A DNA stretch of 64,000 nt, from NCBI RefSeq assembly GCF_016865485.1, contig NZ_AP024452.1, positions 1,076,501-1,140,500 on the forward strand, in the 5' to 3' direction. This document shows positions 1 to 64,000 of this stretch, in pieces; the stretch's first letter is position 1, and each line of letters begins with the position of its first letter. Under the pieces are notes generated by a model. It ran no database searches and was not told where the DNA came from. It saw only the letters and a list, made by a program, of their open reading frames with translations. Source of the stretch: Luteitalea sp. TBR-22 (lineage in GTDB: Bacteria > Acidobacteriota > Vicinamibacteria > Vicinamibacterales > Vicinamibacteraceae). The translations under genes and the position numbers were made by a program.

Positions 1-639
1 AAGCGTGACGATGCGCGAGTCGCTGCCCCTGATGAGGCGTGCGGCAGGCTCCCGCAGCACCGTCGACGCGTGCGCGACCTCGGCACTGAGCGCCGGAATC
101 GCCGCGGTGCGTGCCGCCAGGGCAGCGCGACCGAACGCCGCGCGGGCGCGAGTGACGTCCAGTCGGCGCAAGGCCAGGCCAGCGACCACCAGCTCGTGGG
201 CGGCGCGCGAAGTCGGCGCCAGCTCGGATGAATCGAGTTGCGTGGCGACGCGCTCCGCTTCGTCGAGTTGCCCGATCAGCGCCAGACGACGGACTTCGAG
301 GTGGCGCGCGTGGGCAGCATTCGCGTCGTCGTGATGAGTGTGCAGGGTGTCCCGCGCGGCACTGAGCGTGCGCGGCGACCACGACATGTCGCGCAACACC
401 AGCGCGATCTCGACGTCGGCGACGACACAGCGCGCCTGCGACACCACGTCCACCGGGCCGAAGGCACGGATCGCGCGACGGAGGAGCCCTCGCGCCTTTG
501 CCAGTTCGCCGAGCTGCGCCATCGCGAGGCCGCGCAGGGCCAGGGCCGGCGCATCCTCGCGGAGCGCCACGCGCTTGAGCGCGCCGAGGGGATCCCCCGT
601 GGCGAGCGCGTGCGCTGCCGCACGGATCAGCGAGTCCAT
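1..639 (-). CDS. Helical-repeat protein, N-terminal part (C-terminus outside window)
   Basis: The minus strand is open from an ATG at 639 to the window edge, giving about 213 residues and no stop. The protein starts MDSLIRAAAHALATGDP and is almost entirely alanine/leucine/arginine-rich helices, with repeated patterns such as ALALRGLAMAQLGELAKAR that look like TPR-type helix pairs. From memory, Proteobacterial proteins with this N-terminus carry a C-terminal helix-turn-helix DNA-binding domain and are annotated as regulators; that part is not in the window, so the function is unproven. It is divergent from the DUF899 gene, with a 122-bp spacer between them. Codon use fits the rest of the window. 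Confidence 0.6.
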   Translation of the reverse strand, partial: MDSLIRAAAHALATGDPLGALKRVALREDAPALALRGLAMAQLGELAKARGLLRRAIRAFGPVDVVSQARCVVADVEIALVLRDMSWSPRTLSAARDTLHTHHDDANAAHARHLEVRRLALIGQLDEAERVATQLDSSELAPTSRAAHELVVAGLALRRLDVTRARAAFGRAALAARTAAIPALSAEVAHASTVLREPAARLIRGSDSRIVTL

Positions 640-761
640 CGCAATCCCGTCACACTTGTCACTCTCCGCACTCCTGCCACGAAGGCTACATCTGTCTCCA
701 CGCCAGTCGTGAGGGCCGACCGGGAGTGGTCGGGTCACGGGGCGCTCATGGAGGAGACATC

Positions 762-1544
762 ATGACGACGGAGACGACAACGGCGAGCATGGCTCGAGTC
801 GGCACGCGGGAGGAGTGGCTGGCCGCGCGACTGGAACTGCTCCGCGCCGAGAAGGCGTTCACGCAGCAGAGCGACGAACTGTCCCGGCAGCGCCAGGCGC
901 TGCCGTGGGTGCGGGTGGAGAAGGTCTATGACTTCGACACGGACGAGGGGGCGGCAACGCTGGCCGACCTCTTCCGCGGGCGTTCGCAGCTGCTGCTCTA
1001 TCACTTCATGTTCGGTCCCGACTACGAGGCCGGATGCCCGTCGTGCTCGACGATCGCCGACGGCTTCAATGGCATCGCCGTGCACCTGGCCAACCACGAC
1101 GTGACGCTGGCGGCCGTGTCGCGCGCGCCGCTGCCACGGCTGCGTGCGTACAAGCAGCGGATGGGGTGGACGTTCCCCTGGGCTTCCGCGGCCAGGACCG
1201 ACTTCAACGCGGACTTCAACGTGTGGTTCACCGAGGCCCAGCAGCGCGACGGACTTGTCGAGTACAACTACCGGCGCGAAGCGGCATGGCGGCTGAAGGG
1301 CGCGGTCGGACCGGTCGCCGAGATCGCCGCGATGACCGGCACAGACCCGGCCACCTACACGCGCGAGCGGCCGGGCATGAGCGCTTTCGTGCGTGACGGC
1401 GCGGTCGTCTACCACACGTACTCCACGTATGCGCGCGGGCTCGACGCCCTCTGGGGCATGTATCAGTGGCTCGACCGTGCGCCGAAGGGGCGCAACGAGT
1501 CGGGTGTGTGGTGGCGCCGGCACGACGAGTACGGCAGGCGATGA
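762..1544 (+). CDS. DUF899 family thioredoxin-like protein
   Basis: This 260-residue protein matches the DUF899 family of thioredoxin-fold cytosolic proteins. Typical family features are the region around residues 75-100 (LLLYHFMFGPDYEAGCPSC), with a C92-P-S-C95 dithiol, and the later DFNADFNVWF segment. The family is thought to be redox-related, but no substrate is established. I chose ATG 762 over upstream in-frame codons because GGAGGAG lies about 6-12 nt before it. The stop overlaps the next start (ATGA at 1541-1544), so it is probably translated together with the DUF2182 membrane protein. Confidence 0.85.
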   Translation: MTTETTTASMARVGTREEWLAARLELLRAEKAFTQQSDELSRQRQALPWVRVEKVYDFDTDEGAATLADLFRGRSQLLLYHFMFGPDYEAGCPSCSTIADGFNGIAVHLANHDVTLAAVSRAPLPRLRAYKQRMGWTFPWASAARTDFNADFNVWFTEAQQRDGLVEYNYRREAAWRLKGAVGPVAEIAAMTGTDPATYTRERPGMSAFVRDGAVVYHTYSTYARGLDALWGMYQWLDRAPKGRNESGVWWRRHDEYGRR

Positions 1545-2341
1545 CCACCGCCGCGGGAAGGCATCACCAGACGTGGGCCATGCACGGTGTCGCGATCGGC
1601 CTGTTCGCGGCCAGCGCATGGCTCACGGCCACGATGGCATCGGCTCCGATGCAGGGCCATGAGCTGTCGGTGCACGACGCGGCCGGCGTCGCGACGCCGT
1701 GGATGCCCGCGCCCGGGGGCAGACGGCTCGACGCTGCGGTGGCCTTCCTGGCGATGTGGAGTCCGATGATGGTGGCGATGATGCTGCCCGCCGCGTACCC
1801 GGAGCTGTGGAAGTACCACCGGGCGCTGCGGATCGGGCATGCACCGAACCCGAACCGACTGGCGGCGGTGGCTGGCCTGGGATACCTGGCCTACTGGACG
1901 GCGGTGGGCATCGCGGTGTTCGTGCTCGGCGCCGCGGCGATGGCGTCGGGAACGCATCACCATGCGCCCGACCTCCTGCCGTCGCCGTTGGTGGCGGGCG
2001 TGGTGCTCGCGGCCGGGGTGATCCAGCTCACCGACTGGAAGGCTCGCTGCCTGGCCCTCTGCCGGGCGGCGCCGCAGAGGCATGCCCACGCGGTGCCCGG
2101 CGTGCATTCGGCGTGGGTGCACGGCCTGCGCCACGGTCTCCACTGCAGCCTGTGCAGTGGCGCACTGATGGCCGCATGGCTGGCCGTCGGCATGATGGAC
2201 CTTCAGGCCATGGTGCTGGTGACGATCGCGATCACGGCCGAGCGCGTGTTGCCCGGCGGCGGGAGGGTCGCGCGGGTCTCGGGCGCGGCGTTGATAGCGA
2301 CCGGTCTCGTCCTGTTGGGGCAGGTCGTCAGCCGTACTTGA
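1541..2341 (+). CDS. DUF2182 family membrane protein
   Basis: A 266-residue integral membrane protein with about six hydrophobic segments. It matches DUF2182 ('predicted metal-binding integral membrane protein'): MWSPMMVAMMLPAAYP at residues 72-87, a W-K-x-x-C-L-x-x-C stretch at about 166-174, and the HGLHCSLCSG motif near residues 198-207. The Cys/His/Met-rich motifs suggest metal handling in the membrane, but no ion is known. Its ATG lies inside the stop of the DUF899 gene (4-bp overlap), so the two are probably translationally coupled. A DUF899-DUF2182 pairing is consistent with a redox/metal role; that is inference. Confidence 0.85.
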   Translation: MTTAAGRHHQTWAMHGVAIGLFAASAWLTATMASAPMQGHELSVHDAAGVATPWMPAPGGRRLDAAVAFLAMWSPMMVAMMLPAAYPELWKYHRALRIGHAPNPNRLAAVAGLGYLAYWTAVGIAVFVLGAAAMASGTHHHAPDLLPSPLVAGVVLAAGVIQLTDWKARCLALCRAAPQRHAHAVPGVHSAWVHGLRHGLHCSLCSGALMAAWLAVGMMDLQAMVLVTIAITAERVLPGGGRVARVSGAALIATGLVLLGQVVSRT

Positions 2342-2392
2342 CGTCTCTCTCCGGCCGCCGGCGCGCGCGTCGTGCGCCTGTCGCCGACCGAC

Positions 2393-2398
2393 TACAAT
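2393..2398 (+). promoter_or_regulatory. -10 hexamer TACAAT close to start 2407
   Basis: TACAAT matches the sigma-70 -10 consensus at 5 of 6 positions and ends 8 nt before the ATG at 2407. Transcription would start at or next to the start codon, giving a nearly leaderless mRNA. No clear -35 box is visible. Confidence 0.4.
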
Positions 2399-2406
2399 CG
2401 GCGCCG

Positions 2407-3066
2407 ATGAGTGTGACTCCTCGATCCGGACGACGCGTGGCGGCGGTGATCGTCGGTGGTGTCGGCCTGGTGCTCGGCCTGGCCGGCGCCGCGGTTGCCC
2501 ACTTCGTTCCGCGTCTCGCCGTCGCCGAGCATGCCAGGCTGGCGGCGCTGCCGTCGCCGGGCGCGCACGCGATCGGTGCCACACCGGTCGGTACCGAGGT
2601 CCTCGTCGAGGGGCGCATCCTTGCCAGTCAGCCGCGGCGGTTCCGCGACTTCGTGGCCTACGTGAAGGAGGAAGAGGAGCGGGACACCACACAGCGCCAG
2701 CGTGGCATTCGTTGGAAGGTCGTCGAGTCGGTGACGCCATCGCTGGACCTGGTGACTGCCGACGGCGGCACGCTGCGCATCGTCGATGACAGCTACGCGA
2801 TCATCTCGCCGTCGACGCGTTGGCAGGACAGGTCGAAGATCATCGACACCAGCTACGGGGGGTTGGTCAGCGACGAACCGGTCTTCGTACACGGAAGGGT
2901 CGCCGCGGGCGGCATCGACGCGATCGCCGTCGGCTCCGGCACACGAGCGGCCTACCTCGAGACGGTCGCCGGCCAGGCCGGCGTCGCGTGGTGGCTCGGC
3001 GTCGGCTTCCAGACGGTCGGTGGCGTGCTCGTGCTGGTCGCCATCGGCCTGAGGCTGTCCCGGTGA
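2407..3066 (+). CDS. Hypothetical protein with two membrane segments
   Basis: A 219-residue protein with a transmembrane segment near residues 12-32 (AVIVGGVGLVLGLAGAAVAH) and another near the C-terminus (about 193-216). Between them is a soluble domain of about 150 residues, predicted mostly beta, with a charged patch KEEEERDTTQRQ near residue 80. The layout (helix, beta domain, helix) resembles proteins with a GIDE/MULAN-like extracytoplasmic domain, but I cannot assign it firmly. No Shine-Dalgarno is evident; the -10-like TACAAT just upstream suggests leaderless expression. It is convergent with the frameshifted hydrolase. Confidence 0.65.
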   Translation: MSVTPRSGRRVAAVIVGGVGLVLGLAGAAVAHFVPRLAVAEHARLAALPSPGAHAIGATPVGTEVLVEGRILASQPRRFRDFVAYVKEEEERDTTQRQRGIRWKVVESVTPSLDLVTADGGTLRIVDDSYAIISPSTRWQDRSKIIDTSYGGLVSDEPVFVHGRVAAGGIDAIAVGSGTRAAYLETVAGQAGVAWWLGVGFQTVGGVLVLVAIGLRLSR

Positions 3067-3116
3067 ACCGCGACTGTTCGGGGCAGACCTCGGGCCGATG
3101 TGTCGCGACCGCGACC

Positions 3117-4027
3117 TCAGCGGGTCGTCTGCAGGAAGGCAGCGATGTAGCGCGCTGACAGGTGCGGATACTGGTGCTGAGGGCCATGGCCGGACTGCGG
3201 CAGGACGACGATCTGTGCGTGGGGAATGCGGCCGATCAAGGGGTACCAGTTGGTCGCCGGCACGCTGGGGTCGTTGTCGCCGCAGAGGATCAGCATCGGC
3301 ACCTCACTCTTCTCCAGGCTCGCGCGTCGACCGGCCGCGTCCTGCTTGAACTCCGCGGCCATCGCGAAGAACGGCGTGAACTGCCCCTCGCGGGCGGGGA
3401 TGCGTTCGGCGACGCCTGGTCGTGCGTAGATGCGATCGCGTGAACTCGCTGCCGCGCGCCTGCTCGAGCCGACCTCGGCTCGAAGAAGAGGATCTCCTCG
3501 TCGGCCAGGTCGTTGACAGGTCTCAGCGCGCGCTCCAACCAGGCCGCCTGGACCTCCGCCTGGCCCGGCCCCGGAGGCGCGGTGCCGACGAGCACGGCGT
3601 GTGACACCGCCTCGGGGTGCTGGAGCAGGAGCGCCTGTGCGACGATGCCGCCCCACGACCAGCCGAGCACGGCGTAGCGAGTCAGGCCCAGGGTTGACGC
3701 GAGGGCGTGCACCGAAGCCGCCACCTGTGCGATGTCGGTGGGCAGCACGCCGCTCGAGTAGCCGACCCCGGGGTAGTCCAGCGTGACCACGCGGTGATCG
3801 CGGGCCAACTGCTCCAGGAAGAGCGGATCCCACGTGTCGAGGGTGCCTCGGAACCGCGTCAGCAAGACGATCGGCGATCCGGTGCCCATCATCCGGTACG
3901 CCATGCGTGTCCCATCGATCTCCGCGTACCTGGTCTGCGTCGCGTCGAGGCCGCCCTCGACCGCTGCCGACGCCCGGATTGCGGTGGCCAGCAGCAGGCC
4001 ACAGGCCATCGATGCAAGTCGTCTCAT
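3117..4027 (-). pseudogene. Secreted alpha/beta hydrolase interrupted by a frameshift
   Basis: Two minus-strand frames together encode one alpha/beta hydrolase. The first frame (from ATG 4027) has a signal peptide (MRRLASMACGLLLATAIRASA), the nucleophile elbow GWSWGG and the stretch DLADEEILFFEPRS. The sequence then continues in another frame with RDRIYARPGVAERIPAREGQ, the acid-residue strand MLILCGDNDP and the histidine in SGHGPQHQYP, ending at 3117. Joining them gives a normal-length enzyme of about 300 residues with a full Ser-Asp-His triad. The switch falls at about 3461-3480, where one missing base (GCTCGAG, expected GCTTCGAG) would explain it. It may be a recent mutation or a sequencing error. 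The next gene in the same direction also encodes an alpha/beta hydrolase. Confidence 0.75.
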
Positions 4028-4123
4028 GGTGTGCCTCGCTCCGTGATCGGTGTGAACCGCCGAGACCTGGTGTTCCGCCCGCCGTCGCCAACGCCAGGGT
4101 CGGCGCCCGGCCGTGCGTGACGA

Positions 4124-4993
4124 CTAGCGTGCGGCCGTCGCGAGTGCGGCAGTCGCTGCCGGGACACCGCGCAGGAACGCCACCAGGTCGGCATTCAGCT
4201 GGTCCTTGTGCGTTTCGGTGATGCCGTGCGGCGCACCCGGATAGACGATGAGCGTCGCGTGCGGGATGAGCCGCGCCGAGGCGCGGGCGGCGGCGTCGAT
4301 GGGCACGATCTGGTCGTCCTCGCCGTGCAGGATCAGGGTCGGCTTGTCGAAGCGGCGCAGGTCCTGGCTGAAGTCGGTCGCCGAGAAGGCGGCGATGCAG
4401 TCGTAGGCGTTCTTGTGGCCCGACATCATCCCCTGCAGCCAGAAGCTGTCGATGGCGCCCTGAGACGGCGTGGCGCCGGGGCGGTTGTAGCCGAAGAAGG
4501 GGCCACTCGCCAGTTCGCGGTAGAGCGTCGACCGGTCGGCGAGGCTGGCGCGACGCAACCCGTCGAACACGTCGATCGGCAGGCCACCGGGATTGGCCTC
4601 GGTGCGCATCATCAGCGGCGGCACCGCCGAGATCAGGCCGAGTGCCGCGATGCGTCGCGTGCCATGGCGTCCGACGTACCGGGCCACCTCGCCACCGCCG
4701 GTCGAGAACCCGAACAGCGAGACGTCCTTCAGGTCGAGGTGCTCGAGGAGCTGGGCGAGGTCGTCGGCGTAGTGATCCATGTCGTTGCCATGCCACGGCT
4801 GCGACGAGCGTCCGTGGCCCCGGCGATCGGCGCACACGACACGGAATCCGTTGTCGGCGAGGTGGAACGCCTGGCTCTCCCAGCTGTCGGCGGAGAGCGG
4901 CCAGCCGTGGCTCAGCACGACGACTGGGCCGTTGGCGGGGCCCCAGTCCTTGTAGTGGATGGTGACGTCGTCGCGGGTCGTGAAGGTGGGCAT
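4124..4993 (-). CDS. Alpha/beta hydrolase, non-heme chloroperoxidase/arylesterase type
   Basis: This 289-residue cytosolic protein has the cofactor-free haloperoxidase/perhydrolase fold: N-terminal [16 protein letters not shown], oxyanion region [12 protein letters not shown], nucleophile Ser97 in GFSTGGG, Asp in HGEDDQIVP (about 226) and His256 in GAPHG. The glycine-rich elbow (STGGGE) is typical of the CPO-A2/arylesterase family. These enzymes hydrolyse esters and form peracids; the physiological substrate is not predictable. ATG 4993 is the family start; AGGGAGAA lies just upstream. It lies between two other alpha/beta hydrolase genes on the same strand, probably one local expansion. Confidence 0.88.
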
Positions 4994-5070
4994 GGTCCGT
5001 TCTCCCTGGAGTGTGCGAATTACAGTGTGAGTGTCGGGGGCGAGGTCGCGGATGCGTGGCGGTGTGCTGG

Positions 5071-5925
5071 TCAGGCGGCGGGCAGGCGTGCCTCGAGCCA
5101 GGTGACGATGTCCTGCATCACCCCCTCGCGCCCGAGGTCGTTGAGCAGGTCGTGCGCGTGGTCGTCGTAGAACTTCAACGTCTTGTCGCTCGAGCCGGCG
5201 GTGTCGTAGAAGAACTGGCTGCCGGACGGCCGGGTCACCTTGTCGGCCGTCCCGTGCAGGATCAGCAAGGGCAGCGTGATCTGCGGGAACTCCCGCTTCA
5301 GTCGATCGTCGGCGCGCGTGAGCTCGGCGACCGTGTTGGTCGGCTGCGACTCGTCCTTGATCAGCGGGTCGTCGAGCATCGCCTGGATCGCGGCAGGGTC
5401 GCGGGAGAAGTCCTCGGTCTTGAGGTTCAACACGTGGACGTGCGGGACCAGATGGCTCAGGCCCTTGACCACCGACAGCGCGATGTCCGGGGCGAACACC
5501 TGGAACGCGAAGCTCTCGCAGATGAAGCCCGCCAGCTCGTCCTGATGCTCGAGCGTGTAGACCGAGGAGACCACCCCTCCGGCGCTGTGACCGAGCAGGA
5601 AGAACGGGAGCGCCGGGTGCCGGCCCTTGGCCAGCCTGACGAGCGTGTGCGCGTCGTCGACGTAGTCGGCCATCTGTGCCAGGTAGAAGCGTTCGCCCTC
5701 TGAGCGACCGCGGCCGTGCAGGTCGACGGCGTACACGGCAAAGCCCTTCGCGAGCAACTGCTGCGCGGCCCAGTGGTAGTAGCCGCTGTGCGACTTCACG
5801 CCGTGCACGATCCCGACGACGGCACGCGGGGCGGTGTCGGGCACCCACGAGCGGATGAAGAGGTGCAATCCATCCCTGACCTTCACGCGTTCCTCGCGTG
5901 GGGCGATGGCAGTGGCGAGACCCAT
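5071..5925 (-). CDS. Alpha/beta hydrolase, monoacylglycerol-lipase/lysophospholipase-like
   Basis: A 284-residue serine hydrolase of the Hydrolase_4 type. Visible motifs are [14 protein letters not shown] (oxyanion region, about 39-52), [10 protein letters not shown] after strand 4, nucleophile Ser114 in LGHSAGG, Asp228 in LHGTADKVT and His258 in YDDHAHDLL. This motif order is that of monoglyceride lipases and lysophospholipases, so a lipid-derived ester substrate is likely. An in-frame upstream extension to 6003 exists, but ATG 5925 is preceded by AAGGAG at good spacing and begins where the family begins. No signal peptide is seen. Confidence 0.87.
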
Positions 5926-6060
5926 GGCAACTCCTTTGACTTGGCCGACGGCTGCTTCAGCGGACATCCAGACGATAGCCTTCGTATCCGCCCGGCGAAT
6001 CACGCATTGGGGGCAGCGATGACTACAGCGGTGGCGTCGGCGGCCGCTACCTCGATCGCG

Positions 6061-6477
6061 TTAGTGCCGCGCCCGCCGACGTGCCGCGTCGCGCACGACG
6101 ATCTCGCGGCGACCGAACAGGCAGGCGTCGATCGACAGGGCTCCCGGCCCCAGCATTGCCAGGGCGATCGCATTGGCGCCATCCAGCAGCAGGCTGGGCC
6201 AGTTCTGGGAACGCACGTGCGGCACATCGGTGAAAGCCATCGCGAGCGCCGACAGGACGACGCCAGCGGCCATGGCCGGCGTGAGCGCACCGATGACGAG
6301 GCCGGCGCCGCTGAGCGCGGCAAGGCCGGCGACGAGCCACGATGCGAGTGAGGCTTCGGCGCCGCTCCTCAGGAGGGGAATGGCATCAGCGAGCACCGCG
6401 GCGCCGGTCGCCACGCGGAGCACCAGCAGGCCGGTTCCGGGCCAGCCGCCGGGGAAGGTCGAGAAGAATCGTTGCAG
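6061..6477 (-). CDS. DoxX-like small membrane protein, probable CTG start
   Basis: About 138 residues with four hydrophobic helices, as in the DoxX/DoxD family of quinone- or thiosulfate-linked membrane proteins. The first in-frame GTG (6423) would remove the usual family N-terminus; extending upstream gives LQRFFSTFPGGWPGTGLL, which looks like the normal DoxX start. The only plausible initiator there is CTG at 6477, with a perfect AAGGAG seven bases before it, so I place the start there. The C-terminus is basic (RDAARRRARH). Its direction matches the two-component genes upstream (127-bp gap). Confidence 0.7.
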   Translation of the reverse strand: MQRFFSTFPGGWPGTGLLVLRVATGAAVLADAIPLLRSGAEASLASWLVAGLAALSGAGLVIGALTPAMAAGVVLSALAMAFTDVPHVRSQNWPSLLLDGANAIALAMLGPGALSIDACLFGRREIVVRDAARRRARH

Positions 6478-6604
6478 GCCGAGGCTCCTTCGAGAGGGCC
6501 GTCGGACGCCCTGGGCCCCGCACGGAGCCTACGCAAACGCATGCCTCATGCGAGTCCCCGGATGGTGCGGAGGCGGCATACCGCTTTCGAGGGATGCGCG
6601 CCGC

Positions 6605-7234
6605 TCACAACTGGATGATGCCGCGGCGTACGCCTATGCTCACCGCGCCGGTGCGGTCGCGGGCGCCGAGCTTCTCCATGATGTGCTTCACGTGGACCTT
6701 CACCGTCTCCTCCGAGATCGACAGCGCCACTGCGATGTCCTTGTTGCGATTGCCCTCGGCCAGCCACTGCAGGACTTCCAGTTCCCGTTCGGTGAGCGAC
6801 TCGTCGCCCACGTGCTCGGCGAGCTGGACTGCGACGGCCGGCGGGATGCGCTTGCGCCCGGCGTGGACGTGGCGAATGGCGTCGACGAGTTCGCTCGGCG
6901 GCATGCCCTTCAGGAGGTAACCTCGGGCACCTGCGGCAAAGGCGCGCTGGATCTCGACATCACCCTCGAATGTCGTCAGCACCACGATGCGCGCCTGCGG
7001 ACTCTCGGCCACGATGGCGCTGAGCACGTCGATGCCGCTGCCGTCCGGGAGGCGCAGGTCCAGCAGCGTCACGTCGGGTTGGTGGTCGCGGTGGCACTGC
7101 AGGGCCTGGCGACCGGTGGACGCCTGCGCCACGACCTGCATGTCCGGCTGGCTGTCGATCACCGCCGCGATGCCTTCCCTGATCAGGGGATGGTCGTCGA
7201 CACTGAGAATCCGGATCCGGGTGCTCGCGGTCAT
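6605..7234 (-). CDS. NarL/FixJ-family response regulator
   Basis: A 209-residue response regulator. The receiver domain (about 5-120) shows the acidic pair in SVDDHP, phospho-acceptor Asp59 in LLDLRLPDG, the conserved Thr in VVLTTF and Lys109 in YLLKG. The C-terminal LuxR-type helix-turn-helix (about 145-205) contains LTERELEVLQWLAEG and the recognition helix region SEETVKVHVKHIMEKL. It overlaps the end of the upstream sensor kinase gene by 4 bp, which makes it the cognate partner. Target genes are not known; the GH16-like lipoprotein gene at the head of the operon is a candidate. Confidence 0.95.
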   Translation of the reverse strand: MTASTRIRILSVDDHPLIREGIAAVIDSQPDMQVVAQASTGRQALQCHRDHQPDVTLLDLRLPDGSGIDVLSAIVAESPQARIVVLTTFEGDVEIQRAFAAGARGYLLKGMPPSELVDAIRHVHAGRKRIPPAVAVQLAEHVGDESLTERELEVLQWLAEGNRNKDIAVALSISEETVKVHVKHIMEKLGARDRTGAVSIGVRRGIIQL

Positions 7235-10200
7235 GACTGCTCCTCCGTCTCCCCACGTCGCGGGGCGGGTATGCCCGACGGCCGACGACCGGTGACCTTC
7301 CAGGGGAACCAGCGTGACGATCGACGCTCGAACGCCAGTGGCCCGGGGACGCGAAGCTCCACCTCGGTACCGGCACCCGGGCGGCTGCGAATCCTGAAGG
7401 TCCCGCCGATGCGCCCTGCACGTTCACGCATGCCGACGATGCCGAAGTGCCCGTCGGTCCCGTCGCGCAAGGACCCCGGGTCGATGCCCCGGCCATCGTC
7501 CCGAACCAGCAGGGAGAGGTTTCTCGGGCCGTACTCGATCTCGAGCTCGACCTGCGTCGCATCGGCGTGTCGGAAGGCGTTCACCAGGGCCTCTCGACCG
7601 ATGCGATAGACCTCGTCGCGCACCATCGGCTCGAGTGCGCGCGGCCGGCCCTCCACGACGACGCGGTATGCCGGACCTGCGCTGCCGAACTCCTGCTGAA
7701 CGCCCGCGAAGGCCAGGGCCAGGTCGGGCGACGTGGTGCCCGGCGCGCGCAGCCCGATCACCGCGTGTCGGCCCTCGTCGATGACGCGCCGCATCAGGTG
7801 ATGCACCCGTTCGAGTGACTGTCTCGCCGGTACGTCCCGTGGCAGGGCCTCCACGGCGACATGGAGTTGCATCGAGGCGCTCAGGAAGCCTTGCAGCAGC
7901 GTGTCGTGCAGTTCCTGCGCGATGCGCGTCCGCTCGGCCAGCCGCTCCTCGAAGCGCGCCGTCAGGCGGCGCGCCACCTGGCGGACACGCAGGCGGTACA
8001 GCCCCCACCCGGCCAGTCCGGCGGCCGTCATCGAGGTCAACTGGAACCACACCGTCTGCCAGAACCAGGGCTCGATCTCGAAGGACAACGTCGACTCGGC
8101 ACCGTTCCAGGCCCCGTCGCTGTTCGAGGCAACGAGTCGAAACCGGTACGAACCCGGCGGCAGGTTCGTGAACACCACCTGGCGTTCTGCGGTCGGCTCG
8201 TTCCAGTCGCGGTCGAACCCGTCCAACCGATAGCGGAATCGCACCCGTTCGGGCACCGAGAGGCTGAGGCCCGCATACCCGAGTGCAATGCGGCGGCTCG
8301 GCGCGAGCCGAATCGGACCATCGGTCGGCACGGACACGCCATCGGCGGTCAGTTGCGCGATCTGCGTGGCGGACGGCAGGGTGCGGCCATCGGCGCGGGC
8401 AGGATCGGTCATCGACAGGCCGCCCGTCAGCGCCATCCAGATGCGTCCCTTGTCGTCCTGCGTAAGCACGCGGTGGCGCTTGATGGCGTCCAGGCCCGGT
8501 AGCCCGTCGGCGATGCCGAGGCGACGCACGTCGCCTGGCAGCACCGCGTTGTCGAGCAACGCCTGTCGCCTGACGCGCAGGATCTCGTCGGCGGCATGCA
8601 TCCACAGCCAGCCGCGTCCATCCTCCGCGAGGCCGAGAATCGGCCCGCGCAAGGCGCGGTCGTTGCCATCGACGACCAGGGCCTTGCCGGCCCTGATCAC
8701 GGCGAGCCCCTTCGTGGTGCCCACCCAGAGCGTGCCGCGGCGATCCTCGAACAGCGTGATGATGTCGTTCGAGGGCAGGCCGTCGGCGGTGGTGAAGGTG
8801 CGCCACCCGCCCGGGGAACGTGCCGCCACGCCGTTCGGCGTCCCGAACCACATCGTGCCGTCACGGGCCTCGAGCAACGAGGCGACGGTGTTGGAGGGCA
8901 GTCCACTGCGCGTGTCGTACGTGACGAGCCGCCCCTGCGTCACCAGGGTGGCTCCGGCACTGAGCGTGCCGGCCCAGGTGGCGCCGCTACGCGTCCGGTG
9001 GACGGCGAAGACGCTGTCCTGGGCAAGCCCGTCGCGTTGCGTGATACGGTCGATCGCGATCGCCTCGTCGCTGCCGACGCGCAGCCTCATGAGTCCGCCG
9101 CGCTGCCAGCCGACCCAGATCTCGGTTCCTTCGCCGTGGATCGAGTACACGACGTCGCCGCGCAACCCGGGTGCCGTCACGGCCGACACCCGCCCATCGC
9201 GGAGCCAGTACAGGCCCCCCGTGGCAGGGCCGAACCACACCCGCCCATCGCTGTCGGCGTGAATGGGGCCGCTCGGGTCGGCCGGCAGGCCGTGTGCCGG
9301 CGTATACGTCGTGAACATCGGAGCCCGCCATCGCTCGAGGCCGCGGTCGGTGCCGATCCACAGGTTGCCGTCGCGGTCCTCGAAGGTGGCCGCGACATGT
9401 CCGCCCGACCAGCCTGCGTCGGTGGCCGACTGTACGGAGCCATCGGCAGCGAGGCGCAGCAGGCCCTGCGTGCCCGCGGCCACCCAGAGGTTCCCATCGC
9501 GGTCGCGGGTCAGGCTCAACACCGCGACGCGTCGCAGGGCCATCGGTACGCCGTCCTGGGTGATGGCGGCGCCACTCCATCGAGCCATCCCCCGGTCGGT
9601 GCCGATCCACACGCTGCCGTCAGGCGAGGCGAGCAGGCAGTTGATCTTCGAGTCCGGCAGGCCCTCGGTGTAGCGCACCGCGCGCGTGCCGCTGACGCGC
9701 AGCAGGCCGGCGTCGCGCGTGCCGAGCCAGAGGCTGCCGTCGCCGGTGTCGGCCAGCGCCACGACGAACGAGGAACTCGGCAGGACGCCGGCCGCGATGA
9801 CCGAGGCGAAGCGGCCGTCCCGATGTGTCTGCGTGCCGTGTGCGATCGTCGCAAAGAGCGCGGCGCCCTCGCGGGTGAGGCCCATGGCCGTCACGACCGA
9901 CCGCGGTGCCCCCGGCGCGGCGCCGAGATGGTCCAGTCGTCCGTCGTGGGAGCGCACCAGCCCCACGCCCCGCAGGCGCGCCCACAGGCTGCCGTCTGCC
10001 GGCGCGGTGACTCCGAGGACCGCGGCGCCGGCGCCGGTGCCGGCGCGGGGATCGACCAACTGGAAGGTCAGGCCATCGAAGCGCACCAGGCCCTTCTCGG
10101 CACCGATCCAGAGGTATCCGTCGGCCGTCTGCGCGATGGCGTGGACGGGGCCGCCGGGGAACCCCGACTCGCTGCTCCAGCGGGTACGCAGGTACTGCCC

Positions 10201-10323
10201 GAGCGTTCGCTCGGCATCGAGCGCCGCAAGCGGCGGTGCCAGCCACGTCGTCGCCGCGAGCAGGACGCCGGTCACCGAGGCCGCGCCAGCGACGTGCCTA
10301 CGGCAGGTAGTGAAAGCGTTCAA
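7231..10323 (-). CDS. Two-component propeller sensor histidine kinase (HisKA_3 type)
   Basis: A 1030-residue membrane kinase. After a signal/anchor (about 15-35), residues 40-690 form periplasmic Reg_prop beta-propeller repeats; DGYLWIGAEKGLVRFDG and DGSVWIGTDRGMARW are typical blades. A Y_Y_Y domain follows (LPPGSYRFRLVASNSDG), then a transmembrane helix near 775. The cytoplasmic part has HisKA_3 with His at about 806 in AQELHDTLLQG, and an HATPase domain (GREALVNAFRHADA, RDDGRGID). This is the architecture of sugar/polysaccharide-sensing kinases in Bacteroidetes and Acidobacteria. It is encoded between a GH16-like lipoprotein (26-bp overlap) and its response regulator (4-bp overlap). The exact start within the upstream overlap is uncertain. 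Confidence 0.93.
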   Translation of the reverse strand: MNAFTTCRRHVAGAASVTGVLLAATTWLAPPLAALDAERTLGQYLRTRWSSESGFPGGPVHAIAQTADGYLWIGAEKGLVRFDGLTFQLVDPRAGTGAGAAVLGVTAPADGSLWARLRGVGLVRSHDGRLDHLGAAPGAPRSVVTAMGLTREGAALFATIAHGTQTHRDGRFASVIAAGVLPSSSFVVALADTGDGSLWLGTRDAGLLRVSGTRAVRYTEGLPDSKINCLLASPDGSVWIGTDRGMARWSGAAITQDGVPMALRRVAVLSLTRDRDGNLWVAAGTQGLLRLAADGSVQSATDAGWSGGHVAATFEDRDGNLWIGTDRGLERWRAPMFTTYTPAHGLPADPSGPIHADSDGRVWFGPATGGLYWLRDGRVSAVTAPGLRGDVVYSIHGEGTEIWVGWQRGGLMRLRVGSDEAIAIDRITQRDGLAQDSVFAVHRTRSGATWAGTLSAGATLVTQGRLVTYDTRSGLPSNTVASLLEARDGTMWFGTPNGVAARSPGGWRTFTTADGLPSNDIITLFEDRRGTLWVGTTKGLAVIRAGKALVVDGNDRALRGPILGLAEDGRGWLWMHAADEILRVRRQALLDNAVLPGDVRRLGIADGLPGLDAIKRHRVLTQDDKGRIWMALTGGLSMTDPARADGRTLPSATQIAQLTADGVSVPTDGPIRLAPSRRIALGYAGLSLSVPERVRFRYRLDGFDRDWNEPTAERQVVFTNLPPGSYRFRLVASNSDGAWNGAESTLSFEIEPWFWQTVWFQLTSMTAAGLAGWGLYRLRVRQVARRLTARFEERLAERTRIAQELHDTLLQGFLSASMQLHVAVEALPRDVPARQSLERVHHLMRRVIDEGRHAVIGLRAPGTTSPDLALAFAGVQQEFGSAGPAYRVVVEGRPRALEPMVRDEVYRIGREALVNAFRHADATQVELEIEYGPRNLSLLVRDDGRGIDPGSLRDGTDGHFGIVGMRERAGRIGGTFRIRSRPGAGTEVELRVPGPLAFERRSSRWFPWKVTGRRPSGIPAPRRGETEEQS

Positions 10324-11392
10324 TGACGACCTCGACGTCAGCCTCCGGCGGCTTCGGCGCGTAGCGGAAGTAGTACAGGTTCATCCGGACCCGTTCGGCG
10401 CCCGGCGACGGCACGCCCGACACGAATGCCTTGCGATGCACGACGGGGTTGCCAAGCGCCTGGCGACCGCGCGTCGTCTGGAAGGACACGCGCCCCGGCT
10501 CCCAGCGGAAGGCGTGGGTCAGGAGCCCGGCCGGTGCCGAGAAGCGGGCGACGTTGGCCGGGACGTAATACGGCTGCACCACGTACTGCGCGTTCGGCAG
10601 GTCCGGATCGCCCCACCGGCTGATCTCGATGTCGAGTTCCCGGTGGTTCTGGTCGGCCGCCTCGTCGTCCCACACCAGCATGCCCAGGGTCGCGGCGGCA
10701 TCGAGCGTCGAGGTGTCGCGAACCGTGAAGGCGTACGTGCCGTAGCCGAGCGATCGCGTGAGGATCACCTCGGCGCTGGTCCACTGTCGGTCGCGCTGCG
10801 CCAGGCGCAGGTGCAACGCGCCGTCGGTGTCCACCCAGGCGTTGTCCTGGTGATAGGCGTTCCGCCCCCCGCGGTCGCTGGCGTTCTGCCGGACCTGCCA
10901 TTCGTAACCGCTGAATGTCAGCACCTTCGGCGGGTCGGCATCGTGGCCGCTGCCCGCCACCGTGGCGACCGCCACCACCTTGCCGCCGGGCGTCGGCAAG
11001 GCTTCGATGGTGTCGACCGGCTGGAACGTCGCGTCGACGAGCAGGGCCGCGTACTCGGTGCCGAGATGGGTGGTGTTCTCCCACGAGCCATCCGGGCGGA
11101 TGTCGGTGAACGGCTCGGCGGTCAGCGGCTGGATCCACCACGGCCCCGCCTTGGCGTAGAGCACGACGCGCTGCGTGGGCCGCGCGCCGATCACCCGACC
11201 GGCGATACGGCTGGTCCGATCGGGTCCGCCGGCAGCCACGGGCGGCACGGTCGTGAAACCGATCACCGGAACCGCCGGCGTCGCCGATCGCCCACCGCCG
11301 CAGCCGACCGCGACCAGGAACAGGAACGCGAGTGCCTGTCGGGCGGCGCGCACGATCATGGCGGGTGCGCCACCCGTCGCATGCACGGTCAT
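10298..11392 (-). CDS. Lipoprotein with GH16-like beta-sandwich domain
   Basis: This 364-residue protein has an N-terminal hydrophobic stretch ending in a lipobox-like VAVGC, so it is probably an outer-membrane or periplasmic lipoprotein. The C-terminal two thirds resemble glycoside hydrolase family 16/concanavalin-like lectin folds: LTFSGYEWQVRQN, a 'YGTYAFTVRD' edge strand and ELDIEISRWGDP, close to the GH16 E-x-D-x(x)-E signature (the acidic E-L-D-I-E is present). Proteins of this type bind or cleave beta-glucans. The start may be ATG 11392 or 11359. It heads the operon with the propeller sensor kinase, which fits a carbohydrate-sensing module. Confidence 0.75.
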   Translation of the reverse strand: MTVHATGGAPAMIVRAARQALAFLFLVAVGCGGGRSATPAVPVIGFTTVPPVAAGGPDRTSRIAGRVIGARPTQRVVLYAKAGPWWIQPLTAEPFTDIRPDGSWENTTHLGTEYAALLVDATFQPVDTIEALPTPGGKVVAVATVAGSGHDADPPKVLTFSGYEWQVRQNASDRGGRNAYHQDNAWVDTDGALHLRLAQRDRQWTSAEVILTRSLGYGTYAFTVRDTSTLDAAATLGMLVWDDEAADQNHRELDIEISRWGDPDLPNAQYVVQPYYVPANVARFSAPAGLLTHAFRWEPGRVSFQTTRGRQALGNPVVHRKAFVSGVPSPGAERVRMNLYYFRYAPKPPEADVEVVIERFHYLP

Positions 11393-11606
11393 TTCAAGGT
11401 CGCCTTACCAAACGGTACGCGGCCATTCTACAGCCAACGTCGGCCACCGTCGGGTCGCGACATCGGCCCGAACGGGTGCGTCACGGCAGGCATCTCGAAC
11501 TGTCGAGCTGTCGACGCGACGAACTTCGGAGCCAGCCACCTGCTGCCGAGTTGCATGTGCTTGAATAGCCGGGCCCCTCGCCTCGGGGGCCACCACCATC
11601 ACGACC

Positions 11607-12737
11607 ATGCACATCGCCCCGTTTGCCGTCGAGCAGTGGATGAACGCCCATGAGACCCGCTGCGCGCTCAACCTCGCCGAGACCTGCATCGAATCGCTCA
11701 CCCTGGGGGAACTGCTCGACCTGGCCGGCGTGCGCGACGCCCTGTTGGCCGACCTGCGGCCGATCAAGCTGACGTACGGCGAGATCGAAGGCAGCGAGCG
11801 GCTCCGCACGGCGATCGCGGCGCTCTACGCGCGGCAGTCCTGGCGCGACGTGCTGATCACGCATGGCGCCTCGGGCGCGAATGCGCTCGTGTACCAGGCG
11901 CTGGTCGGGGCTGGCGATCGCGTCGTCACCGTCGTGCCGACGTACCAGCAGCACGAGGCGATTCCCGAGAGCCTCGGCGCCGACGTGCAACGCCTGCGCC
12001 TGCGCGCCGACGACGGGTACCGGCTGGACCTCGATGCCCTGCGCGCGCTGGTCACGCCAGGCACGCGGCTGATCGCACTCACCAATCCCAACAACCCGAC
12101 CGGCGCGCTGCTCGATGCCGAGGCACTGACGACGATCGTGGCAATGGCCGACGCGGTCGGCGCGTACGTCCTGTGTGACGAGGTCTACCGCGACGCCACC
12201 CACGACGACGAGGCGCCGGTGCCGTCGATCGCCGACCTCTACGCCAGGGGCATCAGCACGGGCAGCATGTCCAAGGCCTACTCGCTCGCGGGCGTGCGAC
12301 TGGGGTGGATCTGCGGTCCACCCGCGGTATTGCGCGCCGCCGAAGTGCACCGCGACTACAACACCATCAGCGTCGGACGCATCGACGACCTGCTGGCGGC
12401 GATCGCGCTCGAGTCGAGAGACGCGATCCTCGCGCGCAACCGGCACATCGTGCGCACCAACCTCGCCGTGCTCGAGGCATGGGTGGCGGCAGAGCCGCTG
12501 ATCTCCTGGGTGAAGCCGCGCGCCGGCACCATCGCGCTGCTGGCGTACGACCTCGACATGTCGTCGGAGGCCTTCTGCCTCCGCCTGCTCGAGGAGACCG
12601 GCGTGCTGTTCACGCCGGGCAGCGCGTTTGGCGTCGAGGGCACGGTTCGCATCGGCTACGCCAACAACCCCACCGTGCTCGCCGACGGCCTGCGCGAGGT
12701 GTCGGGCTTCCTGCGTCGGCTCGAGCCGCCCGCGTAG
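11607..12737 (+). CDS. PLP-dependent aminotransferase, class I/II
   Basis: A 376-residue fold-type I PLP enzyme. Landmarks are the TYGEIEGSERLR motif (about 54-65), HGASGANALVYQAL for the phosphate-binding loop, TNPNNPTGALLD with the substrate/PLP-contacting Asn, CDEVYRD with the Asp that pairs with the pyridine nitrogen, and the Schiff-base Lys223 in GSMSKAYSLAGVRLGW. The C-terminal domain includes the carboxylate-binding Arg candidate in TVRIGYANN. The substrate is an amino acid, but which one cannot be read from sequence. It resembles the capreomycidine-synthase/aspartate-aminotransferase branch only loosely. It appears to be a single-gene unit. Confidence 0.9.
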   Translation: MHIAPFAVEQWMNAHETRCALNLAETCIESLTLGELLDLAGVRDALLADLRPIKLTYGEIEGSERLRTAIAALYARQSWRDVLITHGASGANALVYQALVGAGDRVVTVVPTYQQHEAIPESLGADVQRLRLRADDGYRLDLDALRALVTPGTRLIALTNPNNPTGALLDAEALTTIVAMADAVGAYVLCDEVYRDATHDDEAPVPSIADLYARGISTGSMSKAYSLAGVRLGWICGPPAVLRAAEVHRDYNTISVGRIDDLLAAIALESRDAILARNRHIVRTNLAVLEAWVAAEPLISWVKPRAGTIALLAYDLDMSSEAFCLRLLEETGVLFTPGSAFGVEGTVRIGYANNPTVLADGLREVSGFLRRLEPPA

Positions 12738-12874
12738 CGGCCGTCGGCGCCGATCGTCGCCGTAGGGGGCGCGCTCGTATCAGATCCCGGAAGATGCGGC
12801 AGGCCCGGTCACCAGGCGGATGTGGCAAGGCGCGGAGGTAGGCATCGAGGCAGCGCGTCGCGACGACGATCGCG

Positions 12875-13630
12875 TCAGGTGGTGAGGAATGCGCGGCGGA
12901 AGAACAAGACGGTCATCGTGATCGCGATCACCAGCATCACCGCACGCACGAGTCTGGCCGGGAGCCGCTTGCCCAGGTGCGCGCCGAGGTAGCCGCCCGC
13001 CATCGCGCCCAGCCCGAGCGCGACGCTCTGCCTCCACCACACCATGCCGAGCAGCGCGAAGCAGACGACGGCCACCATGTTGGCGGCCGTCACCATCACC
13101 ATCCGCGCGGGGTTGAGCGCCTTGATGTCGGCCGCGGTGAACAGGCTCCAGGCGGCGAGCATCATCAGGCCGACGCCGCCGCCGAAATAGCCGCCGTACG
13201 TGCCGAGGACGAACTGGACGCCGAGCACCGTCGTGCGTCCCACCGCGACGCGCGACCGCACGCGGCTTCCGAGCCTGGGTCCGAGCATCAGCGTGATGGT
13301 CGCAGCCAGCAGCAGGAAAGGCAGCACGCGATCGAAGAGCGTGGTCGGCGTCCAGACGAGGAGCAGCGCGCCACACAAGCCGCCGAGGAGCGTCACGACG
13401 AGCGACGGCGCGAACGGCAGGCCGTCCACCGTCGTCAACCCGCCCCGGTAGACCCACGCGCTGGTGACACCGCCAGGGAAGAGCGCCGCCGTGCTCGAGG
13501 CGTTCGCGGCAACCGACGGGAGCCCGGCCGCGATCAGCGCTGGCAGGGTCACGAAGCTGCCGCCCCCCGCGAGGGCGTTCATGGCTCCACCGATCAGTCC
13601 TGCCGAGGCCAGCATCACGAGGGTCTTCAT
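12875..13630 (-). CDS. TauE/SafE family sulfite/anion exporter-like permease
   Basis: A 251-residue inner-membrane protein with seven to eight hydrophobic helices. The duplicated TauE/SafE signature is visible: LIGGAMNALAGGGSFVTLPAL near the N-terminus and GTYGGYFGGGVGLMMLA in the second half. The family moves organosulfonates, sulfite or other small organic anions; the substrate is unknown here. I use ATG 13630 rather than the longer in-frame codon at 13684 because the first helix starts immediately after it. It is divergent from the M16 protease gene across about 100 bp. Confidence 0.9.
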   Translation of the reverse strand: MKTLVMLASAGLIGGAMNALAGGGSFVTLPALIAAGLPSVAANASSTAALFPGGVTSAWVYRGGLTTVDGLPFAPSLVVTLLGGLCGALLLVWTPTTLFDRVLPFLLLAATITLMLGPRLGSRVRSRVAVGRTTVLGVQFVLGTYGGYFGGGVGLMMLAAWSLFTAADIKALNPARMVMVTAANMVAVVCFALLGMVWWRQSVALGLGAMAGGYLGAHLGKRLPARLVRAVMLVIAITMTVLFFRRAFLTT

Positions 13631-13728
13631 GGGCGCGTCCGCGCGCCATTGTGACAGCGTCCCGATGACTGCCAGCCGCTCCACGGCCGGGCGCGACGCC
13701 CGGATGCCGATTGTGGAACCATGGAGCC

Positions 13729-16575
13729 ATGACCACGTGCGCCCGCACTTCGTTGATCGTGATGCTGTCGGCCCTGACCCTCGGCACCGGCATGGCCTTC
13801 GCGGGCCAGCGGGCCGTCGTGTCCGGGGCGCACGACGCGCCCCTGACCGACACCGTCCCCGTCGATCCCCGGATCACGGTGGGCACCCTGGCCAACGGGA
13901 TGCGCTACTACATCCGGGCCAACAAGCAGCCGCAGAACCGTGCCGAGATCCGGCTCGTGGTCAACGCCGGATCGGTCCTCGAGGACGACGACCAGCGCGG
14001 GCTGGCGCACTTTGTCGAGCACATGGCGTTCAACGGCACGCGCCACTTCCCCAAGCAGGAGGTGATCGCGTTCCTGCAGTCGACCGGCATGCGCTTCGGC
14101 GCCCACATCAACGCCAACACCGGCTTCGACCAGACGGTCTACGAGCTGCGGATTCCGACCGACAGTCCTGCCGTCATCGACAAGGCGCTGCTGATCCTCG
14201 AGGACTGGGCGAGCGCCGTCTCGTTCGAGCCGGCCGAGATCGACAAGGAACGCGGCGTCATCCTCGAGGAATGGCGCACGGGCCTGGGCGCCAACGCGCG
14301 GATCCTCGACGCGCAGCTGCCGGTGCTGCTGAAGGACTCCCGCTACGCCGAGCGATTGCCCATCGGCAAGCCGGAGACCCTCCGCACGTTCTCCCACGAC
14401 CGCCTGAAGAAGTTCTACACCGACTGGTACCGACCCGACCTGATGGCGGTGATCGTCGTCGGCGACTTCGATCCGGCGGCCATGGAGACCCTCATCAAGG
14501 CGCACTTCGCCTCGATTCCGGCAGCGGTCAACCCACGGCCCCGACCCGTGTACGACGTCCCGGAACAGCCTGGCACGCGCTACACGATCGCCACCGACCC
14601 CGAGGCGACGCGGACCACCGTCGGCGTCTCCAGCACCATGCCGGCGCGCGACCAGTCGACGCTTGGCGCCTACCGGCAGCTGACGATCGAGCGGACGTTC
14701 GCGGCGCTCCTGTCGGCGCGGCTCTCGGAGATGGCGCAGAAGCCCGGCGCGCCGTTCCTGGACGCACAGACCAATCGAGGCCTCTTCGTGCAGTCGACCG
14801 AGGCCACCACGATGAGTGCCCTCGTGCCCGACGGCGGCGCCGAGAAGGGACTGGCCGCGCTCCTCGCCGAGGCCGATCGCGTTGCCAGGTTCGGCTTCAC
14901 ACAGTCGGAGCTCGACCGCTACAGGCTGAGCATCCTGCGCATCTTCGAGCAGCTCGCCTCGTCCAACGACGAACACACCTCCGAGTCGCTCGCCGACGAG
15001 TTCATCCGCAACTTCACCCAGGGGGAGCCGATCCCGGGCATCACCTACGAGTACGCGCTCGCCCGCCGGTTCCTGCCGGAGATCACCCTGGCCGACATCA
15101 ACGGCCTGGCTCGCGGTTGGATCCCCGAGCGGAACCGCGTGGTGTCGGTGACCGCGCCACGCAAGGACGGCGTCACCGTCGCGACCGAGGCGTCCCTGGC
15201 GGCCGTGATCAAGGACGCGGGCGCGGCCGCGTTGACGGCCTACGTCGACACCGTCAGCACGAAGCCCCTCCTCGACCCGCTGCCCCGGCCGGGCGCAGTG
15301 GCCAGGACGGAATCGAAGCCGTCAGGCATCACCGAGTGGACGCTGTCCAACGGCGTGCGCGTGGTGCTCCGGCCGACCACCTTCAAGCAGGACGAGGTGC
15401 TGTTTCGCGCCTTCAGTCCCGGCGGGACCTCGCTGGCGTCCGATGGTGACTTCATCGCCGCCGAGACGGCCGATCGGATCGTCGCGCAGGGCGGGCTCGG
15501 CGCCTTCAACGCCATCGACGTGAGCAAGAAGCTCGCCGGCAAGGCGGCGTTCGTGCGCCCGGACATCGACGAGATGTTCGAGGGACTGAACGGCCGCGCG
15601 TTGAATCGCGACCTCGAGACGATGTTCCAGTTGATCTACCTGACGTTCACCCAGCCACGGGCAGACGCCGAGGCCTTCCGTACCGCGACCGAACAGCTGA
15701 ACGCGGCGCTGGCCAACCGCCAGGCGCTTCCGGAAGCGGCCTTCGAGGACGCGCTCACGGCCGCGGTCAGCCAGAACCACGTGCGCGCCCTGCCGTTGAC
15801 CCGCGAGGCAGTGGCTCGAATGAGCCTCGACAAGTCGATGGCCTTCTATCGGGACCGCTTCGCTGACGCCAGCGACTTCACGTTCGTCTTCGTCGGCAGC
15901 TTCGACCTGGCGACCATCAAGCCGCTCGTCGAGCGTTACCTGGGCAGCCTGCCGTCGCTCCGCCGCAAGGAAGCCGGTCGGGACGTCGGCATCCGTCCGC
16001 CAGCCGACGTCGTCGAGAAGCTGGTGACCAAAGGCACGACGCCCAAGAGCCAGGTCGGCGTCGTCTTCACCGGGCCGTTCGAGAACAACCCGAAGAACCG
16101 CCTGATCGTCCGGACGATGGCCGATACGCTGGCGGGGAACCTGCAGCGCGTGCTGCGCGAGGACCTCGGCGGCACGTACGGCGTCAGCGTCGTGCCGACG
16201 TTCACCAAGCAGCCGGTCGGGGAGTACCGCATCTCGATCCTGTTCGCCTGCGACCCGGCGCGTGCGTCCGATCTCGTCAAGGCGCTGTTTGCCGTCGTCG
16301 ACGACTTCAAGACACGCGGGCCGAGCGACGGCCAGGTGGCCGACGCGCAGGCGGCGCTGCGGCGCGATCTCGAGATCGACAGCCGCCAGAACGGCTCGAT
16401 CCTGAACCAGCTGGTGTTTGCCTATCAGTACGGCGAACCGGTGCCCGACGTCACCACGTGGCGTGGGCTGTACGACCAACTGGGCGCGTCGCTGCTGCGC
16501 GACGCCGCGAGCACGTACCTGAACACGAACCGCTACGTCAAGGTCGTGCTGATGCCGGAAGGGACCACGCCGTGA
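13729..16575 (+). CDS. M16 family zinc metalloprotease, secreted
   Basis: A 948-residue periplasmic/outer-membrane-associated protease with a signal peptide (SLIVMLSALTLGTGMAFAGQ). It has the inverted zinc motif H-x-x-E-H as HFVEHMAF (His94, Glu97, His98), with the downstream glutamate in the DKERGVILEEWR region. Two M16 halves are present: the catalytic N-half and a C-half lacking the zinc motif (about 510-948, starting TEWTLSNGVRVVLRPTT). This is the pitrilysin/PqqL-like two-domain form common in Bacteroidetes and Acidobacteria, where such proteins degrade peptides. ATG 13729 is chosen over the TTG at 13711. It ends 12 bp before a convergent gene. Confidence 0.93.
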   Translation: MTTCARTSLIVMLSALTLGTGMAFAGQRAVVSGAHDAPLTDTVPVDPRITVGTLANGMRYYIRANKQPQNRAEIRLVVNAGSVLEDDDQRGLAHFVEHMAFNGTRHFPKQEVIAFLQSTGMRFGAHINANTGFDQTVYELRIPTDSPAVIDKALLILEDWASAVSFEPAEIDKERGVILEEWRTGLGANARILDAQLPVLLKDSRYAERLPIGKPETLRTFSHDRLKKFYTDWYRPDLMAVIVVGDFDPAAMETLIKAHFASIPAAVNPRPRPVYDVPEQPGTRYTIATDPEATRTTVGVSSTMPARDQSTLGAYRQLTIERTFAALLSARLSEMAQKPGAPFLDAQTNRGLFVQSTEATTMSALVPDGGAEKGLAALLAEADRVARFGFTQSELDRYRLSILRIFEQLASSNDEHTSESLADEFIRNFTQGEPIPGITYEYALARRFLPEITLADINGLARGWIPERNRVVSVTAPRKDGVTVATEASLAAVIKDAGAAALTAYVDTVSTKPLLDPLPRPGAVARTESKPSGITEWTLSNGVRVVLRPTTFKQDEVLFRAFSPGGTSLASDGDFIAAETADRIVAQGGLGAFNAIDVSKKLAGKAAFVRPDIDEMFEGLNGRALNRDLETMFQLIYLTFTQPRADAEAFRTATEQLNAALANRQALPEAAFEDALTAAVSQNHVRALPLTREAVARMSLDKSMAFYRDRFADASDFTFVFVGSFDLATIKPLVERYLGSLPSLRRKEAGRDVGIRPPADVVEKLVTKGTTPKSQVGVVFTGPFENNPKNRLIVRTMADTLAGNLQRVLREDLGGTYGVSVVPTFTKQPVGEYRISILFACDPARASDLVKALFAVVDDFKTRGPSDGQVADAQAALRRDLEIDSRQNGSILNQLVFAYQYGEPVPDVTTWRGLYDQLGASLLRDAASTYLNTNRYVKVVLMPEGTTP

Positions 16576-16587
16576 TCCGCCTGGCCA

Positions 16588-17991
16588 TCACGGCATCGCG
16601 CCGGTGGGCGTGACCGCGCCACCGAGCACTTCCGGGTAGCGCGCGACCGTCGCGGGCAGATCGGCGGCCGCGCCGGTCAGCGGGCCGGTGAGGAAGGCCG
16701 CCAGGATGTCGGCTGCCACCTGCTGGGTAGCCGCTGGGCCACGACTCCCGCCCATGACCTGCGCCAGCAGCCACCGCCCCGGAGGCGCGAAGAAGAACGG
16801 CACGTCGGTGAAGCTGTAGTGGTTGCTGCGCCTGATCTCGTAGCGGAAGCCCGGCGCCGTCATCCGGGCGAGCAGCCGGCCGTTGCCGTTGATGAAGAAC
16901 GCGCTGTGGCGGGTCTCGGTACGGTCGCTCTGGAGCAGCAGGAACGGCCGGGTCAGTTGGCGATCGGGAAGATCGCCATAGGGTGTGCCATCGATGTTGG
17001 CCGCGGCCACGACGCGCGTGTCTTCACTCATCGCCGCGATCGCGGCGGCGCCGCCGAAGGAGTGGCCCACCACCGCAACCTTCGAGCCGTCGATCAGGCC
17101 GCCTCGCAGCGGCGGCGACAATGCATCCGGCCGCGCGAGCTGGTCGATCACGAAGCGGACGTCGGCGGCCCGCAGGGCCTGCTGGCGAGCCATGTAGCGA
17201 GAGCGGTCCCGCTCCCCGGGCAGCAGGGTCTCGCGGGTACCGACGACCCGGCTATCAGGAAGCTGCACCACGGCCGACTCGTAGGGATGGTCCAGCACGA
17301 AGACGACGAAGCCGCGGCCTGCCAGCCGGGTCGCGAGTCCGGTGTAGACGGCGCGAGGCGCCCCGTAGCCTGGCGAGAAGATGACCACCGGCCACGGCCG
17401 CTCGGCGGGAGACAACGGCGCCAGGTGTTCGGCATGCGTGTCGATCTGGCCGTAGCGGCGCAGCAGGAAGCCGGGCATCACGCTGACCTGCGCCGGCAGC
17501 CGATCGATCCCGTCGACGTAGGGCAGTCGCGCGACACGCCCGCGATGCGCGCGCGTCGTCGGATACCAGGCCTGGGCGATCACGCTCCGCCGGTCGGTCG
17601 ACTCCGGTGTGTGCGGCTCGTCGCGCGCGTCGTCGGTCCAGCGGTAGACCTGCGTCGCGACGGCGTAACGGCCGTCGGGCTGCGGCAGCGTCGGCACCGC
17701 GGGCAGGATCCACACGCCGGCAGCGGTGGCGGTGAGGCCGATCAGGCCCAGGCGGCCGAGCCGGCGACGTGTGGGCGTCGCGTGCAGCGCCGGCAGCGCG
17801 GAGAGCGCCAGCAGCGGGTACGCCGGGAGGAACTGCCAGGTGAAGCCGCAGCGCAGCCACTGCGCACCCGCCAGCGCGACGCCGACGAGGACGGCGGCGA
17901 CCCGCAGCCCGGGGCGCCAGGCCGGGGCGAGGAGCCGCCAGGCGGCCAGGACCAGCACCACGGCCAGCAGGACCAGGTCGGGCGTCAGCAA
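16588..17991 (-). CDS. Membrane-anchored alpha/beta hydrolase (PAF-acetylhydrolase-like)
   Basis: About 467 residues. The N-terminal 110 residues contain three to four hydrophobic helices (LVLLAVVLVLAAWRLL, VAAVLVGVALAGAQWL and others). The C-terminal catalytic domain resembles the plasma PAF-acetylhydrolase/'predicted dienelactone hydrolase' group: VVIFSPGYGAPRAVYTGLA, VLDHPYES, nucleophile GHSFGGAAAIAA, and a histidine in RRSNHYSFTD. The frame stays open far upstream into antisense GNAT sequence; the most plausible start is TTG 17991, just before the first helix, though no strong Shine-Dalgarno is seen. It probably hydrolyses short-chain or oxidised lipid esters at the membrane. Confidence 0.8.
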   Translation of the reverse strand: MLTPDLVLLAVVLVLAAWRLLAPAWRPGLRVAAVLVGVALAGAQWLRCGFTWQFLPAYPLLALSALPALHATPTRRRLGRLGLIGLTATAAGVWILPAVPTLPQPDGRYAVATQVYRWTDDARDEPHTPESTDRRSVIAQAWYPTTRAHRGRVARLPYVDGIDRLPAQVSVMPGFLLRRYGQIDTHAEHLAPLSPAERPWPVVIFSPGYGAPRAVYTGLATRLAGRGFVVFVLDHPYESAVVQLPDSRVVGTRETLLPGERDRSRYMARQQALRAADVRFVIDQLARPDALSPPLRGGLIDGSKVAVVGHSFGGAAAIAAMSEDTRVVAAANIDGTPYGDLPDRQLTRPFLLLQSDRTETRHSAFFINGNGRLLARMTAPGFRYEIRRSNHYSFTDVPFFFAPPGRWLLAQVMGGSRGPAATQQVAADILAAFLTGPLTGAAADLPATVARYPEVLGGAVTPTGAMP

Positions 17992-18165
17992 TCCATCACC
18001 CGGTAATGGCCCACGGGTGTGAGGACGGTCGGCATGCCCCGAAGGTTCAGTCCCGATCGCGCGGCCGTCGTCGCGCGCGTTGCAGGGCGGTCGTATCCTG
18101 ACGTCGATGATCCATGAGTCGGCCCGGGGCGTGACGAGCACCCAGGCGAGCGCTGCCGGTGGACC

Positions 18166-19002
18166 ATGCCTCGCCTGAACGACGCGGACGAGATTCGCCG
18201 CCTGCTGCGACGCGATCCCGGCTGGTCGGTCTACGCACTCGGCGACCTCGGGCCGGCGATGTTTCCCAAGACCACCTGGTTCACGCCGGATCTGACGCTC
18301 GTGCTGCGCGACTACGGGACGGCGATCCTGTTCGCGATGGGGGCGGGCAGCGTGCGCGAAGCGCTCGCCACCCTGGACGGCCCGGTGCACCTGCAGGTGC
18401 GGCAGGACGCGCTCGACGAGATTCGACGATGGTCTTCCGTCTCGTCGGCTCAGCGGATGTGGCGCATGGTGTGGTCTGGAGATCCGGCGCCCGCGCGCAG
18501 CGACGCCCCCGCGCGGTTGGGCGCGCACGACGTCGAGGCGCTGCAGCGCCTCTATGCCGACGGGCAGGCATCAGGGGAGTCGCCGGACTTCTTCTTCCCG
18601 TCGATGGTGACCGACGGGGTCTTCCACGGCATCCGCGAGGGCCACGAGATCGTGGCCGTGGCCGGGACGCACCTGGTGTCGTGGGAGGAGGGCGTGGCGA
18701 GTATCGGCAACGTCTACACGCGACGCGACCGACGTGGACGGGGCCTCGGACGCCTCGTGGTCGCGGGCGTGCTCGGCGACCTCGTCGGGATCGAGACCAT
18801 CGGCCTCAACGTCCGCGCCGACAACGTCGCCGCGATTCACCTCTACGAGTCACTCGGCTTCGCGCGACATTGCGAGTTCTTCGAGGGGCTGGCCGAGGGG
18901 CCGCGCCGCGAGGGCGTGCCGCGTCAGGTCAGCAACAACTTGCGCGCCTCGCCGTCGGGGTCGTCGACCATCCGGCAGGGGTCGTCGAACACCATCGTCT
19001 GA
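18166..19002 (+). CDS. GNAT family N-acetyltransferase
   Basis: This 278-residue protein has an N-terminal region (1-115) like the non-catalytic half of tandem GNAT proteins and a C-terminal GNAT domain (about 120-250). The acetyl-CoA loop is seen as RDRRGRGLGRLVVAGVL (R-x-x-G-x-G/A type), followed by IGLNVRADNVAAIHLYESLGF, the usual motif B. The acceptor is unknown. Its last 79 bases lie antisense to the 3' end of the convergent carboxylesterase gene; the C-terminal 26 residues (low-complexity SPSGSSTIRQGSS) may be a read-through extension. A 23-codon ORF (18107-18178) precedes and overlaps its start. Confidence 0.85.
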   Translation: MPRLNDADEIRRLLRRDPGWSVYALGDLGPAMFPKTTWFTPDLTLVLRDYGTAILFAMGAGSVREALATLDGPVHLQVRQDALDEIRRWSSVSSAQRMWRMVWSGDPAPARSDAPARLGAHDVEALQRLYADGQASGESPDFFFPSMVTDGVFHGIREGHEIVAVAGTHLVSWEEGVASIGNVYTRRDRRGRGLGRLVVAGVLGDLVGIETIGLNVRADNVAAIHLYESLGFARHCEFFEGLAEGPRREGVPRQVSNNLRASPSGSSTIRQGSSNTIV

Positions 19003-20627
19003 CCGCGCTCGGGTGTGAAGGCCTGCCACGGCAGCCCGGGCTGGCTCGGGTTGCCGGTCCGCGCGAAGTTGGCCCATGCGGTCGCCATCCTGCGGGCCAG
19101 CGCCTGTGCCTCCGGGCCGTTGCCAGTGCCCTGCGCGCAGCGCGCCGTGTTGTCGAAGCAGAAGGCGAGTTCGGCCGTGTGCCAGGCGCCGGCGTCCTCG
19201 AGCATCGGCGACTGCCAGCCGAAGTACCACGCGTACACCGGTGCACCGCCCTGCGCGTGCTTCATCGTCGCCATGCGCACGACGTTGTTGCGGATCGCGA
19301 GGCCATTGAGCCCGCCGCCGCTGCACATGTACGACAACGTGCGGATGCTCTTGTTCGGATAGGCCCGCTTGAGGGCCGCCGCAATTGCCGTGGCCTTCCC
19401 CTCGCCATAGCTGCGGGCGAGCGTGGCCATCCACTCGGCCTCGGTCGGCCGCGACGACATGCGGTTGCCTTCCTCGGTGACCGAGCCGATCAGCAACGGG
19501 ATGTCGCGCGAGATGGCTGGCGCTCCCTCGAAGAATGATCGCATCGTGACGACGCGGCCGTCGACGGTGGGGCCGAAGCCGACGCGCGGCGCCGAACCGG
19601 CGGGAGGGATCGGGCCCGCGGCTGCGCCGGGCGGCGGGTTCATCGCCGCGACCACCGCGTTGCCCGCCGCGTTCAGGCGCGCCCAGTCCATCTTCTGCAG
19701 CGCAGCCATGTCCTTGACGCCGAGCTCGGCGACCAGCCGCCGCGTGAGCTCGCGCGACTGCTCGGCCGACGGCGGGTTGCCGCCGCCACCCGACTGCACG
19801 GACGCGCGGTGGATCAGGCCTTGCGCCGACGGCATCCCGAGCAGCGTCGTCACCTTCGAGCCGCCGCCCGACTGCCCGTAGATCATCACGCGGTTCGGAT
19901 CGCCGCCGAAGCTGGCGATGTTGTCGCGCACCCAGCGCAACGCCGCGACCAGGTCGGTCATGCCGACGTTGGCCGACTCGGCGTAGGCCGGCCCGCCGAA
20001 CTCGGACAGGTCGAGGAAGCCGAGGATGTTCAGGCGATGGTTGACGGTGACCGACACCACATCGTGGTGCCGCGCCTGCTGCGCGCCGTCCTGCGAGGCC
20101 AACTCGTAGGCCGATCCGAACGCGAAGCCGCCGCCGTGGAAGTACACCATCACCGGCCGCGAGCCCGTGAGGCCCGAGGTCCAGACGTTCAGCTTCAGCA
20201 TGTCCTCGCTCTGCCAGCCGTCGGTCCACTGGTAGAGGAACGACTGCTCCTGCACCCAGTCGTGCAGGCGCTGCGGGCAGTTGGCGCCGTAGATCAGCGT
20301 CGGGAGCTCGCCCTCCCACGGCGTCGGCGGCCTGGCGGGCAACCAGCGATTCTCGCCGGCCGTGGTGGCCCCGTAGGGCACGCCCTTGAACGTGAGGACG
20401 CCATCCTCGACGTAGCCCCGCACCTTGCCGTACTGCGTGGACGCCACGGCACTGCGCGGTGTGCTGCACACGCCCGTCGCTGCGGCGGCGCGCCGGCGGG
20501 CGGTGGCCGTCTGCGCGGCGTCGGCAGACGAGTGCGGCACCGCGGCACCCATGCCTGCGGCGGTCGAGAGCCGCAGCATCTGGCGGCGGTTCAGCGTCGA
20601 GCGGTCCCTGCCGGTCGTGTCGGACAC
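18924..20627 (-). CDS. Type-B carboxylesterase with Tat-type signal
   Basis: A 567-residue esterase of the carboxylesterase/lipase (COesterase) family, exported probably by Tat because of the N-terminal LNRRQMLRLS followed by a weakly hydrophobic segment. The catalytic set is complete: oxyanion HGGG at 164-167, nucleophile Ser253 in GQSGGG, acid Glu385/386 in SVTEEGNR and His483 in AWHTAELAF. The GTG at 20627 is preceded by GGAGGG at ideal spacing, so the longer reading frame upstream is not used. The 3' end overlaps the convergent GNAT gene by 79 bp. Such enzymes hydrolyse bulky carboxylic esters. Confidence 0.92.
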   Translation of the reverse strand: MSDTTGRDRSTLNRRQMLRLSTAAGMGAAVPHSSADAAQTATARRRAAAATGVCSTPRSAVASTQYGKVRGYVEDGVLTFKGVPYGATTAGENRWLPARPPTPWEGELPTLIYGANCPQRLHDWVQEQSFLYQWTDGWQSEDMLKLNVWTSGLTGSRPVMVYFHGGGFAFGSAYELASQDGAQQARHHDVVSVTVNHRLNILGFLDLSEFGGPAYAESANVGMTDLVAALRWVRDNIASFGGDPNRVMIYGQSGGGSKVTTLLGMPSAQGLIHRASVQSGGGGNPPSAEQSRELTRRLVAELGVKDMAALQKMDWARLNAAGNAVVAAMNPPPGAAAGPIPPAGSAPRVGFGPTVDGRVVTMRSFFEGAPAISRDIPLLIGSVTEEGNRMSSRPTEAEWMATLARSYGEGKATAIAAALKRAYPNKSIRTLSYMCSGGGLNGLAIRNNVVRMATMKHAQGGAPVYAWYFGWQSPMLEDAGAWHTAELAFCFDNTARCAQGTGNGPEAQALARRMATAWANFARTGNPSQPGLPWQAFTPERGQTMVFDDPCRMVDDPDGEARKLLLT

Positions 20628-20702
20628 GTCAGCCCTCCGAGGTCGGTGATCGATGTGTGCAGGCAGTATACGGACGGATCTCGCCGAGCGCGCGCCGCGG
20701 CC

Positions 20703-20727
20703 GCGCGTGCCGGGTTCCGGCACGCGC
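20703..20727 (-). terminator. Strong hairpin downstream of the haloperoxidase gene
   Basis: An 11-bp perfect stem (GCGCGTGCCGG / CCGGCACGCGC) with a 3-nt loop lies 14 bp after the haloperoxidase stop. It has no T-tract, as is common in GC-rich genomes, so terminator function is inferred from position and stability. Confidence 0.55.
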
Positions 20728-20741
20728 ACCCGCTGGCCTGG

Positions 20742-22055
20742 TCACCGCATCGGGGCCAGTGCGTCGGCCACGGCTCGGCCGATGCTGCGCCCCTGCTGTC
20801 GCCCATCGCGGATCGCCTGCCGGAAGTGGATGCCGGCATAGAGGCGCGACAGGCCGTTCTCCTGCGCCGCATCCGAGAGGCTCCGGTACTCGCGCACCAC
20901 ACCCGGCAGGGTGAGACTGTCGGCGCGGAACGTGTGCCGATCGCCGAGCAGTTCGATCAGGACCTCGGCGGCGGCCCATCCGAGCACCGTGTGCGTGGAG
21001 GGGTAGTCGGGCACCGGCGGCGTCACCTGGAAGGGCTGCCACGCCGGGTCGGCCGCGGTCAGCCGGTTGCCGTCGCTGGCCGCCGCGCGGATGGCCGTTT
21101 CCGGCCGCCAGAACCGGAAGCGGTACTTGGCCTCGAAGCCGGCGATGAAGCCGTCGGCCATCGCGAAGTTGACCAGGGCGAGCACCCGCGCCGCCTCCCA
21201 CTCGTCGAGGCCGCGTTGCTCGACGATCGTCCGCGCAATCCGGTTCCATCCGAGCGGCGAGTCCTCGTACCAGAAGACCGCGATTTCCGACTGTTCCGGC
21301 GTGCGGACCCGGCTGTCCTTCTCGCCAATCGCCTTCACCAGCGCGAAGTCCTGCGCATACGCGCCGCTGGTGACCCGCTGCGGGCCGTCGAGAACGTGAT
21401 CGGCCAGGTCGATCACGAACGGTGTCACCTTCCCCCAGCCCGGCGCCGCGGCGAAGTCGAAGGGCGGCGTGAACTGGTACTCGCCGACGCCGGCGCGCGG
21501 GACGTACCTCGGCTCACCCGCCTGCGCCGCGCCATCGTCGGCCCGCCGCGCCAGGTTCGCGGCTGCCGCCGACTGGCCGACGACGATCCCCGCGGCCCTG
21601 GCCGGGCCCTCGGGCACGGCGGCCAGCGCGTTGGCGTACGCCGCCTCGACGAGCGCCGACGGCTCCGGCAACAGCGCCGCGAGTGCGTCGTGGGCGGCCG
21701 TCGCAACTGCGGCGTCCAGTGAGGCGCCCGGCGCGTCGGCGATGCCGGGTGTGTACGACCGGAACCGGCGGTCCACCGCGTTGATCGCGTCGTGGACCGC
21801 GGCCTGCACGATCGCCAGGGTGCGCGACTGCGTCATCGGGTCGGTGCCCTGCGATGGGCTCAGCGCGTCGGTGGCGACGCGATTCCAGGTCAGCACGGCA
21901 CGCCACGACGACGCCCCGAGGTGCCCTGCCGTGCGTGCGTCCTCGGCGCGCGCGGCGGTGACCGCGCTCGTCAAGACCAGCAGGCCGGCGACGGCCATCG
22001 AGCGGAAGAACACGGCGGCATGGGCCACCGGCAAGGAGTCACGGGATTGGGACAT
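20742..22055 (-). CDS. Vanadium-dependent haloperoxidase / PAP2-like phosphatase
   Basis: This 437-residue secreted protein has a signal peptide (about 18-38). All vanadate-binding motifs of the VHPO/PAP2 superfamily are present: K-x6-R-P as KYRFRFWRP (about residue 310), P-S-x-H as YPSTHTV (about 346) and S-R-x3-G-x-H as SRLYAGIHF (about 404). The family either oxidises halides with peroxide using vanadate or acts as an acid phosphatase; the helical spacing here is that of bacterial 'phosphatase PAP2/VHPO' proteins. ATG 22055 follows AGGAGTG. It lies between a methyltransferase and a carboxylesterase on the same strand, without overlap. Confidence 0.9.
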   Translation of the reverse strand: MSQSRDSLPVAHAAVFFRSMAVAGLLVLTSAVTAARAEDARTAGHLGASSWRAVLTWNRVATDALSPSQGTDPMTQSRTLAIVQAAVHDAINAVDRRFRSYTPGIADAPGASLDAAVATAAHDALAALLPEPSALVEAAYANALAAVPEGPARAAGIVVGQSAAAANLARRADDGAAQAGEPRYVPRAGVGEYQFTPPFDFAAAPGWGKVTPFVIDLADHVLDGPQRVTSGAYAQDFALVKAIGEKDSRVRTPEQSEIAVFWYEDSPLGWNRIARTIVEQRGLDEWEAARVLALVNFAMADGFIAGFEAKYRFRFWRPETAIRAAASDGNRLTAADPAWQPFQVTPPVPDYPSTHTVLGWAAAEVLIELLGDRHTFRADSLTLPGVVREYRSLSDAAQENGLSRLYAGIHFRQAIRDGRQQGRSIGRAVADALAPMR

Positions 22056-22167
22056 GATGACGACACTCCTGTGAGAACGCGGGGTTGACGTGACGGACGG
22101 TGCGCCCGTGCCAGCGCCGGCTACCCGCTCGCGCGGGCAACCGACCGTGGCGCGGTGGATGCGGCGG

Positions 22168-23232
22168 TCAGGGCCGCGCCTCGTACACGAGCGTGAAAGG
22201 GGTCTGCGTGGCGCGCCTGAAGCGCGTGAAACCTGCCGACGTGACCACGGCGCGGATGCGTGCCTCGCCGGCCTGCGCGCCCAGGGCGACGCGGCCTGCC
22301 TGCGCCAACGCGCAGGGCGTGCAGATCAGCGTCGACCCGGCGTAGTACGCGCGGCCGATCGGGTTGAGGTTCTCCTCGACGCGGTCTCCGGCGTACGGTT
22401 CGACGATCATCCAGCTGCCGGCCGGCGCCAGGGCGCGGCGAACGTGGCGCGAGGCGCCGACCGGGTCGCCCATGTCGTGCAGGGCATCGAACACGGTCAC
22501 CAGGTCGTAGCCCGTGCCCGGGAAGCCGTCGGCCGGCGCGACCTCGAACCGGCAGCGTTCGCTCACGCCTGCGTCTGCCGCCCGGGCCGTCGCAGCGGCC
22601 ACCGAGTCCACGTGTGTGTCGAAGCCGACGAACGTCGACGCCGGGAACGCCTGTGCCAGCAGGATGGTCGACGCGCCGTGGCCACATCCGACGTCGGCGA
22701 CGCGCCCGCCGGCACGTAGTCGATCCTCGACGCCGTCGAGGGTCGGCAGCCACTCACGCACCAGGTGCGCGTCGTAGTTGGGCCTGAAGAACCGCTCGAT
22801 GCCGTGGAACAGCTCGTGATCGTGCTCGTGCCACCCGATGCCGTCGCCGGTCCGGAATGCCGTCGTCAGCGTGTCGAGGCGGCGGCCCGCGGCCAGGGCC
22901 AACTGGAAGGCGCCGACCATGAACGCCGGGCTCCCCTCGTGGGCGAACGCCAGCGCCTGTTCCGGGGTGAGCAGGTACCGGCCGCTGTCCGCCTCGTAGG
23001 TGACGTAGCCGGACGCGGCCTGCGCGTTGAGCCACTCGCGCACGTAGCGCTCGTGGGTCTGGGTCTGCTGCGCCAGTTCCGCTGACGTCAGCGGACCGAG
23101 TGCGGCCAGCGCCCGGTAGAGGCCGAGCCGATCGCCGATCAGGACGAGTGGTGCGGTCGACACCGCGCCGAAGTCGATGACGATGCGTCCGAGGAGTGTG
23201 TCGAGGTGCTGTTGATCGATGGTGGTGGTCAT
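22168..23232 (-). CDS. SAM-dependent methyltransferase with winged-helix N-terminal domain
   Basis: A 354-residue class I methyltransferase. Residues 1-110 form a winged-helix/dimerisation domain as in Rv2258c-like and some O-methyltransferases (LVLIGDRLGLYRALAALG). The Rossmann domain begins near 175 with the SAM loop VADVGCGHGAS; the acidic residue after strand 2 is in FVGFDTHVDS, and VFDALHDMGDP follows strand 4. Start ATG 23232 follows GGAGGCTTCC. The substrate is unknown; this family methylates small molecules. It is divergent from an AraC-type regulator across 185 bp, which may control it. Confidence 0.88.
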   Translation of the reverse strand: MTTTIDQQHLDTLLGRIVIDFGAVSTAPLVLIGDRLGLYRALAALGPLTSAELAQQTQTHERYVREWLNAQAASGYVTYEADSGRYLLTPEQALAFAHEGSPAFMVGAFQLALAAGRRLDTLTTAFRTGDGIGWHEHDHELFHGIERFFRPNYDAHLVREWLPTLDGVEDRLRAGGRVADVGCGHGASTILLAQAFPASTFVGFDTHVDSVAAATARAADAGVSERCRFEVAPADGFPGTGYDLVTVFDALHDMGDPVGASRHVRRALAPAGSWMIVEPYAGDRVEENLNPIGRAYYAGSTLICTPCALAQAGRVALGAQAGEARIRAVVTSAGFTRFRRATQTPFTLVYEARP

Positions 23233-23340
23233 GGAAGCCTCCGGAACGGGTTCGAGGTCCATCCTCACCAGTGCGACCGCCGCGGGCTTTGCCGCGCCGC
23301 CGCCGTTCTTGCTCGCCCGCCCGGCCGACGACGGTTGCTT

Positions 23341-23388
23341 GACCGGACGCCCGCCCAGCTTGATTTGGAGACCGGCGCGACCGGACGC
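23341..23388. repeat. 10-bp direct repeat in the methyltransferase/AraC intergenic region
   Basis: GACCGGACGC occurs at 23341-23350 and again at 23379-23388, a centre spacing of 38 bp. Direct half-sites are the usual arrangement for AraC-family regulators, and the repeat lies 30-77 bp upstream of the AraC start, so it is a candidate operator. Confidence 0.4.
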
Positions 23389-23417
23389 TACGATGCCGCG
23401 ACACCAGGACGCCGCCC

Positions 23418-24398
23418 GTGGATGCCCTGTCCGAACTGCTCCGTGTCGTCAAGCTCACCGGCGCGATGTTCTTCCACGCGCGGTGCGGCGTGCCCTGGGG
23501 CGTCTCCTCGCCGCCGTCGGAGGTGTTCGGCCGCCACGTCGGCTCGCCGAGCAGCCACATCATCGAGTTCCACCTGCTGAGCGAGGGGCGCGGCTACGTC
23601 CGGGTGGGCGAGGAGTCGATGCCGCTGTCGGCGGGCGATGTCATCCTCATGCCGCACGGCGACCCCCACTACCTGGGAAGCGGTCCCGGCTACGAGCATG
23701 AAGTGGATGAGGAGGACATGCGGGCGCTGCTCACCGGCCAGCTCACCGAGTCGCGCCTCGGCGGGGACGGCGAGGGCGCGCGGCTCATCTGCGGCTACCT
23801 CGCGAGCGAGAAGGGCCTGATCCAGCCCCTGCTCGACGGCTTGCCGCGCGTCGTGCGGGTGAACATCCGCGCCGATGCCCAGGGTGCGATGCTGGAGTCG
23901 ATGATCCGCCACGCCGTGGATCAGGCGTCGGGCGCCGCGCCGGGCAGCCGGGCCATCGTCGCGCACCTGGCGGAGGTGCTGTTCGCGGAGGTACTGAGGC
24001 GGTACCTGCTGCACCTGTCGCCCAGTCGCACGGGATGGCTGGCCGGCGCCGCCGACCCGGTGGTCGGTCGTGCCCTCGTTGTCCTGCACCAGCGCCCGGG
24101 TGAGCCGTGGACGATCGACAGGCTTGCGCGCGAGGTGGGCCTCTCCAGTTCCGCCCTCACCGAACGCTTCTCGCGGTGCCTGGGCCAGGGCCCGATGGGG
24201 TATCTCGCCAACTGGCGGCTCGAACTGGCCGCCGAGTCGTTACGCACGACCAACCGCAGCGTGCTGCAGATCGCGGGTGAGGTCGGCTACGAGTCGGAAG
24301 CGGCGTTCAATCGCGCGTTCAAGCGACGCTTCGAGGCACCGCCCGCCCGGTATCGGCGAGAGTGGCGAGCTGGCGACGCGCGGCGCCTCCGGACCTGA
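23418..24398 (+). CDS. AraC-family regulator with cupin sensor domain
   Basis: This 326-residue cytosolic regulator has an N-terminal cupin-like (AraC_binding/Cupin_6) effector domain (about 1-180; PLSAGDVILMPHGDPHYL) and a C-terminal double helix-turn-helix (about 225-320): WTIDRLAREVGLSSSALTERF and the family signature IAGEVGYESEAAFNRAFKRRF. The start is GTG 23418, since no upstream ATG keeps the domain intact. It is divergently transcribed from the methyltransferase gene, the likely target. The effector is unknown. Related regulators often control genes for detoxifying small organic compounds. Confidence 0.92.
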   Translation: MDALSELLRVVKLTGAMFFHARCGVPWGVSSPPSEVFGRHVGSPSSHIIEFHLLSEGRGYVRVGEESMPLSAGDVILMPHGDPHYLGSGPGYEHEVDEEDMRALLTGQLTESRLGGDGEGARLICGYLASEKGLIQPLLDGLPRVVRVNIRADAQGAMLESMIRHAVDQASGAAPGSRAIVAHLAEVLFAEVLRRYLLHLSPSRTGWLAGAADPVVGRALVVLHQRPGEPWTIDRLAREVGLSSSALTERFSRCLGQGPMGYLANWRLELAAESLRTTNRSVLQIAGEVGYESEAAFNRAFKRRFEAPPARYRREWRAGDARRLRT

Positions 24399-24518
24399 CG
24401 CGTCCCGGCAGTCGTGGGCGACGGGCAACGCCGCGGCCGCGCCCGCCGTCCAACAGGCACACCAGCCACGGGGGAGCGACAGCGCCTCGACATCGCTGCT
24501 GGCGGGAGGAGCGCGATC

Positions 24519-25634
24519 ATGCAGGCCCATCGACGCACCGTGCTTGCCGGGTTCGCGACGATCCCGCTGATGGCGTGGCCTGGCCAGCAGGAGACATCGG
24601 AGGCGGCGGTCGATCGCCTCATCGGCAGCCGCATGGCGGCGAAGGGGATTCCCGGCGGTGGCGCGGCGATCGTGCGCGAGGGGCGGCCGCTGCTGCAGCG
24701 CGGGTACGGTGCCGCGAGCCTCGAACTCGACGTGCCGGCGACTGCCGACACGCTGTTCCCGATGGCGTCGGCCTCGAAGGTCGTGGCGAGCCTGGTGGCC
24801 GGCCGGCTCGTCGACGCCGGGCGACTGGACCTCGATGCGCCGGCGCGGCAGTACCTGCCCGAACTGCCCGACTCGCTGGCGGCCGTGAGGGTGCACCACC
24901 TGCTCTCGCACACCTCGGGGCTCGCAGGGCCGGGCGCCAATCCCCGCTTCGTGGCCGAGCGTGCCGATCGCGAGCGACGCGATGCGTGGGTCGGGCCGCT
25001 GAAGCTCGACGTCTTCACCGACGAGGAAGTGCTTGCCTACGGAGCCGCCGCCGGCCTCGCCGAACCGCCCGGCACGCAGTGGCGCTACAGCCAGTTCCCG
25101 TACTTCCTGGTCGGGCTGATCGTCGGACGCCTCTGCGGGGCGACGTTCGCCGAGGCCGTCGCCCGCGAGGTGTTCGCGCCACTCGGCATCACGCGTGCGG
25201 TGTACGGGGACCATCGCACCGTGGTGCCCGGGCGCCCGTCCACCAACTACACGCGCCAGTTCGGCCCGCTGCAGCACTTCGCCCTGCGCTACACCCCCGG
25301 CTACTGGCCGGCCGCCGGCCTCAACATGAGCGCGGCCGACGCGCTCCGCCTGCTCGCCGCCTTCGAGCCCGGGCGCCTGTTGCGGGCCGACACGCTGACG
25401 CGCCTGTGGCAACCGGCGCGGCTCGCCGATGGCACCGAGGCGCGGTACGCCCTCGGCTTCTCGGTGACGACAAGCAACGGCCGTCGCTGGGTCGGCCACG
25501 AGGGTGGCGGGTGCTGCTACGTGGGCTGGTGGCCCGAGCAGCGCCTCGGCATCGTCGTCCTCTTCAACCTGTCGGGTGCGCGGGAGGACGGCATCGAGGC
25601 CGCGATTGCCGATCTGGTCCTTTCGCAGGCCTGA
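24519..25634 (+). CDS. Beta-lactamase-family serine hydrolase (class C-like)
   Basis: This 371-residue secreted protein has a signal peptide (HRRTVLAGFATIPLMAW). It has the penicillin-binding/class C fold: S-x-x-K as SASK (Ser84, Lys87), the Tyr motif YSQ near residue 171 and the third-strand motif HEGG near residue 329 in place of KTG. The family (COG1680) includes esterases, D-amino-acid amidases and beta-lactamases; the HxGG version usually means an esterase or peptidase rather than antibiotic resistance. ATG 24519 is preceded by GGGAGGA. It follows the AraC gene in the same direction with a 120-bp gap. Confidence 0.9.
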   Translation: MQAHRRTVLAGFATIPLMAWPGQQETSEAAVDRLIGSRMAAKGIPGGGAAIVREGRPLLQRGYGAASLELDVPATADTLFPMASASKVVASLVAGRLVDAGRLDLDAPARQYLPELPDSLAAVRVHHLLSHTSGLAGPGANPRFVAERADRERRDAWVGPLKLDVFTDEEVLAYGAAAGLAEPPGTQWRYSQFPYFLVGLIVGRLCGATFAEAVAREVFAPLGITRAVYGDHRTVVPGRPSTNYTRQFGPLQHFALRYTPGYWPAAGLNMSAADALRLLAAFEPGRLLRADTLTRLWQPARLADGTEARYALGFSVTTSNGRRWVGHEGGGCCYVGWWPEQRLGIVVLFNLSGAREDGIEAAIADLVLSQA

Positions 25635-25679
25635 CGACTGTTGACCTCGACCACGGCTCGAGCACGTCCTCGGCTTAAG

Positions 25680-26234
25680 ATGCCGTCGGAGCCCATGTCC
25701 GGCCGCGCCCCAGACGCCACGCCCGGTCTCGATCGCTACTGGACGCAGGTCTACGACCGCCTGCGCGACCGGGCCCGTCGACTCCTCGCGCGCGAGCGAC
25801 CAGGAGCGACGCTGCAGCCCACCGCCCTCGTGCACGACGCGTGGCTGCGCGCCCTGCGTCCGCACCGCGGTGGCTGGCAGGGGCCGACCCACGTCCTCGC
25901 GGTCGGCGTCCAGGCGATGCGCCGCCTGTTGATCGACCGCGGCCGTCATCACCATCGGCAGAAGCGCGGCGGCGACGCGGTGGCGGTTTCGCTGACGGCG
26001 GTGGATCTCGCCGCGCCCGCCGGGCTGCCTGCCGCCGACCGGCTGGCGCTGGCGAGGGCTCTCGAGACGCTCCAGTCGCTCGATCCGCGGCAGGCCGAGG
26101 TCGTCCGGTTGCGCGCCGCCGGGTTCACCGTCCCGGAGGTGGCGCGGGCGCTCGGCGTCTCGACCCGCACCGTCGAGGACGACTGGCGACACGGGTGCGC
26201 CTGGCTGCGACGGGAACTCGTGTCGCTTGGGTGA
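25680..26234 (+). CDS. ECF-type RNA polymerase sigma factor (TIGR02999 group)
   Basis: About 184 residues. It belongs to the Acidobacteria/Planctomycetes ECF group that keeps the phrase LQPTALVHDAWLRAL in region 2 (about 41-55) and ARALGVSTRTVEDDWRHGCAWL in region 4. Region 2 binds core polymerase and the -10 element; region 4 binds the -35. No anti-sigma factor gene is adjacent. The start could be ATG 25680 or ATG 25695; a TTG at 25641 is less likely. In this group, regulation is often linked to Ser/Thr kinases, and one is encoded just downstream on the opposite strand (26730-29360), which may be functional or coincidental. Confidence 0.88.
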   Translation: MPSEPMSGRAPDATPGLDRYWTQVYDRLRDRARRLLARERPGATLQPTALVHDAWLRALRPHRGGWQGPTHVLAVGVQAMRRLLIDRGRHHHRQKRGGDAVAVSLTAVDLAAPAGLPAADRLALARALETLQSLDPRQAEVVRLRAAGFTVPEVARALGVSTRTVEDDWRHGCAWLRRELVSLG

Positions 26235-26287
26235 TTGCGGGGTTGGTGTGCGGATGTCGCGTCTTCCATCAGGAGGACGTATCCGGC

Positions 26288-26729
26288 ATGACCATCATCG
26301 TTACCGCTGCTGTCCGCCGCGGCCGCCTCGGGGCCGCGATCATCATGACCCAGCTGTTCACGGCGCCGACCGTGGCTGCGGCCGACCCACCGACCTGTGG
26401 GCAGGGCGTCCTGCAGGACGTGCAGGTCGTGCGCGACCTGGTCCCGAGCGCCTCGACCGTGCACGTCACGCGTTGGCAGGGCCGCGAGGGTCGCACCGGC
26501 ACCTACGTGTACGTATCGCCCTCGATGCGCGAGCGGGTCACCTACCGCGTGACGCTGGCGCTGCACGGGCGGACCTACGTAGCCGAGTCTCCGGGGGATG
26601 CGTTCTGGCACTACGACCCGCGCAAGCTCGGTCCCGGCGGCGACGTGCCGGCCTGCGTGGACGGCCGCACGCTGGTGATAACGCGGCCCGACGGCAAGAC
26701 CTATGCGCCGCGTCTCGTGTACATGGAGT

Positions 26730-26740
<11 letters not shown>
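26288..26740 (+). CDS. Small secreted protein of unknown function
   Basis: A 150-residue protein with a signal peptide (residues about 8-34, ending TAPTVAAA). The mature part has two cysteines (PPTCGQGVLQ and VPACVDGR), probably a disulfide, and a predicted beta-rich fold (TGTYVYVSPSMRERVTYRVTLALHG). No family was recognised. It follows the sigma factor gene by 53 bp and has AGGAGG about 11 nt before its ATG, so it may be in that sigma factor's transcript. Its 3' end overlaps the convergent kinase gene by 11 bp. Confidence 0.65.
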
Positions 26741-29360
<2,620 letters not shown>

Positions 29361-29410
29361 GCGCGCGGCCGAGGCAGTCGCTGCCCGCTGCGTCCCGCTG
29401 ACGGTCCTCT

Positions 29411-30076
29411 TCAGGCCTGAACAGGGCGGTCGCTCCGCGTCACCACCAGGTGCATGGCTGCCGGCGTCGACTCGTGCGACGTCACCGCGTAGCCGAGGGC
29501 CTGCAGGTCGAGGCCGGCGAAGAGCGATGCGCCCTGTCCGAGCACGACCGGCGACACGGCGAGGTGCAACTCGTCGATGAGCCGCGCCTGCAGGTACTGC
29601 CGGATCGTGTCGGCGCCGCCGCCGATGCGCACGTCCTTGCCCTGCGCGGACTCACGGGCGCGTACCAGTGCCGCCTCGATGCCCTCGGTGACGAAGTGGA
29701 AGGTGGTGCCGCCGGCCATCTCGATCGAGGGACGCGCGTGGTGCGTCAGGACGAAGACCGGCACGTGATAGGGCGGTTCGTCTCCCCACCAGCCTTTCCA
29801 CCCGTCGTCCAGCCAGGCGCCGCGGCTTGGCGTGAACATGTTGCGGCCCATGATCCACGCCCCGACGTTCTCGAACGAGTGCCTCGCGAAGTCGTCGTCA
29901 CGACCGGTGGTTCCGCCCTCGGTCTGCAGCACGTGCCGCCGGAAGGTCGCCGTCGGGACGAACCACTGGTGCAACAGCCCTCCGCCGCGGCCGAGCGGGT
30001 GATCCAGGGACTGATCGGGGCCGGCGCCGTAGCCATCGATCGACACGGTGAAGGCGTTCACGCGGAGCTTGGACAT
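29411..30076 (-). CDS. RibD/DHFR-like reductase family protein
   Basis: This 221-residue protein matches the RibD C-terminal/dihydrofolate-reductase-like family: VNAFTVSIDGYGAG at the N-terminus, WIMGRNMFTP, PVFVLTHHARPSIEM, VRIGGGADTIRQYLQ (NADPH-binding) and DELHLAVSPVVLG. Members reduce small heterocycles with NADPH; a specific substrate cannot be named. The start ATG 30076 gives the standard family N-terminus (MSKLRVNAF). It lies upstream of the Ser/Thr kinase in the same direction and is divergent from the Gfo/Idh/MocA gene. Confidence 0.88.
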   Translation of the reverse strand: MSKLRVNAFTVSIDGYGAGPDQSLDHPLGRGGGLLHQWFVPTATFRRHVLQTEGGTTGRDDDFARHSFENVGAWIMGRNMFTPSRGAWLDDGWKGWWGDEPPYHVPVFVLTHHARPSIEMAGGTTFHFVTEGIEAALVRARESAQGKDVRIGGGADTIRQYLQARLIDELHLAVSPVVLGQGASLFAGLDLQALGYAVTSHESTPAAMHLVVTRSDRPVQA

Positions 30077-30195
30077 GGCGGAGTGCTCGACTCGGGGCGG
30101 GCGTGCTCCGCCATCGTGGCACACCCGGGCCCGCACGGCCTCCTCTGGTGGTACGCTCCCCCCGACAGCCGGGCGACGCCCGGCCAGGAGGCTCG

Positions 30196-31743
30196 ATGAG
30201 CAACGACATCACGCGACGACGGTTCTTCTTCCTGGGCACGCTGCTGGCAGGCGCCGTGCCGACCGGAGGATACGGAAGCGTCCCGTCCCTGAAGGCCCTC
30301 GGCTACAAGCCCATCTCGAGCAAGCTCAACGTCGCAGCGATCGGCTGCGGCGGGCAGGGCGGGCTGATCCTCGGGCAGGCGGCACTGACCGAGAACCTCG
30401 TGGCGCTCTGCGACGTGGACGAGAAGCGGGCCGCCAGCACCTTCAAGAAGTACGAGAGCACGCCGAAGTACAAGGACTTCCGCGTGATGCTCGACAAGGA
30501 AGGGAAGAACATCGACGCCTGCACGATCGGCGTGCCCGACTTCATGCACGCCACGGTGGCGCTGGCGTGCATGCAACGAGGCAAGCACGTGTACGTCGAG
30601 AAGCCGCTCACGCGGACGCCGTGGGAGGCGCGCCTGCTGCAGGACGCGGCCGTGAAGTACAAGGTCGCGACCCAGATGGGCAACCAGGGCTTCTCGCACG
30701 AGGCTCATCGCGTGGCGGCCGAGATCGTGTGGTCCGGAGAGATCGGCGAGGTCACCGAGGCGCACGTCTCGACGTCGCCCGGCATGTTCCCGACGGGGCT
30801 CACCGAGCCGCCGCCCGAAGCGGCCGTGCCGGCCGGACTCGACTGGGACCTCTGGCTCGGCGGCGCCGCGCCGCGGCCGTTCAGTGACGCATACGTGCCG
30901 TACAACTGGCGCGGGTTCCTCGACTTCGGCACCGGCCAGATCGGCAACTGGGCGACCCACACGGCTGGCCCGGTGCACACGGCCTTGAAGCTGGGCGCCC
31001 CGGTCAGCGTCGAGTGCCTCCGCATCGAGGGCAAGAGCACCATCTCGATGCCGCATCGCGCCGTCGTCCGGCTCGACTTCCCGGCGCGCGAGGGGATGCC
31101 GCCCGTGTCGGTGTACTACCACGAGGCCGCGCGCCCCGGCGATCCGGAGGCGTTCGTCGTGCCGGGAATGGAGAACGAGACCATCCTGCCGCCGTCGAAC
31201 AACCTGCGCGACAAGGGCCGCGAGACCAGCAACCGCGCGCCGGCGCTCGGCGAGACGCCGGCCGGGGCGCGCCCGCAGGCGCCGCCTCCCGGCGAGCGTC
31301 GCGTGATGAGCCCGGGCGGCCCCGACGTCAAGGTCTACACGCAGCCTGGCGGCCGCAACGACACGCCGACGCCCGGCGTGCTCACCGGCAACGGCTCGGT
31401 GATGATCGGCTCGAAGGGGATGCTGGCGACGCGCGATCGCGGCGAGGGCGTGTGGCTGTTGCCGGCGGCGCGCTGGAAGGACTACTCGCTGCCGCCGCAG
31501 GTCCTCACGCGGTCACCGGGGCACATGGCCGACTGGGTGCGCGCCTGCAAGGGCGGCGATCGGTCCTGCTCCGACTTCGCGATCACCGCGCCCTACGCCG
31601 AGTGGCTGACGCTCGTGGTGATCGCCTGGCGCGTGCCCGGCAAGCTGCAATGGGACAGCAAGAACCTGCGCTTCACCAACAGCGCGGAGGCCAACAAGTA
31701 CGTGAAGCCGCTGTTCCGGAAGGGCTGGGACCTGAAGTTGTAG
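30196..31743 (+). CDS. Gfo/Idh/MocA-family oxidoreductase, Tat-exported
   Basis: A 515-residue NAD(P)-dependent dehydrogenase with a twin-arginine leader (ITRRRFFFLGTLLAGAVP). The Rossmann motif is AAIGCGGQGG (about 47-56) and the conserved EKP-type lysine is in YVEKPLTRTPWEA. The central catalytic region contains FGTGQIGNWATHTAG. This architecture is very common in Acidobacteria and Planctomycetes, where many paralogues act on sugars or sugar-derived compounds, sometimes as glycosidases with NAD as cofactor. The insertion rich in Pro/Gly (about 355-395) is unusual but seen in relatives. AGGAGG precedes ATG 30196. Confidence 0.93.
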   Translation: MSNDITRRRFFFLGTLLAGAVPTGGYGSVPSLKALGYKPISSKLNVAAIGCGGQGGLILGQAALTENLVALCDVDEKRAASTFKKYESTPKYKDFRVMLDKEGKNIDACTIGVPDFMHATVALACMQRGKHVYVEKPLTRTPWEARLLQDAAVKYKVATQMGNQGFSHEAHRVAAEIVWSGEIGEVTEAHVSTSPGMFPTGLTEPPPEAAVPAGLDWDLWLGGAAPRPFSDAYVPYNWRGFLDFGTGQIGNWATHTAGPVHTALKLGAPVSVECLRIEGKSTISMPHRAVVRLDFPAREGMPPVSVYYHEAARPGDPEAFVVPGMENETILPPSNNLRDKGRETSNRAPALGETPAGARPQAPPPGERRVMSPGGPDVKVYTQPGGRNDTPTPGVLTGNGSVMIGSKGMLATRDRGEGVWLLPAARWKDYSLPPQVLTRSPGHMADWVRACKGGDRSCSDFAITAPYAEWLTLVVIAWRVPGKLQWDSKNLRFTNSAEANKYVKPLFRKGWDLKL

Positions 31744-31756
31744 CGCGGGAGGTGGT

Positions 31757-31790
31757 GTGGTGGTCGCGACCGACCGGGCGCGACCACCAC
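31757..31790. terminator. Bidirectional hairpin between convergent genes
   Basis: A perfect 12-bp stem (GTGGTGGTCGCG / CGCGACCACCAC) with a 10-nt loop lies 13 bp after the oxidoreductase stop and before the end of the convergent HU gene. It should stop transcription from both sides. Confidence 0.75.
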
Positions 31791-31791
31791 G

Positions 31792-31809
31792 CGGCACCGT
31801 GGGGTGCCG
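31792..31809. terminator. Second hairpin in the same convergent spacer
   Basis: CGGCACC-GTGG-GGTGCCG forms a 7-bp stem with a tetraloop 1 bp beyond the larger hairpin, 12 bp from the end of the HU gene. It probably serves HU transcripts arriving on the minus strand. Confidence 0.5.
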
Positions 31810-31821
31810 AAGGGACGCAGG

Positions 31822-32118
31822 CTAGGCCAGCGCGTCCTTGGCCGCCTTCACCGGGCGGATCTTGAGCGTCTTGCGGGCCGGCTTGGCCTTGAACACCGTC
31901 GGCTCCTTGGTGAAGGGGTTGATGCCCTTGCGCGCCTTGGTCGCCGGCTTCTTCACCACCACGAACTTCGCCAGGCCGGGCATGACGAACGTGCCGGTCT
32001 TCTTCAGTTCCTTGTGCGCGAGCCCGGCAAGGCCCTCGAGGAGGTTCTTGACCTGCTTCTTGGTCAGGCCGTCGGAACCGGCGACGAGCTTCTCGATCAG
32101 TTGCGTCTTCGTGAGCAT
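31822..32118 (-). CDS. HU-family DNA-binding protein
   Basis: A 98-residue nucleoid protein. The HU fold is clear: MLTKTQLIEKLVAGSDGLTKK at the N-terminal helices, GTFVMPGLAKFVVVKKPATKARKGINPFT for the beta arm (R-K-G-x-N-P is the family's DNA-intercalating tip), then a basic tail (KPARKTLKIRPVKAAKDALA). It bends DNA non-specifically. The longer in-frame ORF (to 32280) lacks homology; ATG 32118 has AAGGAG just upstream. The upstream region (32172-32263) holds a perfect palindrome and a set of competing hairpins, so this gene may be regulated at DNA or RNA level. Confidence 0.95.
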   Translation of the reverse strand: MLTKTQLIEKLVAGSDGLTKKQVKNLLEGLAGLAHKELKKTGTFVMPGLAKFVVVKKPATKARKGINPFTKEPTVFKAKPARKTLKIRPVKAAKDALA

Positions 32119-32171
32119 GTAACTCCTTCTGGCCTCTCCGGCCGAATGGTGACCAACGCGGCCCGCCCCGG

Positions 32172-32187
32172 ATCGCACCCGTGCGAT
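32172..32187. promoter_or_regulatory. Operator-like palindrome upstream of HU
   Basis: ATCGCAC-CC-GTGCGAT is a perfect 7-bp inverted repeat with a 2-bp centre, 54 bp upstream of the HU start. The short centre favours a dimeric repressor site over an RNA hairpin. Confidence 0.4.
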
Positions 32188-32205
32188 GAGCGTCGCGGCT
32201 CGGCC

Positions 32206-32263
32206 GGACACCATCATACGGGTGTCACGGCCGCGCTGAAACACCTGCGTTTCAGGACACCCG
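32206..32263. promoter_or_regulatory. Competing hairpins in the HU/DGPF divergent spacer
   Basis: Segment A (GGACACC, 32206-32212), segment B (CGGGTGTC, 32219-32226) and segment C (GACACCCG, 32256-32263) are mutually complementary: B can pair with A or with C. Between B and C is another perfect stem, CTGAAAC-ACCTGC-GTTTCAG (32236-32255). The layout is like an attenuator or a two-state leader. Which transcript, if any, carries it is unknown. Confidence 0.4.
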
Positions 32264-32368
32264 CCGAAATGCCCCGCCACGACCCGCCGATCCTCGAGCT
32301 GGCGCGTGTCGAAATCGGACCGGCTGCCACGTCATGAGGGCATGGGACCATCACGAGGAGAATCGTCC

Positions 32369-32728
32369 ATGCGCTACATGATGCTCATCCACCACGACGA
32401 CCAGGCGCTGGCGGCTGCACCCAAGCCCCAGCTCTGGGCCGACTACGCCGCCTTCAACGAGGCACTGGCCAAGGCGGGCGAGGGTTTCGCGTCCGGCGTG
32501 CGACTGCAGCCGGCAGGCGCGGCGACCACCGTTCGTCAACAGGACGGCAGGACCGACGTGCTCGACGGACCGTACGCCGACACGAAGGAGCAGTTGGCCG
32601 GCTACTTCTTCATCACCGTGGAGAACCTCGACGAGGCCATCGCCTGGGCCAGCCGCTGTCCGTCGAGTCGCTACGGTGCCATCGAGATCCGTCCCGTGTC
32701 GGCGGACTCGCAGGGCCAGCGCGGGTGA
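32369..32728 (+). CDS. YCII-related DGPF-domain protein
   Basis: A 119-residue ferredoxin-like-fold protein starting RYMMLIHHDDQA and carrying the family's DGPYADTKEQLAGYFFI motif (DGP-[FY]). DGPF proteins are found almost always next to ECF42-type sigma factors, as here; their biochemical role is not established. Its stop overlaps the GTG of the sigma gene (GTGA, 32725-32728), so the two are translationally coupled. ATG 32369 follows GAGGAGAA. Confidence 0.9.
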   Translation: MRYMMLIHHDDQALAAAPKPQLWADYAAFNEALAKAGEGFASGVRLQPAGAATTVRQQDGRTDVLDGPYADTKEQLAGYFFITVENLDEAIAWASRCPSSRYGAIEIRPVSADSQGQRG

Positions 32729-33963
32729 GTGGCGGCGACGCGGCGGCCAGGGCTGCCGAGCGCGTGGCGCGCGACAGCTACGGCCGCCTCGTCGCGTTCC
32801 TGGCGGCGCGATCGCGCGACATCGCCGACGCCGAGGACGCCCTCGGCGAAGCCTTTGCTGCCGCGCTGCGCACGTGGCCAGGGCAGGGCGTACCCGACAA
32901 CCCCGATGCCTGGCTCCTCACGACTGCCCGGCGTCGGCAGGTCGACGCGATGCGTCGTCGACGCACGCACGAGGGCAGGAGCGCCGACCTGCGCGCCGCC
33001 ACGCCGGAGGCCACCGTGCCCGTGTCACCCGAGCCGATCCCCGACCGGCGCCTCGCGCTGATGTTCGCGTGCGCGCACCCGGCCGTCGACCGCAGCGTGC
33101 GCGCGCCGCTGATCCTGCAGACGATCCTCGGCCTCACCGCCCATGAGATCGCCGCCGCCTTCCTGGTGCCGCCGGCGACGATGGGGCAGCGGCTCGTGCG
33201 CGGCAAGGCCCGGATCCGCGATGCCGGCATCCCGTTCGAGGTGCCGTCCAGGGAGGACCTGCCAGTTCGGCTCGAGGGCGTGCTCGATGCCATCTATGCC
33301 GGGTACGCGAAGGGCTGGGGCGATCCGGGCGAGGACGCCGTCACCGGGCTGGCCGGCGAGGCCGTGTGGCTCGGGCAACTGGTGGTGTCGCTGCTGCCCG
33401 ACGAGCCGGAGGCCAAGGGGCTGCTGGCGCTGATGCTGTATGCCGAGGCGCGCCGGGAGGCTCGACGTGACGAGGCCGGCGCCTACGTGCCGCTCGAGCA
33501 GCAGGACACGGCGCGCTGGGACCAGGCCCGGCTGGCGCAGGCCGAGCACGTGCTGCGCGATGCAAGCCGTGGCGGCCCGAGCGGGCGCTTCCAGCTCGAG
33601 GCGGCGATCCAGTCCGCACACGTGGCGCGGCGGATCACCGGCGCGCCGACCTGGCCCGCGGTCCTGGCCCTCTACGATCACCTGAGGCAGTTCACCGACT
33701 CGCCGGTCGTCGTCCTCAACCGTGCCGTGGCGCTCGCGGAGGTGCAGGGCGTCGAGGCGGCGTTGGCGGGACCGATCGCGGCGCTCGCCGAGGATCCCCG
33801 CATGCGGACCTACCAGCCGTACTGGGCGACGCGCGCGCACCTGCTCGCCCGCGCGGCCCGCGCCGACGAGGCGGCTGCCGCGTTCACCGTGGCCATCGGG
33901 TTGTCGACAGACGATGCGGTGCGCCGTCACCTGCAGGAACGCCGGGCGGCGCTGCGCGGCTGA
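32725..33963 (+). CDS. ECF42-type sigma factor with C-terminal TPR-like extension
   Basis: A 412-residue sigma factor. Residues 1-170 contain ECF region 2 (DAEDALGEAFAAALRTW; PDNPDAWLLTTARRR) and region 4 (ILQTILGLTAHEIAAAFLV...QRLVRGKARI). The rest (about 180-412) is the helical extension typical of the ECF42 group (LEGVLDAIYAGYAKGWGDP; VLNRAVALAEVQG; repeated TPR-like helices), which is thought to replace an anti-sigma factor in controlling activity. The start is GTG 32725, overlapping the DGPF gene by 4 bp. In other bacteria ECF42 factors drive the neighbouring DGPF gene, so autoregulation of this pair is likely. Confidence 0.93.
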   Translation: MSGGDAAARAAERVARDSYGRLVAFLAARSRDIADAEDALGEAFAAALRTWPGQGVPDNPDAWLLTTARRRQVDAMRRRRTHEGRSADLRAATPEATVPVSPEPIPDRRLALMFACAHPAVDRSVRAPLILQTILGLTAHEIAAAFLVPPATMGQRLVRGKARIRDAGIPFEVPSREDLPVRLEGVLDAIYAGYAKGWGDPGEDAVTGLAGEAVWLGQLVVSLLPDEPEAKGLLALMLYAEARREARRDEAGAYVPLEQQDTARWDQARLAQAEHVLRDASRGGPSGRFQLEAAIQSAHVARRITGAPTWPAVLALYDHLRQFTDSPVVVLNRAVALAEVQGVEAALAGPIAALAEDPRMRTYQPYWATRAHLLARAARADEAAAAFTVAIGLSTDDAVRRHLQERRAALRG

Positions 33964-33993
33964 CTGGACGCGCCCGGCTTCCGGGGGCTGCGA

Positions 33994-35553
33994 TCACGAC
34001 CCCTTCTTGATGGCCGCGCGCGTGTCACGCTGTTCGAGCGCCAGCGTGTACGCGACGTAGTACTTGTAGATGTTGCTGACGTACTGCACCGTCTCGCGCC
34101 CGATCTTCTCCGACGCGATCCGCTCGACGTTGCCGAACCACACGTTCGGATCGAGGCCGCGGGTCGCCGCCTCGCGCCGCAGTTGCCGCACGCGGGCCGG
34201 ACCGGCGTTGTAGGACGCAAAGGTCATCAGGACCTTGTCCATCTCGGTCATCGGCTCGTCCTTGTAGTACCGGTCGAGCATGTACCGCATGTACTTGACG
34301 CCGGCGTGGATGTTGTTCTCGGTCATGGTGATGTCGCCGACGCCCTGTTCCTTGCCCGTGGCGGGCATCAACTGCATCACGCCGACGGCGCCGACGCGGC
34401 TCTTCGCGTTCTGGTCCAGCCGCGATTCCTGGAAGCCCTGCGCCGCCATGATCAGGGGATCGACGTGGTACTGCGCGCCGTAGGTGCGGAAGTACTTGAC
34501 CAGCGCCTCGAACTTGCGGCGCTCGGCCTGCGACGTGGCGTTGCGCACGTACGACGCGTCCTGCAGGTAGCGTTTCTGCAGCACGTTGGCGAACGAGGTG
34601 CGCTCCCCATAGGTGGCCAGCCACTCGTTCACCGCCGCCTTCAGCTTCGGGTTGCCCTTGCGCATGGCCACCGCGAGGACCCCGCCGGTACGGACGGCCA
34701 GCGACGGGTGCGGCTCGATCCCCGTCAACACCTGCTTCCAGAAGCCGGCCAGGTAGTCGTCGACGACGGTGATGGGCAGCAGCCCGGCGTTGACCATCTC
34801 GAGGATGTCGTCGTCCTCGAGGCTCGGGGGCAGCGGCTTGATGACCACGGGCGCCTTGCCCTCGGCCTGCAACCGGTCGTTCAGCCGACGCAGGCTCTCC
34901 TCGTAGGTGCCGCCACCGCGCACCGCCACCTGCTTGCCCGACAGGTCGTCGAGTGACGTGATCCGCGGCGCGCCGGGCCCGGTGACCACGATCTCGCTGA
35001 CGTTGGTGCGCGTCGGCGTCGAGAAATCCACGAGTTTCTCGCGTTCGGGTGTCACCGTGAGCTGGGCGATCAGCATGTCGACGCGACCTTCGAGCAATGC
35101 CGACTGCAACGCCTCGCGGCCGAGCGGCACGATGGCGACCTGGACGCGCAGGTTGCCCGTCTTCAGGCGTTCGTTGAGCGCCTGCTCGAAGTTCATCAGG
35201 GACTCGTAGGCGATGCCACGCTGCTCGCCACGATCGATGAAGTAGTGGGTCCGGTTGAAGGTGACGCCGGCGCGGATGACGCGCCGCTTGACCATCGCGT
35301 CGAGGTCGTCGGTGGCGGGCTGATCGAGCCACGCCCGTGCCCCGGGCGGCAGGGCGTCGTAGGGCGAGGGGACCGGAGGCAGCTCGCCGGCGTCGGTGTC
35401 GGCCGTCGTCGCGGGCGCCGACCCGGCGGCGGTCGTCGATGCAGGGGCGGGCGAGGTCGCGGCCGTCGACGTCGGAGCCTGGCTGCCGCCACACGCAGAC
35501 GCGGCGAGACAGGACACGAACAGTGCGACGCGCAACGGGGAAATCGAGGACAT
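33994..35553 (-). CDS. MltF-like membrane-bound lytic transglycosylase lipoprotein
   Basis: This 519-residue lipoprotein has a lipobox LAASAC, with Cys21 for acylation. Residues 90-340 are an extracellular solute-binding (SBP_bac_3) domain (RVIRAGVTFNRTHYFID; LVDFSTPTRTNVSEIVV) and residues 355-500 a soluble lytic transglycosylase domain, with the catalytic Glu in GFQESRLDQNA followed by VGAVGVMQLMPATGKEQG. This is the MltF arrangement: the first domain senses cell-wall fragments and the second cleaves peptidoglycan to 1,6-anhydromuropeptides. The linker after the signal peptide is Ala/Pro/Thr-rich. A perfect 18-bp palindrome lies 35 bp upstream. Confidence 0.92.
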   Translation of the reverse strand: MSSISPLRVALFVSCLAASACGGSQAPTSTAATSPAPASTTAAGSAPATTADTDAGELPPVPSPYDALPPGARAWLDQPATDDLDAMVKRRVIRAGVTFNRTHYFIDRGEQRGIAYESLMNFEQALNERLKTGNLRVQVAIVPLGREALQSALLEGRVDMLIAQLTVTPEREKLVDFSTPTRTNVSEIVVTGPGAPRITSLDDLSGKQVAVRGGGTYEESLRRLNDRLQAEGKAPVVIKPLPPSLEDDDILEMVNAGLLPITVVDDYLAGFWKQVLTGIEPHPSLAVRTGGVLAVAMRKGNPKLKAAVNEWLATYGERTSFANVLQKRYLQDASYVRNATSQAERRKFEALVKYFRTYGAQYHVDPLIMAAQGFQESRLDQNAKSRVGAVGVMQLMPATGKEQGVGDITMTENNIHAGVKYMRYMLDRYYKDEPMTEMDKVLMTFASYNAGPARVRQLRREAATRGLDPNVWFGNVERIASEKIGRETVQYVSNIYKYYVAYTLALEQRDTRAAIKKGS

Positions 35554-35587
35554 GCCGGTAGGCTAGCACCCCGCGCCGTGCCCGGCA

Positions 35588-35605
35588 CCTGTCAGCCCTG
35601 ACAGG
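35588..35605. promoter_or_regulatory. 18-bp perfect palindrome CCTGTCAG-CC-CTGACAGG
   Basis: An 8-bp inverted repeat with a 2-bp centre, 35 bp upstream of the MltF-like gene and 72 bp after the end of the sensor kinase gene. The geometry suits a dimeric (TetR-like) repressor site, but it could also be a terminator hairpin for the kinase transcript. Confidence 0.4.
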
Positions 35606-35676
35606 CGGGCCTGCTGCGGGCGCCATTCCCGGTCGCTGCGGCCGGTGACCACCGAGGGCCCGGCTCCCTGCCGATC

Positions 35677-38055
35677 TCAGCGCCCCTGGGTGTGCGCTCG
35701 CGGCTGCGGGAGGTGTCTGATGAGGTGAAGCAACGCGTCGGGATCGGCGGGCTTGGTGAGGTGGCGGTCGAAGCCGGCCAGTTGCGTGCTGCGCCGGTCG
35801 GCGTCGCGCCCCCACCCGGTCAGGGCCACCATCACCACGTCGCGGCTCCAGGGTTGGGAACGGATCCGTCCGCAGACCTCGCGTCCATCGACGTCGGGCA
35901 GCCCGAGGTCGACGATGGCGATGTCGGGCCGGAAGGCCTCGGCGTCGAGCACCGCGGCCTCGCCCCGGTACGCGGTGTGGACCTCGCAGCCGAGGCCCTC
36001 GAGCAGCAACGCGATGGTGTCGGCGGCGTCGGCGTTGTCGTCGACGACGAGCACGCGGCGAGGCGGGGAGACCTCCGCCACCAGCGTGCGCTGGCGGGGC
36101 GGGGCCTCGCGCGCGGCGCGTACGGCGGGCAGGCGGACGGTCAGCGTGCTGCCGAGTCCCGGGCCGGCGCTGGCGGCGGTGATCGTGCCGCCGTGCAACT
36201 CGACGAGCCGCCGCGTCAGGGCCAGACCGATGCCGAGCCCTCCCGAGCTGGCCTGGCGCGTCGCATCGACCTGCGTGAACAGCTCGAAGACCGACTCGAG
36301 GTGTTCAGCGGGGATGCCCGCGCCCGTATCGCGCACCACCACGATCGCCGTCCCCTGATCGAGGCGGACCGTGATGGCAATCGTCGCCTGTGCGGGGCTG
36401 AACTTGGAGGCGTTGGTGAGCAGGTTGCCGAACACCTGGATCAGGCGGGCCGCATCGGCCTCGAGCTCGATCGCCGCCTCCAGTCCGTCGACCTCGAGCA
36501 CCTGGGCGCGCTGCTCGATCAGCGGCGCGGCGATCTCGATCGCCGCTGCGACCACTTCCTCGAGCCGGACGCGTGTCCGGCGCAGCACGAGGGTGCCGCG
36601 CGACAGCCGCGACACGTCGAGCAGGTCGTCGAGCAGGCGCGCCATGTGCGTCACCTGTCGCTCGATGATGCCGCGGCTCCGCGCCAGCAGCGGATCCGGC
36701 GACGGCAGCGACTTGAGCAGGGCCGCCGACGTCCGGATCGGCGCCAGCGGGTTGCGCAGTTCGTGGGCGAGCACGGCCAGGAACTCGTCCTTCTGTCGGT
36801 CGGCCTGACGCAACTGCTCCTCGGCCGACTTCTGATCGTGCACGTCGACCGCCGCGCCGAACCACTCGACGACCTCGCCCGCGCCGTCGCGGACCGGCGC
36901 GGCCGTGACCCGCATCCATCGCCACTGGCCGTCGCGCCGGCGGAGGCGGTGTTCGCTCTGGTACGGCACGCCGCGCGCCACGGCGTCGGCCCAACGCGCG
37001 CCCGCGCCCTCCGCATCGTCGGGGTGCACCGCCCCGATCCAGCCGTCGCCCAGCATCTCCTCCGCGGTCTGGCCGGTGAACGCCATCCAGGTCGGCTGCG
37101 GTGTCACGTGCAGGCCCGAGGGCGGACACGTCCAGGTGACCGCGCTGGTCGCGTCCAGCAACGCGCGGTACCGGTGCTCGCTGGCGCGCAGCTCGGCCTC
37201 GTACCGCTGCCGCTCGGAGAGATCGTAGAAGTGGCAGACGACGCCGAGCCGCCCGTCGGGCAGCACCATGCGTTCGATCTTCCAGTCGTAGGCCTCGGTC
37301 GCGCCGCTGTCGGCGCGCCGCTCGACGGTGCGCCGCGAGTGATAGGGCTGGCCGGTCGCCAGCGTGTCGCGGAAGCGCTGCAGGGCCTCGCTCGCGAAGG
37401 GATCGGGCCACAGGCAGCGGAACACGTCCTCGAAGTCGCGACCGAGCAGTGGCTTCACGTTGGCGAACACCGCCTGGGCGCCCGCGCTCACGAGCACGAG
37501 CCGGAAGTCGGCATCGACGGCATACACGCCGAACGGCGACTGCTCGACGAGCTGGCGGAAGCTGTGGCCGGCGATGCGCATCGCCTCGTCCGATGACTCG
37601 ACGATGGCCGACAGGTGCGCCTTGGCCTGCAGGAGGTCGCGCACCTGGTACTGGCGGCGGCGCGAGCGCAGCGCGACGTCGACGGCCCGCAGGAGCGTCG
37701 ACGCGCCGATCGGCCGCTCCAGCAGGGTGACCCCGCCTGCCGCCGACGCGACGAGCTCGAGCAGTCGCGCGACCCGTGGCTCGCCCCCGCGCGTCAGGAT
37801 GACGAGCGGCAGTTCCGACCACGGGGGTTGCTGCCGGAGCTGCTGCAGCAGCAGCGAGAGGTCGGGGCCCTCGAGGGCTTCATCGGTGAGGACAACCGCC
37901 GCGGCGCCCTCAAGCATCCGGCGGCAGGCCTCCTCGATGGCCACGCACACACTCGAGGCCACGCCGTTGGCCGTGAGCACGGCGCCGATCACCGACGCAT
38001 CGCGACCCACGGGGGCGAGGATGACCACGCGCTCGTCGGGATGGCCCACGGTCAT
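35677..38055 (-). CDS. Hybrid histidine kinase with PAS domains and C-terminal receiver
   Basis: A 792-residue cytosolic kinase with no membrane segments. Order of domains: a degenerate receiver-like region (about 1-130; LTDEALEGPDLSLLL), a PAS domain (160-285), a second PAS/PAC domain (285-405; RALLDATSAVTWTCPP, RRDGQWRWMRV), HisKA with phospho-His in FLAVLAHELRNPLAP (about 430), HATPase (NLLTNASKFS; VRDTGAGIP; GGLGIGLALTRRL) and a C-terminal receiver (VLVVDDNADAAD; phospho-Asp in IVDLGLPDVDG). It starts 5 bp after the KaiC-like gene, so both are on one transcript. Output may be a phosphorelay to an unlinked protein. Confidence 0.93.
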   Translation of the reverse strand: MTVGHPDERVVILAPVGRDASVIGAVLTANGVASSVCVAIEEACRRMLEGAAAVVLTDEALEGPDLSLLLQQLRQQPPWSELPLVILTRGGEPRVARLLELVASAAGGVTLLERPIGASTLLRAVDVALRSRRRQYQVRDLLQAKAHLSAIVESSDEAMRIAGHSFRQLVEQSPFGVYAVDADFRLVLVSAGAQAVFANVKPLLGRDFEDVFRCLWPDPFASEALQRFRDTLATGQPYHSRRTVERRADSGATEAYDWKIERMVLPDGRLGVVCHFYDLSERQRYEAELRASEHRYRALLDATSAVTWTCPPSGLHVTPQPTWMAFTGQTAEEMLGDGWIGAVHPDDAEGAGARWADAVARGVPYQSEHRLRRRDGQWRWMRVTAAPVRDGAGEVVEWFGAAVDVHDQKSAEEQLRQADRQKDEFLAVLAHELRNPLAPIRTSAALLKSLPSPDPLLARSRGIIERQVTHMARLLDDLLDVSRLSRGTLVLRRTRVRLEEVVAAAIEIAAPLIEQRAQVLEVDGLEAAIELEADAARLIQVFGNLLTNASKFSPAQATIAITVRLDQGTAIVVVRDTGAGIPAEHLESVFELFTQVDATRQASSGGLGIGLALTRRLVELHGGTITAASAGPGLGSTLTVRLPAVRAAREAPPRQRTLVAEVSPPRRVLVVDDNADAADTIALLLEGLGCEVHTAYRGEAAVLDAEAFRPDIAIVDLGLPDVDGREVCGRIRSQPWSRDVVMVALTGWGRDADRRSTQLAGFDRHLTKPADPDALLHLIRHLPQPRAHTQGR

Positions 38056-38060
38056 CGGCG

Positions 38061-39545
38061 TCAGTCCAGCATCTGCGTGACGTCGCCGCGGAAGGCCGGC
38101 ATGCCGGTCAGCACGCCCTGGAACTCGGTCAGCGGCGCGCCGATCCGCAGGCCCTCGTCGCCCACCAGGGCGAGCTCCCTGATGGTGGTCTCGTGCGGGC
38201 CGCTGCGGCGCTTGATGACCGACAGGGCCTTCCGCACGCGTCCCGAGGCCTCGAAGAAGCGCGTGCTGACGACGGTGTCGGCCAGGTAGCTCAGGTCGAC
38301 GGGCGCCTCCGCGGCCGCCACGAGCCCGTGCTGCGCGAGGATGAAGATCGTCACGACCCCCTGCTGGTTCAGGTACGTCGAGAGCTCGTGGAGCTGGTTG
38401 CTCAGGTACGTCTCGCCTGGCATCGCGTTGAGGTAGCCGTTCAGCGAGTCGATCACGACGACCTTGCAGCCGGCCTCCACGGCGCCGACGATGCGCCGCG
38501 CGAACTCGCCGGGCGACAGCTCCGCTGGATCGACCTGCTGGAGGTGGATCGTGCCCGCGTCCACGTGCCTGGACAGCTGCATGCCCAGCGCGTCGGCGCG
38601 GGCCAGTACGATGCTGCGGGTCTCGTCGAAGGCGAACAGGTGTCCTGCCTCGCCCCGTGCTGCCAGGCGCGTCAGGAACTGCAGCGCAATCGTCGACTTT
38701 CCCGTGCCCGCCTGGCCGAGGATCAGCGTGGTGGTGCCGCGGTCGAGCCCGCCGCCGAGCAGGGCATCGAGCTCAGGCAGGCCGCTCGACACGCCCTCGC
38801 GCGTGAAGGGCACCGGATGCGAGGTCGCCGCGAGCCGCGGATAGGTGCGCAACCCGCCGGTCTCGATGCTGTAGTCGTGGTAGCCCTCGCGGAAGGCGAC
38901 GCCGCGCATCTTCTGCACGCGCACGCGCCGCCGTGCCCGTCCATAGTCGGGGGCGAGCTGTTCCATCTCGATGACGCCGTGCGTGAGGCTCAGGATGTGC
39001 GGGTCGGCGCCCCAGCGCGCCCCGTCCATCTTGTCGTCGAGCAGCAGCACGGTGCTGCCGAGCGCCGAGAACGCCTGCTTGAGGTGCAGGAGCTGACGGC
39101 GATAGCGCAGTTGCGTGTCCGCCATCAGCCGGAACTCCGAGAGGGAGTCGAAGACGACGCGCGCGGGCCTGATGCGGCGCGCCTCGTCGAGCACCAGTTG
39201 CGCCACGCTGTTCAGCTCCATCTCCGACGGATGGAAGACCGTGGTCTGGGCGTCCGGCGTGAGCAGTGCCTCGATGGCGGCGAGCTCGAGCAGCGCGATG
39301 TCGTCGAGCGTCCAGCCGTGCGAGCGCGCGACCCGATCGAGCTCCGCGCGCGTCTCCGACAGCGTCACGTAGAGGGCCGACTCGCCGCGCCGCAGGCCCT
39401 CGAACAGGAACTGCAGCGCCAGCGTCGTCTTGCCGGAGCCCGGGTCGCCCTGGACCAGGTAGACGCAGCCGCAGGGGAGTCCGCCGCCGAGGATGTGGTC
39501 GAGGCCCTCGACACCGGTCGGGCACCACTCGTCGATGGTCGGCAT
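38061..39545 (-). CDS. KaiC-like dual RecA-fold ATPase
   Basis: This 494-residue protein has two KaiC/RadA-type domains in tandem. Walker A motifs are GDPGSGKTT (about 33-41) and GQAGTGKST (second domain, about 268); Walker B-like strands are ARVVFDSLSEF and CKVVVIDSLNGYL. The positions of the catalytic glutamates are in TLSETRAE and FDETRS. Each domain begins with the family signature (TGVEGLDHILGGGLP; SSGLPELDALLGGGLD). There is no KaiA or KaiB nearby, so this is one of the many non-clock KaiC homologues in bacteria that cooperate with histidine kinases. The next gene, 5 bp downstream, is exactly such a kinase. Confidence 0.93.
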   Translation of the reverse strand: MPTIDEWCPTGVEGLDHILGGGLPCGCVYLVQGDPGSGKTTLALQFLFEGLRRGESALYVTLSETRAELDRVARSHGWTLDDIALLELAAIEALLTPDAQTTVFHPSEMELNSVAQLVLDEARRIRPARVVFDSLSEFRLMADTQLRYRRQLLHLKQAFSALGSTVLLLDDKMDGARWGADPHILSLTHGVIEMEQLAPDYGRARRRVRVQKMRGVAFREGYHDYSIETGGLRTYPRLAATSHPVPFTREGVSSGLPELDALLGGGLDRGTTTLILGQAGTGKSTIALQFLTRLAARGEAGHLFAFDETRSIVLARADALGMQLSRHVDAGTIHLQQVDPAELSPGEFARRIVGAVEAGCKVVVIDSLNGYLNAMPGETYLSNQLHELSTYLNQQGVVTIFILAQHGLVAAAEAPVDLSYLADTVVSTRFFEASGRVRKALSVIKRRSGPHETTIRELALVGDEGLRIGAPLTEFQGVLTGMPAFRGDVTQMLD

Positions 39546-39833
39546 GCAGTGCGGTCCTTGCGCGTCAGGGGACCCAGTCGCCGCACGTGACGCACGTCCG
39601 GTGATCGGCAGGAAACGATCGCGGAGCCGTGCCCCGCCTGTCACGCAGACTGATGTGACCGCAGGCAGCATAGCGCACGATCGAGAGGGCGAAGCGCGAG
39701 CGTGCGCTTGAAAAAATGAAAGGAAGAGGTTTCCAGTGAGCCTACGCAAGAGCTCGAGGGCATCGGCAGGGGCTCCGAGGCGAGCGCGATGGCGCGCGCT
39801 TGCACGCGGCAGCGCTCCAGCTAGAATTTCGCC
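39546..39833. other. Divergent regulatory spacer (KaiC / epimerase)
   Basis: A 288-bp non-coding gap. It contains an AT-rich island near 39709-39735 (GCTTGAAAAAATGAAAGG), unusual in this GC-rich DNA and a candidate promoter or upstream-element region. No gene is supported here. Confidence 0.5.
39800..39827 (+). promoter_or_regulatory. Candidate promoter for a leaderless epimerase mRNA
   Basis: TTGCAC (39800-39805), a 16-bp spacer and TAGAAT (39822-39827, 5 of 6 to consensus). The -10 ends 6 nt before ATG 39834, so the transcript would start at the start codon; no Shine-Dalgarno is present. Confidence 0.5.
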
Positions 39834-40748
39834 ATGCAGGTCATCCTTGGCGCCAACGGCGTGGTCGGCCGCGAACTCGCCCGGCGCTTGCCGGGTCATA
39901 CCGATCGAGTGCGGCAGGTGGCGCGCACGCCGGCCCGCGTCAACGAGACCGACGAGCTGGTCGCCGCCGATCTCCTCGACGCACGCGCTACCGCGGACGC
40001 CGTCGCGGGCGCCGACGTCGCCTACCTGCTCGCCGGCCTGAAGTACGACGCGCGCGTCTGGGCCGACCAGTGGCCGCGCGTGATGCGCAACGCCATCGAC
40101 GCGTGCAAGCGTCACGGCGCCGCGCTCGTCTTCTTCGACAACGTCTACGCCTACGGGCGGGTCGACGGCCCGATGACCGAGGCGACCCCGTACAACCCGT
40201 GCAGCCGCAAGGGCGAGGTCCGGGCCCGCATCGCGACGACGCTGATGGAGGAAGTGGCGCGCGGCGACCTGCGCGGCATGATCGTCAGGGCCGCCGACTT
40301 CTACGGCCCCGGCGCCACGCTCAGTCTCACCCACGCGACCGTGACCGAACGCCTGAAGGCCGGCCGGACGCCGCAGTGGATCGGCAATGCGCAGGCCGTG
40401 CACACCTTCACCTACACGCCCGACGCCGCGGAAACGGTGGCGCGCCTGGCCAACCGCCCCGAGGCGTACGGGCAGGTGTGGCACGCCCTGACGAGCAAGG
40501 AGCCGATCACCGGGGAGCAGTACGTGCGCCTGGCGTGCGAGATCGCGGCGCGCCCCTACGGCCTGCAGGTCGCGCCGCGCTGGATGCTCCGGCTGATGGG
40601 GCTCTTCGTGCCGGTGCTGCGCGAGAACATGGAGATGATGTACCAGTTCGAGCACGACTACCGCTTCGACAGCACGAAGGCAGAACAGGCGTTGGGCATG
40701 ACCGCGACGAGCTATCGCGACGGCATCACGGCGACGCTGCGCGCCTGA
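39834..40748 (+). CDS. NAD-dependent epimerase/dehydratase family protein
   Basis: This 304-residue protein of the extended/atypical SDR type has a nucleotide-binding motif at the very N-terminus (VILGANGVVGRELARRLPG), so the ATG at 39834 is certain. Other marks are AYLLAGLKYDARVW, FFDNVYAYGRVDGPMTEATP (Tyr in the position of the active-site region) and IVRAADFYGPGA. Residues 210-304 hold a C-terminal substrate domain. The substrate is probably a sugar nucleotide or related compound, unknown. The gene ends antisense to the methyltransferase 3' end (23-bp overlap). Confidence 0.9.
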   Translation: MQVILGANGVVGRELARRLPGHTDRVRQVARTPARVNETDELVAADLLDARATADAVAGADVAYLLAGLKYDARVWADQWPRVMRNAIDACKRHGAALVFFDNVYAYGRVDGPMTEATPYNPCSRKGEVRARIATTLMEEVARGDLRGMIVRAADFYGPGATLSLTHATVTERLKAGRTPQWIGNAQAVHTFTYTPDAAETVARLANRPEAYGQVWHALTSKEPITGEQYVRLACEIAARPYGLQVAPRWMLRLMGLFVPVLRENMEMMYQFEHDYRFDSTKAEQALGMTATSYRDGITATLRA

Positions 40749-41502
40749 TGCTCGTCGAGGGCTGACGGCCGGCCCCGGGCTTGTGGCCGACGAAGAAGAG
40801 GCGCGGCGCGCGGTCCTCCGTTGTCTGCTCCTCGACCACCTCGACAACGAATCCCTGATCGCCGAGGAGCCGTTCCCACGTGGCGCGTGGGAAGAGCCCC
40901 ACCTCGTGGCGTTCGTAGAACGACTGCACGCTGCCGTCCCCGCGGCGCAACAGGAACGCGTAGTGCACGCGCGCGGGACCGCCCGGGGCCGATGGCGCAT
41001 CCGACCACTCGAACAGCCTGGCCCCGCGCCCATCGTCGCCATCACTGCCGGAGACGTCAGTGCCGGACTCGAACGTCTCGGCGACGTCGTCGGGAATGAG
41101 CAGCACCAGGCCGCCTGGCGCCAGGTGCGTCCACGCCGTGCGGATCGCCGCGCGCAGGTCCTCCTCCGTGGTCATGTAGTCGATGGCGTCGTGCGCGAGG
41201 ACGACGTCGAACGTCCTGTCGAGGCGCAGGGTCCGCATGTCGCCCACCACGTGCACGCACTCGGGGTTGACGCGGCCCGACATGGCGAGCATTGGCTCGC
41301 TGGCGTCGGTCAGCACGCAGTCGAAGCGGCCCTTCAGGTGGTGCGCGACATGGCCGCCGCCGCTGCCGAGCTCTAGCAGGGTGCGAGCCTCTGGCCGCCG
41401 CTCGCCGATGAGTCGCGCGATCTCGCCGGCCTCCTCCGCGTACTCGGTCAACGGGGAGATCAGCGGCCACCACTCCGAGAGCTCGTCGTAGAACAGGCTC
41501 AT
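40726..41502 (-). CDS. Class I SAM-dependent methyltransferase
   Basis: A 258-residue methyltransferase. The N-terminal FYDELSEWWPLISPLTEYAE is followed by the SAM-binding loop TLLELGSGGGHVAHHL (about 43-58), the acidic residue after strand 2 in CVLTDASEPML and motif IV in DVVLAHDAIDYM. The long C-terminal part (FEWSDAPSAPGGPARVHYAFLLR) is family-typical of small-molecule methyltransferases. ATG 41502 has GGAGG 5 nt upstream, so I prefer it to the GTG at 41508. The 3' end overlaps the convergent epimerase by 23 bp. Confidence 0.9.
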   Translation of the reverse strand: MSLFYDELSEWWPLISPLTEYAEEAGEIARLIGERRPEARTLLELGSGGGHVAHHLKGRFDCVLTDASEPMLAMSGRVNPECVHVVGDMRTLRLDRTFDVVLAHDAIDYMTTEEDLRAAIRTAWTHLAPGGLVLLIPDDVAETFESGTDVSGSDGDDGRGARLFEWSDAPSAPGGPARVHYAFLLRRGDGSVQSFYERHEVGLFPRATWERLLGDQGFVVEVVEEQTTEDRAPRLFFVGHKPGAGRQPSTSIRRAASP

Positions 41503-41899
41503 GCGCACCTCCGCCGGCTACCGCCGCCACGCCCGACGTGAACGCCACCGCACGCCCGCCTTCCAGTCCGCCGACGATGGTCCAAAGGGCCTCCCAGCCC
41601 GGCGTCCCATCGTCGCGCGAACAGGCGCGCTGGTCCCGAGGAGGAAGTCGGACGCAGGCGTCGGCGGCACGTTCAAGGGCGAACCGGCCGGCCGTCGCGC
41701 CCGGCTGACATCAGCCAGGGAGCCACCGACGACGTGTCGCCATCGAGAGACGATTCTAGGACGACGCCAGCCGCGGCCGGGGTGGTCGGGCGACTCGCCC
41801 CATGCGTCGGCCAAGGCCGACGCCTACACCTGCTGATTGGCACGGTGGTCGGCATGGGCTTGGCGCACGGTCGGGCTGTGGGCAAGAATCGACGCCACC
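41503..41899. other. Non-coding spacer upstream of the catabolic cluster
   Basis: About 397 bp without a supported gene. ORFs on both strands exist, but their translations are arginine/proline-rich and look like random GC-rich sequence. It contains a perfect 20-bp palindrome at 41804-41823 and a weak promoter-like pair (TTGGCG 41860-41865, 18-bp spacer, AAGAAT 41884-41889) before the SDR gene. Confidence 0.55.
41804..41823. promoter_or_regulatory. 20-bp palindrome GCGTCGGCC-AA-GGCCGACGC
   Basis: A perfect 9-bp inverted repeat with an AA centre, 77 bp upstream of the SDR start and just upstream of the possible -35 box. It is a good operator candidate for the four-gene cluster. Confidence 0.45.
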
Positions 41900-42682
41900 G
41901 TGCCTGCCACGTCCCACCGACCTGTCGCGATCGTCACCGGCGCCGCGCGCGGCATCGGGCGGGCGTGCGCGCTGGCGCTCGCCGCCGGTGGCTTCGACAT
42001 CGTGTTGGCGGATCTCGTGCTCGACGATCCACTGCGCGAGACGTGCCGCGAGGTCGAGGGGCTCGGCGTCGAGGCGGCGGCGATCGCCATCGATGTCGCG
42101 CGGATCGAGCAGCACGAGGCGCTGGTCGGTGCGGCCGTGTCGCGCTGGGGCCGTCTCGATTGCCTCGTGAACAACGCCGGCGTCGGCGTGCGGTCGCGCG
42201 GCGACCTGCTCGACGTCACGCCCGAGAGCTTCGACCGCTGCCTGGCGGTCAACACGCGCGCGGTCTTCTTCCTTTCGCAGGTCGCCGCACGCCACATGCT
42301 GGCGCAGGGCGAGATCGCCGGCCAGCACCGCAGCATCGTCAACGTCACCTCGAGCAACGCCGTGGCCGTGTCCATCGCGCGCGGCGAGTACTGCGTGTCG
42401 AAGGCCGCATCGAGCATGACGACGCAGTTGTTCGCGCTGCGGCTCGCGGACGCCGGCATCGGCGTGTACGAGGTGCGCCCCGGCATCATCGCCACCGCCA
42501 TGACGCAGCCGGTCCGAGCCCAGTACGACGAGGCGATCGCAGGCGGCCTGGTGCCGGCACGCCGTTGGGGCCAGCCGGAGGACGTCGCATCCACGGTGCG
42601 GGCGATGGCCGAGGGACGACTGATCTACACGGTCGGACAGGCCGTCACCGTCGACGGTGGGCTCACGGTGCCGAGATTCTGA
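41900..42682 (+). CDS. Short-chain dehydrogenase (3-ketoacyl reductase-like)
   Basis: A 260-residue classical SDR. The cofactor loop TGAARGIGRA (about 12-21), the structural NNAGVG motif and the catalytic Tyr-x-x-x-Lys as YCVSKAA are all present, with VTSSNAV supplying the serine. Asp after strand 2 (VLADLVL) suggests NAD preference. The protein is annotated in relatives as 3-ketoacyl-ACP reductase, but its neighbours indicate a catabolic hydroxy-/keto-substrate. Start GTG 41900 gives the proper length. Its TGA overlaps the next ATG by one base (TGATG). Confidence 0.92.
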   Translation: MPATSHRPVAIVTGAARGIGRACALALAAGGFDIVLADLVLDDPLRETCREVEGLGVEAAAIAIDVARIEQHEALVGAAVSRWGRLDCLVNNAGVGVRSRGDLLDVTPESFDRCLAVNTRAVFFLSQVAARHMLAQGEIAGQHRSIVNVTSSNAVAVSIARGEYCVSKAASSMTTQLFALRLADAGIGVYEVRPGIIATAMTQPVRAQYDEAIAGGLVPARRWGQPEDVASTVRAMAEGRLIYTVGQAVTVDGGLTVPRF

Positions 42683-43533
42683 TGCGCGACCTCCGACAGC
42701 ACCGGGAGGCCCTCGCGCTCAACACCGCGACGCTCGGCCATCGCAGCCCGATCGAGGAGGTCATCGACCGGTGCGCCGAGGCCGGCTTCGGGGCGATCGC
42801 GCCGTGGCGACGCGATCTCGATGGGCGCCGCCCGGCCGACGTGGCGGCCCGCCTGCGCGACCGGGGACTCGTGGTGACCGGGTACTGTCGCTCCACGTAC
42901 TTCACGCACGCCTCGGAGTCCGAGCGTCGCGCGGCCATCGACGACAACGCCCGGGCCCTCGACGAGGCCGCCGAGCTCGGCGCCGTGAGCTTCGTGCTCG
43001 TGGTCGGCGGCGTGCCGGAGGGCCTGCGGGACATCACTGCGGCGCGGCAGCAGGCCATCGACGGCGTGGGCGCGCTGCTCGAGCGCGCTCGCGCAGCGGG
43101 CGTGTCGCTGGCGATCGAGCCGATCCACCCGATGGGCGCGGCGGCGCGCGCCGTGGTCAACACGCTCGCGCAGGCGCTCGACTGGTGCGACGTGCTCGAC
43201 CCCGAGCGTGCCGGCGGGCTCGGCGTGATGGTCGATGCGTACCACGTATGGTGGGATCCCGCGCTCGAGACGGGCATCACGCGGGCGTGCCGTGACGGGC
43301 GCGTGCTCGGCTACCACGTGTCGGACTGGTTGCGCGAGACGCGAGATCTCGTCACCGATCGCGGCATGATGGGCGACGGCGTGATCGAGCTGCGGCGGAT
43401 CCGCGGGCTGCTCGAGGACGCCGGGTACACCGGGCCGGTGGAAGTCGAGATCTTCTCGGCGACCGACTGGTGGGTGCGTCCCGAGCGCGAGGTGCTCCAG
43501 ACCTGCATGTCGCGCCTGCTCGACGTCTGCTGA
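42682..43533 (+). CDS. Sugar phosphate isomerase/epimerase (AP-endonuclease-2-like TIM barrel)
   Basis: This 283-residue protein belongs to the xylose-isomerase-like TIM barrel family. Metal-ligand candidates are Glu in VSLAIEPIHPM, Asp and His in GVMVDAYHVWWDP, His in LGYHVSDWL and Glu in GPVEVEIFS. Members isomerise or epimerise sugars, inositols or hydroxypyruvate. It starts inside the stop of the SDR gene, and the enoyl-CoA hydratase follows after 23 bp, so the gene is in the same operon. The specific substrate is unknown, though the SDR/isomerase pair fits a polyol or sugar acid. Confidence 0.9.
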   Translation: MRDLRQHREALALNTATLGHRSPIEEVIDRCAEAGFGAIAPWRRDLDGRRPADVAARLRDRGLVVTGYCRSTYFTHASESERRAAIDDNARALDEAAELGAVSFVLVVGGVPEGLRDITAARQQAIDGVGALLERARAAGVSLAIEPIHPMGAAARAVVNTLAQALDWCDVLDPERAGGLGVMVDAYHVWWDPALETGITRACRDGRVLGYHVSDWLRETRDLVTDRGMMGDGVIELRRIRGLLEDAGYTGPVEVEIFSATDWWVRPEREVLQTCMSRLLDVC

Positions 43534-43556
43534 GCGGTGCACACGGAGTGGCCACC

Positions 43557-44336
43557 ATGACTCACGACACGACGGTTCTCGTCACGCGGCACGAGCGATG
43601 GCTCGAGATCGTGCTCAATCGTCCCGAGAAGGGCAACGCGCTGACGATGCCGATGCTCGCGGCGATCGGCACGGCGGTCGACGACGCCGCGCGCGACCGT
43701 GACCTGCGGGCCGTGGTGCTGTGTGCGGCCGGCGAGCGGCACTTCTGCACCGGCGGCGACATCGCGGCGTGGGGCAGCCTGTCGCCGCTCGACATGGCGC
43801 GCGAATGGATCGAGCGTGGCGCCGACGTCCTGGCGCGCATCGCCGCCCTGCCGATGCCCGTCCTCGCGGAGATCAACGGCCACACGATTGGGGGCGGGCT
43901 CGAACTGGCGCTCGCCGCCGACCTGCGCGTCGCCGTGGCCGGCGCGACGTTCGGGACGCCGGAGGTCGGGTTGGGCATGATCCCGGGGTGGGGCGGCGTG
44001 GGACGGCTGGCGGAGGTCGTCGGGCCCGGTCGTGCCGCGCACCTCACCCTCCTGGGCACGCCCATCAGCGCCGAGGAGGCTCTTTCCTGGGGCCTGGTGA
44101 CGGCGGTCGCGCCCGACCACGCCGCCCTCGTCGCGCAGCGTGCAGCCTGGGTGGAGACGCTCTGTGGCCGAGCGCCGGTGGCCGTGGCCCTGGTGAAGGG
44201 CCTGCTCGCCGCATCCCGCCGCGACATGCGGCACCAGCATGCGTCGGCAGCCGCGCAGGCCGCTGCCACCGACGACTGCCGCGAGGGGGTCCGCGCCTTC
44301 GCCGAGAAGCGCCGCCCCGCGTTCACGAACACGTGA
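43557..44336 (+). CDS. Enoyl-CoA hydratase/isomerase family protein
   Basis: A 259-residue crotonase-fold enzyme. The family motifs are LNRPEKGNALTMPML (N-terminal), the oxyanion-hole segment HFCTGGDIAAWG and the second oxyanion strand GHTIGGGLELALAADLRVA. The usual catalytic Glu pair region is FGTPEVGLGMIPGWGG (Glu present in TPEVGLG). It could act as hydratase, isomerase or dehydratase on a CoA thioester. The intergenic heptad array begins 3 bp after its stop and separates it from the CoA-transferase. Confidence 0.92.
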   Translation: MTHDTTVLVTRHERWLEIVLNRPEKGNALTMPMLAAIGTAVDDAARDRDLRAVVLCAAGERHFCTGGDIAAWGSLSPLDMAREWIERGADVLARIAALPMPVLAEINGHTIGGGLELALAADLRVAVAGATFGTPEVGLGMIPGWGGVGRLAEVVGPGRAAHLTLLGTPISAEEALSWGLVTAVAPDHAALVAQRAAWVETLCGRAPVAVALVKGLLAASRRDMRHQHASAAAQAAATDDCREGVRAFAEKRRPAFTNT

Positions 44337-44338
44337 CC

Positions 44339-44408
44339 GACTCCCGGCTCCCGACTCCCGACTCCCGACTCCCGACTCCCGACTCCCGACTCCCGACTCC
44401 CGACTCCC
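44339..44408. repeat. Heptanucleotide tandem array 1 (GACTCCC, 10 units)
   Basis: Ten head-to-tail 7-bp units, nine GACTCCC and one GGCTCCC (unit 2). The array fills nearly the whole spacer: it starts 3 bp after the enoyl-CoA hydratase stop and ends 10 bp before the CoA-transferase ATG, so it takes the place of the ribosome-binding region. Because 7 is not a multiple of 3, every frame reads through it as a 7-residue repeat. Confidence 0.95.
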
Positions 44409-44418
44409 ACACAGTCCC

Positions 44419-45948
44419 ATGTCCGCCACGCGATTCCTGTCTGCCGATGAGGCCGCCTCGCTCGTGAACGACGGCGCCACCGTCGCCGTCAGCGGCAACG
44501 GCGCCGGCATGATCTCGGCCGAGGCCATCCTCGCGGCGCTCGAGCGCCGCTTCCTCGCCACCGGACACCCACGCGACCTCACGCTGGTGCACTCGCTCGG
44601 GCTGGGCGACCGCGAATCGCGGGGCACCAACCGGCTGGCGCACGAAGGCATGTTGCGGCGGGTGATCGCGGGGCACTTCACGTGGTCGCCACGCATCCAG
44701 CAGCTGGTGCGCGACGAGAAGATCGAGGCCTACTGCCTGCCGGGCGGCGTCATCCAGCACCTGCTGCGCGAAATCGGCGCCGGCCGGCCAGGCCTGTTCA
44801 CCCACTCCGGACTCGGCACGTTCGTCGACCCGCGGCACGACGGCGGACGCTGCAACGCGCGCAGCCGTGACACGCTCGTCGAGCTGCTGACCATCGACGG
44901 CCGCGAGGTGCTGCATTACAAGCCGTTCAGGGTCGACGTCGCGATCGTCCGCGGCACCTTCGCCGACGCGCGTGGCAACGTCAGCCCCGAGGGCGAGGCC
45001 ATCGACATGGACGTGCACTCGATGGCGCTCGCCGCGCACAACAGCGGCGGCATCGTGCTCGCGCAGGTGCGGCAGGTGGTCGAGCCTGGCGCCCTGCACG
45101 CGCGGCACGTACGCATCCCCGGCATCATGGTCGACGCGGTGGTCGTCGATGCAGGGCAGGAGCAGTTCTACGGCCTCGGCTACGACGACACGGTGAGTGG
45201 CGCGCGGCGTGCGTTGCTGCGCCAGGGTGACGTGGCGCTGCCCGACAGGCTCGAACGCCGGATCGTGGCGCGACGTGCCGCGATGGAACTGCGCGAAGGG
45301 GCGTCGCTCAACTTCGGGTTCGGCATGCCGGGTGGCATCTTCGGCGTGATTGCGGAGCAGGGCCTCGGCCCGACGCTGTGGATGAGCGTCGAGCAGGGCA
45401 CCCACAACGGCGCGATGCTCGACGATCGGTTGTTCGGCGCCGCGCGCAACGCCGACGCCATCGTGCCGTCGGTGGAGCAGTTCGACTACTACAGCGGCGG
45501 TGGCATCGACATCGCCTTCCTCGGCATGGGCGAGGCCGACGCGGCCGGCAACGTCAACGTGTCGCACCTCGGCGGCACGCTGATCGGCCCGGGCGGCTTC
45601 ATCGAGATCGCGCAGAACGCCAAGAAGGTCGTGTTCTGCGGCGCCTTCGACGCGCAGGGATCGCGCATCGCGTTCGCCGACGGGCGACTGTCGATCGTCG
45701 CGCCCGGCAAGGTCCGCAAGTTCGTGGAGCGCGTCGACCGGATCACGTTCAGCGGCGAGTACGCGCGGCGCAACGGGCAGGAGGTGCTGTACGTCACCGA
45801 GCGCGCGGTGTTCCGTCTGACGGCCGCCGGCCTGGCGCTGATCGAGATCGCGCCAGGGCTCGACCTCGACCGCGACGTGCTCGCGCACATGGACTTCCGT
45901 CCAGACACCTCGGACGTCGGCCGGATGCCCCAGGACGTGTTCAGGTAG
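44419..45948 (+). CDS. Acyl-CoA:acetate/3-ketoacid CoA-transferase
   Basis: A 509-residue family I CoA-transferase with alpha and beta halves fused, as in YdiF-type enzymes. The N-half shows GATVAVSGNGAGMISAEAIL and LPGGVIQHLLREIGAG; the C-half carries the catalytic glutamate in MSVEQGTHNGAM (about 333) and the glycine-rich NFGFGMPGG. It moves CoA between acids, activating a substrate or releasing a product of the cluster. ATG 44419 is chosen because upstream in-frame sequence is the heptad array. No normal Shine-Dalgarno is visible, as the array sits in its place. Confidence 0.93.
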   Translation: MSATRFLSADEAASLVNDGATVAVSGNGAGMISAEAILAALERRFLATGHPRDLTLVHSLGLGDRESRGTNRLAHEGMLRRVIAGHFTWSPRIQQLVRDEKIEAYCLPGGVIQHLLREIGAGRPGLFTHSGLGTFVDPRHDGGRCNARSRDTLVELLTIDGREVLHYKPFRVDVAIVRGTFADARGNVSPEGEAIDMDVHSMALAAHNSGGIVLAQVRQVVEPGALHARHVRIPGIMVDAVVVDAGQEQFYGLGYDDTVSGARRALLRQGDVALPDRLERRIVARRAAMELREGASLNFGFGMPGGIFGVIAEQGLGPTLWMSVEQGTHNGAMLDDRLFGAARNADAIVPSVEQFDYYSGGGIDIAFLGMGEADAAGNVNVSHLGGTLIGPGGFIEIAQNAKKVVFCGAFDAQGSRIAFADGRLSIVAPGKVRKFVERVDRITFSGEYARRNGQEVLYVTERAVFRLTAAGLALIEIAPGLDLDRDVLAHMDFRPDTSDVGRMPQDVFR

Positions 45949-46080
45949 CCTGATCCGCCGCGCGCCGGCGTCGGCGCTCGCCACGAGTGGTGGCGCCCGT
46001 CGGCTCCGATCGGTGCTATCTCAGGGTAGGATGCGACACTGGCCGCGCGTGGCGCCCGGCCGTCAGTCGGGAGATCTGCG

Positions 46081-46941
46081 ATGTGTGATCAGGACCAGTT
46101 CGAGCACGATCGGCTCGAGTACGAAGCGCGCGGCCTGGTGACGCGGCGCCAGTTCGGGGTGCTGCTCGGCGCCGGCGTGTCGATGATGCTGCCGCGCGTC
46201 GCCGGTGCGGTGACCGTGACCCAGAGCGACGTGAGCATCACGACGCCCGACGGCACGTGCGATGCCTTCTTCGTGCACCCGGCCACCGGGCAGTCGCCCG
46301 CCGTGCTGGTGTGGCCCGACATCTTCGGGCTGCGTCCGGCGTTCCGGCAGATGGGCACGCGGCTGGCCGAGTCGGGCTACGCCGTCCTGGTCGTCAACCC
46401 GTTCTATCGCGTCAAGAAAGCCCCGACCGCCGAGCAGGGCGGCGCGACGCCGATCGACCAGGTGCGGCCGCTCGCGCAGGGCCTCAACGAGGCCACGCAC
46501 ATGACCGACGCGAAGGCCTTCATCGCCTGGCTCGACCAGCAGAAGCCGGTCGCGCGCGGTCGCAAGGTCGGCACGCAGGGCTACTGCATGGGCGGCCCCA
46601 TGGCGTTCCGCACCGCGGCGGCCGTGCCCGATCGGGTCGGCGCCGTGGCCTCGTTCCACGGTGGCGGCCTGGTGACGCAGGCGCCCAACAGCCCGCACCT
46701 GCAGGCGGCGGCGACCCGCGCGCAGTTCCTGGTCGCGATCGCCGAGAACGACGACAAGCGCGCGCCCACCGAGAAGGACGCGCTGCGCGAGACGTTCACG
46801 AAGGCGAACCTGCCCGCCGAGATCGAGGTATACGCCGCGGCGCACGGCTGGTGCCCGCCTGATTCCCGCGTGTACAACGAGCCACTGGCCGAGAAGGCGT
46901 GGGCCCGCCTGCTCGCGCTGTACGCCAAGGCCCTGGTGTAA
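46081..46941 (+). CDS. Dienelactone hydrolase family protein
   Basis: A 286-residue alpha/beta hydrolase with a possible Tat/anchor segment (TRRQFGVLLGAGVSMMLPRV) at residues 21-40. The dienelactone-hydrolase triad is visible: Cys in GYCMGGPMA, Asp in the IAENDDKRAP strand and His in AAHGWCPPDS. Upstream motif VWPDIFGLRPAFRQMGTRLAE is typical. The family hydrolyses dienelactones and related lactones. GGGAG precedes ATG 46081. A very strong hairpin at 46955-46979 ends the transcript. Confidence 0.9.
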   Translation: MCDQDQFEHDRLEYEARGLVTRRQFGVLLGAGVSMMLPRVAGAVTVTQSDVSITTPDGTCDAFFVHPATGQSPAVLVWPDIFGLRPAFRQMGTRLAESGYAVLVVNPFYRVKKAPTAEQGGATPIDQVRPLAQGLNEATHMTDAKAFIAWLDQQKPVARGRKVGTQGYCMGGPMAFRTAAAVPDRVGAVASFHGGGLVTQAPNSPHLQAAATRAQFLVAIAENDDKRAPTEKDALRETFTKANLPAEIEVYAAAHGWCPPDSRVYNEPLAEKAWARLLALYAKALV

Positions 46942-46954
46942 GGCAGACAACCGC

Positions 46955-46979
46955 ACGGCCGCGCGTCCCGCGCGGCCGT
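46955..46979 (+). terminator. Hairpin terminator after dienelactone hydrolase
   Basis: An 11-bp perfect stem (ACGGCCGCGCG / CGCGCGGCCGT) with a TCC loop, 13 bp after the stop and followed by TGTCCC. Probable intrinsic terminator without a long T-tract. Confidence 0.7.
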
Positions 46980-46999
46980 TGTCCCGAAGGACGACATCG

Positions 47000-47380
47000 A
47001 TGGCCGAGATGAATCCAGTCGGATGGTTCGAGATCTACGTGCAGGACCTCGATCGGGCGCGGCGCTTCTACGAGCAGGTGATGCAGGTGTCGCTGCAGCC
47101 GATGCCCGATCCGTCGGGCGAGGGCGTGGAGATGCTCGCCTTCCCCATGGACTCGCAGGGCCCCGGCGCATCGGGGGCGCTGGTCAGGATGGCTGGCGTC
47201 CCGTCGGGCGGCAGCACGCTGGTGTACTTCGTCTGCGAGGACTGCGGCGAGACTGCCGAGCGCGTCGCCGCCGCCGGCGGCACCGTGCATCGCCCGAAGA
47301 TGTCGATCGGCCAGTTCGGATTCATCGCGCTGGCGATCGACACCGAAGGCAACATGATCGGGCTGCACTCGGGCAAGTGA
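47000..47380 (+). CDS. VOC (glyoxalase/bleomycin-resistance) family protein
   Basis: A 126-residue single-module-pair VOC protein: PVGWFEIYVQDLDRARRFYEQVM at the start of the first beta-alpha-beta-beta-beta unit and GQFGFIALAIDTEGNMIGLHS in the second, with IGLHS ending in the usual metal-ligand position. The conserved YFVCEDCGETAERV stretch is typical of a group annotated as 'glyoxalase' without known substrate. ATG 47000 fits family length. The gene is convergent with msrB. Confidence 0.88.
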   Translation: MAEMNPVGWFEIYVQDLDRARRFYEQVMQVSLQPMPDPSGEGVEMLAFPMDSQGPGASGALVRMAGVPSGGSTLVYFVCEDCGETAERVAAAGGTVHRPKMSIGQFGFIALAIDTEGNMIGLHSGK

Positions 47381-47400
47381 GGCCTGACGGTCGATAACGC

Positions 47401-47484
47401 CGAACGCTGAACGCCGACCGCCGACCGCCGAACGCCGAACGCCGAACGCCGAACGCCGAACGCCGAACGCCGAACGCCGACCGT
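47401..47484. repeat. Heptanucleotide tandem array 2 (CGAACGC, 12 units)
   Basis: Twelve 7-bp units from 47401: eight exact CGAACGC, the others TGAACGC, CGACCGC twice and CGACCGT. Divergent units sit at the edges, as expected of an array homogenised in the middle. It lies between the convergent VOC and msrB genes, so it is not a promoter element. Confidence 0.93.
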
Positions 47485-47522
47485 CGGCCGCCCACCGCCG
47501 GTCGGCATCTCCCCGCACGTAG

Positions 47523-47544
47523 CCGTCGACCTTCAGGTCGACGG
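47523..47544. terminator. Hairpin CCGTCGACC-TTCA-GGTCGACGG between convergent genes
   Basis: A 9-bp perfect stem with a tetraloop, 8 bp from the msrB stop. It probably ends transcripts from both directions. Confidence 0.6.
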
Positions 47545-47552
47545 TGGGGACG

Positions 47553-48005
47553 TCAGGGGAGGTCGGTGAGCTTGTCGAGCGCCACCGCGTTCATGCAGTA
47601 GCGAAGGCCGCTCGGCGCCGGGCCGTCCGGGAACACGTGCCCGAGATGGGCATCACAGGTCGCGCAGGTGGTCTCGACGCGCACCATGCCATAGGAGTGA
47701 TCGGCGGTGTAGGCGATCACGTCCGGCTCGACCGGCTGCGTGAACGACGGCCAGCCGGTGCCCGACTCGAACTTGGTCGCGGCGTCGAACAACAGCGTCC
47801 CGCAGCACACGCAGGCATAGCGACCGGGCTCGAACCGGCTGCACATCTCGGAGCTGAACGCGCGCTCGGTGCCGTGCTGGCGCGTCACATGGAACTGCTC
47901 CGGGCTCAACTGCGCCCGCCACTCCTCGTCGGTGCGCTCGACGCGTCGCGCCGGCGCGGGGTTGCCGTCGCGGGCGCGGGCGAGTACGTCTCTCCAGGTC
48001 AGCAC
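47553..48005 (-). CDS. msrB: Peptide-methionine (R)-S-oxide reductase MsrB
   Basis: A 150-residue MsrB. Two zinc-binding Cys pairs are present (CVCCG, about 71-74, and CATCDAHLGHVF), together with FESGTGWPSFTQP and the catalytic Cys in RYCMNAVAL near the C-terminus. It reduces methionine-R-sulfoxide in proteins using thioredoxin. No signal peptide is seen, so it is cytosolic. The start ATG 48005 gives a short N-terminal extension (MLTWRDVLARARDG) that is common in relatives. Convergent with the VOC gene. Confidence 0.96.
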   Translation of the reverse strand: MLTWRDVLARARDGNPAPARRVERTDEEWRAQLSPEQFHVTRQHGTERAFSSEMCSRFEPGRYACVCCGTLLFDAATKFESGTGWPSFTQPVEPDVIAYTADHSYGMVRVETTCATCDAHLGHVFPDGPAPSGLRYCMNAVALDKLTDLP

Positions 48006-48153
48006 GTGTCAGGCTCCCATGCCAGCCTCGTGGCTGGCCGACGACTCGACCCACCCCGCGTGCGACCAGGCGCCGGCAGCGGGACCATCGACGTCACCTG
48101 TCCTTGATAGCACAGCGCGGCGCCCGCGCCGGCCGAGCCAGCCCGGGCGAGCC

Positions 48154-49113
48154 TCAGTTGCGCCGGCGGCGAGCGGCGCGGCGGGGCGCCGCCGCCGGGG
48201 CAGGCACGGGCGCGTCGGCGTCCGGAGCGCCCTGCGCCAGCCGCTGCGCGCAGGCCACGACCGCCTGTACGAGCGGGTTGGCGTCGGTCCGCCGCCAGCA
48301 CGCGGCGACGATGGCCGGACCGAGGCCGCGCACCGGCCGCGTCACGACGTCGCGCCACGGCAGCGCGTCGGTCACCGACGCCGGACAGGCCGCCACGGCG
48401 CGGCCCGCCCGCACGGCGGCGAACAGATCCTCGAAGCCCGTGACGTGCGCGCCGATCCTCGGCGGGCGTCCCTGGCGCACCTCGGCGAGGGTCCAGAAGT
48501 CCCGCGCGACCGAATCCATGTCGTCAACCCAGACGAACGGTTCGGCCGCCAGGGCCTCGGCTTCGACCAGCCCCGACGCGGTGAGCGGATGGTCGGCCGG
48601 CAACACGGCGACCCGCGCGTCGGCAAACAGCGGCGCGCAGGCGACGTCACGCTCGTCGAACGGCCGCCACACGAGGGCGACGTCGGTCTCACCGGCGCGC
48701 ACGCCGCCGGTCGGATCGTCGAAGGCGACGTTCCGCATCGTCACGTCGATGTGCGGGTACTCGGCGGCCAGGGCACGCAGCAGCCGCGGGGTGAAGTCGA
48801 GTGGCGCCGTGGCCAGCAGGCCCAGGACCAACGAACCACGCTCGGCCCCGGTCGCCTGCCGTGCCTGATCCAGCGCCGAGGCGACGCCCTGCAGGGCGGC
48901 GGGCACGTGGGTCAGCAACGTCTCCCCAGCCGGTGTCAGGGCGACGTGCCGGGTGGTGCGCGTGAACAGCGTCACGCCGAGGTCGTCCTCGAGTTGACGG
49001 ATGCGGGTGCTGAGCGCCTGCTGCACGACATGCAGCCGCGCCGCCGCGCGCGTGAAGTTCAGCTCCTCGGCCAGGACGACGAATGCCTGCAGGTGCCGGA
49101 GTTCGACACTCAC
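48154..49113 (-). CDS. LysR-family transcriptional regulator
   Basis: A 319-residue LysR protein. The N-terminal winged helix (about 1-62) reads VELRHLQAFVVLAEELNFTRAAARL, HVVQQALSTRIRQLEDDLG, and the effector-binding domain (90-300) begins SLVLGLLATAPLDFTPRLL. The C-terminus is an Ala/Pro/Arg-rich tail. The start is GTG 49113, just below a TACAAT -10 hexamer on the minus strand (49127-49122), so its mRNA should be leaderless. A GATTGT-N13-ACAATC inverted repeat overlaps this -10, consistent with autorepression. Divergent from a cupin gene, the probable target. Confidence 0.93.
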   Translation of the reverse strand: MSVELRHLQAFVVLAEELNFTRAAARLHVVQQALSTRIRQLEDDLGVTLFTRTTRHVALTPAGETLLTHVPAALQGVASALDQARQATGAERGSLVLGLLATAPLDFTPRLLRALAAEYPHIDVTMRNVAFDDPTGGVRAGETDVALVWRPFDERDVACAPLFADARVAVLPADHPLTASGLVEAEALAAEPFVWVDDMDSVARDFWTLAEVRQGRPPRIGAHVTGFEDLFAAVRAGRAVAACPASVTDALPWRDVVTRPVRGLGPAIVAACWRRTDANPLVQAVVACAQRLAQGAPDADAPVPAPAAAPRRAARRRRN

Positions 49114-49120
49114 CACGGAG

Positions 49121-49145
49121 GATTGTAGGTGCAACCACGACAATC
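49121..49145. promoter_or_regulatory. LysR-type operator between lysR and cupin genes
   Basis: GATTGT-N13-ACAATC is a perfect 6-bp inverted repeat with LysR-box character (T-N11-A type spacing inside). It overlaps the minus-strand -10 hexamer TACAAT (49127-49122) of the regulator gene and lies about 67 bp upstream of the cupin start. Confidence 0.6.
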
Positions 49146-49211
49146 TGTTTCCCTGGCCGCAGGCGTGCCGCGTACCGTCGGGTCGTGCTTGTCGCACGAG
49201 GAGGTTCCGAC

Positions 49212-49751
49212 ATGACGACCCTGATCACGCCTGCCGCCCCGCTCACGCCCAGCCCCGCCGCCGTCGACTGGCACATGGGGGCGCTCATGACCTGGCACGT
49301 CACTGCGGCCGACAGCGCCGGCGCCCTGTCACTCGGGGAGGTGCTCGTGCGGCAGGGCGGCGAGCCGCCCCTGCATGTCCACGCGCACGAGGACGAGACC
49401 TGGTTCGTGCTCGACGGAGCCGTGCTCTTCCAGCGCGGGGCCGAGCGACTCCTCGCCTCGGCCGGCGATGCGGTGCTGATGCCACGTGGCATCGCACACG
49501 GCTTCGCCGTGCTCACGCCGACGGCGCGCCTGCTGCACGCCTACACGCCGGGCGGCCTCGACGAGGCGTTCCGGGCGGTGAGCACGCCGGCTGAATGGCC
49601 GGGGCTTCCGGAGGCGCCTGGCGTGCCCGACGCCGCCGTGCTCGAACGGATGGCGGCGGTGTTCGGCGCGCACGGCGTGACGTTCGTCGGGCCGCCCCTG
49701 CCGGTGGTGATCGCGGCCGAGGACGGCGGCGGCCATCCTCCACGCCAGTGA
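49212..49751 (+). CDS. Cupin-domain protein (quercetinase-like)
   Basis: A 179-residue cupin. Motif 1 is PPLHVHAHEDETWFVLDGAV (two His and Glu metal ligands) and motif 2 contains PRGIAHGFAV with the third His, so a mononuclear metal site is likely. The closest described relatives are quercetin 2,3-dioxygenase-like and other small dioxygenases or binding proteins. ATG 49212 is preceded by GAGGAGG, which overlaps a small hairpin (TCGTGC-TTGTC-GCACGA, 49183-49199) that could modulate translation. Likely controlled by the divergent LysR protein. Confidence 0.9.
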   Translation: MTTLITPAAPLTPSPAAVDWHMGALMTWHVTAADSAGALSLGEVLVRQGGEPPLHVHAHEDETWFVLDGAVLFQRGAERLLASAGDAVLMPRGIAHGFAVLTPTARLLHAYTPGGLDEAFRAVSTPAEWPGLPEAPGVPDAAVLERMAAVFGAHGVTFVGPPLPVVIAAEDGGGHPPRQ

Positions 49752-49752
49752 T

Positions 49753-49780
49753 CGCGGCGACTGCCCCGTCGGTCGCCGCG
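49753..49780 (+). terminator. Hairpin after the cupin gene
   Basis: CGCGGCGAC and GTCGCCGCG form a perfect 9-bp stem with a 10-nt loop immediately after the cupin stop. The rest of the spacer up to 49983 shows nothing recognisable. Confidence 0.55.
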
Positions 49781-49983
49781 GCCGCACGGAAGGCGCGGCG
49801 CATGTCGGCGGCCGACGACGCCGTGCCAGCGTCGCGCGGGTGAGTCCCGGGCATCCGAGGGATCTTCCGGAACGGTTGCGGAATCGTCCTCAGTCGCCGC
49901 TGCGGCCGAGCGAGCGCACGCAGGTGGCGAGTGCGCGCCGCGCGGCACCGATCTTGCGGCCCGAGACGTGAGGAGGGTCTCCC

Positions 49984-50832
49984 ATGACGTCCTCATCGTT
50001 GCGTTCGCCGTTGCTGGCCATCGGCCTGCTGTGCGGCCTTCCAGTCCTTGCCGCGGCGCAGGCCCCGCCCGACGCCGACGTGAAGGACTGCAAGGACCAT
50101 CCGCTCTTCACGCGCATGGCCGACACGCACATCGTCTCCTGCAGGGCGGTGGAGTTCGACAGGTTCGCGTTCCGCACGGGGAAGGGCGTCGAGACCCCCG
50201 TCGAGGGGCGCAAGTTCGAGGTCCGGTACAAGATCGCGACCGGCAAGGCCTCGCCCGGGCCGCTGGCGATCATCCGCAACCACCAGCAGGCGATCGCGCG
50301 GATCGGCGGCACCACGAAGTACGAGGATGCGCGGTACACGACGCTGCAGGTGACGGCCCAGGGGCAGGAGGTCTGGACGCAGGTCGACACCGCGTGGGGC
50401 GGCGGGTACATGCTCACCATCATCGAGAAGCAGGCGATGACGCAGCAGGTGGTCGCCAGCGCGGAAGCGTTCAAGGCCGGCCTGGCCACCAGCGGTCACG
50501 TGGAGGTGCCGGGCATCTTCTTCGACACGGGGCAGGCCGTGTTGAAGCCGGAGTCGACGGCCGCCGTGGCCGAGGTCGCCTCGTTGCTCAAGGCGAGCCC
50601 GGCCCTCAAGGTGTTCGTGGTGGGCCACACCGACAACGTCGCCTCCCTCGACCTCAACACGAAGCTCTCGCAGGCGCGCGCCGATGCGGTGGTGCAGGCT
50701 CTGGTGTCGACGCACGGCATCGCGGCCTCCCGCCTCGTGGCCCGCGGCGTGGGGCCACTCGCCCCGGTGGCCAGCAACGACGCCGAGGACGGCCGCGCGA
50801 AGAACCGGCGCGTCGAGCTCGTGAAGCAGTAG
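49984..50832 (+). CDS. OmpA-family outer-membrane-associated protein
   Basis: A 282-residue protein with a signal peptide (LLAIGLLCGLPVLAAAQA). Residues 28-165 are a poorly defined N-domain with two Cys (DCKDHP, HIVSCRA). Residues 170-282 are an OmpA/MotB peptidoglycan-binding domain: VPGIFFDTGQAVLKPES, VVGHTDNVASLDLNTKLSQARAD and the Arg-containing end AKNRRVEL. The domain binds diaminopimelate in peptidoglycan and anchors the outer membrane. GGAGG precedes ATG 49984. The long heptad array follows its stop after 28 bp. Confidence 0.92.
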   Translation: MTSSSLRSPLLAIGLLCGLPVLAAAQAPPDADVKDCKDHPLFTRMADTHIVSCRAVEFDRFAFRTGKGVETPVEGRKFEVRYKIATGKASPGPLAIIRNHQQAIARIGGTTKYEDARYTTLQVTAQGQEVWTQVDTAWGGGYMLTIIEKQAMTQQVVASAEAFKAGLATSGHVEVPGIFFDTGQAVLKPESTAAVAEVASLLKASPALKVFVVGHTDNVASLDLNTKLSQARADAVVQALVSTHGIAASRLVARGVGPLAPVASNDAEDGRAKNRRVELVKQ

Positions 50833-50860
50833 ATCGTCGACGCCACGGGCGTTCTGCCTG

Positions 50861-51056
50861 CCCGGTGCCCGGTGCCCGCTGGCCGGCGCCCGCTACCCGG
50901 TGCCCGGTGCTCGGTGCCCGGTGCCGGCTGCCCGGTGCCCGCTGCTCGGTGCCCGGTGCCCGGTGCCCGGTGCCCAGTGCCCGGTGCCCGGTGCCCGGTG
51001 CCCGGTGCCCAGTGCCCGGTGCCCGGTGCCCGGTGCCCGGTGCCCGGTGCCCGGCA
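50861..51056. repeat. Heptanucleotide tandem array 3 (CCCGGTG, 28 units)
   Basis: Twenty-eight 7-bp units (196 bp). Most are CCCGGTG; variants such as CCCGCTG, CTCGGTG, CCCAGTG, GCCGGCG and CCGGCTG concentrate at the 5' half. The last unit (CCCGGCA) abuts the -10 hexamer TATAGT (51057-51062) of the thymidylate kinase gene, so the whole core-promoter upstream region, including any -35 position, lies inside the array. Confidence 0.95.
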
Positions 51057-51062
51057 TATAGT
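51057..51062 (+). promoter_or_regulatory. -10 hexamer TATAGT of the thymidylate kinase gene
   Basis: TATAGT (5 of 6 to consensus) ends 7 nt before ATG 51070, implying a leaderless mRNA. Position -35 falls inside the heptad array and reads TGCCCG, so there is no recognisable -35 box. Confidence 0.5.
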
Positions 51063-51069
51063 GCGTCGC

Positions 51070-51828
51070 ATGTCGCCTCTGCCCTCCGACCTCGCGACGC
51101 TTGCCGCCGCCATCGCGGCGCGCGACGAGCGGCGCGGGCTGCTGATCGCGTTCGAGGGGCCCGACGGCGCCGGCAAGACGACGCAGCAGCGCCTGCTGCG
51201 CACCTGGCTGCAGAGCCGCGGGCACCAGGTGGTCACGACGCGATGGGCCTCGTCGCCGCTCGTGAAGCCGCTGATCACGGCTCGCGCGCGGCTCCGCGTG
51301 CTGTCGGCAGAGGAGTACTCGCTGCTGCACGCCGTCGACTTCCGGCATCGGCTCGAGACCGTCATCCTGCCCGCGTCGTGGGCGGGCCAGACCGTGCTCG
51401 CCGACCGGTACCTCTTCACGGCGCTGGCGCGCGACGCCGCGCGCGGCCTCGAGCTCGACTGGCTGCTGCAGGCGTACGCGCCGCTGGTGTGGCCCGACCT
51501 CGTGATCTACTTCGCGCTCGACGCCGGCGACTCGCGCCGGCGCGTGGCGGCGACGCGCGCGCCACGCTTCTACCAGGCCGGGCAGGACGTCACGGGCCTG
51601 GCCGATCCCGTGGCGAGCTACTCGCGGTTCATCGAGCGCGTGATCACCGACTACGAGAACCTCGCGGTGATCTTCCGCTTCGTCAAGGTCGATGCGGCGC
51701 AGCCCGTGTACCGGTTGCACCAGCAGGTGCGCGAACTGGTCGAGGGCGCCGACCGTCGTCCCTGGTCCACGCACAGCGCCGAGGCGCTCACCGAATGGCT
51801 GCAGCGGCACCCCGACCTGCTCGACTGA
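51070..51828 (+). CDS. Thymidylate kinase-like protein
   Basis: A 252-residue P-loop kinase with the thymidylate kinase fold: Walker A in FEGPDGAGKTT (about 28-38), the D-R-x motif in VLADRYLFTALARDAARG, and a LID region with arginines (DSRRRVAATRAPRFYQAG). A canonical TMK phosphorylates dTMP to dTDP. The protein is longer than housekeeping Tmk (about 210) and is followed by an overlapping degenerate relative, so it may have a specialised role rather than being the essential enzyme. No Shine-Dalgarno; start set at ATG 51070 beneath the TATAGT hexamer. Confidence 0.85.
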   Translation: MSPLPSDLATLAAAIAARDERRGLLIAFEGPDGAGKTTQQRLLRTWLQSRGHQVVTTRWASSPLVKPLITARARLRVLSAEEYSLLHAVDFRHRLETVILPASWAGQTVLADRYLFTALARDAARGLELDWLLQAYAPLVWPDLVIYFALDAGDSRRRVAATRAPRFYQAGQDVTGLADPVASYSRFIERVITDYENLAVIFRFVKVDAAQPVYRLHQQVRELVEGADRRPWSTHSAEALTEWLQRHPDLLD

Positions 51829-52424
51829 TCGCGGTCGACGCGACACGCGGCGGCGACGTGCGTACCGAGGCGGCGCGCCTTGCCGACGACCTGCGGGCTC
51901 GCGGCGTGGACTGCGCCATCAGTCGATGGGATGCCTCGGGCGTCTTCGAGGACCTGCTCGGCGGGCCGGCAGCGGCGCACCCGGTGTCGCCGAGGATGCT
52001 CGCGCTGCTCTATGCCGCCGATCTCGTGTTCAGGTTGCGCTGGGAGATCGCGCCCGCGCTGGCCGAGGGCCGGGTGGTCATCGCGGCGCCCTACGTCGAC
52101 ACGGCGGTAGCGGTCGGCGTGGGCTTCGGCCTGCCGGACACGTGGTTGCGCGAGGTGCTGCGTTTCGCTCCGACGCCCGATGCCAGGCGTGCCGCCCGGG
52201 AACGCCGGCCTCGCAAGGGCTGGCGACGCAGGCCCGATCGGGGCTATGCGGAGTGCTGCACGACCCTGCTGTCGCACGCGCCGTCAGGGGTGTGCCGGCG
52301 TCGGGCCCGCCGCACCGCGATGGCCTGGATGGAGGCGCTCGCTGCCGAGGGGGGCGCGCTGTCGCGCCGCCGCCTGCTGCGCCTGGTCATCGACGGTGAC
52401 GGCCAAGACGCTCGCAGGCCGTGA
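51795..52424 (+). CDS. Degenerate thymidylate-kinase paralogue lacking the P-loop
   Basis: A 209-residue protein starting MAAAAPRPARLIAVDATRGGD. Its beginning aligns by eye with the adjacent kinase: LIAVDATRGGDVRTEAARL against LIAFEGPDGAGKTTQQRLL, followed by similar RARG...SRWD against SRGH...TRWA, LLYAADLVFRLR against LLHAVDFRHRLE, and VVIAAPYVDTAVA against TVLADRYLFTALA. The Walker A glycines and lysine are gone, so it should not bind ATP in the usual way. It overlaps the kinase by 34 bp in another frame. It may be a regulatory or structural partner; function unknown. Confidence 0.7.
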   Translation: MAAAAPRPARLIAVDATRGGDVRTEAARLADDLRARGVDCAISRWDASGVFEDLLGGPAAAHPVSPRMLALLYAADLVFRLRWEIAPALAEGRVVIAAPYVDTAVAVGVGFGLPDTWLREVLRFAPTPDARRAARERRPRKGWRRRPDRGYAECCTTLLSHAPSGVCRRRARRTAMAWMEALAAEGGALSRRRLLRLVIDGDGQDARRP

Positions 52425-52426
52425 GC

Positions 52427-53719
52427 CTACTGCGGACACCCCTCCGGTAACGGCGCGCCCGTGGCTCGCGCGGCCTCGCACGTCACGTACGTGATGCGTG
52501 CCGTGGGGAAGGCCAGGAGTGCCTCGCGGGCGGCGGCATGCTCCTCGTTGCTGTACGGCTTGGACGTGTCCTCGCGCATCGGCGCGGCAATCAGGTCGAG
52601 CTGACGACGCATCTCGGCGAGCAGCCAGCCCTCGGCCTGGCCTTCGTCGACCTGCGCGGCCGAGACGGCGGCTTCGTTCAGCGTGGCGAAGTACTGCGAT
52701 CGCCACGCCGACGAGGCGAGGAGCTTGCGCACGAGCACGTTCTCGTCGTGCCGCAGGGTGAGCGGGAAGTCCGGCGTCTCGAACGCGTTGTCCTCGTCCC
52801 AGGCGATGCACACGTGCCTGGTGCCGTCCTCGACCCGGTAGAAGTAGAAATTGTTCATGCCGTCGTACCCGGTGAATCCGTCGGGCTCGGCCACGAAGTT
52901 CTGCGCCGCGAGGTAGCGCACCAACGCCGGCAGGTCCAGGCGCGCCTCGAGCGCGGCGGGCAGCGCCGCCGCCGGCGTGTCGTTGGTGACGCGCACCAGT
53001 TCCTCGATCGGCCCCCACTTCTCGGCGTCGCTCCTGCTCTCCTTCGTCTTGGCGTCGAAGCGCTCGGCGTAGGCCGCGAGATCGCTGCCGAGATACTCGA
53101 ACCGCCACGGCGATCCGACGATGTAGTTGTACTCGAACAGGTAGCCGTCGTTCTGGACGTTGCCGTCGATCTCGCCGAACACGCGCGCCAGCAGGTCCTT
53201 GTCGACCGCCTCCACCACGCCGTAGAGCCCCACCAGCTGGTTGTTCACGTAGAGCCGCGTGAAGGACTCGCGTGGCGCCGGGACGCCCATCCGCGCGTAG
53301 AACCGCATCGTCACCGACTCCTTCACACCCGATGGGTCCTGCGTGAGGTTGTCGAGCACGAAGGACTTCAGGCCGAGGAAGGTCTGATCGGACGCATAGC
53401 GGTCGAAGTCGACGCGCAGGCCGGGCTTGGCGGCGCTGCGCGACCCCAGGCCGCGCGAACGGATGCCGACGTTGCGCACGGTGAGGCCGTTCCAGCGCAT
53501 GTCGGCCGGGTAGTAGGTGTTCTCCTGGAAGTTCTCCTGCAGCTTCGCCCAGTCCTGCGAGTTCACCAGCAGATCGATGCGCTGGACGGCTGCCGGGTTG
53601 AAGAAGTCGTCGGTGGTCTGGGCGTGCGAGGTCCCGGCGAGCAGCGCCACCAGCGCGCAGAGGACCAGGAGCCAACGACGACCGATGGACGCGACGCGCG
53701 TGGGGTGCCCGTTCGCCAT
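52427..53719 (-). CDS. CotH-family (spore-coat-like) kinase protein
   Basis: A 430-residue secreted protein with a signal peptide (WLLVLCALVALLAGTSHAQ). CotH-family marks are RIDLLVNSQDWAKLQENF, the VRNVGIRSRGLGSRS stretch, KPGLRVDFDRY, LYVNNQLVGLYGVVEAVDKD and the catalytic-type segment CIAWDEDNAFE (D-x-D-N). Spore-coat CotH phosphorylates protein serines in the spore coat; in non-sporing bacteria the role is unknown, but it is repeatedly found with DUF4956 and porin-like genes, as here. ATG 53719 is 7 bp after the porin stop: last gene of the operon. Confidence 0.9.
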   Translation of the reverse strand: MANGHPTRVASIGRRWLLVLCALVALLAGTSHAQTTDDFFNPAAVQRIDLLVNSQDWAKLQENFQENTYYPADMRWNGLTVRNVGIRSRGLGSRSAAKPGLRVDFDRYASDQTFLGLKSFVLDNLTQDPSGVKESVTMRFYARMGVPAPRESFTRLYVNNQLVGLYGVVEAVDKDLLARVFGEIDGNVQNDGYLFEYNYIVGSPWRFEYLGSDLAAYAERFDAKTKESRSDAEKWGPIEELVRVTNDTPAAALPAALEARLDLPALVRYLAAQNFVAEPDGFTGYDGMNNFYFYRVEDGTRHVCIAWDEDNAFETPDFPLTLRHDENVLVRKLLASSAWRSQYFATLNEAAVSAAQVDEGQAEGWLLAEMRRQLDLIAAPMREDTSKPYSNEEHAAAREALLAFPTARITYVTCEAARATGAPLPEGCPQ

Positions 53720-53726
53720 GGTGTCC

Positions 53727-55019
53727 TCAGAATACGACTTGCAGCCGCAGGACGCCCGACCAGAATGCGGTCTCGCCCTCCTTCGGCGTGCGCTCGGCGT
53801 CGGTGAAGTCCTCATGGATCGCGTTGGCGACCACCTTGACGTGCGGCATGACGTACCAGTTCACGCCCCCCGTCCAGATCCGGTCGCGGTTCTCCAGCAG
53901 GTGCTCGGCGCGGGGGTTGCGCAGCGGCGTGCCGTCCTTGCTCGCGCTGCCGAACCCCAGCTCCTCGTACCGCAGCGCCAGCTCGATGGCGCCCGGGCCG
54001 CCGTGCAGCACCGACCGCTTCATGCTGATGCTGTCGTCCTTGTCCTGCCCGGTGACGATCCACGTGCCGTAGGCATACCAGCCGGTGCCGAGGAAGTCCG
54101 ACAGGTCGACGTCGCCCAGGCCCTGGCGCAGGCGATCTTCCCGCGTCTGCATCCACTCGGCGCGCAGGCCGAAGGGGCCGGGCGTCCAGTCCAGCTCGAG
54201 CCCGAGGCGCTGCCGGCGCCCCTTCACGTACACCGGGCCGAAGTAGTCGAACCCGTAGGGCGTCTCGCCACGCAGGCTGTTGAGGCCCTCCGGCAGGTTG
54301 CCGGTCGTGTAGGCGACGCCGACGCGCAGCGACCGCAGGGCGGCCTCCTTGCCGACCAGCGGCCGGAGCACGGCAGCGGTGACGCGGCCGCCGAAGGTCG
54401 GGCCGAGGTCATCCTCGGCACCCTCGACGAACTGCGGCTCCGACAGCTTGCCGATGTCGCCGTCGGTGTCGAACAGGCCGGCCTCGTAGGTGAGTCCGCG
54501 GCCGAAGAACCGCCCGTGCGCCATCGCGCCCCGATCGCGCGCCGGGGTGAGCTGCGTGGAGGCGCGGGCGCGGTAGACGAAGTCGATCTCGGTGCGCCCG
54601 AAGTTCTGCTCGAGCCCGAACGGGATCTTGAAGCGGCCGCCGCGCACCTGGAGCGCATCGAAGGTGCCCCAGTTCAGGTACACGTCCTTCCAGTCCTTCC
54701 ACTCGCCGTCCTCGTCGAACTCCCGCTCGACCTCGAAGTCGAGGTGCCGCGTCAGCTTGCCCTTGACGCCGAGGCGGGCCACGTCGAGGTCGTAGAGGTC
54801 CTCGTCGACGTCCGGGTCGAAGCCGCGCCAGTCCATCACCAGGCGCGTGCGGAGCCCCACGTAGATGTCGTCGCCGAAGATGACGGCCGGACGGTCGTCC
54901 TTCCAGCCGAAGCCGCGCCGGTCCGGCGCCGGCGCGGCGGTCGACTGCGCGAGCGCGGCGGGCGCCCCGGCGATCAGCAGGGCGGCGAGCGTGAGGACGA
55001 GGGCGGGCGTGGGCGTCAC
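53727..55019 (-). CDS. Phosphate-selective porin (OprO/OprP-like)
   Basis: A 430-residue outer-membrane beta-barrel protein with a signal peptide ending ALAQ. Typical porin_O_P strands are visible: FGDDIYVGLRTRLVMDWRGF, GVKGKLTRHLDFEVEREFDE, LQVRGGRFKIPFGLEQNFGR and the terminal strand GVLRLQVVF ending in Phe. Trimeric relatives take up phosphate or polyphosphate. The start is placed at GTG 55019, which overlaps the upstream phospholipase-D-like stop by 4 bp (GTGA); the ATG 55046 would overlap by 31 bp. It lies between the phospholipase-D-like and CotH genes, suggesting an envelope function shared with them. Confidence 0.88.
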   Translation of the reverse strand: MTPTPALVLTLAALLIAGAPAALAQSTAAPAPDRRGFGWKDDRPAVIFGDDIYVGLRTRLVMDWRGFDPDVDEDLYDLDVARLGVKGKLTRHLDFEVEREFDEDGEWKDWKDVYLNWGTFDALQVRGGRFKIPFGLEQNFGRTEIDFVYRARASTQLTPARDRGAMAHGRFFGRGLTYEAGLFDTDGDIGKLSEPQFVEGAEDDLGPTFGGRVTAAVLRPLVGKEAALRSLRVGVAYTTGNLPEGLNSLRGETPYGFDYFGPVYVKGRRQRLGLELDWTPGPFGLRAEWMQTREDRLRQGLGDVDLSDFLGTGWYAYGTWIVTGQDKDDSISMKRSVLHGGPGAIELALRYEELGFGSASKDGTPLRNPRAEHLLENRDRIWTGGVNWYVMPHVKVVANAIHEDFTDAERTPKEGETAFWSGVLRLQVVF

Positions 55020-55915
55020 GACGGGTCTCCCGGAAGGCGGCGACACCGCGCCCCGGCCTGCCCGGCCAGGGTGCGGACGCCCGCGGCGAGGGGCTGCACG
55101 AGCGCGGGGTCGTCGACGATCAACGCCACCTCGCGGCGGAAGTCGAGGCTGAGCGTGGAGAGCGCGAGGCTCCCGACGAGTGCCCGCGCCTCGTCGACCA
55201 CCATCAGCTTGCCATGAGCGACCAGCGGCGGGGGGAGATCCTTGCCCACGACGGTCACCTCCACGCCCGCGGCGCGGCGCTCGCGCAACAGCGTCACGAC
55301 GTCCGGGTCGGCCAGCTTGTGGTCCAGGATGGCAATCGAGCGGCGTGCGCCGCGAATCAGGCCGTGGACGTCGCGCCGGCTGCCTTCGGGGCCGACCACG
55401 ACGCGTCGGCTGAAGTCGCGGTCGAACACCGGCGGGAGCCCGGCCGCATCCGCGTCGAAGAGGCCCAGCAGGCTGCGCGCGACCGAGGCGTCATTGGTGG
55501 TGACCACCGCGTCCCACGTGCGCGTGAAGCACTTGCGGGTCGGGTTCAGGGTCATCACGAGCGACGTGCTGTCGTCGGCGACCAGGTACTTGGCGTGGTA
55601 CTTGACGACGGGATCGGCGAACCAGGCGACGGTCGCCCCCATCCCGGCCAGCGAGGCGTGCAGCCTCGAGAGGGCCTTGCGCCCGCGCCGGGCCCGGCGT
55701 GTCAGGAGGGCCTCGACCTTCACGCCCCGCCGAACCGCCGCCGCCAGTGCCTCCACGACGCCCTCGTCGTCGCAACGGAACAGCGACAGGACCAGCCGGC
55801 GGCGGGCGCCTGCGATCGCGCGCAGCAGCGCCTCGCGGCGCGCGGCAGGCGCCAGCGCGACCGACTCGGTGATCGACGAGGCGTCAGCCGCGCTTGGGCG
55901 GCGACCAGGAGACAT
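55016..55915 (-). CDS. Phospholipase D-like protein (two HKD motifs)
   Basis: A 299-residue protein of the PLD/cardiolipin-synthase superfamily. Two HKD motifs are seen: H-x-K-x4-D as YHAKYLVADD (about residue 108) and AHGKLMVVDEARALVGS (about 243). Each half has the expected strand context (ALLTRRARRGRKALSRL; EVTVVGKDLPPPL). Members hydrolyse or transfer phosphodiester groups of phospholipids or nucleic acids. No signal peptide is apparent. ATG 55915 overlaps the upstream STAS-DUF4956 gene by 32 bp; its stop overlaps the porin start by 4 bp. Confidence 0.88.
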   Translation of the reverse strand: MSPGRRPSAADASSITESVALAPAARREALLRAIAGARRRLVLSLFRCDDEGVVEALAAAVRRGVKVEALLTRRARRGRKALSRLHASLAGMGATVAWFADPVVKYHAKYLVADDSTSLVMTLNPTRKCFTRTWDAVVTTNDASVARSLLGLFDADAAGLPPVFDRDFSRRVVVGPEGSRRDVHGLIRGARRSIAILDHKLADPDVVTLLRERRAAGVEVTVVGKDLPPPLVAHGKLMVVDEARALVGSLALSTLSLDFRREVALIVDDPALVQPLAAGVRTLAGQAGARCRRLPGDPS

Positions 55916-56999
55916 GCTTGATGCTCGCCCGGCCATCGGCCATCAGCTGGGCGCTGAGGTCCTCGATGGAGTCGCCCGGGCCCAGGTTGGTCAGGTAGCG
56001 CGCCGTGGCCTCGTCGCCCTGCGAGACCTCACGGGGCTCGAACACGATGCCGTTGATGGCAAACACCTGGTGGATGTGCGACATCGGCAGCTCGCGGCCC
56101 TCGGCCACGATCTCGACGAGCATGCTCCTCGGCCGGTCGGCGCTCAGCAGGTTCAGCATCGGCAGCAGCGCACACAGGAACAGCGTGCCCAGCCCGGCGA
56201 CCGCGAAGGCGCCCAGGCCGGCCGCCATGCCCAGGCCCATCAGGATGAACAGGATGGTGATGTCGCGCGCGTCCTCGACGGGCGTGCGGAAGCGGATGAC
56301 GCTGGCGGCGCCGGCGATGCCGAAGGCGCGTGCCAGGTTGTTGCCGATCAACACCATCATCAGCGCGCCCGACACGCAGAGCAGCACCTGCGCCTGATCC
56401 ATCGTCGGGTTGGGCGAGCGGTCGCTGCGGTTCTGGCGGTGGACCACGGTCACCAGCATGCCGATCAGCGCCGAGGCCACCAGCTTCGCGAGCTCGAAGA
56501 GCGGGTGGTCGAAGCCGCCCGGCGGGGACGCCACGAAGGGGGAGCCGGCGGCGGGCGCCGTCGCCGTCGGCAGGCCCAGCGTCGGCCACACCATGCCGGT
56601 CCCCACCAGCCCGACGCCGACCACGAGCACGCCGGTGAGGGTCAGGATCCGATCCCAGCGAACGTCCTGCGCCTTGGCGTCGGCGACCGAGTCCTTGACC
56701 TCGAGGACGCCGTCGAGCAGCGACAGGGTCAGCACCTCCCGGACGTGCGGGTTGGGACTGATCAGCGTGAAGCGGCGATTGAGGCGCTGCGCGGAGGTGT
56801 GGCCACGAACCAGCGCCCGGACGCCGGCGCTGTCGGCGGTCGGCACGGCCCGCAGGTCGACGACGACGTGGCGGTAGCCCTCGCGGAAGAGGCCCTGGAT
56901 GCGGCGCTCGAGTTCCTCGGCGGGACCGCCGGCAACGAGCGCTTCCTGGGGCGAGAGCACCAGGCGCGAGCCTGGTGCGTGGGACTGGCTGGTGGCCAT
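55884..56999 (-). CDS. STAS domain fused to DUF4956 membrane domain
   Basis: A 371-residue protein. The N-terminal 110 residues are a STAS (anti-sigma-antagonist-like) domain with VVVDLRAVPTADSAGVRALVRG, including the conserved Asp-Ser where SpoIIAA-type proteins are phosphorylated. The C-terminal 250 residues contain about five membrane helices and the DUF4956 core (LIGNNLARAFGIAGAASVIRFR-type stretch, ending RFRTPVEDARD), then a cytosolic tail. DUF4956 proteins usually stand alone next to VTC-type polyphosphate polymerases and CotH; the STAS fusion is unusual. First gene of the operon phospholipase-D, porin, CotH. ATG 56999 is the only start that keeps the STAS domain. Confidence 0.85.
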   Translation of the reverse strand: MATSQSHAPGSRLVLSPQEALVAGGPAEELERRIQGLFREGYRHVVVDLRAVPTADSAGVRALVRGHTSAQRLNRRFTLISPNPHVREVLTLSLLDGVLEVKDSVADAKAQDVRWDRILTLTGVLVVGVGLVGTGMVWPTLGLPTATAPAAGSPFVASPPGGFDHPLFELAKLVASALIGMLVTVVHRQNRSDRSPNPTMDQAQVLLCVSGALMMVLIGNNLARAFGIAGAASVIRFRTPVEDARDITILFILMGLGMAAGLGAFAVAGLGTLFLCALLPMLNLLSADRPRSMLVEIVAEGRELPMSHIHQVFAINGIVFEPREVSQGDEATARYLTNLGPGDSIEDLSAQLMADGRASIKHVSWSPPKRG

Positions 57000-57111
57000 G
57001 GCCTGGATGGGTGCACGAACGGTAACACGTTTTCGGCGGTGCGCAGCCAGCGCCGCCGGGCGCCGCCGTGCAACGCCTGGCTGCCGGTGTGGCCGGGGCA
57101 CGGCGCGCCGG

Positions 57112-57140
57112 TTGACTCGCGAGAAATTTGCCGATACAAG
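57112..57140 (+). promoter_or_regulatory. Sigma-70-like promoter of the radical SAM cluster
   Basis: TTGACT (57112-57117), a 17-bp spacer and TACAAG (57135-57140) in a locally AT-richer stretch of very GC-rich DNA. It points into the seven-gene run starting at 57240 and leaves an untranslated leader of about 95 nt. Confidence 0.55.
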
Positions 57141-57239
57141 TGATGCCATCACGGCTCGACCAGCACGGGGAGTTGGCAGCGCCGTGGGTGATCGCACCCT
57201 CGCCCCACCGGGTACGGGCCGCGTGCGCCCAGCGAGCTC

Positions 57240-57977
57240 ATGACCCGTACGCCCTTCTTCTGGTTCCTGATCTACGTGCACACCGCGTTCGGCGCGGCCG
57301 TGCTCGGCGCGTCGATCGCCGCCGCGCGCGCCCGCCGCGGCAGCGCCGCCCACCGCCGTGCGGGTTGGTGGTTCGTGCAGGCGATGGCCGGCCTGTTCGT
57401 CACCACGGCCCTGATGGCGTCGATCCGCTACACGTTCTTCCTGTTCGTCATCGGCTACGCGGCGTGGTACGCGTCGCACCAGGCGTGGCTGGGCGTGGCG
57501 GGGCGGGAGGACCGGCCGTACCTGGCCGGCCCACTCGCGACGCGCGTGCAGCACGATCTCGCCGTGATCCTCGGCGTGGCCCTGATGGCGTCGGCCGTGG
57601 CGATGCTCGTGCAGCGCACGTGGCCGATCACGCCGTACGGGCTCGGCCTCGGCGTCGCCTTCGCGTGGGGTGGCGTGCTGGCAGGCGTCGGCGGACTGGC
57701 GCGCGCCGGACGACTGGATCGCCTGCCGCGGCGGTCCCGTCACGCGACGCTCACGACGATCGCGGTCACGGCCGCGTGGAGCGAGTTCGCCGCCGACGTC
57801 ACGGTGCACTTCGTTCCAGCCACCGTCGTGTGGCTCGTCGCCTGGGTGACGCCGGCGCTGCTCGCCGCCTGGCGACTGCACCTCCGCATCGACATCCCTG
57901 CGAGCCTGCTCGCCTGCCTGCGGACCGGCCAGGCGCCGACGCCGGCGTGGCCCGCGGCTCGGGTGTCGCGCCCATGA
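57240..57977 (+). CDS. Multi-spanning membrane protein (DUF2306-like)
   Basis: A 245-residue inner-membrane protein with about six hydrophobic helices (FFWFLIYVHTAFGAAVLGAS; a second near 45-65; FFLFVIGYAAWYA; and three later). The RRGSAAHRRAGWWFVQAM segment after the first helix resembles the DUF2306 family, whose function is unknown. It is the first gene of the radical SAM cluster and overlaps the next gene by 4 bp (ATGA, 57974-57977). There is no signal that it is a transporter; it may anchor or process the cluster's product. Confidence 0.8.
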   Translation: MTRTPFFWFLIYVHTAFGAAVLGASIAAARARRGSAAHRRAGWWFVQAMAGLFVTTALMASIRYTFFLFVIGYAAWYASHQAWLGVAGREDRPYLAGPLATRVQHDLAVILGVALMASAVAMLVQRTWPITPYGLGLGVAFAWGGVLAGVGGLARAGRLDRLPRRSRHATLTTIAVTAAWSEFAADVTVHFVPATVVWLVAWVTPALLAAWRLHLRIDIPASLLACLRTGQAPTPAWPAARVSRP

Positions 57978-59008
57978 CGATGGCATCGCCGGGGTTCCTG
58001 CCGCCGCACGACCCCTTCGGGCGCACGGCGCCACTCGCGTACGAGCTCGAGGTGCCGGTCCTCGGCGTGCCGATGCGGATCAGGAGCAACGCCGCACAGG
58101 CCATCGCCCACGCGGAGCTGACCTACGGCGCGTGGCACGGCCTGCCGGCCCACCTCGTCGAGCCTCGGGCCGCGGCGTGCTTCGACATCGTCGTCCATCC
58201 GCGCACCGACGACATGCTGGCTCCGCTCGCGTATCGCAGGCACGGGCCGGTCTTCATGGCCGCCGCCGGCGCCGTGATGGTGTCGGTTCTGCTCGAGGCC
58301 GACCACGCGGTGGCGTTCGTTCCTGCGCAGGCGCTCGACCAGCGCGAATGGTTCACGGTCAACGTGCTCGGGCTCGCGTGGATGCTGGCCAGCCGCCGGC
58401 GCCGCGTGCCGCTGCACGCGGCCGTGGTGGAGGGCGCCTCGCGAGCCCTGCTGCTGCTGGCCGACAGCGGCGTGGGCAAGTCCACCCTCGCGTACGCGTG
58501 CGGCCGCGCCGGCCTGCGCGTGCTGACCGAGGACACCGTGTTCGTGGACGCGGAGGGCGGGACGCCCCGCCTGTGGGGCGCACTCCCGTGCCACTGGCTG
58601 TCGCCCGACACCGCAGCCGTCTTCCCGGAACTGGCCGACCATCCGGTCGTCGTCCGCGCCAACGGCAAGTCCCGCATCCGCGTGCCCGTGGCCGGGGCTC
58701 CGGTCCTCACCAGCGTCGCGCCGGTCACCGCCGTCCTGATCGTCCCGGGCGGTGACGAGCCCGTCCTCGAGCGTCTCGCCGGCGACACCCTGGCCGACAT
58801 CGTCGCTGCCGATCGCACCGAGGGGTTCGACCAGTATCCCGAGGCGCGCCCGGCGGTGATTGCATGGCTGCGCCGCCAGCCGGCGTACCGGTGCACGCGG
58901 GGCGCCGATCCACGGGCGACCGCCGCCCTGCTCTCGGCCCTCGCGGACGAGGCGCCCGCGGTCACCCCGGCATCCACCCTCCTCCCACTGGTCACTTCGA
59001 TCCCGTGA
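57974..59008 (+). CDS. HPr-kinase-like P-loop protein
   Basis: This 344-residue protein resembles the C-terminal kinase domain of HPr kinase/phosphorylase and the HprK-related proteins found in peptide- and exopolysaccharide-modification clusters. The P-loop is LLADSGVGKSTLAYACG (about 160-176), followed by the family stretch GLRVLTEDTVFVDAEGG. Residues 1-150 form an N-terminal domain with no clear match. True HprK phosphorylates Ser46 of HPr; the motif around the second acidic loop looks altered, so another protein or small molecule is the likely substrate. It overlaps its neighbours on both sides by 4 bp. Confidence 0.8.
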   Translation: MTMASPGFLPPHDPFGRTAPLAYELEVPVLGVPMRIRSNAAQAIAHAELTYGAWHGLPAHLVEPRAAACFDIVVHPRTDDMLAPLAYRRHGPVFMAAAGAVMVSVLLEADHAVAFVPAQALDQREWFTVNVLGLAWMLASRRRRVPLHAAVVEGASRALLLLADSGVGKSTLAYACGRAGLRVLTEDTVFVDAEGGTPRLWGALPCHWLSPDTAAVFPELADHPVVVRANGKSRIRVPVAGAPVLTSVAPVTAVLIVPGGDEPVLERLAGDTLADIVAADRTEGFDQYPEARPAVIAWLRRQPAYRCTRGADPRATAALLSALADEAPAVTPASTLLPLVTSIP

Positions 59009-60495
59009 CAGACGTCCTGCTCGCCACCGCCAACTTCATGGCGCTCGATCCCAAGCAGCGCCGCAAGTCGCGCCCGTATCCGCCCCTCGCGGCGCTGTAC
59101 GCCGCCAGCCTGCTGCGGCAAGGCGGGCTGCAGGTCGGTCTCTTCGACGCCACCCTGCAACCCGACGAAGGGGCGTTCGCCGCCTGCCTCGAATCGCATC
59201 GTCCGCGCCTGGTGGTGCTCTACGAGGACAACTTCAACTTCCTGTCGAAGATGTGCCTCGACCGCATGGCCGACGCCGCGTTGACGATGGCGGCGATGGC
59301 GCGCGCGGCGGGCGCGACGGTGGCGGCAGCAGGGCCGCACGTGACCGATCATCCGGGACGGTACCTGGAGCGTGACGTGCAGTACGCACTGGTGCGCGAA
59401 CCTGACCGCACCACCGCCGAACTCGCGGCCATCCTGCTGGGCCGCGCGTCGGGGCGTCCGGAAGACGTCCCCGGTGTCGTCGTGGCCGACCCGACCACGC
59501 CTGGGAGGCTGCACTTCGCACCGGGCCGCGCACCAGAGCGGCAGCTCGACGCGTTCCCGGAGGCCGCGTGGGATCTCGTCGACGTCGAGGCCTACCGGCG
59601 CGTCTGGACGGCGGCGCACGGCTACTTCAGCCTGAACCTGGTGACCACCCGCGGGTGCCCGTTCCACTGCAACTGGTGCGCGAAGCCGATCTGGGGGCAG
59701 CGCTACGCGATGCACTCACCGGCCCGCGTGGCGGCCGATCTCGCCAGCCTGAAGGCGCGGTGCCGGCCCGATCACGTGTGGTTCGCCGACGACATCTTCG
59801 GGCTCCGCCCGGCGTGGGTCACCGAGTTTGCCAGGGAGGTCGCGGCGCGCGACGCCCGCGTGCCCTTCACGATCCAGACGCGGGCCGACCTGATGACGCC
59901 GGAGGCGGTGCACGGGCTCGCGCAGGCCGGCTGCGTCGAGGCCTGGCTCGGCGCCGAGAGCGGCAGCCAGCAGGTGCTCGATGCCATGGACAAGGGCACG
60001 ACGATCGAGGAGATCGCGGTGGCGCGTCGTCGCCTCGGGGCGGCGGGCATCCGCGCCGCGTTCTTCATCCAGTTCGGGTATCCCGGCGAGGAATGGCCGC
60101 AGATCCAGGAGACGGTGGACATGGTGCGCCGCCTGCTCCCCGACGACATCGGCGTGAGCGTGACCTACCCGCTGCCGGGGACCGGCTTGTACGAGCGGGT
60201 CCGCCAGGAACTCGGCGCCAAGACCCAGTGGGTGGACAGCGACGACCTGGCGATGATGTTCCAGGGCACGTACACGAGCGAGTTCTACCGGCGCCTGCAC
60301 GCCCTGCTGCACCGCGATCTCGACGTGCGTCGTGCCGGCGCGGCCGGGCAGGACGTGGCGGCAGAGGCGGCCGCGGTGCGTACGGCGTGGGACGCCCTCG
60401 AATGCGACGAGGCGAACCATCGCCGCGCCGATGTCGTGTCACTGGGCGCGCGCACGCCATCGCCGCGACCGGTCCTCGCCCTGGACGCCAACTGA
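59005..60495 (+). CDS. Cobalamin-type radical SAM protein 1
   Basis: A 496-residue protein. The N-terminal 190 residues look like a B12-binding Rossmann domain (RPYPPLAALYAASLLRQGG; LVVLYEDNFNF; AAAGPHVTDHPGRYL), although no DxHxxG motif is seen, so cobalamin would be base-off or absent. The radical SAM core begins near 205 with the cluster motif RGCPFHCNWC (C-x3-C-x2-C), followed by FADDIFGLRP and WLGAESGSQQVLDAM. The C-terminus is a helical extension. It resembles enzymes that methylate or rearrange unactivated carbons. Start GTG 59005 overlaps the kinase gene by 4 bp. Confidence 0.88.
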   Translation: MTDVLLATANFMALDPKQRRKSRPYPPLAALYAASLLRQGGLQVGLFDATLQPDEGAFAACLESHRPRLVVLYEDNFNFLSKMCLDRMADAALTMAAMARAAGATVAAAGPHVTDHPGRYLERDVQYALVREPDRTTAELAAILLGRASGRPEDVPGVVVADPTTPGRLHFAPGRAPERQLDAFPEAAWDLVDVEAYRRVWTAAHGYFSLNLVTTRGCPFHCNWCAKPIWGQRYAMHSPARVAADLASLKARCRPDHVWFADDIFGLRPAWVTEFAREVAARDARVPFTIQTRADLMTPEAVHGLAQAGCVEAWLGAESGSQQVLDAMDKGTTIEEIAVARRRLGAAGIRAAFFIQFGYPGEEWPQIQETVDMVRRLLPDDIGVSVTYPLPGTGLYERVRQELGAKTQWVDSDDLAMMFQGTYTSEFYRRLHALLHRDLDVRRAGAAGQDVAAEAAAVRTAWDALECDEANHRRADVVSLGARTPSPRPVLALDAN

Positions 60496-60496
60496 C

Positions 60497-61894
60497 GTGC
60501 CCGACGTCCTGCTCTCGCACGGCTACTTCCTCGCCGAGGACCCGAAGGAACAGCAGATCATGCGGCCGTACCCGCCGCTCGGGCTGCTGTACCTCTCGGC
60601 GTACCTCAAGCGCGCCGGATTCGGCGTCGAGATCTTCGACAGCACGCTGCGGACTCGCGCCGAGCAGTCGGCGACGCTGGCCTCGCGCGGCGCGCCGGTG
60701 CTCGGCCTCTACACGAACCTGATCACGCGCCGGTCGGTGCTCGACGTCGCGGCCGTCGCGCGCTCGCACGGCTGGACGGTGGTGCTCGGCGGTCCCGAGT
60801 CGGCCAACTATCCCCGCGAGTACCTGTCGCGCGGCGCGCACGTCGTGGTGCTCGGCGAGGGCGAGGTGACGATGGCGGCGCTGCTCGAGGCGCTGCCGAC
60901 CCGCGGCCCGCACCGGCTGCACGAGGTGCCGGGCCTGGCCTTCCTCGACGAGGCCGGCGAGATGGTCGTCACCGCGCCACGGCCGCAGGTCGAGGATCTC
61001 GACTCGCTGCCGTGGCCCGACCGCGCAGCCATCGACCTGCCCGCGTACGTCGACATCTGGCGCACGCACCACGGCCGGGGCAGCGTCAACCTGATCACGG
61101 CCCGCGGCTGCGCCTATCGCTGCAACTGGTGCAGCCACGCGGTGTACGGCCACACGCATCGCCGTCGGCGACCTGAGGCGTGTGCCGACGAGGTCGCGCA
61201 CATCCGCGAGGCGTACGCGCCGGACCAGCTCTGGTACGCCGACGACGTGTTCACCATCGACCATCGCTGGCTGAAGGCCTACGCGGAGGAGATCACCAGG
61301 CGCGGCCTCGCGCTGCCGTTCGAGACGATCTCCAGGGCCGATCGCATGCTGAAGGAGGACGTGTTCGAGGCGCTGGCCGCGCTCGGGTGCTCCCGCATCT
61401 GGATCGGCGCCGAGAGCGGCAGCCAGCGGATCCTCAACGCGATGCAGCGCGGCGTGACGCGCGAGCAGGTGCAGTGGGCGGCGCACGCCGCCCGCCGGCA
61501 CGGCATCGAGGTCGGCATGTTCCTGATGTGGGGCTACGAAGGCGAGACCCCCGACGACATCGCCGAGACCGTCGACCTGGTCAAGCGGGCGCACCCGCAC
61601 GTGTTCTTCACGACGCTCGCCTATCCGATCGCCGGAACCGGCTACTACCGCAAGGTCGCCGACCGCGTGTCGCTGCCCGTGCCCTGGGAAGACGCCACCG
61701 ATCGTGACCACGTGATCGCCGGGCGCCGCGACCGCGCCTACTACGCCCACGCCGACCGCTGGCTGCGGCGCGACGTCGAGGCGCACCACCTCCGCGAGGC
61801 CGATCCCGGCCGCGCCTCCATGCTCGCCGCCGAGGCCGACGAGGCGCGTCGTGCGCTGCTGGCGGCGCACCACGCGGACGCGGCGAGGCCGTGA
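60497..61894 (+). CDS. Cobalamin-type radical SAM protein 2
   Basis: A 465-residue paralogue of the preceding protein. Shared layout: MRPYPPLGLLYLSAYLKRAG at the N-terminus, then GGPESANYPREYL and a GEGEVTMAALLEALP segment, and the radical SAM motif RGCAYRCNWC (C-x3-C-x2-C) near 213. Downstream are ADDVFTIDHRWLKAYAEEI and IWIGAESGSQRILNAMQRG. The C-terminal 60 residues are charged and differ from protein 1. GTG 60497 follows the upstream stop by one base. It probably acts in sequence or as a partner with protein 1. Confidence 0.9.
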   Translation: MPDVLLSHGYFLAEDPKEQQIMRPYPPLGLLYLSAYLKRAGFGVEIFDSTLRTRAEQSATLASRGAPVLGLYTNLITRRSVLDVAAVARSHGWTVVLGGPESANYPREYLSRGAHVVVLGEGEVTMAALLEALPTRGPHRLHEVPGLAFLDEAGEMVVTAPRPQVEDLDSLPWPDRAAIDLPAYVDIWRTHHGRGSVNLITARGCAYRCNWCSHAVYGHTHRRRRPEACADEVAHIREAYAPDQLWYADDVFTIDHRWLKAYAEEITRRGLALPFETISRADRMLKEDVFEALAALGCSRIWIGAESGSQRILNAMQRGVTREQVQWAAHAARRHGIEVGMFLMWGYEGETPDDIAETVDLVKRAHPHVFFTTLAYPIAGTGYYRKVADRVSLPVPWEDATDRDHVIAGRRDRAYYAHADRWLRRDVEAHHLREADPGRASMLAAEADEARRALLAAHHADAARP

Positions 61895-62667
61895 CGACGA
61901 CGGACGCGTTCGACGGACTGGCGGCCGACTACGACCGCGCCTTCACGCAGACCCGCATCGGGCGGTGGATGCGCGAGGCGACCTGGCGGCGCTGCGACGC
62001 GCTGTTCCCGGCGGGCGCGCGGGTCCTCGAGATCAACTGCGGCACCGGCGAGGATGCCGTCCACCTCGGACGGCGCGGCGTCCGCGTCGTCGCCACCGAC
62101 GCCTCGCCCGCGATGGTGACGGTGGCCAGGCGGAAGGTCGAGGACGCGGGACTGGAGTCGGTCGTCGAGGTGGCGCTACGGCCCATCGAGGCCATCGGCG
62201 ACGACCTCGGCGCCTTCGACGGCGTGTTGTCCAACTTCGGCGGCCTCAACTGCGTCGGCGACCTTGCGGCGGTGGCGACCCGGCTGGCCGGCGTGCTGCG
62301 CCCGGGAGGTCGGGCGCTCCTGTGCGTGATGGGGCCGCGTGTGCCCTGGGAGTTCGCGTGGTTCGCGATCCGGGGCGACCTGGCGCGCGCCCGCCGGCGT
62401 CGCCGCGGTGGCGTGACGTGGCGAGGCATGACCATCCACTACTACGCCGCGGCAGACGTGCGCGCCGCCTTTGCGCCGGGCTTCCGCGTGACGCGCACCT
62501 GGGCGCTGGGCGCCGTGATGCCGCCGCCCTTCGCCGAGGCGTGGGCGGTGACGCACCCGCGGCTGTCGGCAGGACTGGCGCGCCTGGAGCGTCGTCTCGA
62601 GACGGCCTGGCCGCTGCCCTCGCTCGCCGATCACGTGGTCGTCGAGCTCGAACGGAGGCCCGCGTGA
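61891..62667 (+). CDS. SAM-dependent methyltransferase A
   Basis: This 258-residue class I methyltransferase begins with TTDAFDGLAADYDRAFTQTRIG and has the SAM loop VLEINCGTGEDAVHLGRRG (about 46-64), the post-strand-2 acidic residue in ATDASPAMV, and GVLSNFGGLNCVGDL as motif IV. The C-terminal half is a substrate cap including RGMTIHYYAAADVRAAF. The relatives methylate small molecules, often polyketide- or sugar-derived. Its start overlaps the preceding stop by 4 bp (GTGA), and its own stop overlaps the next gene's GTG. Confidence 0.88.
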   Translation: MTTTDAFDGLAADYDRAFTQTRIGRWMREATWRRCDALFPAGARVLEINCGTGEDAVHLGRRGVRVVATDASPAMVTVARRKVEDAGLESVVEVALRPIEAIGDDLGAFDGVLSNFGGLNCVGDLAAVATRLAGVLRPGGRALLCVMGPRVPWEFAWFAIRGDLARARRRRRGGVTWRGMTIHYYAAADVRAAFAPGFRVTRTWALGAVMPPPFAEAWAVTHPRLSAGLARLERRLETAWPLPSLADHVVVELERRPA

Positions 62668-63356
62668 ACGCCTGGCGCCGGCTCGCCGTGCGCGCGGCGC
62701 TGCCCGTCCGCCGCCATTTCCTTCGTAAGCGGCTCGGCCGGTTGGTGTGCGAGGAGGTCGAAGGCATCAGCCTGGTCGTGCTGCCGACGGTCTTCAACGC
62801 GGCGGTGTTCGGCAGCAGCGACGTGCTGGTGCGGGCGTTGCGCGCCCACGCCCGCGTCAGCGGCGGTCCTCGCGGGCGCCTGCTCGACATGGGCACGGGC
62901 ACCGGGATCGGTGCCGTCGCCGCGGCGCAACTCGGGTACGAGGTGGTCGCCGTGGACGTGAACCCCGACGCCGTGCGATGTGCGCGAATCAACGCGCTGC
63001 AGCACCGCGTGGAGGACCGGGTGCGTGCCGTCGAAGGCGACCTGTTCGCGCCGCTCGACGGGGAGCGGTTCGACGTGGTGCTCTTCAATCCGCCCTTCTT
63101 CGACGGAGCGCCGCGCTCGACCCTCGATCGCGCGTGGCGGAGCGTCGACGTGCCCGAACGGTTCGGCGCCGGATTGCCGGGCGCCCTGGCCCCGGGCGGG
63201 GTGGGCCTCGTCATCGTCTCGAGCCATGGCGGCCGCGAGCGGACCGAAGGCGCGTTGCGGCAGGCGGGCCTGCACGTCGACGCGTTTCTGGTGGAGGATC
63301 TCGGCTACGAGGTCGTCACCGTGCTCGCGGCGCGAGCCGAGGGGAGCGCCGCATGA
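62664..63356 (+). CDS. Methyltransferase B with NPPF motif
   Basis: A 230-residue methyltransferase of the HemK/PrmC-like branch. The SAM loop is LLDMGTGTGIGAVAAAQ (about 74-90), the acidic residue after strand 2 is in VAVDVNPDAVRCA, and motif IV is VVLFNPPFFDG; N-P-P-[FYW] is used by enzymes that methylate a planar amide or amine nitrogen. The N-terminal 60 residues are basic with a short helix (VRAALPVRRHFLRKRLGRL). The target may be a biosynthetic intermediate or a protein glutamine. It overlaps the next radical SAM gene by 4 bp (ATGA). Confidence 0.87.
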   Translation: MNAWRRLAVRAALPVRRHFLRKRLGRLVCEEVEGISLVVLPTVFNAAVFGSSDVLVRALRAHARVSGGPRGRLLDMGTGTGIGAVAAAQLGYEVVAVDVNPDAVRCARINALQHRVEDRVRAVEGDLFAPLDGERFDVVLFNPPFFDGAPRSTLDRAWRSVDVPERFGAGLPGALAPGGVGLVIVSSHGGRERTEGALRQAGLHVDAFLVEDLGYEVVTVLAARAEGSAA

Positions 63357-64000
63357 GCAGGCCACGCGTGCTCCTGGTCAACCCCCGGATGTGCTCCCGC
63401 CGGAGCATGCGCCTGCCGTTGTCGTTGCTGTCGCTCGCCGCCGTGCTCGACGGGCGGTACGAGTACGAGATCCTCGACGGCAACCGCATCGGCGATCTCG
63501 ACGCGGCCATCGCGGCCGCGCTGCAGCGGTCGCCGCGTGCCGTGGCCGCCGTCAGCGTGATGCCCGGGCCGCAGGTGGCGCCGGCGATCGCCGCGAGCGT
63601 GGCCATCCGCGCCCGGCGGCCCGACGTGCCGATCGTCTGGGGCGGGTACTTCCCGAGCCTCTACGCCGACGCTGCCATCAACGCGCCGTACGTGGATCAC
63701 GTGGTGCGTGGCGCCGGCGAGGACACGCTCCTCGACCTGCTGGCGGTGTTGCCCGAGGCCGGCGGCGGCACGCCGTCGCCAGCCGTGGCGTCCGGCCTGG
63801 CCGGCATCGCGGGGCTCACGTGGAAGGGCGACGGCCGCGTGGTGCACAACGCGGCGCGCGCCTTCGTCGACCCCGATGCGCGCCCTCCGCTCCCGTACCA
63901 CCGGCTCGAGGGCGTCCGCGAGTACCTGCGGCCCACGTACATGGGGGCGAGGACGGCGGTGCACCAGGCCGCCATCGGCTGTCGTTACCGCTGCAGTTTC
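63353..64000 (+). CDS. Cobalamin-type radical SAM protein 3, N-terminal part
   Basis: The window ends 216 codons into this ORF. It starts SRPRVLLVNPRMCSRRSMRL and has B12-binding-type Rossmann features (LSLAAVLDGRYEYEILDGN; VAAVSVMPGPQVAPAIAAS; PIVWGGYFPSLYADAA; VVRGAGEDTLLDLLA). The final residues AIGCRYRCSF are the start of a C-x3-C-x2-C radical SAM cluster motif. It is less similar to proteins 1 and 2 than they are to each other, so it probably performs a different step. It overlaps methyltransferase B by 4 bp. Confidence 0.85.
   Translation, partial: MSRPRVLLVNPRMCSRRSMRLPLSLLSLAAVLDGRYEYEILDGNRIGDLDAAIAAALQRSPRAVAAVSVMPGPQVAPAIAASVAIRARRPDVPIVWGGYFPSLYADAAINAPYVDHVVRGAGEDTLLDLLAVLPEAGGGTPSPAVASGLAGIAGLTWKGDGRVVHNAARAFVDPDARPPLPYHRLEGVREYLRPTYMGARTAVHQAAIGCRYRCSF

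Follow-up and report, generated by a model that had tools for sequence, protein, structure and literature searches.

At the downstream end of the window, a 64,000-nucleotide stretch covering positions 1076501-1140500 of a single 6.47-Mb contig of Luteitalea sp. TBR-22, seven genes form a tight operon encoding a membrane protein, an HprK-like kinase, three radical SAM proteins (rSAM_A, rSAM_B and rSAM_C) and two methyltransferases (MT1 and MT2) (Table 1). Gene calling, run on the extended sequence, confirmed the 4-bp ATGA/GTGA overlaps (at 57974, 59005, 61891, 62664 and 63353) and the 1-bp gap (at 60496) by which an earlier note on this DNA had joined the genes. As that note had also stated, the third radical SAM gene runs off the window; its end was located at 64888. 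The extension past 64 kb that it had recommended was fruitful: after rSAM_C, convergent minus-strand genes continue the cluster, encoding an NTP_transf_5 nucleotidyltransferase (NTP5), two FkbM methyltransferases and one glycosyltransferase. The single promoter-like element that had been placed over the operon was not recovered, since a sigma-70 scan, with other promoter types outside its scope, found no promoter-like site. The membrane gene had been counted with the set, and it does overlap the HprK-like gene, but it has no detectable relative in the 148 other genomes of the order; on these searches it is probably specific to this genome within its order and lies outside the conserved cassette. 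Upstream of the operon lies a gene whose product looks like a STAS-type domain with a membrane region behind it; only one weak relative of it was found in seven related genomes.

Table 1. Genes of the operon and its flanks, in window numbering continued past the window end, and loci of relatives with particular neighbours
Feature	Position or loci	Strand	Remarks
STAS-type/membrane gene	55884-56999	minus	upstream of operon
Membrane protein gene, 245 aa	57240..57977	plus	ATGA overlap with HprK-like gene; no Pfam match
HprK-like kinase, 344 aa	57974..59008	plus	predicted HPr kinase/PEPCK fold
rSAM_A, 496 aa	59005..60495	plus	signature gene of cassette; CxxxCxxC at C218, C222, C225; degenerate B12-binding domain
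rSAM_B, 465 aa	60497..61894	plus	sister paralogue of rSAM_A; B12-binding domain intact, with GG motif
MT1, class I SAM methyltransferase, 258 aa	61891..62667	plus	generic class I enzyme
MT2, NPPF-motif methyltransferase, 230 aa	62664..63356	plus	domain match
rSAM_C, 511 aa	63353..64888	plus	window cut at 64000; B12-binding radical SAM; same as L009:6853-8388
NTP_transf_5 (PF14907) nucleotidyltransferase (NTP5)	64851-66050	minus	Pfam
Two FkbM methyltransferases	66079-67871	minus	domain match
Glycosyltransferase (PF13524)	67868-69019	minus	Pfam
GT4-rSAM_A fusion loci	L037, L038, L039, L045, L046, L047, L050		
Phosphorylase/amidohydrolase loci	L070, L073, L080, other Chloroflexota loci; L037, L046, L084, L106		

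Radical SAM proteins, kinase and methyltransferases

Few members of the large group of B12-radical SAM enzymes have a well-assigned function; besides sugars, members of the superfamily act on lipids, peptides and tetrapyrroles. Each of the three proteins matches Radical_SAM (PF04055) and B12-binding (PF02310) and carries the CxxxCxxC motif, as is characteristic of the superfamily. The earlier assignment of all three to the B12 type therefore stands as far as both domains are concerned, but in rSAM_A the B12-binding domain is weak (26.4 bits, below the gathering cut-off of 32.1) and lacks the paired glycine. The GG motif is invariant in rSAM_B and rSAM_C, whereas rSAM_A has [C/A/S]G instead; among 56 rSAM_A homologues the position of the first Gly is mostly C, A, S or N, and the loop EDNFNYLSKMC is nearly invariant. 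Judged from this alignment, the predicted ligand site of rSAM_A is conserved but altered. In the paralogue tree the rows of rSAM_B and those of rSAM_C are each united with full support. So are those of rSAM_A, except for one (L103_5), a misassigned row on a very long branch that was left out of the distance test described below. rSAM_A and rSAM_B are sisters, which bears out the paralogy proposed for two of the proteins.

None of the three radical SAM proteins reached an NCBIfam cut-off, the best scores being about 60-125 bits against cut-offs of 360-750. They share domain architecture with HpnJ/HpnR, BchE, PhpK, ApyD and rSAM_ladder_B12 but fall in none of these equivalogs; membership in HpnJ, BchE, PhpK, ApyD and other named B12-radical SAM equivalogs was rejected, as all the curated cut-offs were missed. 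The assignment of rSAM_A as an AprD4-family radical SAM diol dehydratase (NF033070) was discarded in the same way (66.8 bits, cut-off 500). In the PDB, the best match to the rSAM_A sequence is AprD4 (paromamine), at about 21% identity. The AF2 model of rSAM_A (pLDDT 89.8) matches the B12-radical SAM fold, MgmA ranking first by E-value and AprD4 having the top TM-score (0.70); the similarity to AprD4 is generic to the superfamily.

Domain and NCBIfam searches agreed with the earlier reading of two methyltransferases and an HprK-like P-loop protein at the locus. In the alignment of ten homologues of the HprK-like protein, H148, K169 (P-loop) and D187 are invariant and D212 is near-invariant. Its best PDB sequence match is HPr kinase, and the best fold match of its AF2 model (pLDDT 84.8) is PEPCK. 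The P-loop, the catalytic His and Asp and the common fold, as seen in the alignment and the model, mark it as a predicted HPr kinase/PEPCK-fold kinase. Its P-loop kinase region is homologous to HprK-related kinases A (TIGR04352) and B (TIGR04355), but with 41.8 and 24.1 bits, respectively, far under the cut-off of 200, it was rejected as a member of either. Within the sample of the order, this genome and G040 have the kinase, and a third match is weak. MT1, a generic class I methyltransferase, is the partner most often seen with rSAM_A/rSAM_B in other phyla. MT2 carries the NPPF motif, and NPPF methyltransferases occur only in loci with rSAM_C (7/7 NPPF loci). The description of the operon as unassigned is supported: no NCBIfam cut-off was reached by the radical SAM proteins, and no cassette or cluster of this kind was found described in the open-access literature.

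Distribution and gene neighbourhood of the cassette

Close relatives of rSAM_A (E below 1e-100) are present in 15 of the 149 genomes that make up the order sample, this genome counted in both numbers. It had been asked whether the genes are kept together in relatives; they are in other families and phyla, but in a patchy way, for none of the six nearer genomes tested, four others of the genus and two of the family, has a close rSAM_A relative. Flanking synteny breaks down within the genus, which left no empty site to be demonstrated. A scan of GTDB contigs yielded 468 rSAM_A relatives, the best 80 of which span about nine phyla (Acidobacteriota, Chloroflexota, Actinomycetota, Methylomirabilota, Pseudomonadota, Planctomycetota, Armatimonadota, Latescibacterota and KSB1). 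A frequent gene order is nucleotidyltransferase/HprK - rSAM_A - rSAM_B - MT1 - (MT) - rSAM_C, and an actinobacterial minimal form reads HprK - GT4 - NTP5 - GT4 - rSAM_A - MT1. The recurrence of the same gene set across phyla points to more than chance. Pairwise distances are correlated for rSAM_A-rSAM_B (0.70), rSAM_B-MT1 (0.70), rSAM_A-rSAM_C (0.68), rSAM_B-rSAM_C (0.77) and rSAM_A-MT1 (0.28); all five values (rho 0.28-0.77) exceed 999/999 permutations and include a contribution of organismal relatedness, kinship not having been removed. These correlations indicate that rSAM_A, rSAM_B, rSAM_C and MT1 travel as a unit. In the paralogue tree the proteins of this genome group with those of G040 and next with a Fimbriimonadaceae locus, and rows from Chloroflexota and Planctomycetota lie close to them, which fits transfer between phyla. 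The cassette is a cross-phylum one and was probably transferred horizontally.

The neighbourhood was analysed in 81 loci, the best 80 of the 468 relatives and this one, so that the counts describe close rSAM_A relatives, with the roles of neighbours taken from BLAST clusters of simple gene calls. MT1 occurs in 55 loci, rSAM_B in 32, a second methyltransferase in 30, rSAM_C in 21 and the NPPF methyltransferase in 7. A nucleotidyltransferase is found in 52 (NTaseF0 in 43, NTP5 in 9) and HprK in 11. NTaseF0 (L101:463-1401 and 42 other loci) is conserved, measures about 313 aa and shows a GS...D-I-D motif resembling that of nucleotidyltransferases; in 40 loci it is encoded directly upstream of rSAM_A. 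It has no Pfam or NCBIfam match, and a PDB search gave only a weak match to the MNT antitoxin (E 0.02). No significant relationship between NTaseF0 and NTP5 emerged from a profile comparison (probability 1.2%), and the two were therefore handled as separate families. Since HprK never occurs together with NTaseF0 in the 81 loci, and NTP5 is present in 8/11 HprK loci (the NTP5 label of one, L061, resting on a doubtful ORF), the data suggest that NTaseF0 and the pair of HprK and NTP5 replace one another, despite the lack of a profile match.

Genes of glycan assembly are frequent in the same 81 loci: glycosyltransferases in 42, O-antigen ligase-like genes in 27 and flippase-like genes in 25, as raw counts taken without matched random loci. 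They include GT4, Wzx-like flippase and O-antigen ligase, and the flippase and ligase neighbours are found in many Chloroflexota and Acidobacteriota loci. Glycosyltransferases, flippase and ligase, as expected of an EPS/O-antigen cluster, are present in many relatives; in this genome there are only the glycosyltransferase, FkbM and NTP5 genes on the opposite strand, and the operon has neither flippase nor ligase beside it. A GT4 glycosyltransferase and rSAM_A are one in-frame ORF in seven genomes of the order, encoding proteins of roughly 910-1000 aa. No recognised glycosyltransferase, flippase or ligase family was found in 32 of the 81 loci, several of which are short contigs. Of the further neighbours, a nucleoside phosphorylase is present in 20 loci, a fourth radical SAM protein in 17, one of the SPASM type in 13 and an amidohydrolase in 8.

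A modified sugar unit as candidate product

The earlier note had named two settings for HprK-like kinases, RiPP and exosortase/EPS clusters. Glycan assembly is favoured by the glycosyltransferase, flippase and ligase neighbours and by the glycosyltransferase fusion, while the RiPP setting lacks a conserved precursor. In a RiPP pathway, the kinase would phosphorylate a peptide serine as in lasso peptides, the B12-radical SAM proteins would C-methylate or cross-link residues, and the precursor would be encoded elsewhere. Lasso kinases carry a His-Lys-Asp-Asp motif, and the lasso cluster of pseudomycoidin contains an HprK-like kinase (PsmK) and an annotated nucleotidyltransferase (PsmN) that jointly make a phospho-glycosyl group (PMC9266682), a pair resembling the HprK-like kinase and annotated nucleotidyltransferase of the cassette. 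The best NCBIfam match of rSAM_B is also a RiPP enzyme, ApyD (122.6 bits, cut-off 750). However, the substrate of PsmK/PsmN is a peptide serine, whereas the cassette is without lasso core genes or precursor: no lasso B/C protein, PqqD-like gene, RRE or precursor was recognised in the gene-called region around the operon, and no conserved small precursor ORF was found near the cassette in related loci. Glycosyltransferase, flippase and ligase genes are present instead, and rSAM_A is fused to GT4. As precursor and core genes were not found, a RiPP was rejected as the main reading and is considered quite improbable; the product is probably an unusual modified sugar unit and not a peptide.

A second alternative is a lipid pathway like that of the hopanoid side chain or of ladderanes. 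It assumes that the radical SAM proteins act on a lipid and that a phosphorylase or deaminase removes or alters the adenine of an adenosyl-lipid, with glycosylation and radical rearrangement following, by the logic of HpnH-HpnG-GT-HpnJ. HpnJ and rSAM_ladder_B12 are among the best NCBIfam neighbours of the radical SAM proteins, and relatives carry next to rSAM_A either a PNP_UDP_1 nucleoside phosphorylase (20 loci) or a purine-deaminase-like amidohydrolase accompanied by a SPASM radical SAM protein (8/8 loci), never both. Every curated cut-off was missed by a wide margin, though, and HpnG and HpnH match weakly, with 25.5 and 43.8 bits; genes for terpene or lipid formation were not seen, and the operon of this genome contains neither phosphorylase nor deaminase nor SPASM protein. 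A lipid pathway is regarded as unlikely, with some probability left to it by the phosphorylase, deaminase and SPASM genes of relatives. In the relatives, the phosphorylase and the amidohydrolase could serve recycling of 5'-deoxyadenosine/SAH or a step of the pathway.

Precedents for radical SAM enzymes acting on aminoglycoside sugars are AprD4, a radical SAM diol dehydratase of apramycin biosynthesis, and GenD1 and GenK, class B radical SAM methylases of gentamicin biosynthesis (PMC5461906). Like the proteins of the cassette, they have a B12 domain, and they act on glycans. The cassette differs from them in the identity of rSAM_A to AprD4 (about 21%), in that no AprD3-type reductase partner was recognised at the cassette, in having several paralogues per operon and in its context, which is that of glycan assembly rather than of an antibiotic. 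These precedents sit in aminoglycoside clusters, and the actinobacterial minimal set (HprK, NTP5, GT, rSAM_A and MT1) is without flippase or ligase, so that the same enzymology might have another fate, yielding a diffusible, aminoglycoside-like saccharide antibiotic or signal and not a structural surface glycan. Yet no aminocyclitol or aminotransferase gene was recognised among the recurrent neighbour families, and flippase or ligase neighbours are found in many Chloroflexota and Acidobacteriota; we give this fate a small chance.

The best supported reading, because of the sugar-acting radical SAM precedents, the pseudomycoidin pair, the glycan neighbourhood and the GT4 fusion, is that the cassette serves a cell-surface glycan or glycolipid, for which it would either make and activate an unusual sugar-derived unit or modify an oligosaccharide linked to a lipid. 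A probability of roughly one half is assigned to it, and a glycan role of the cassette as such is fairly likely. We infer the following substrate, reaction types and order of steps. In the first step rSAM_A, with rSAM_B and rSAM_C, would use 5'-deoxyadenosyl radicals to functionalise unactivated carbons of the sugar; rSAM_B and rSAM_C, in which the B12 motif is kept, would carry out C-methylation, and rSAM_A, with its degenerate motif and AprD4 as nearest solved relative, perhaps a deoxygenation or rearrangement. O- or N-methyl groups would then be added by MT1, MT2 and possibly the FkbM enzymes. In the third step the HprK-like kinase would phosphorylate a hydroxyl, which NTP_transf_5 would nucleotidylate or onto whose phosphate it would transfer a group, and the last step, incorporation of the unit, would fall to the glycosyltransferases. 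A pathway of the Wzx/O-antigen-ligase type would export the product in other lineages. Several observations stand against this reading: the operon of this genome has no adjoining flippase or ligase; 32/81 loci lack any recognised glycosyltransferase, flippase or ligase family; the resemblance of rSAM_A to AprD4 is generic; and the phosphorylase or amidohydrolase of many relatives fits a plain sugar pathway only if it recycles by-products.

A wider proposal, which we make only tentatively, is that of a pan-bacterial, horizontally shared pathway in which paired radical SAM paralogues and a sugar kinase of its own, resembling HPr kinase, take part. Its product would be a surface-glycan sugar unit that is C-modified by radical chemistry, methylated and phosphate-bearing (nucleotide-activated). 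If true, it would represent a class of glycan building blocks so far undescribed. The co-inherited set, found in about nine phyla, linked to glycan genes and fused to a glycosyltransferase in seven genomes, limits the kinds of substrate to be considered for hundreds of proteins, and the definition of the cassette makes the question of their function testable. If the sugar-unit reading is right, many environmental bacteria would carry surface sugars made by radical chemistry, which on sugars is, to our knowledge, so far known mainly from a few antibiotics.
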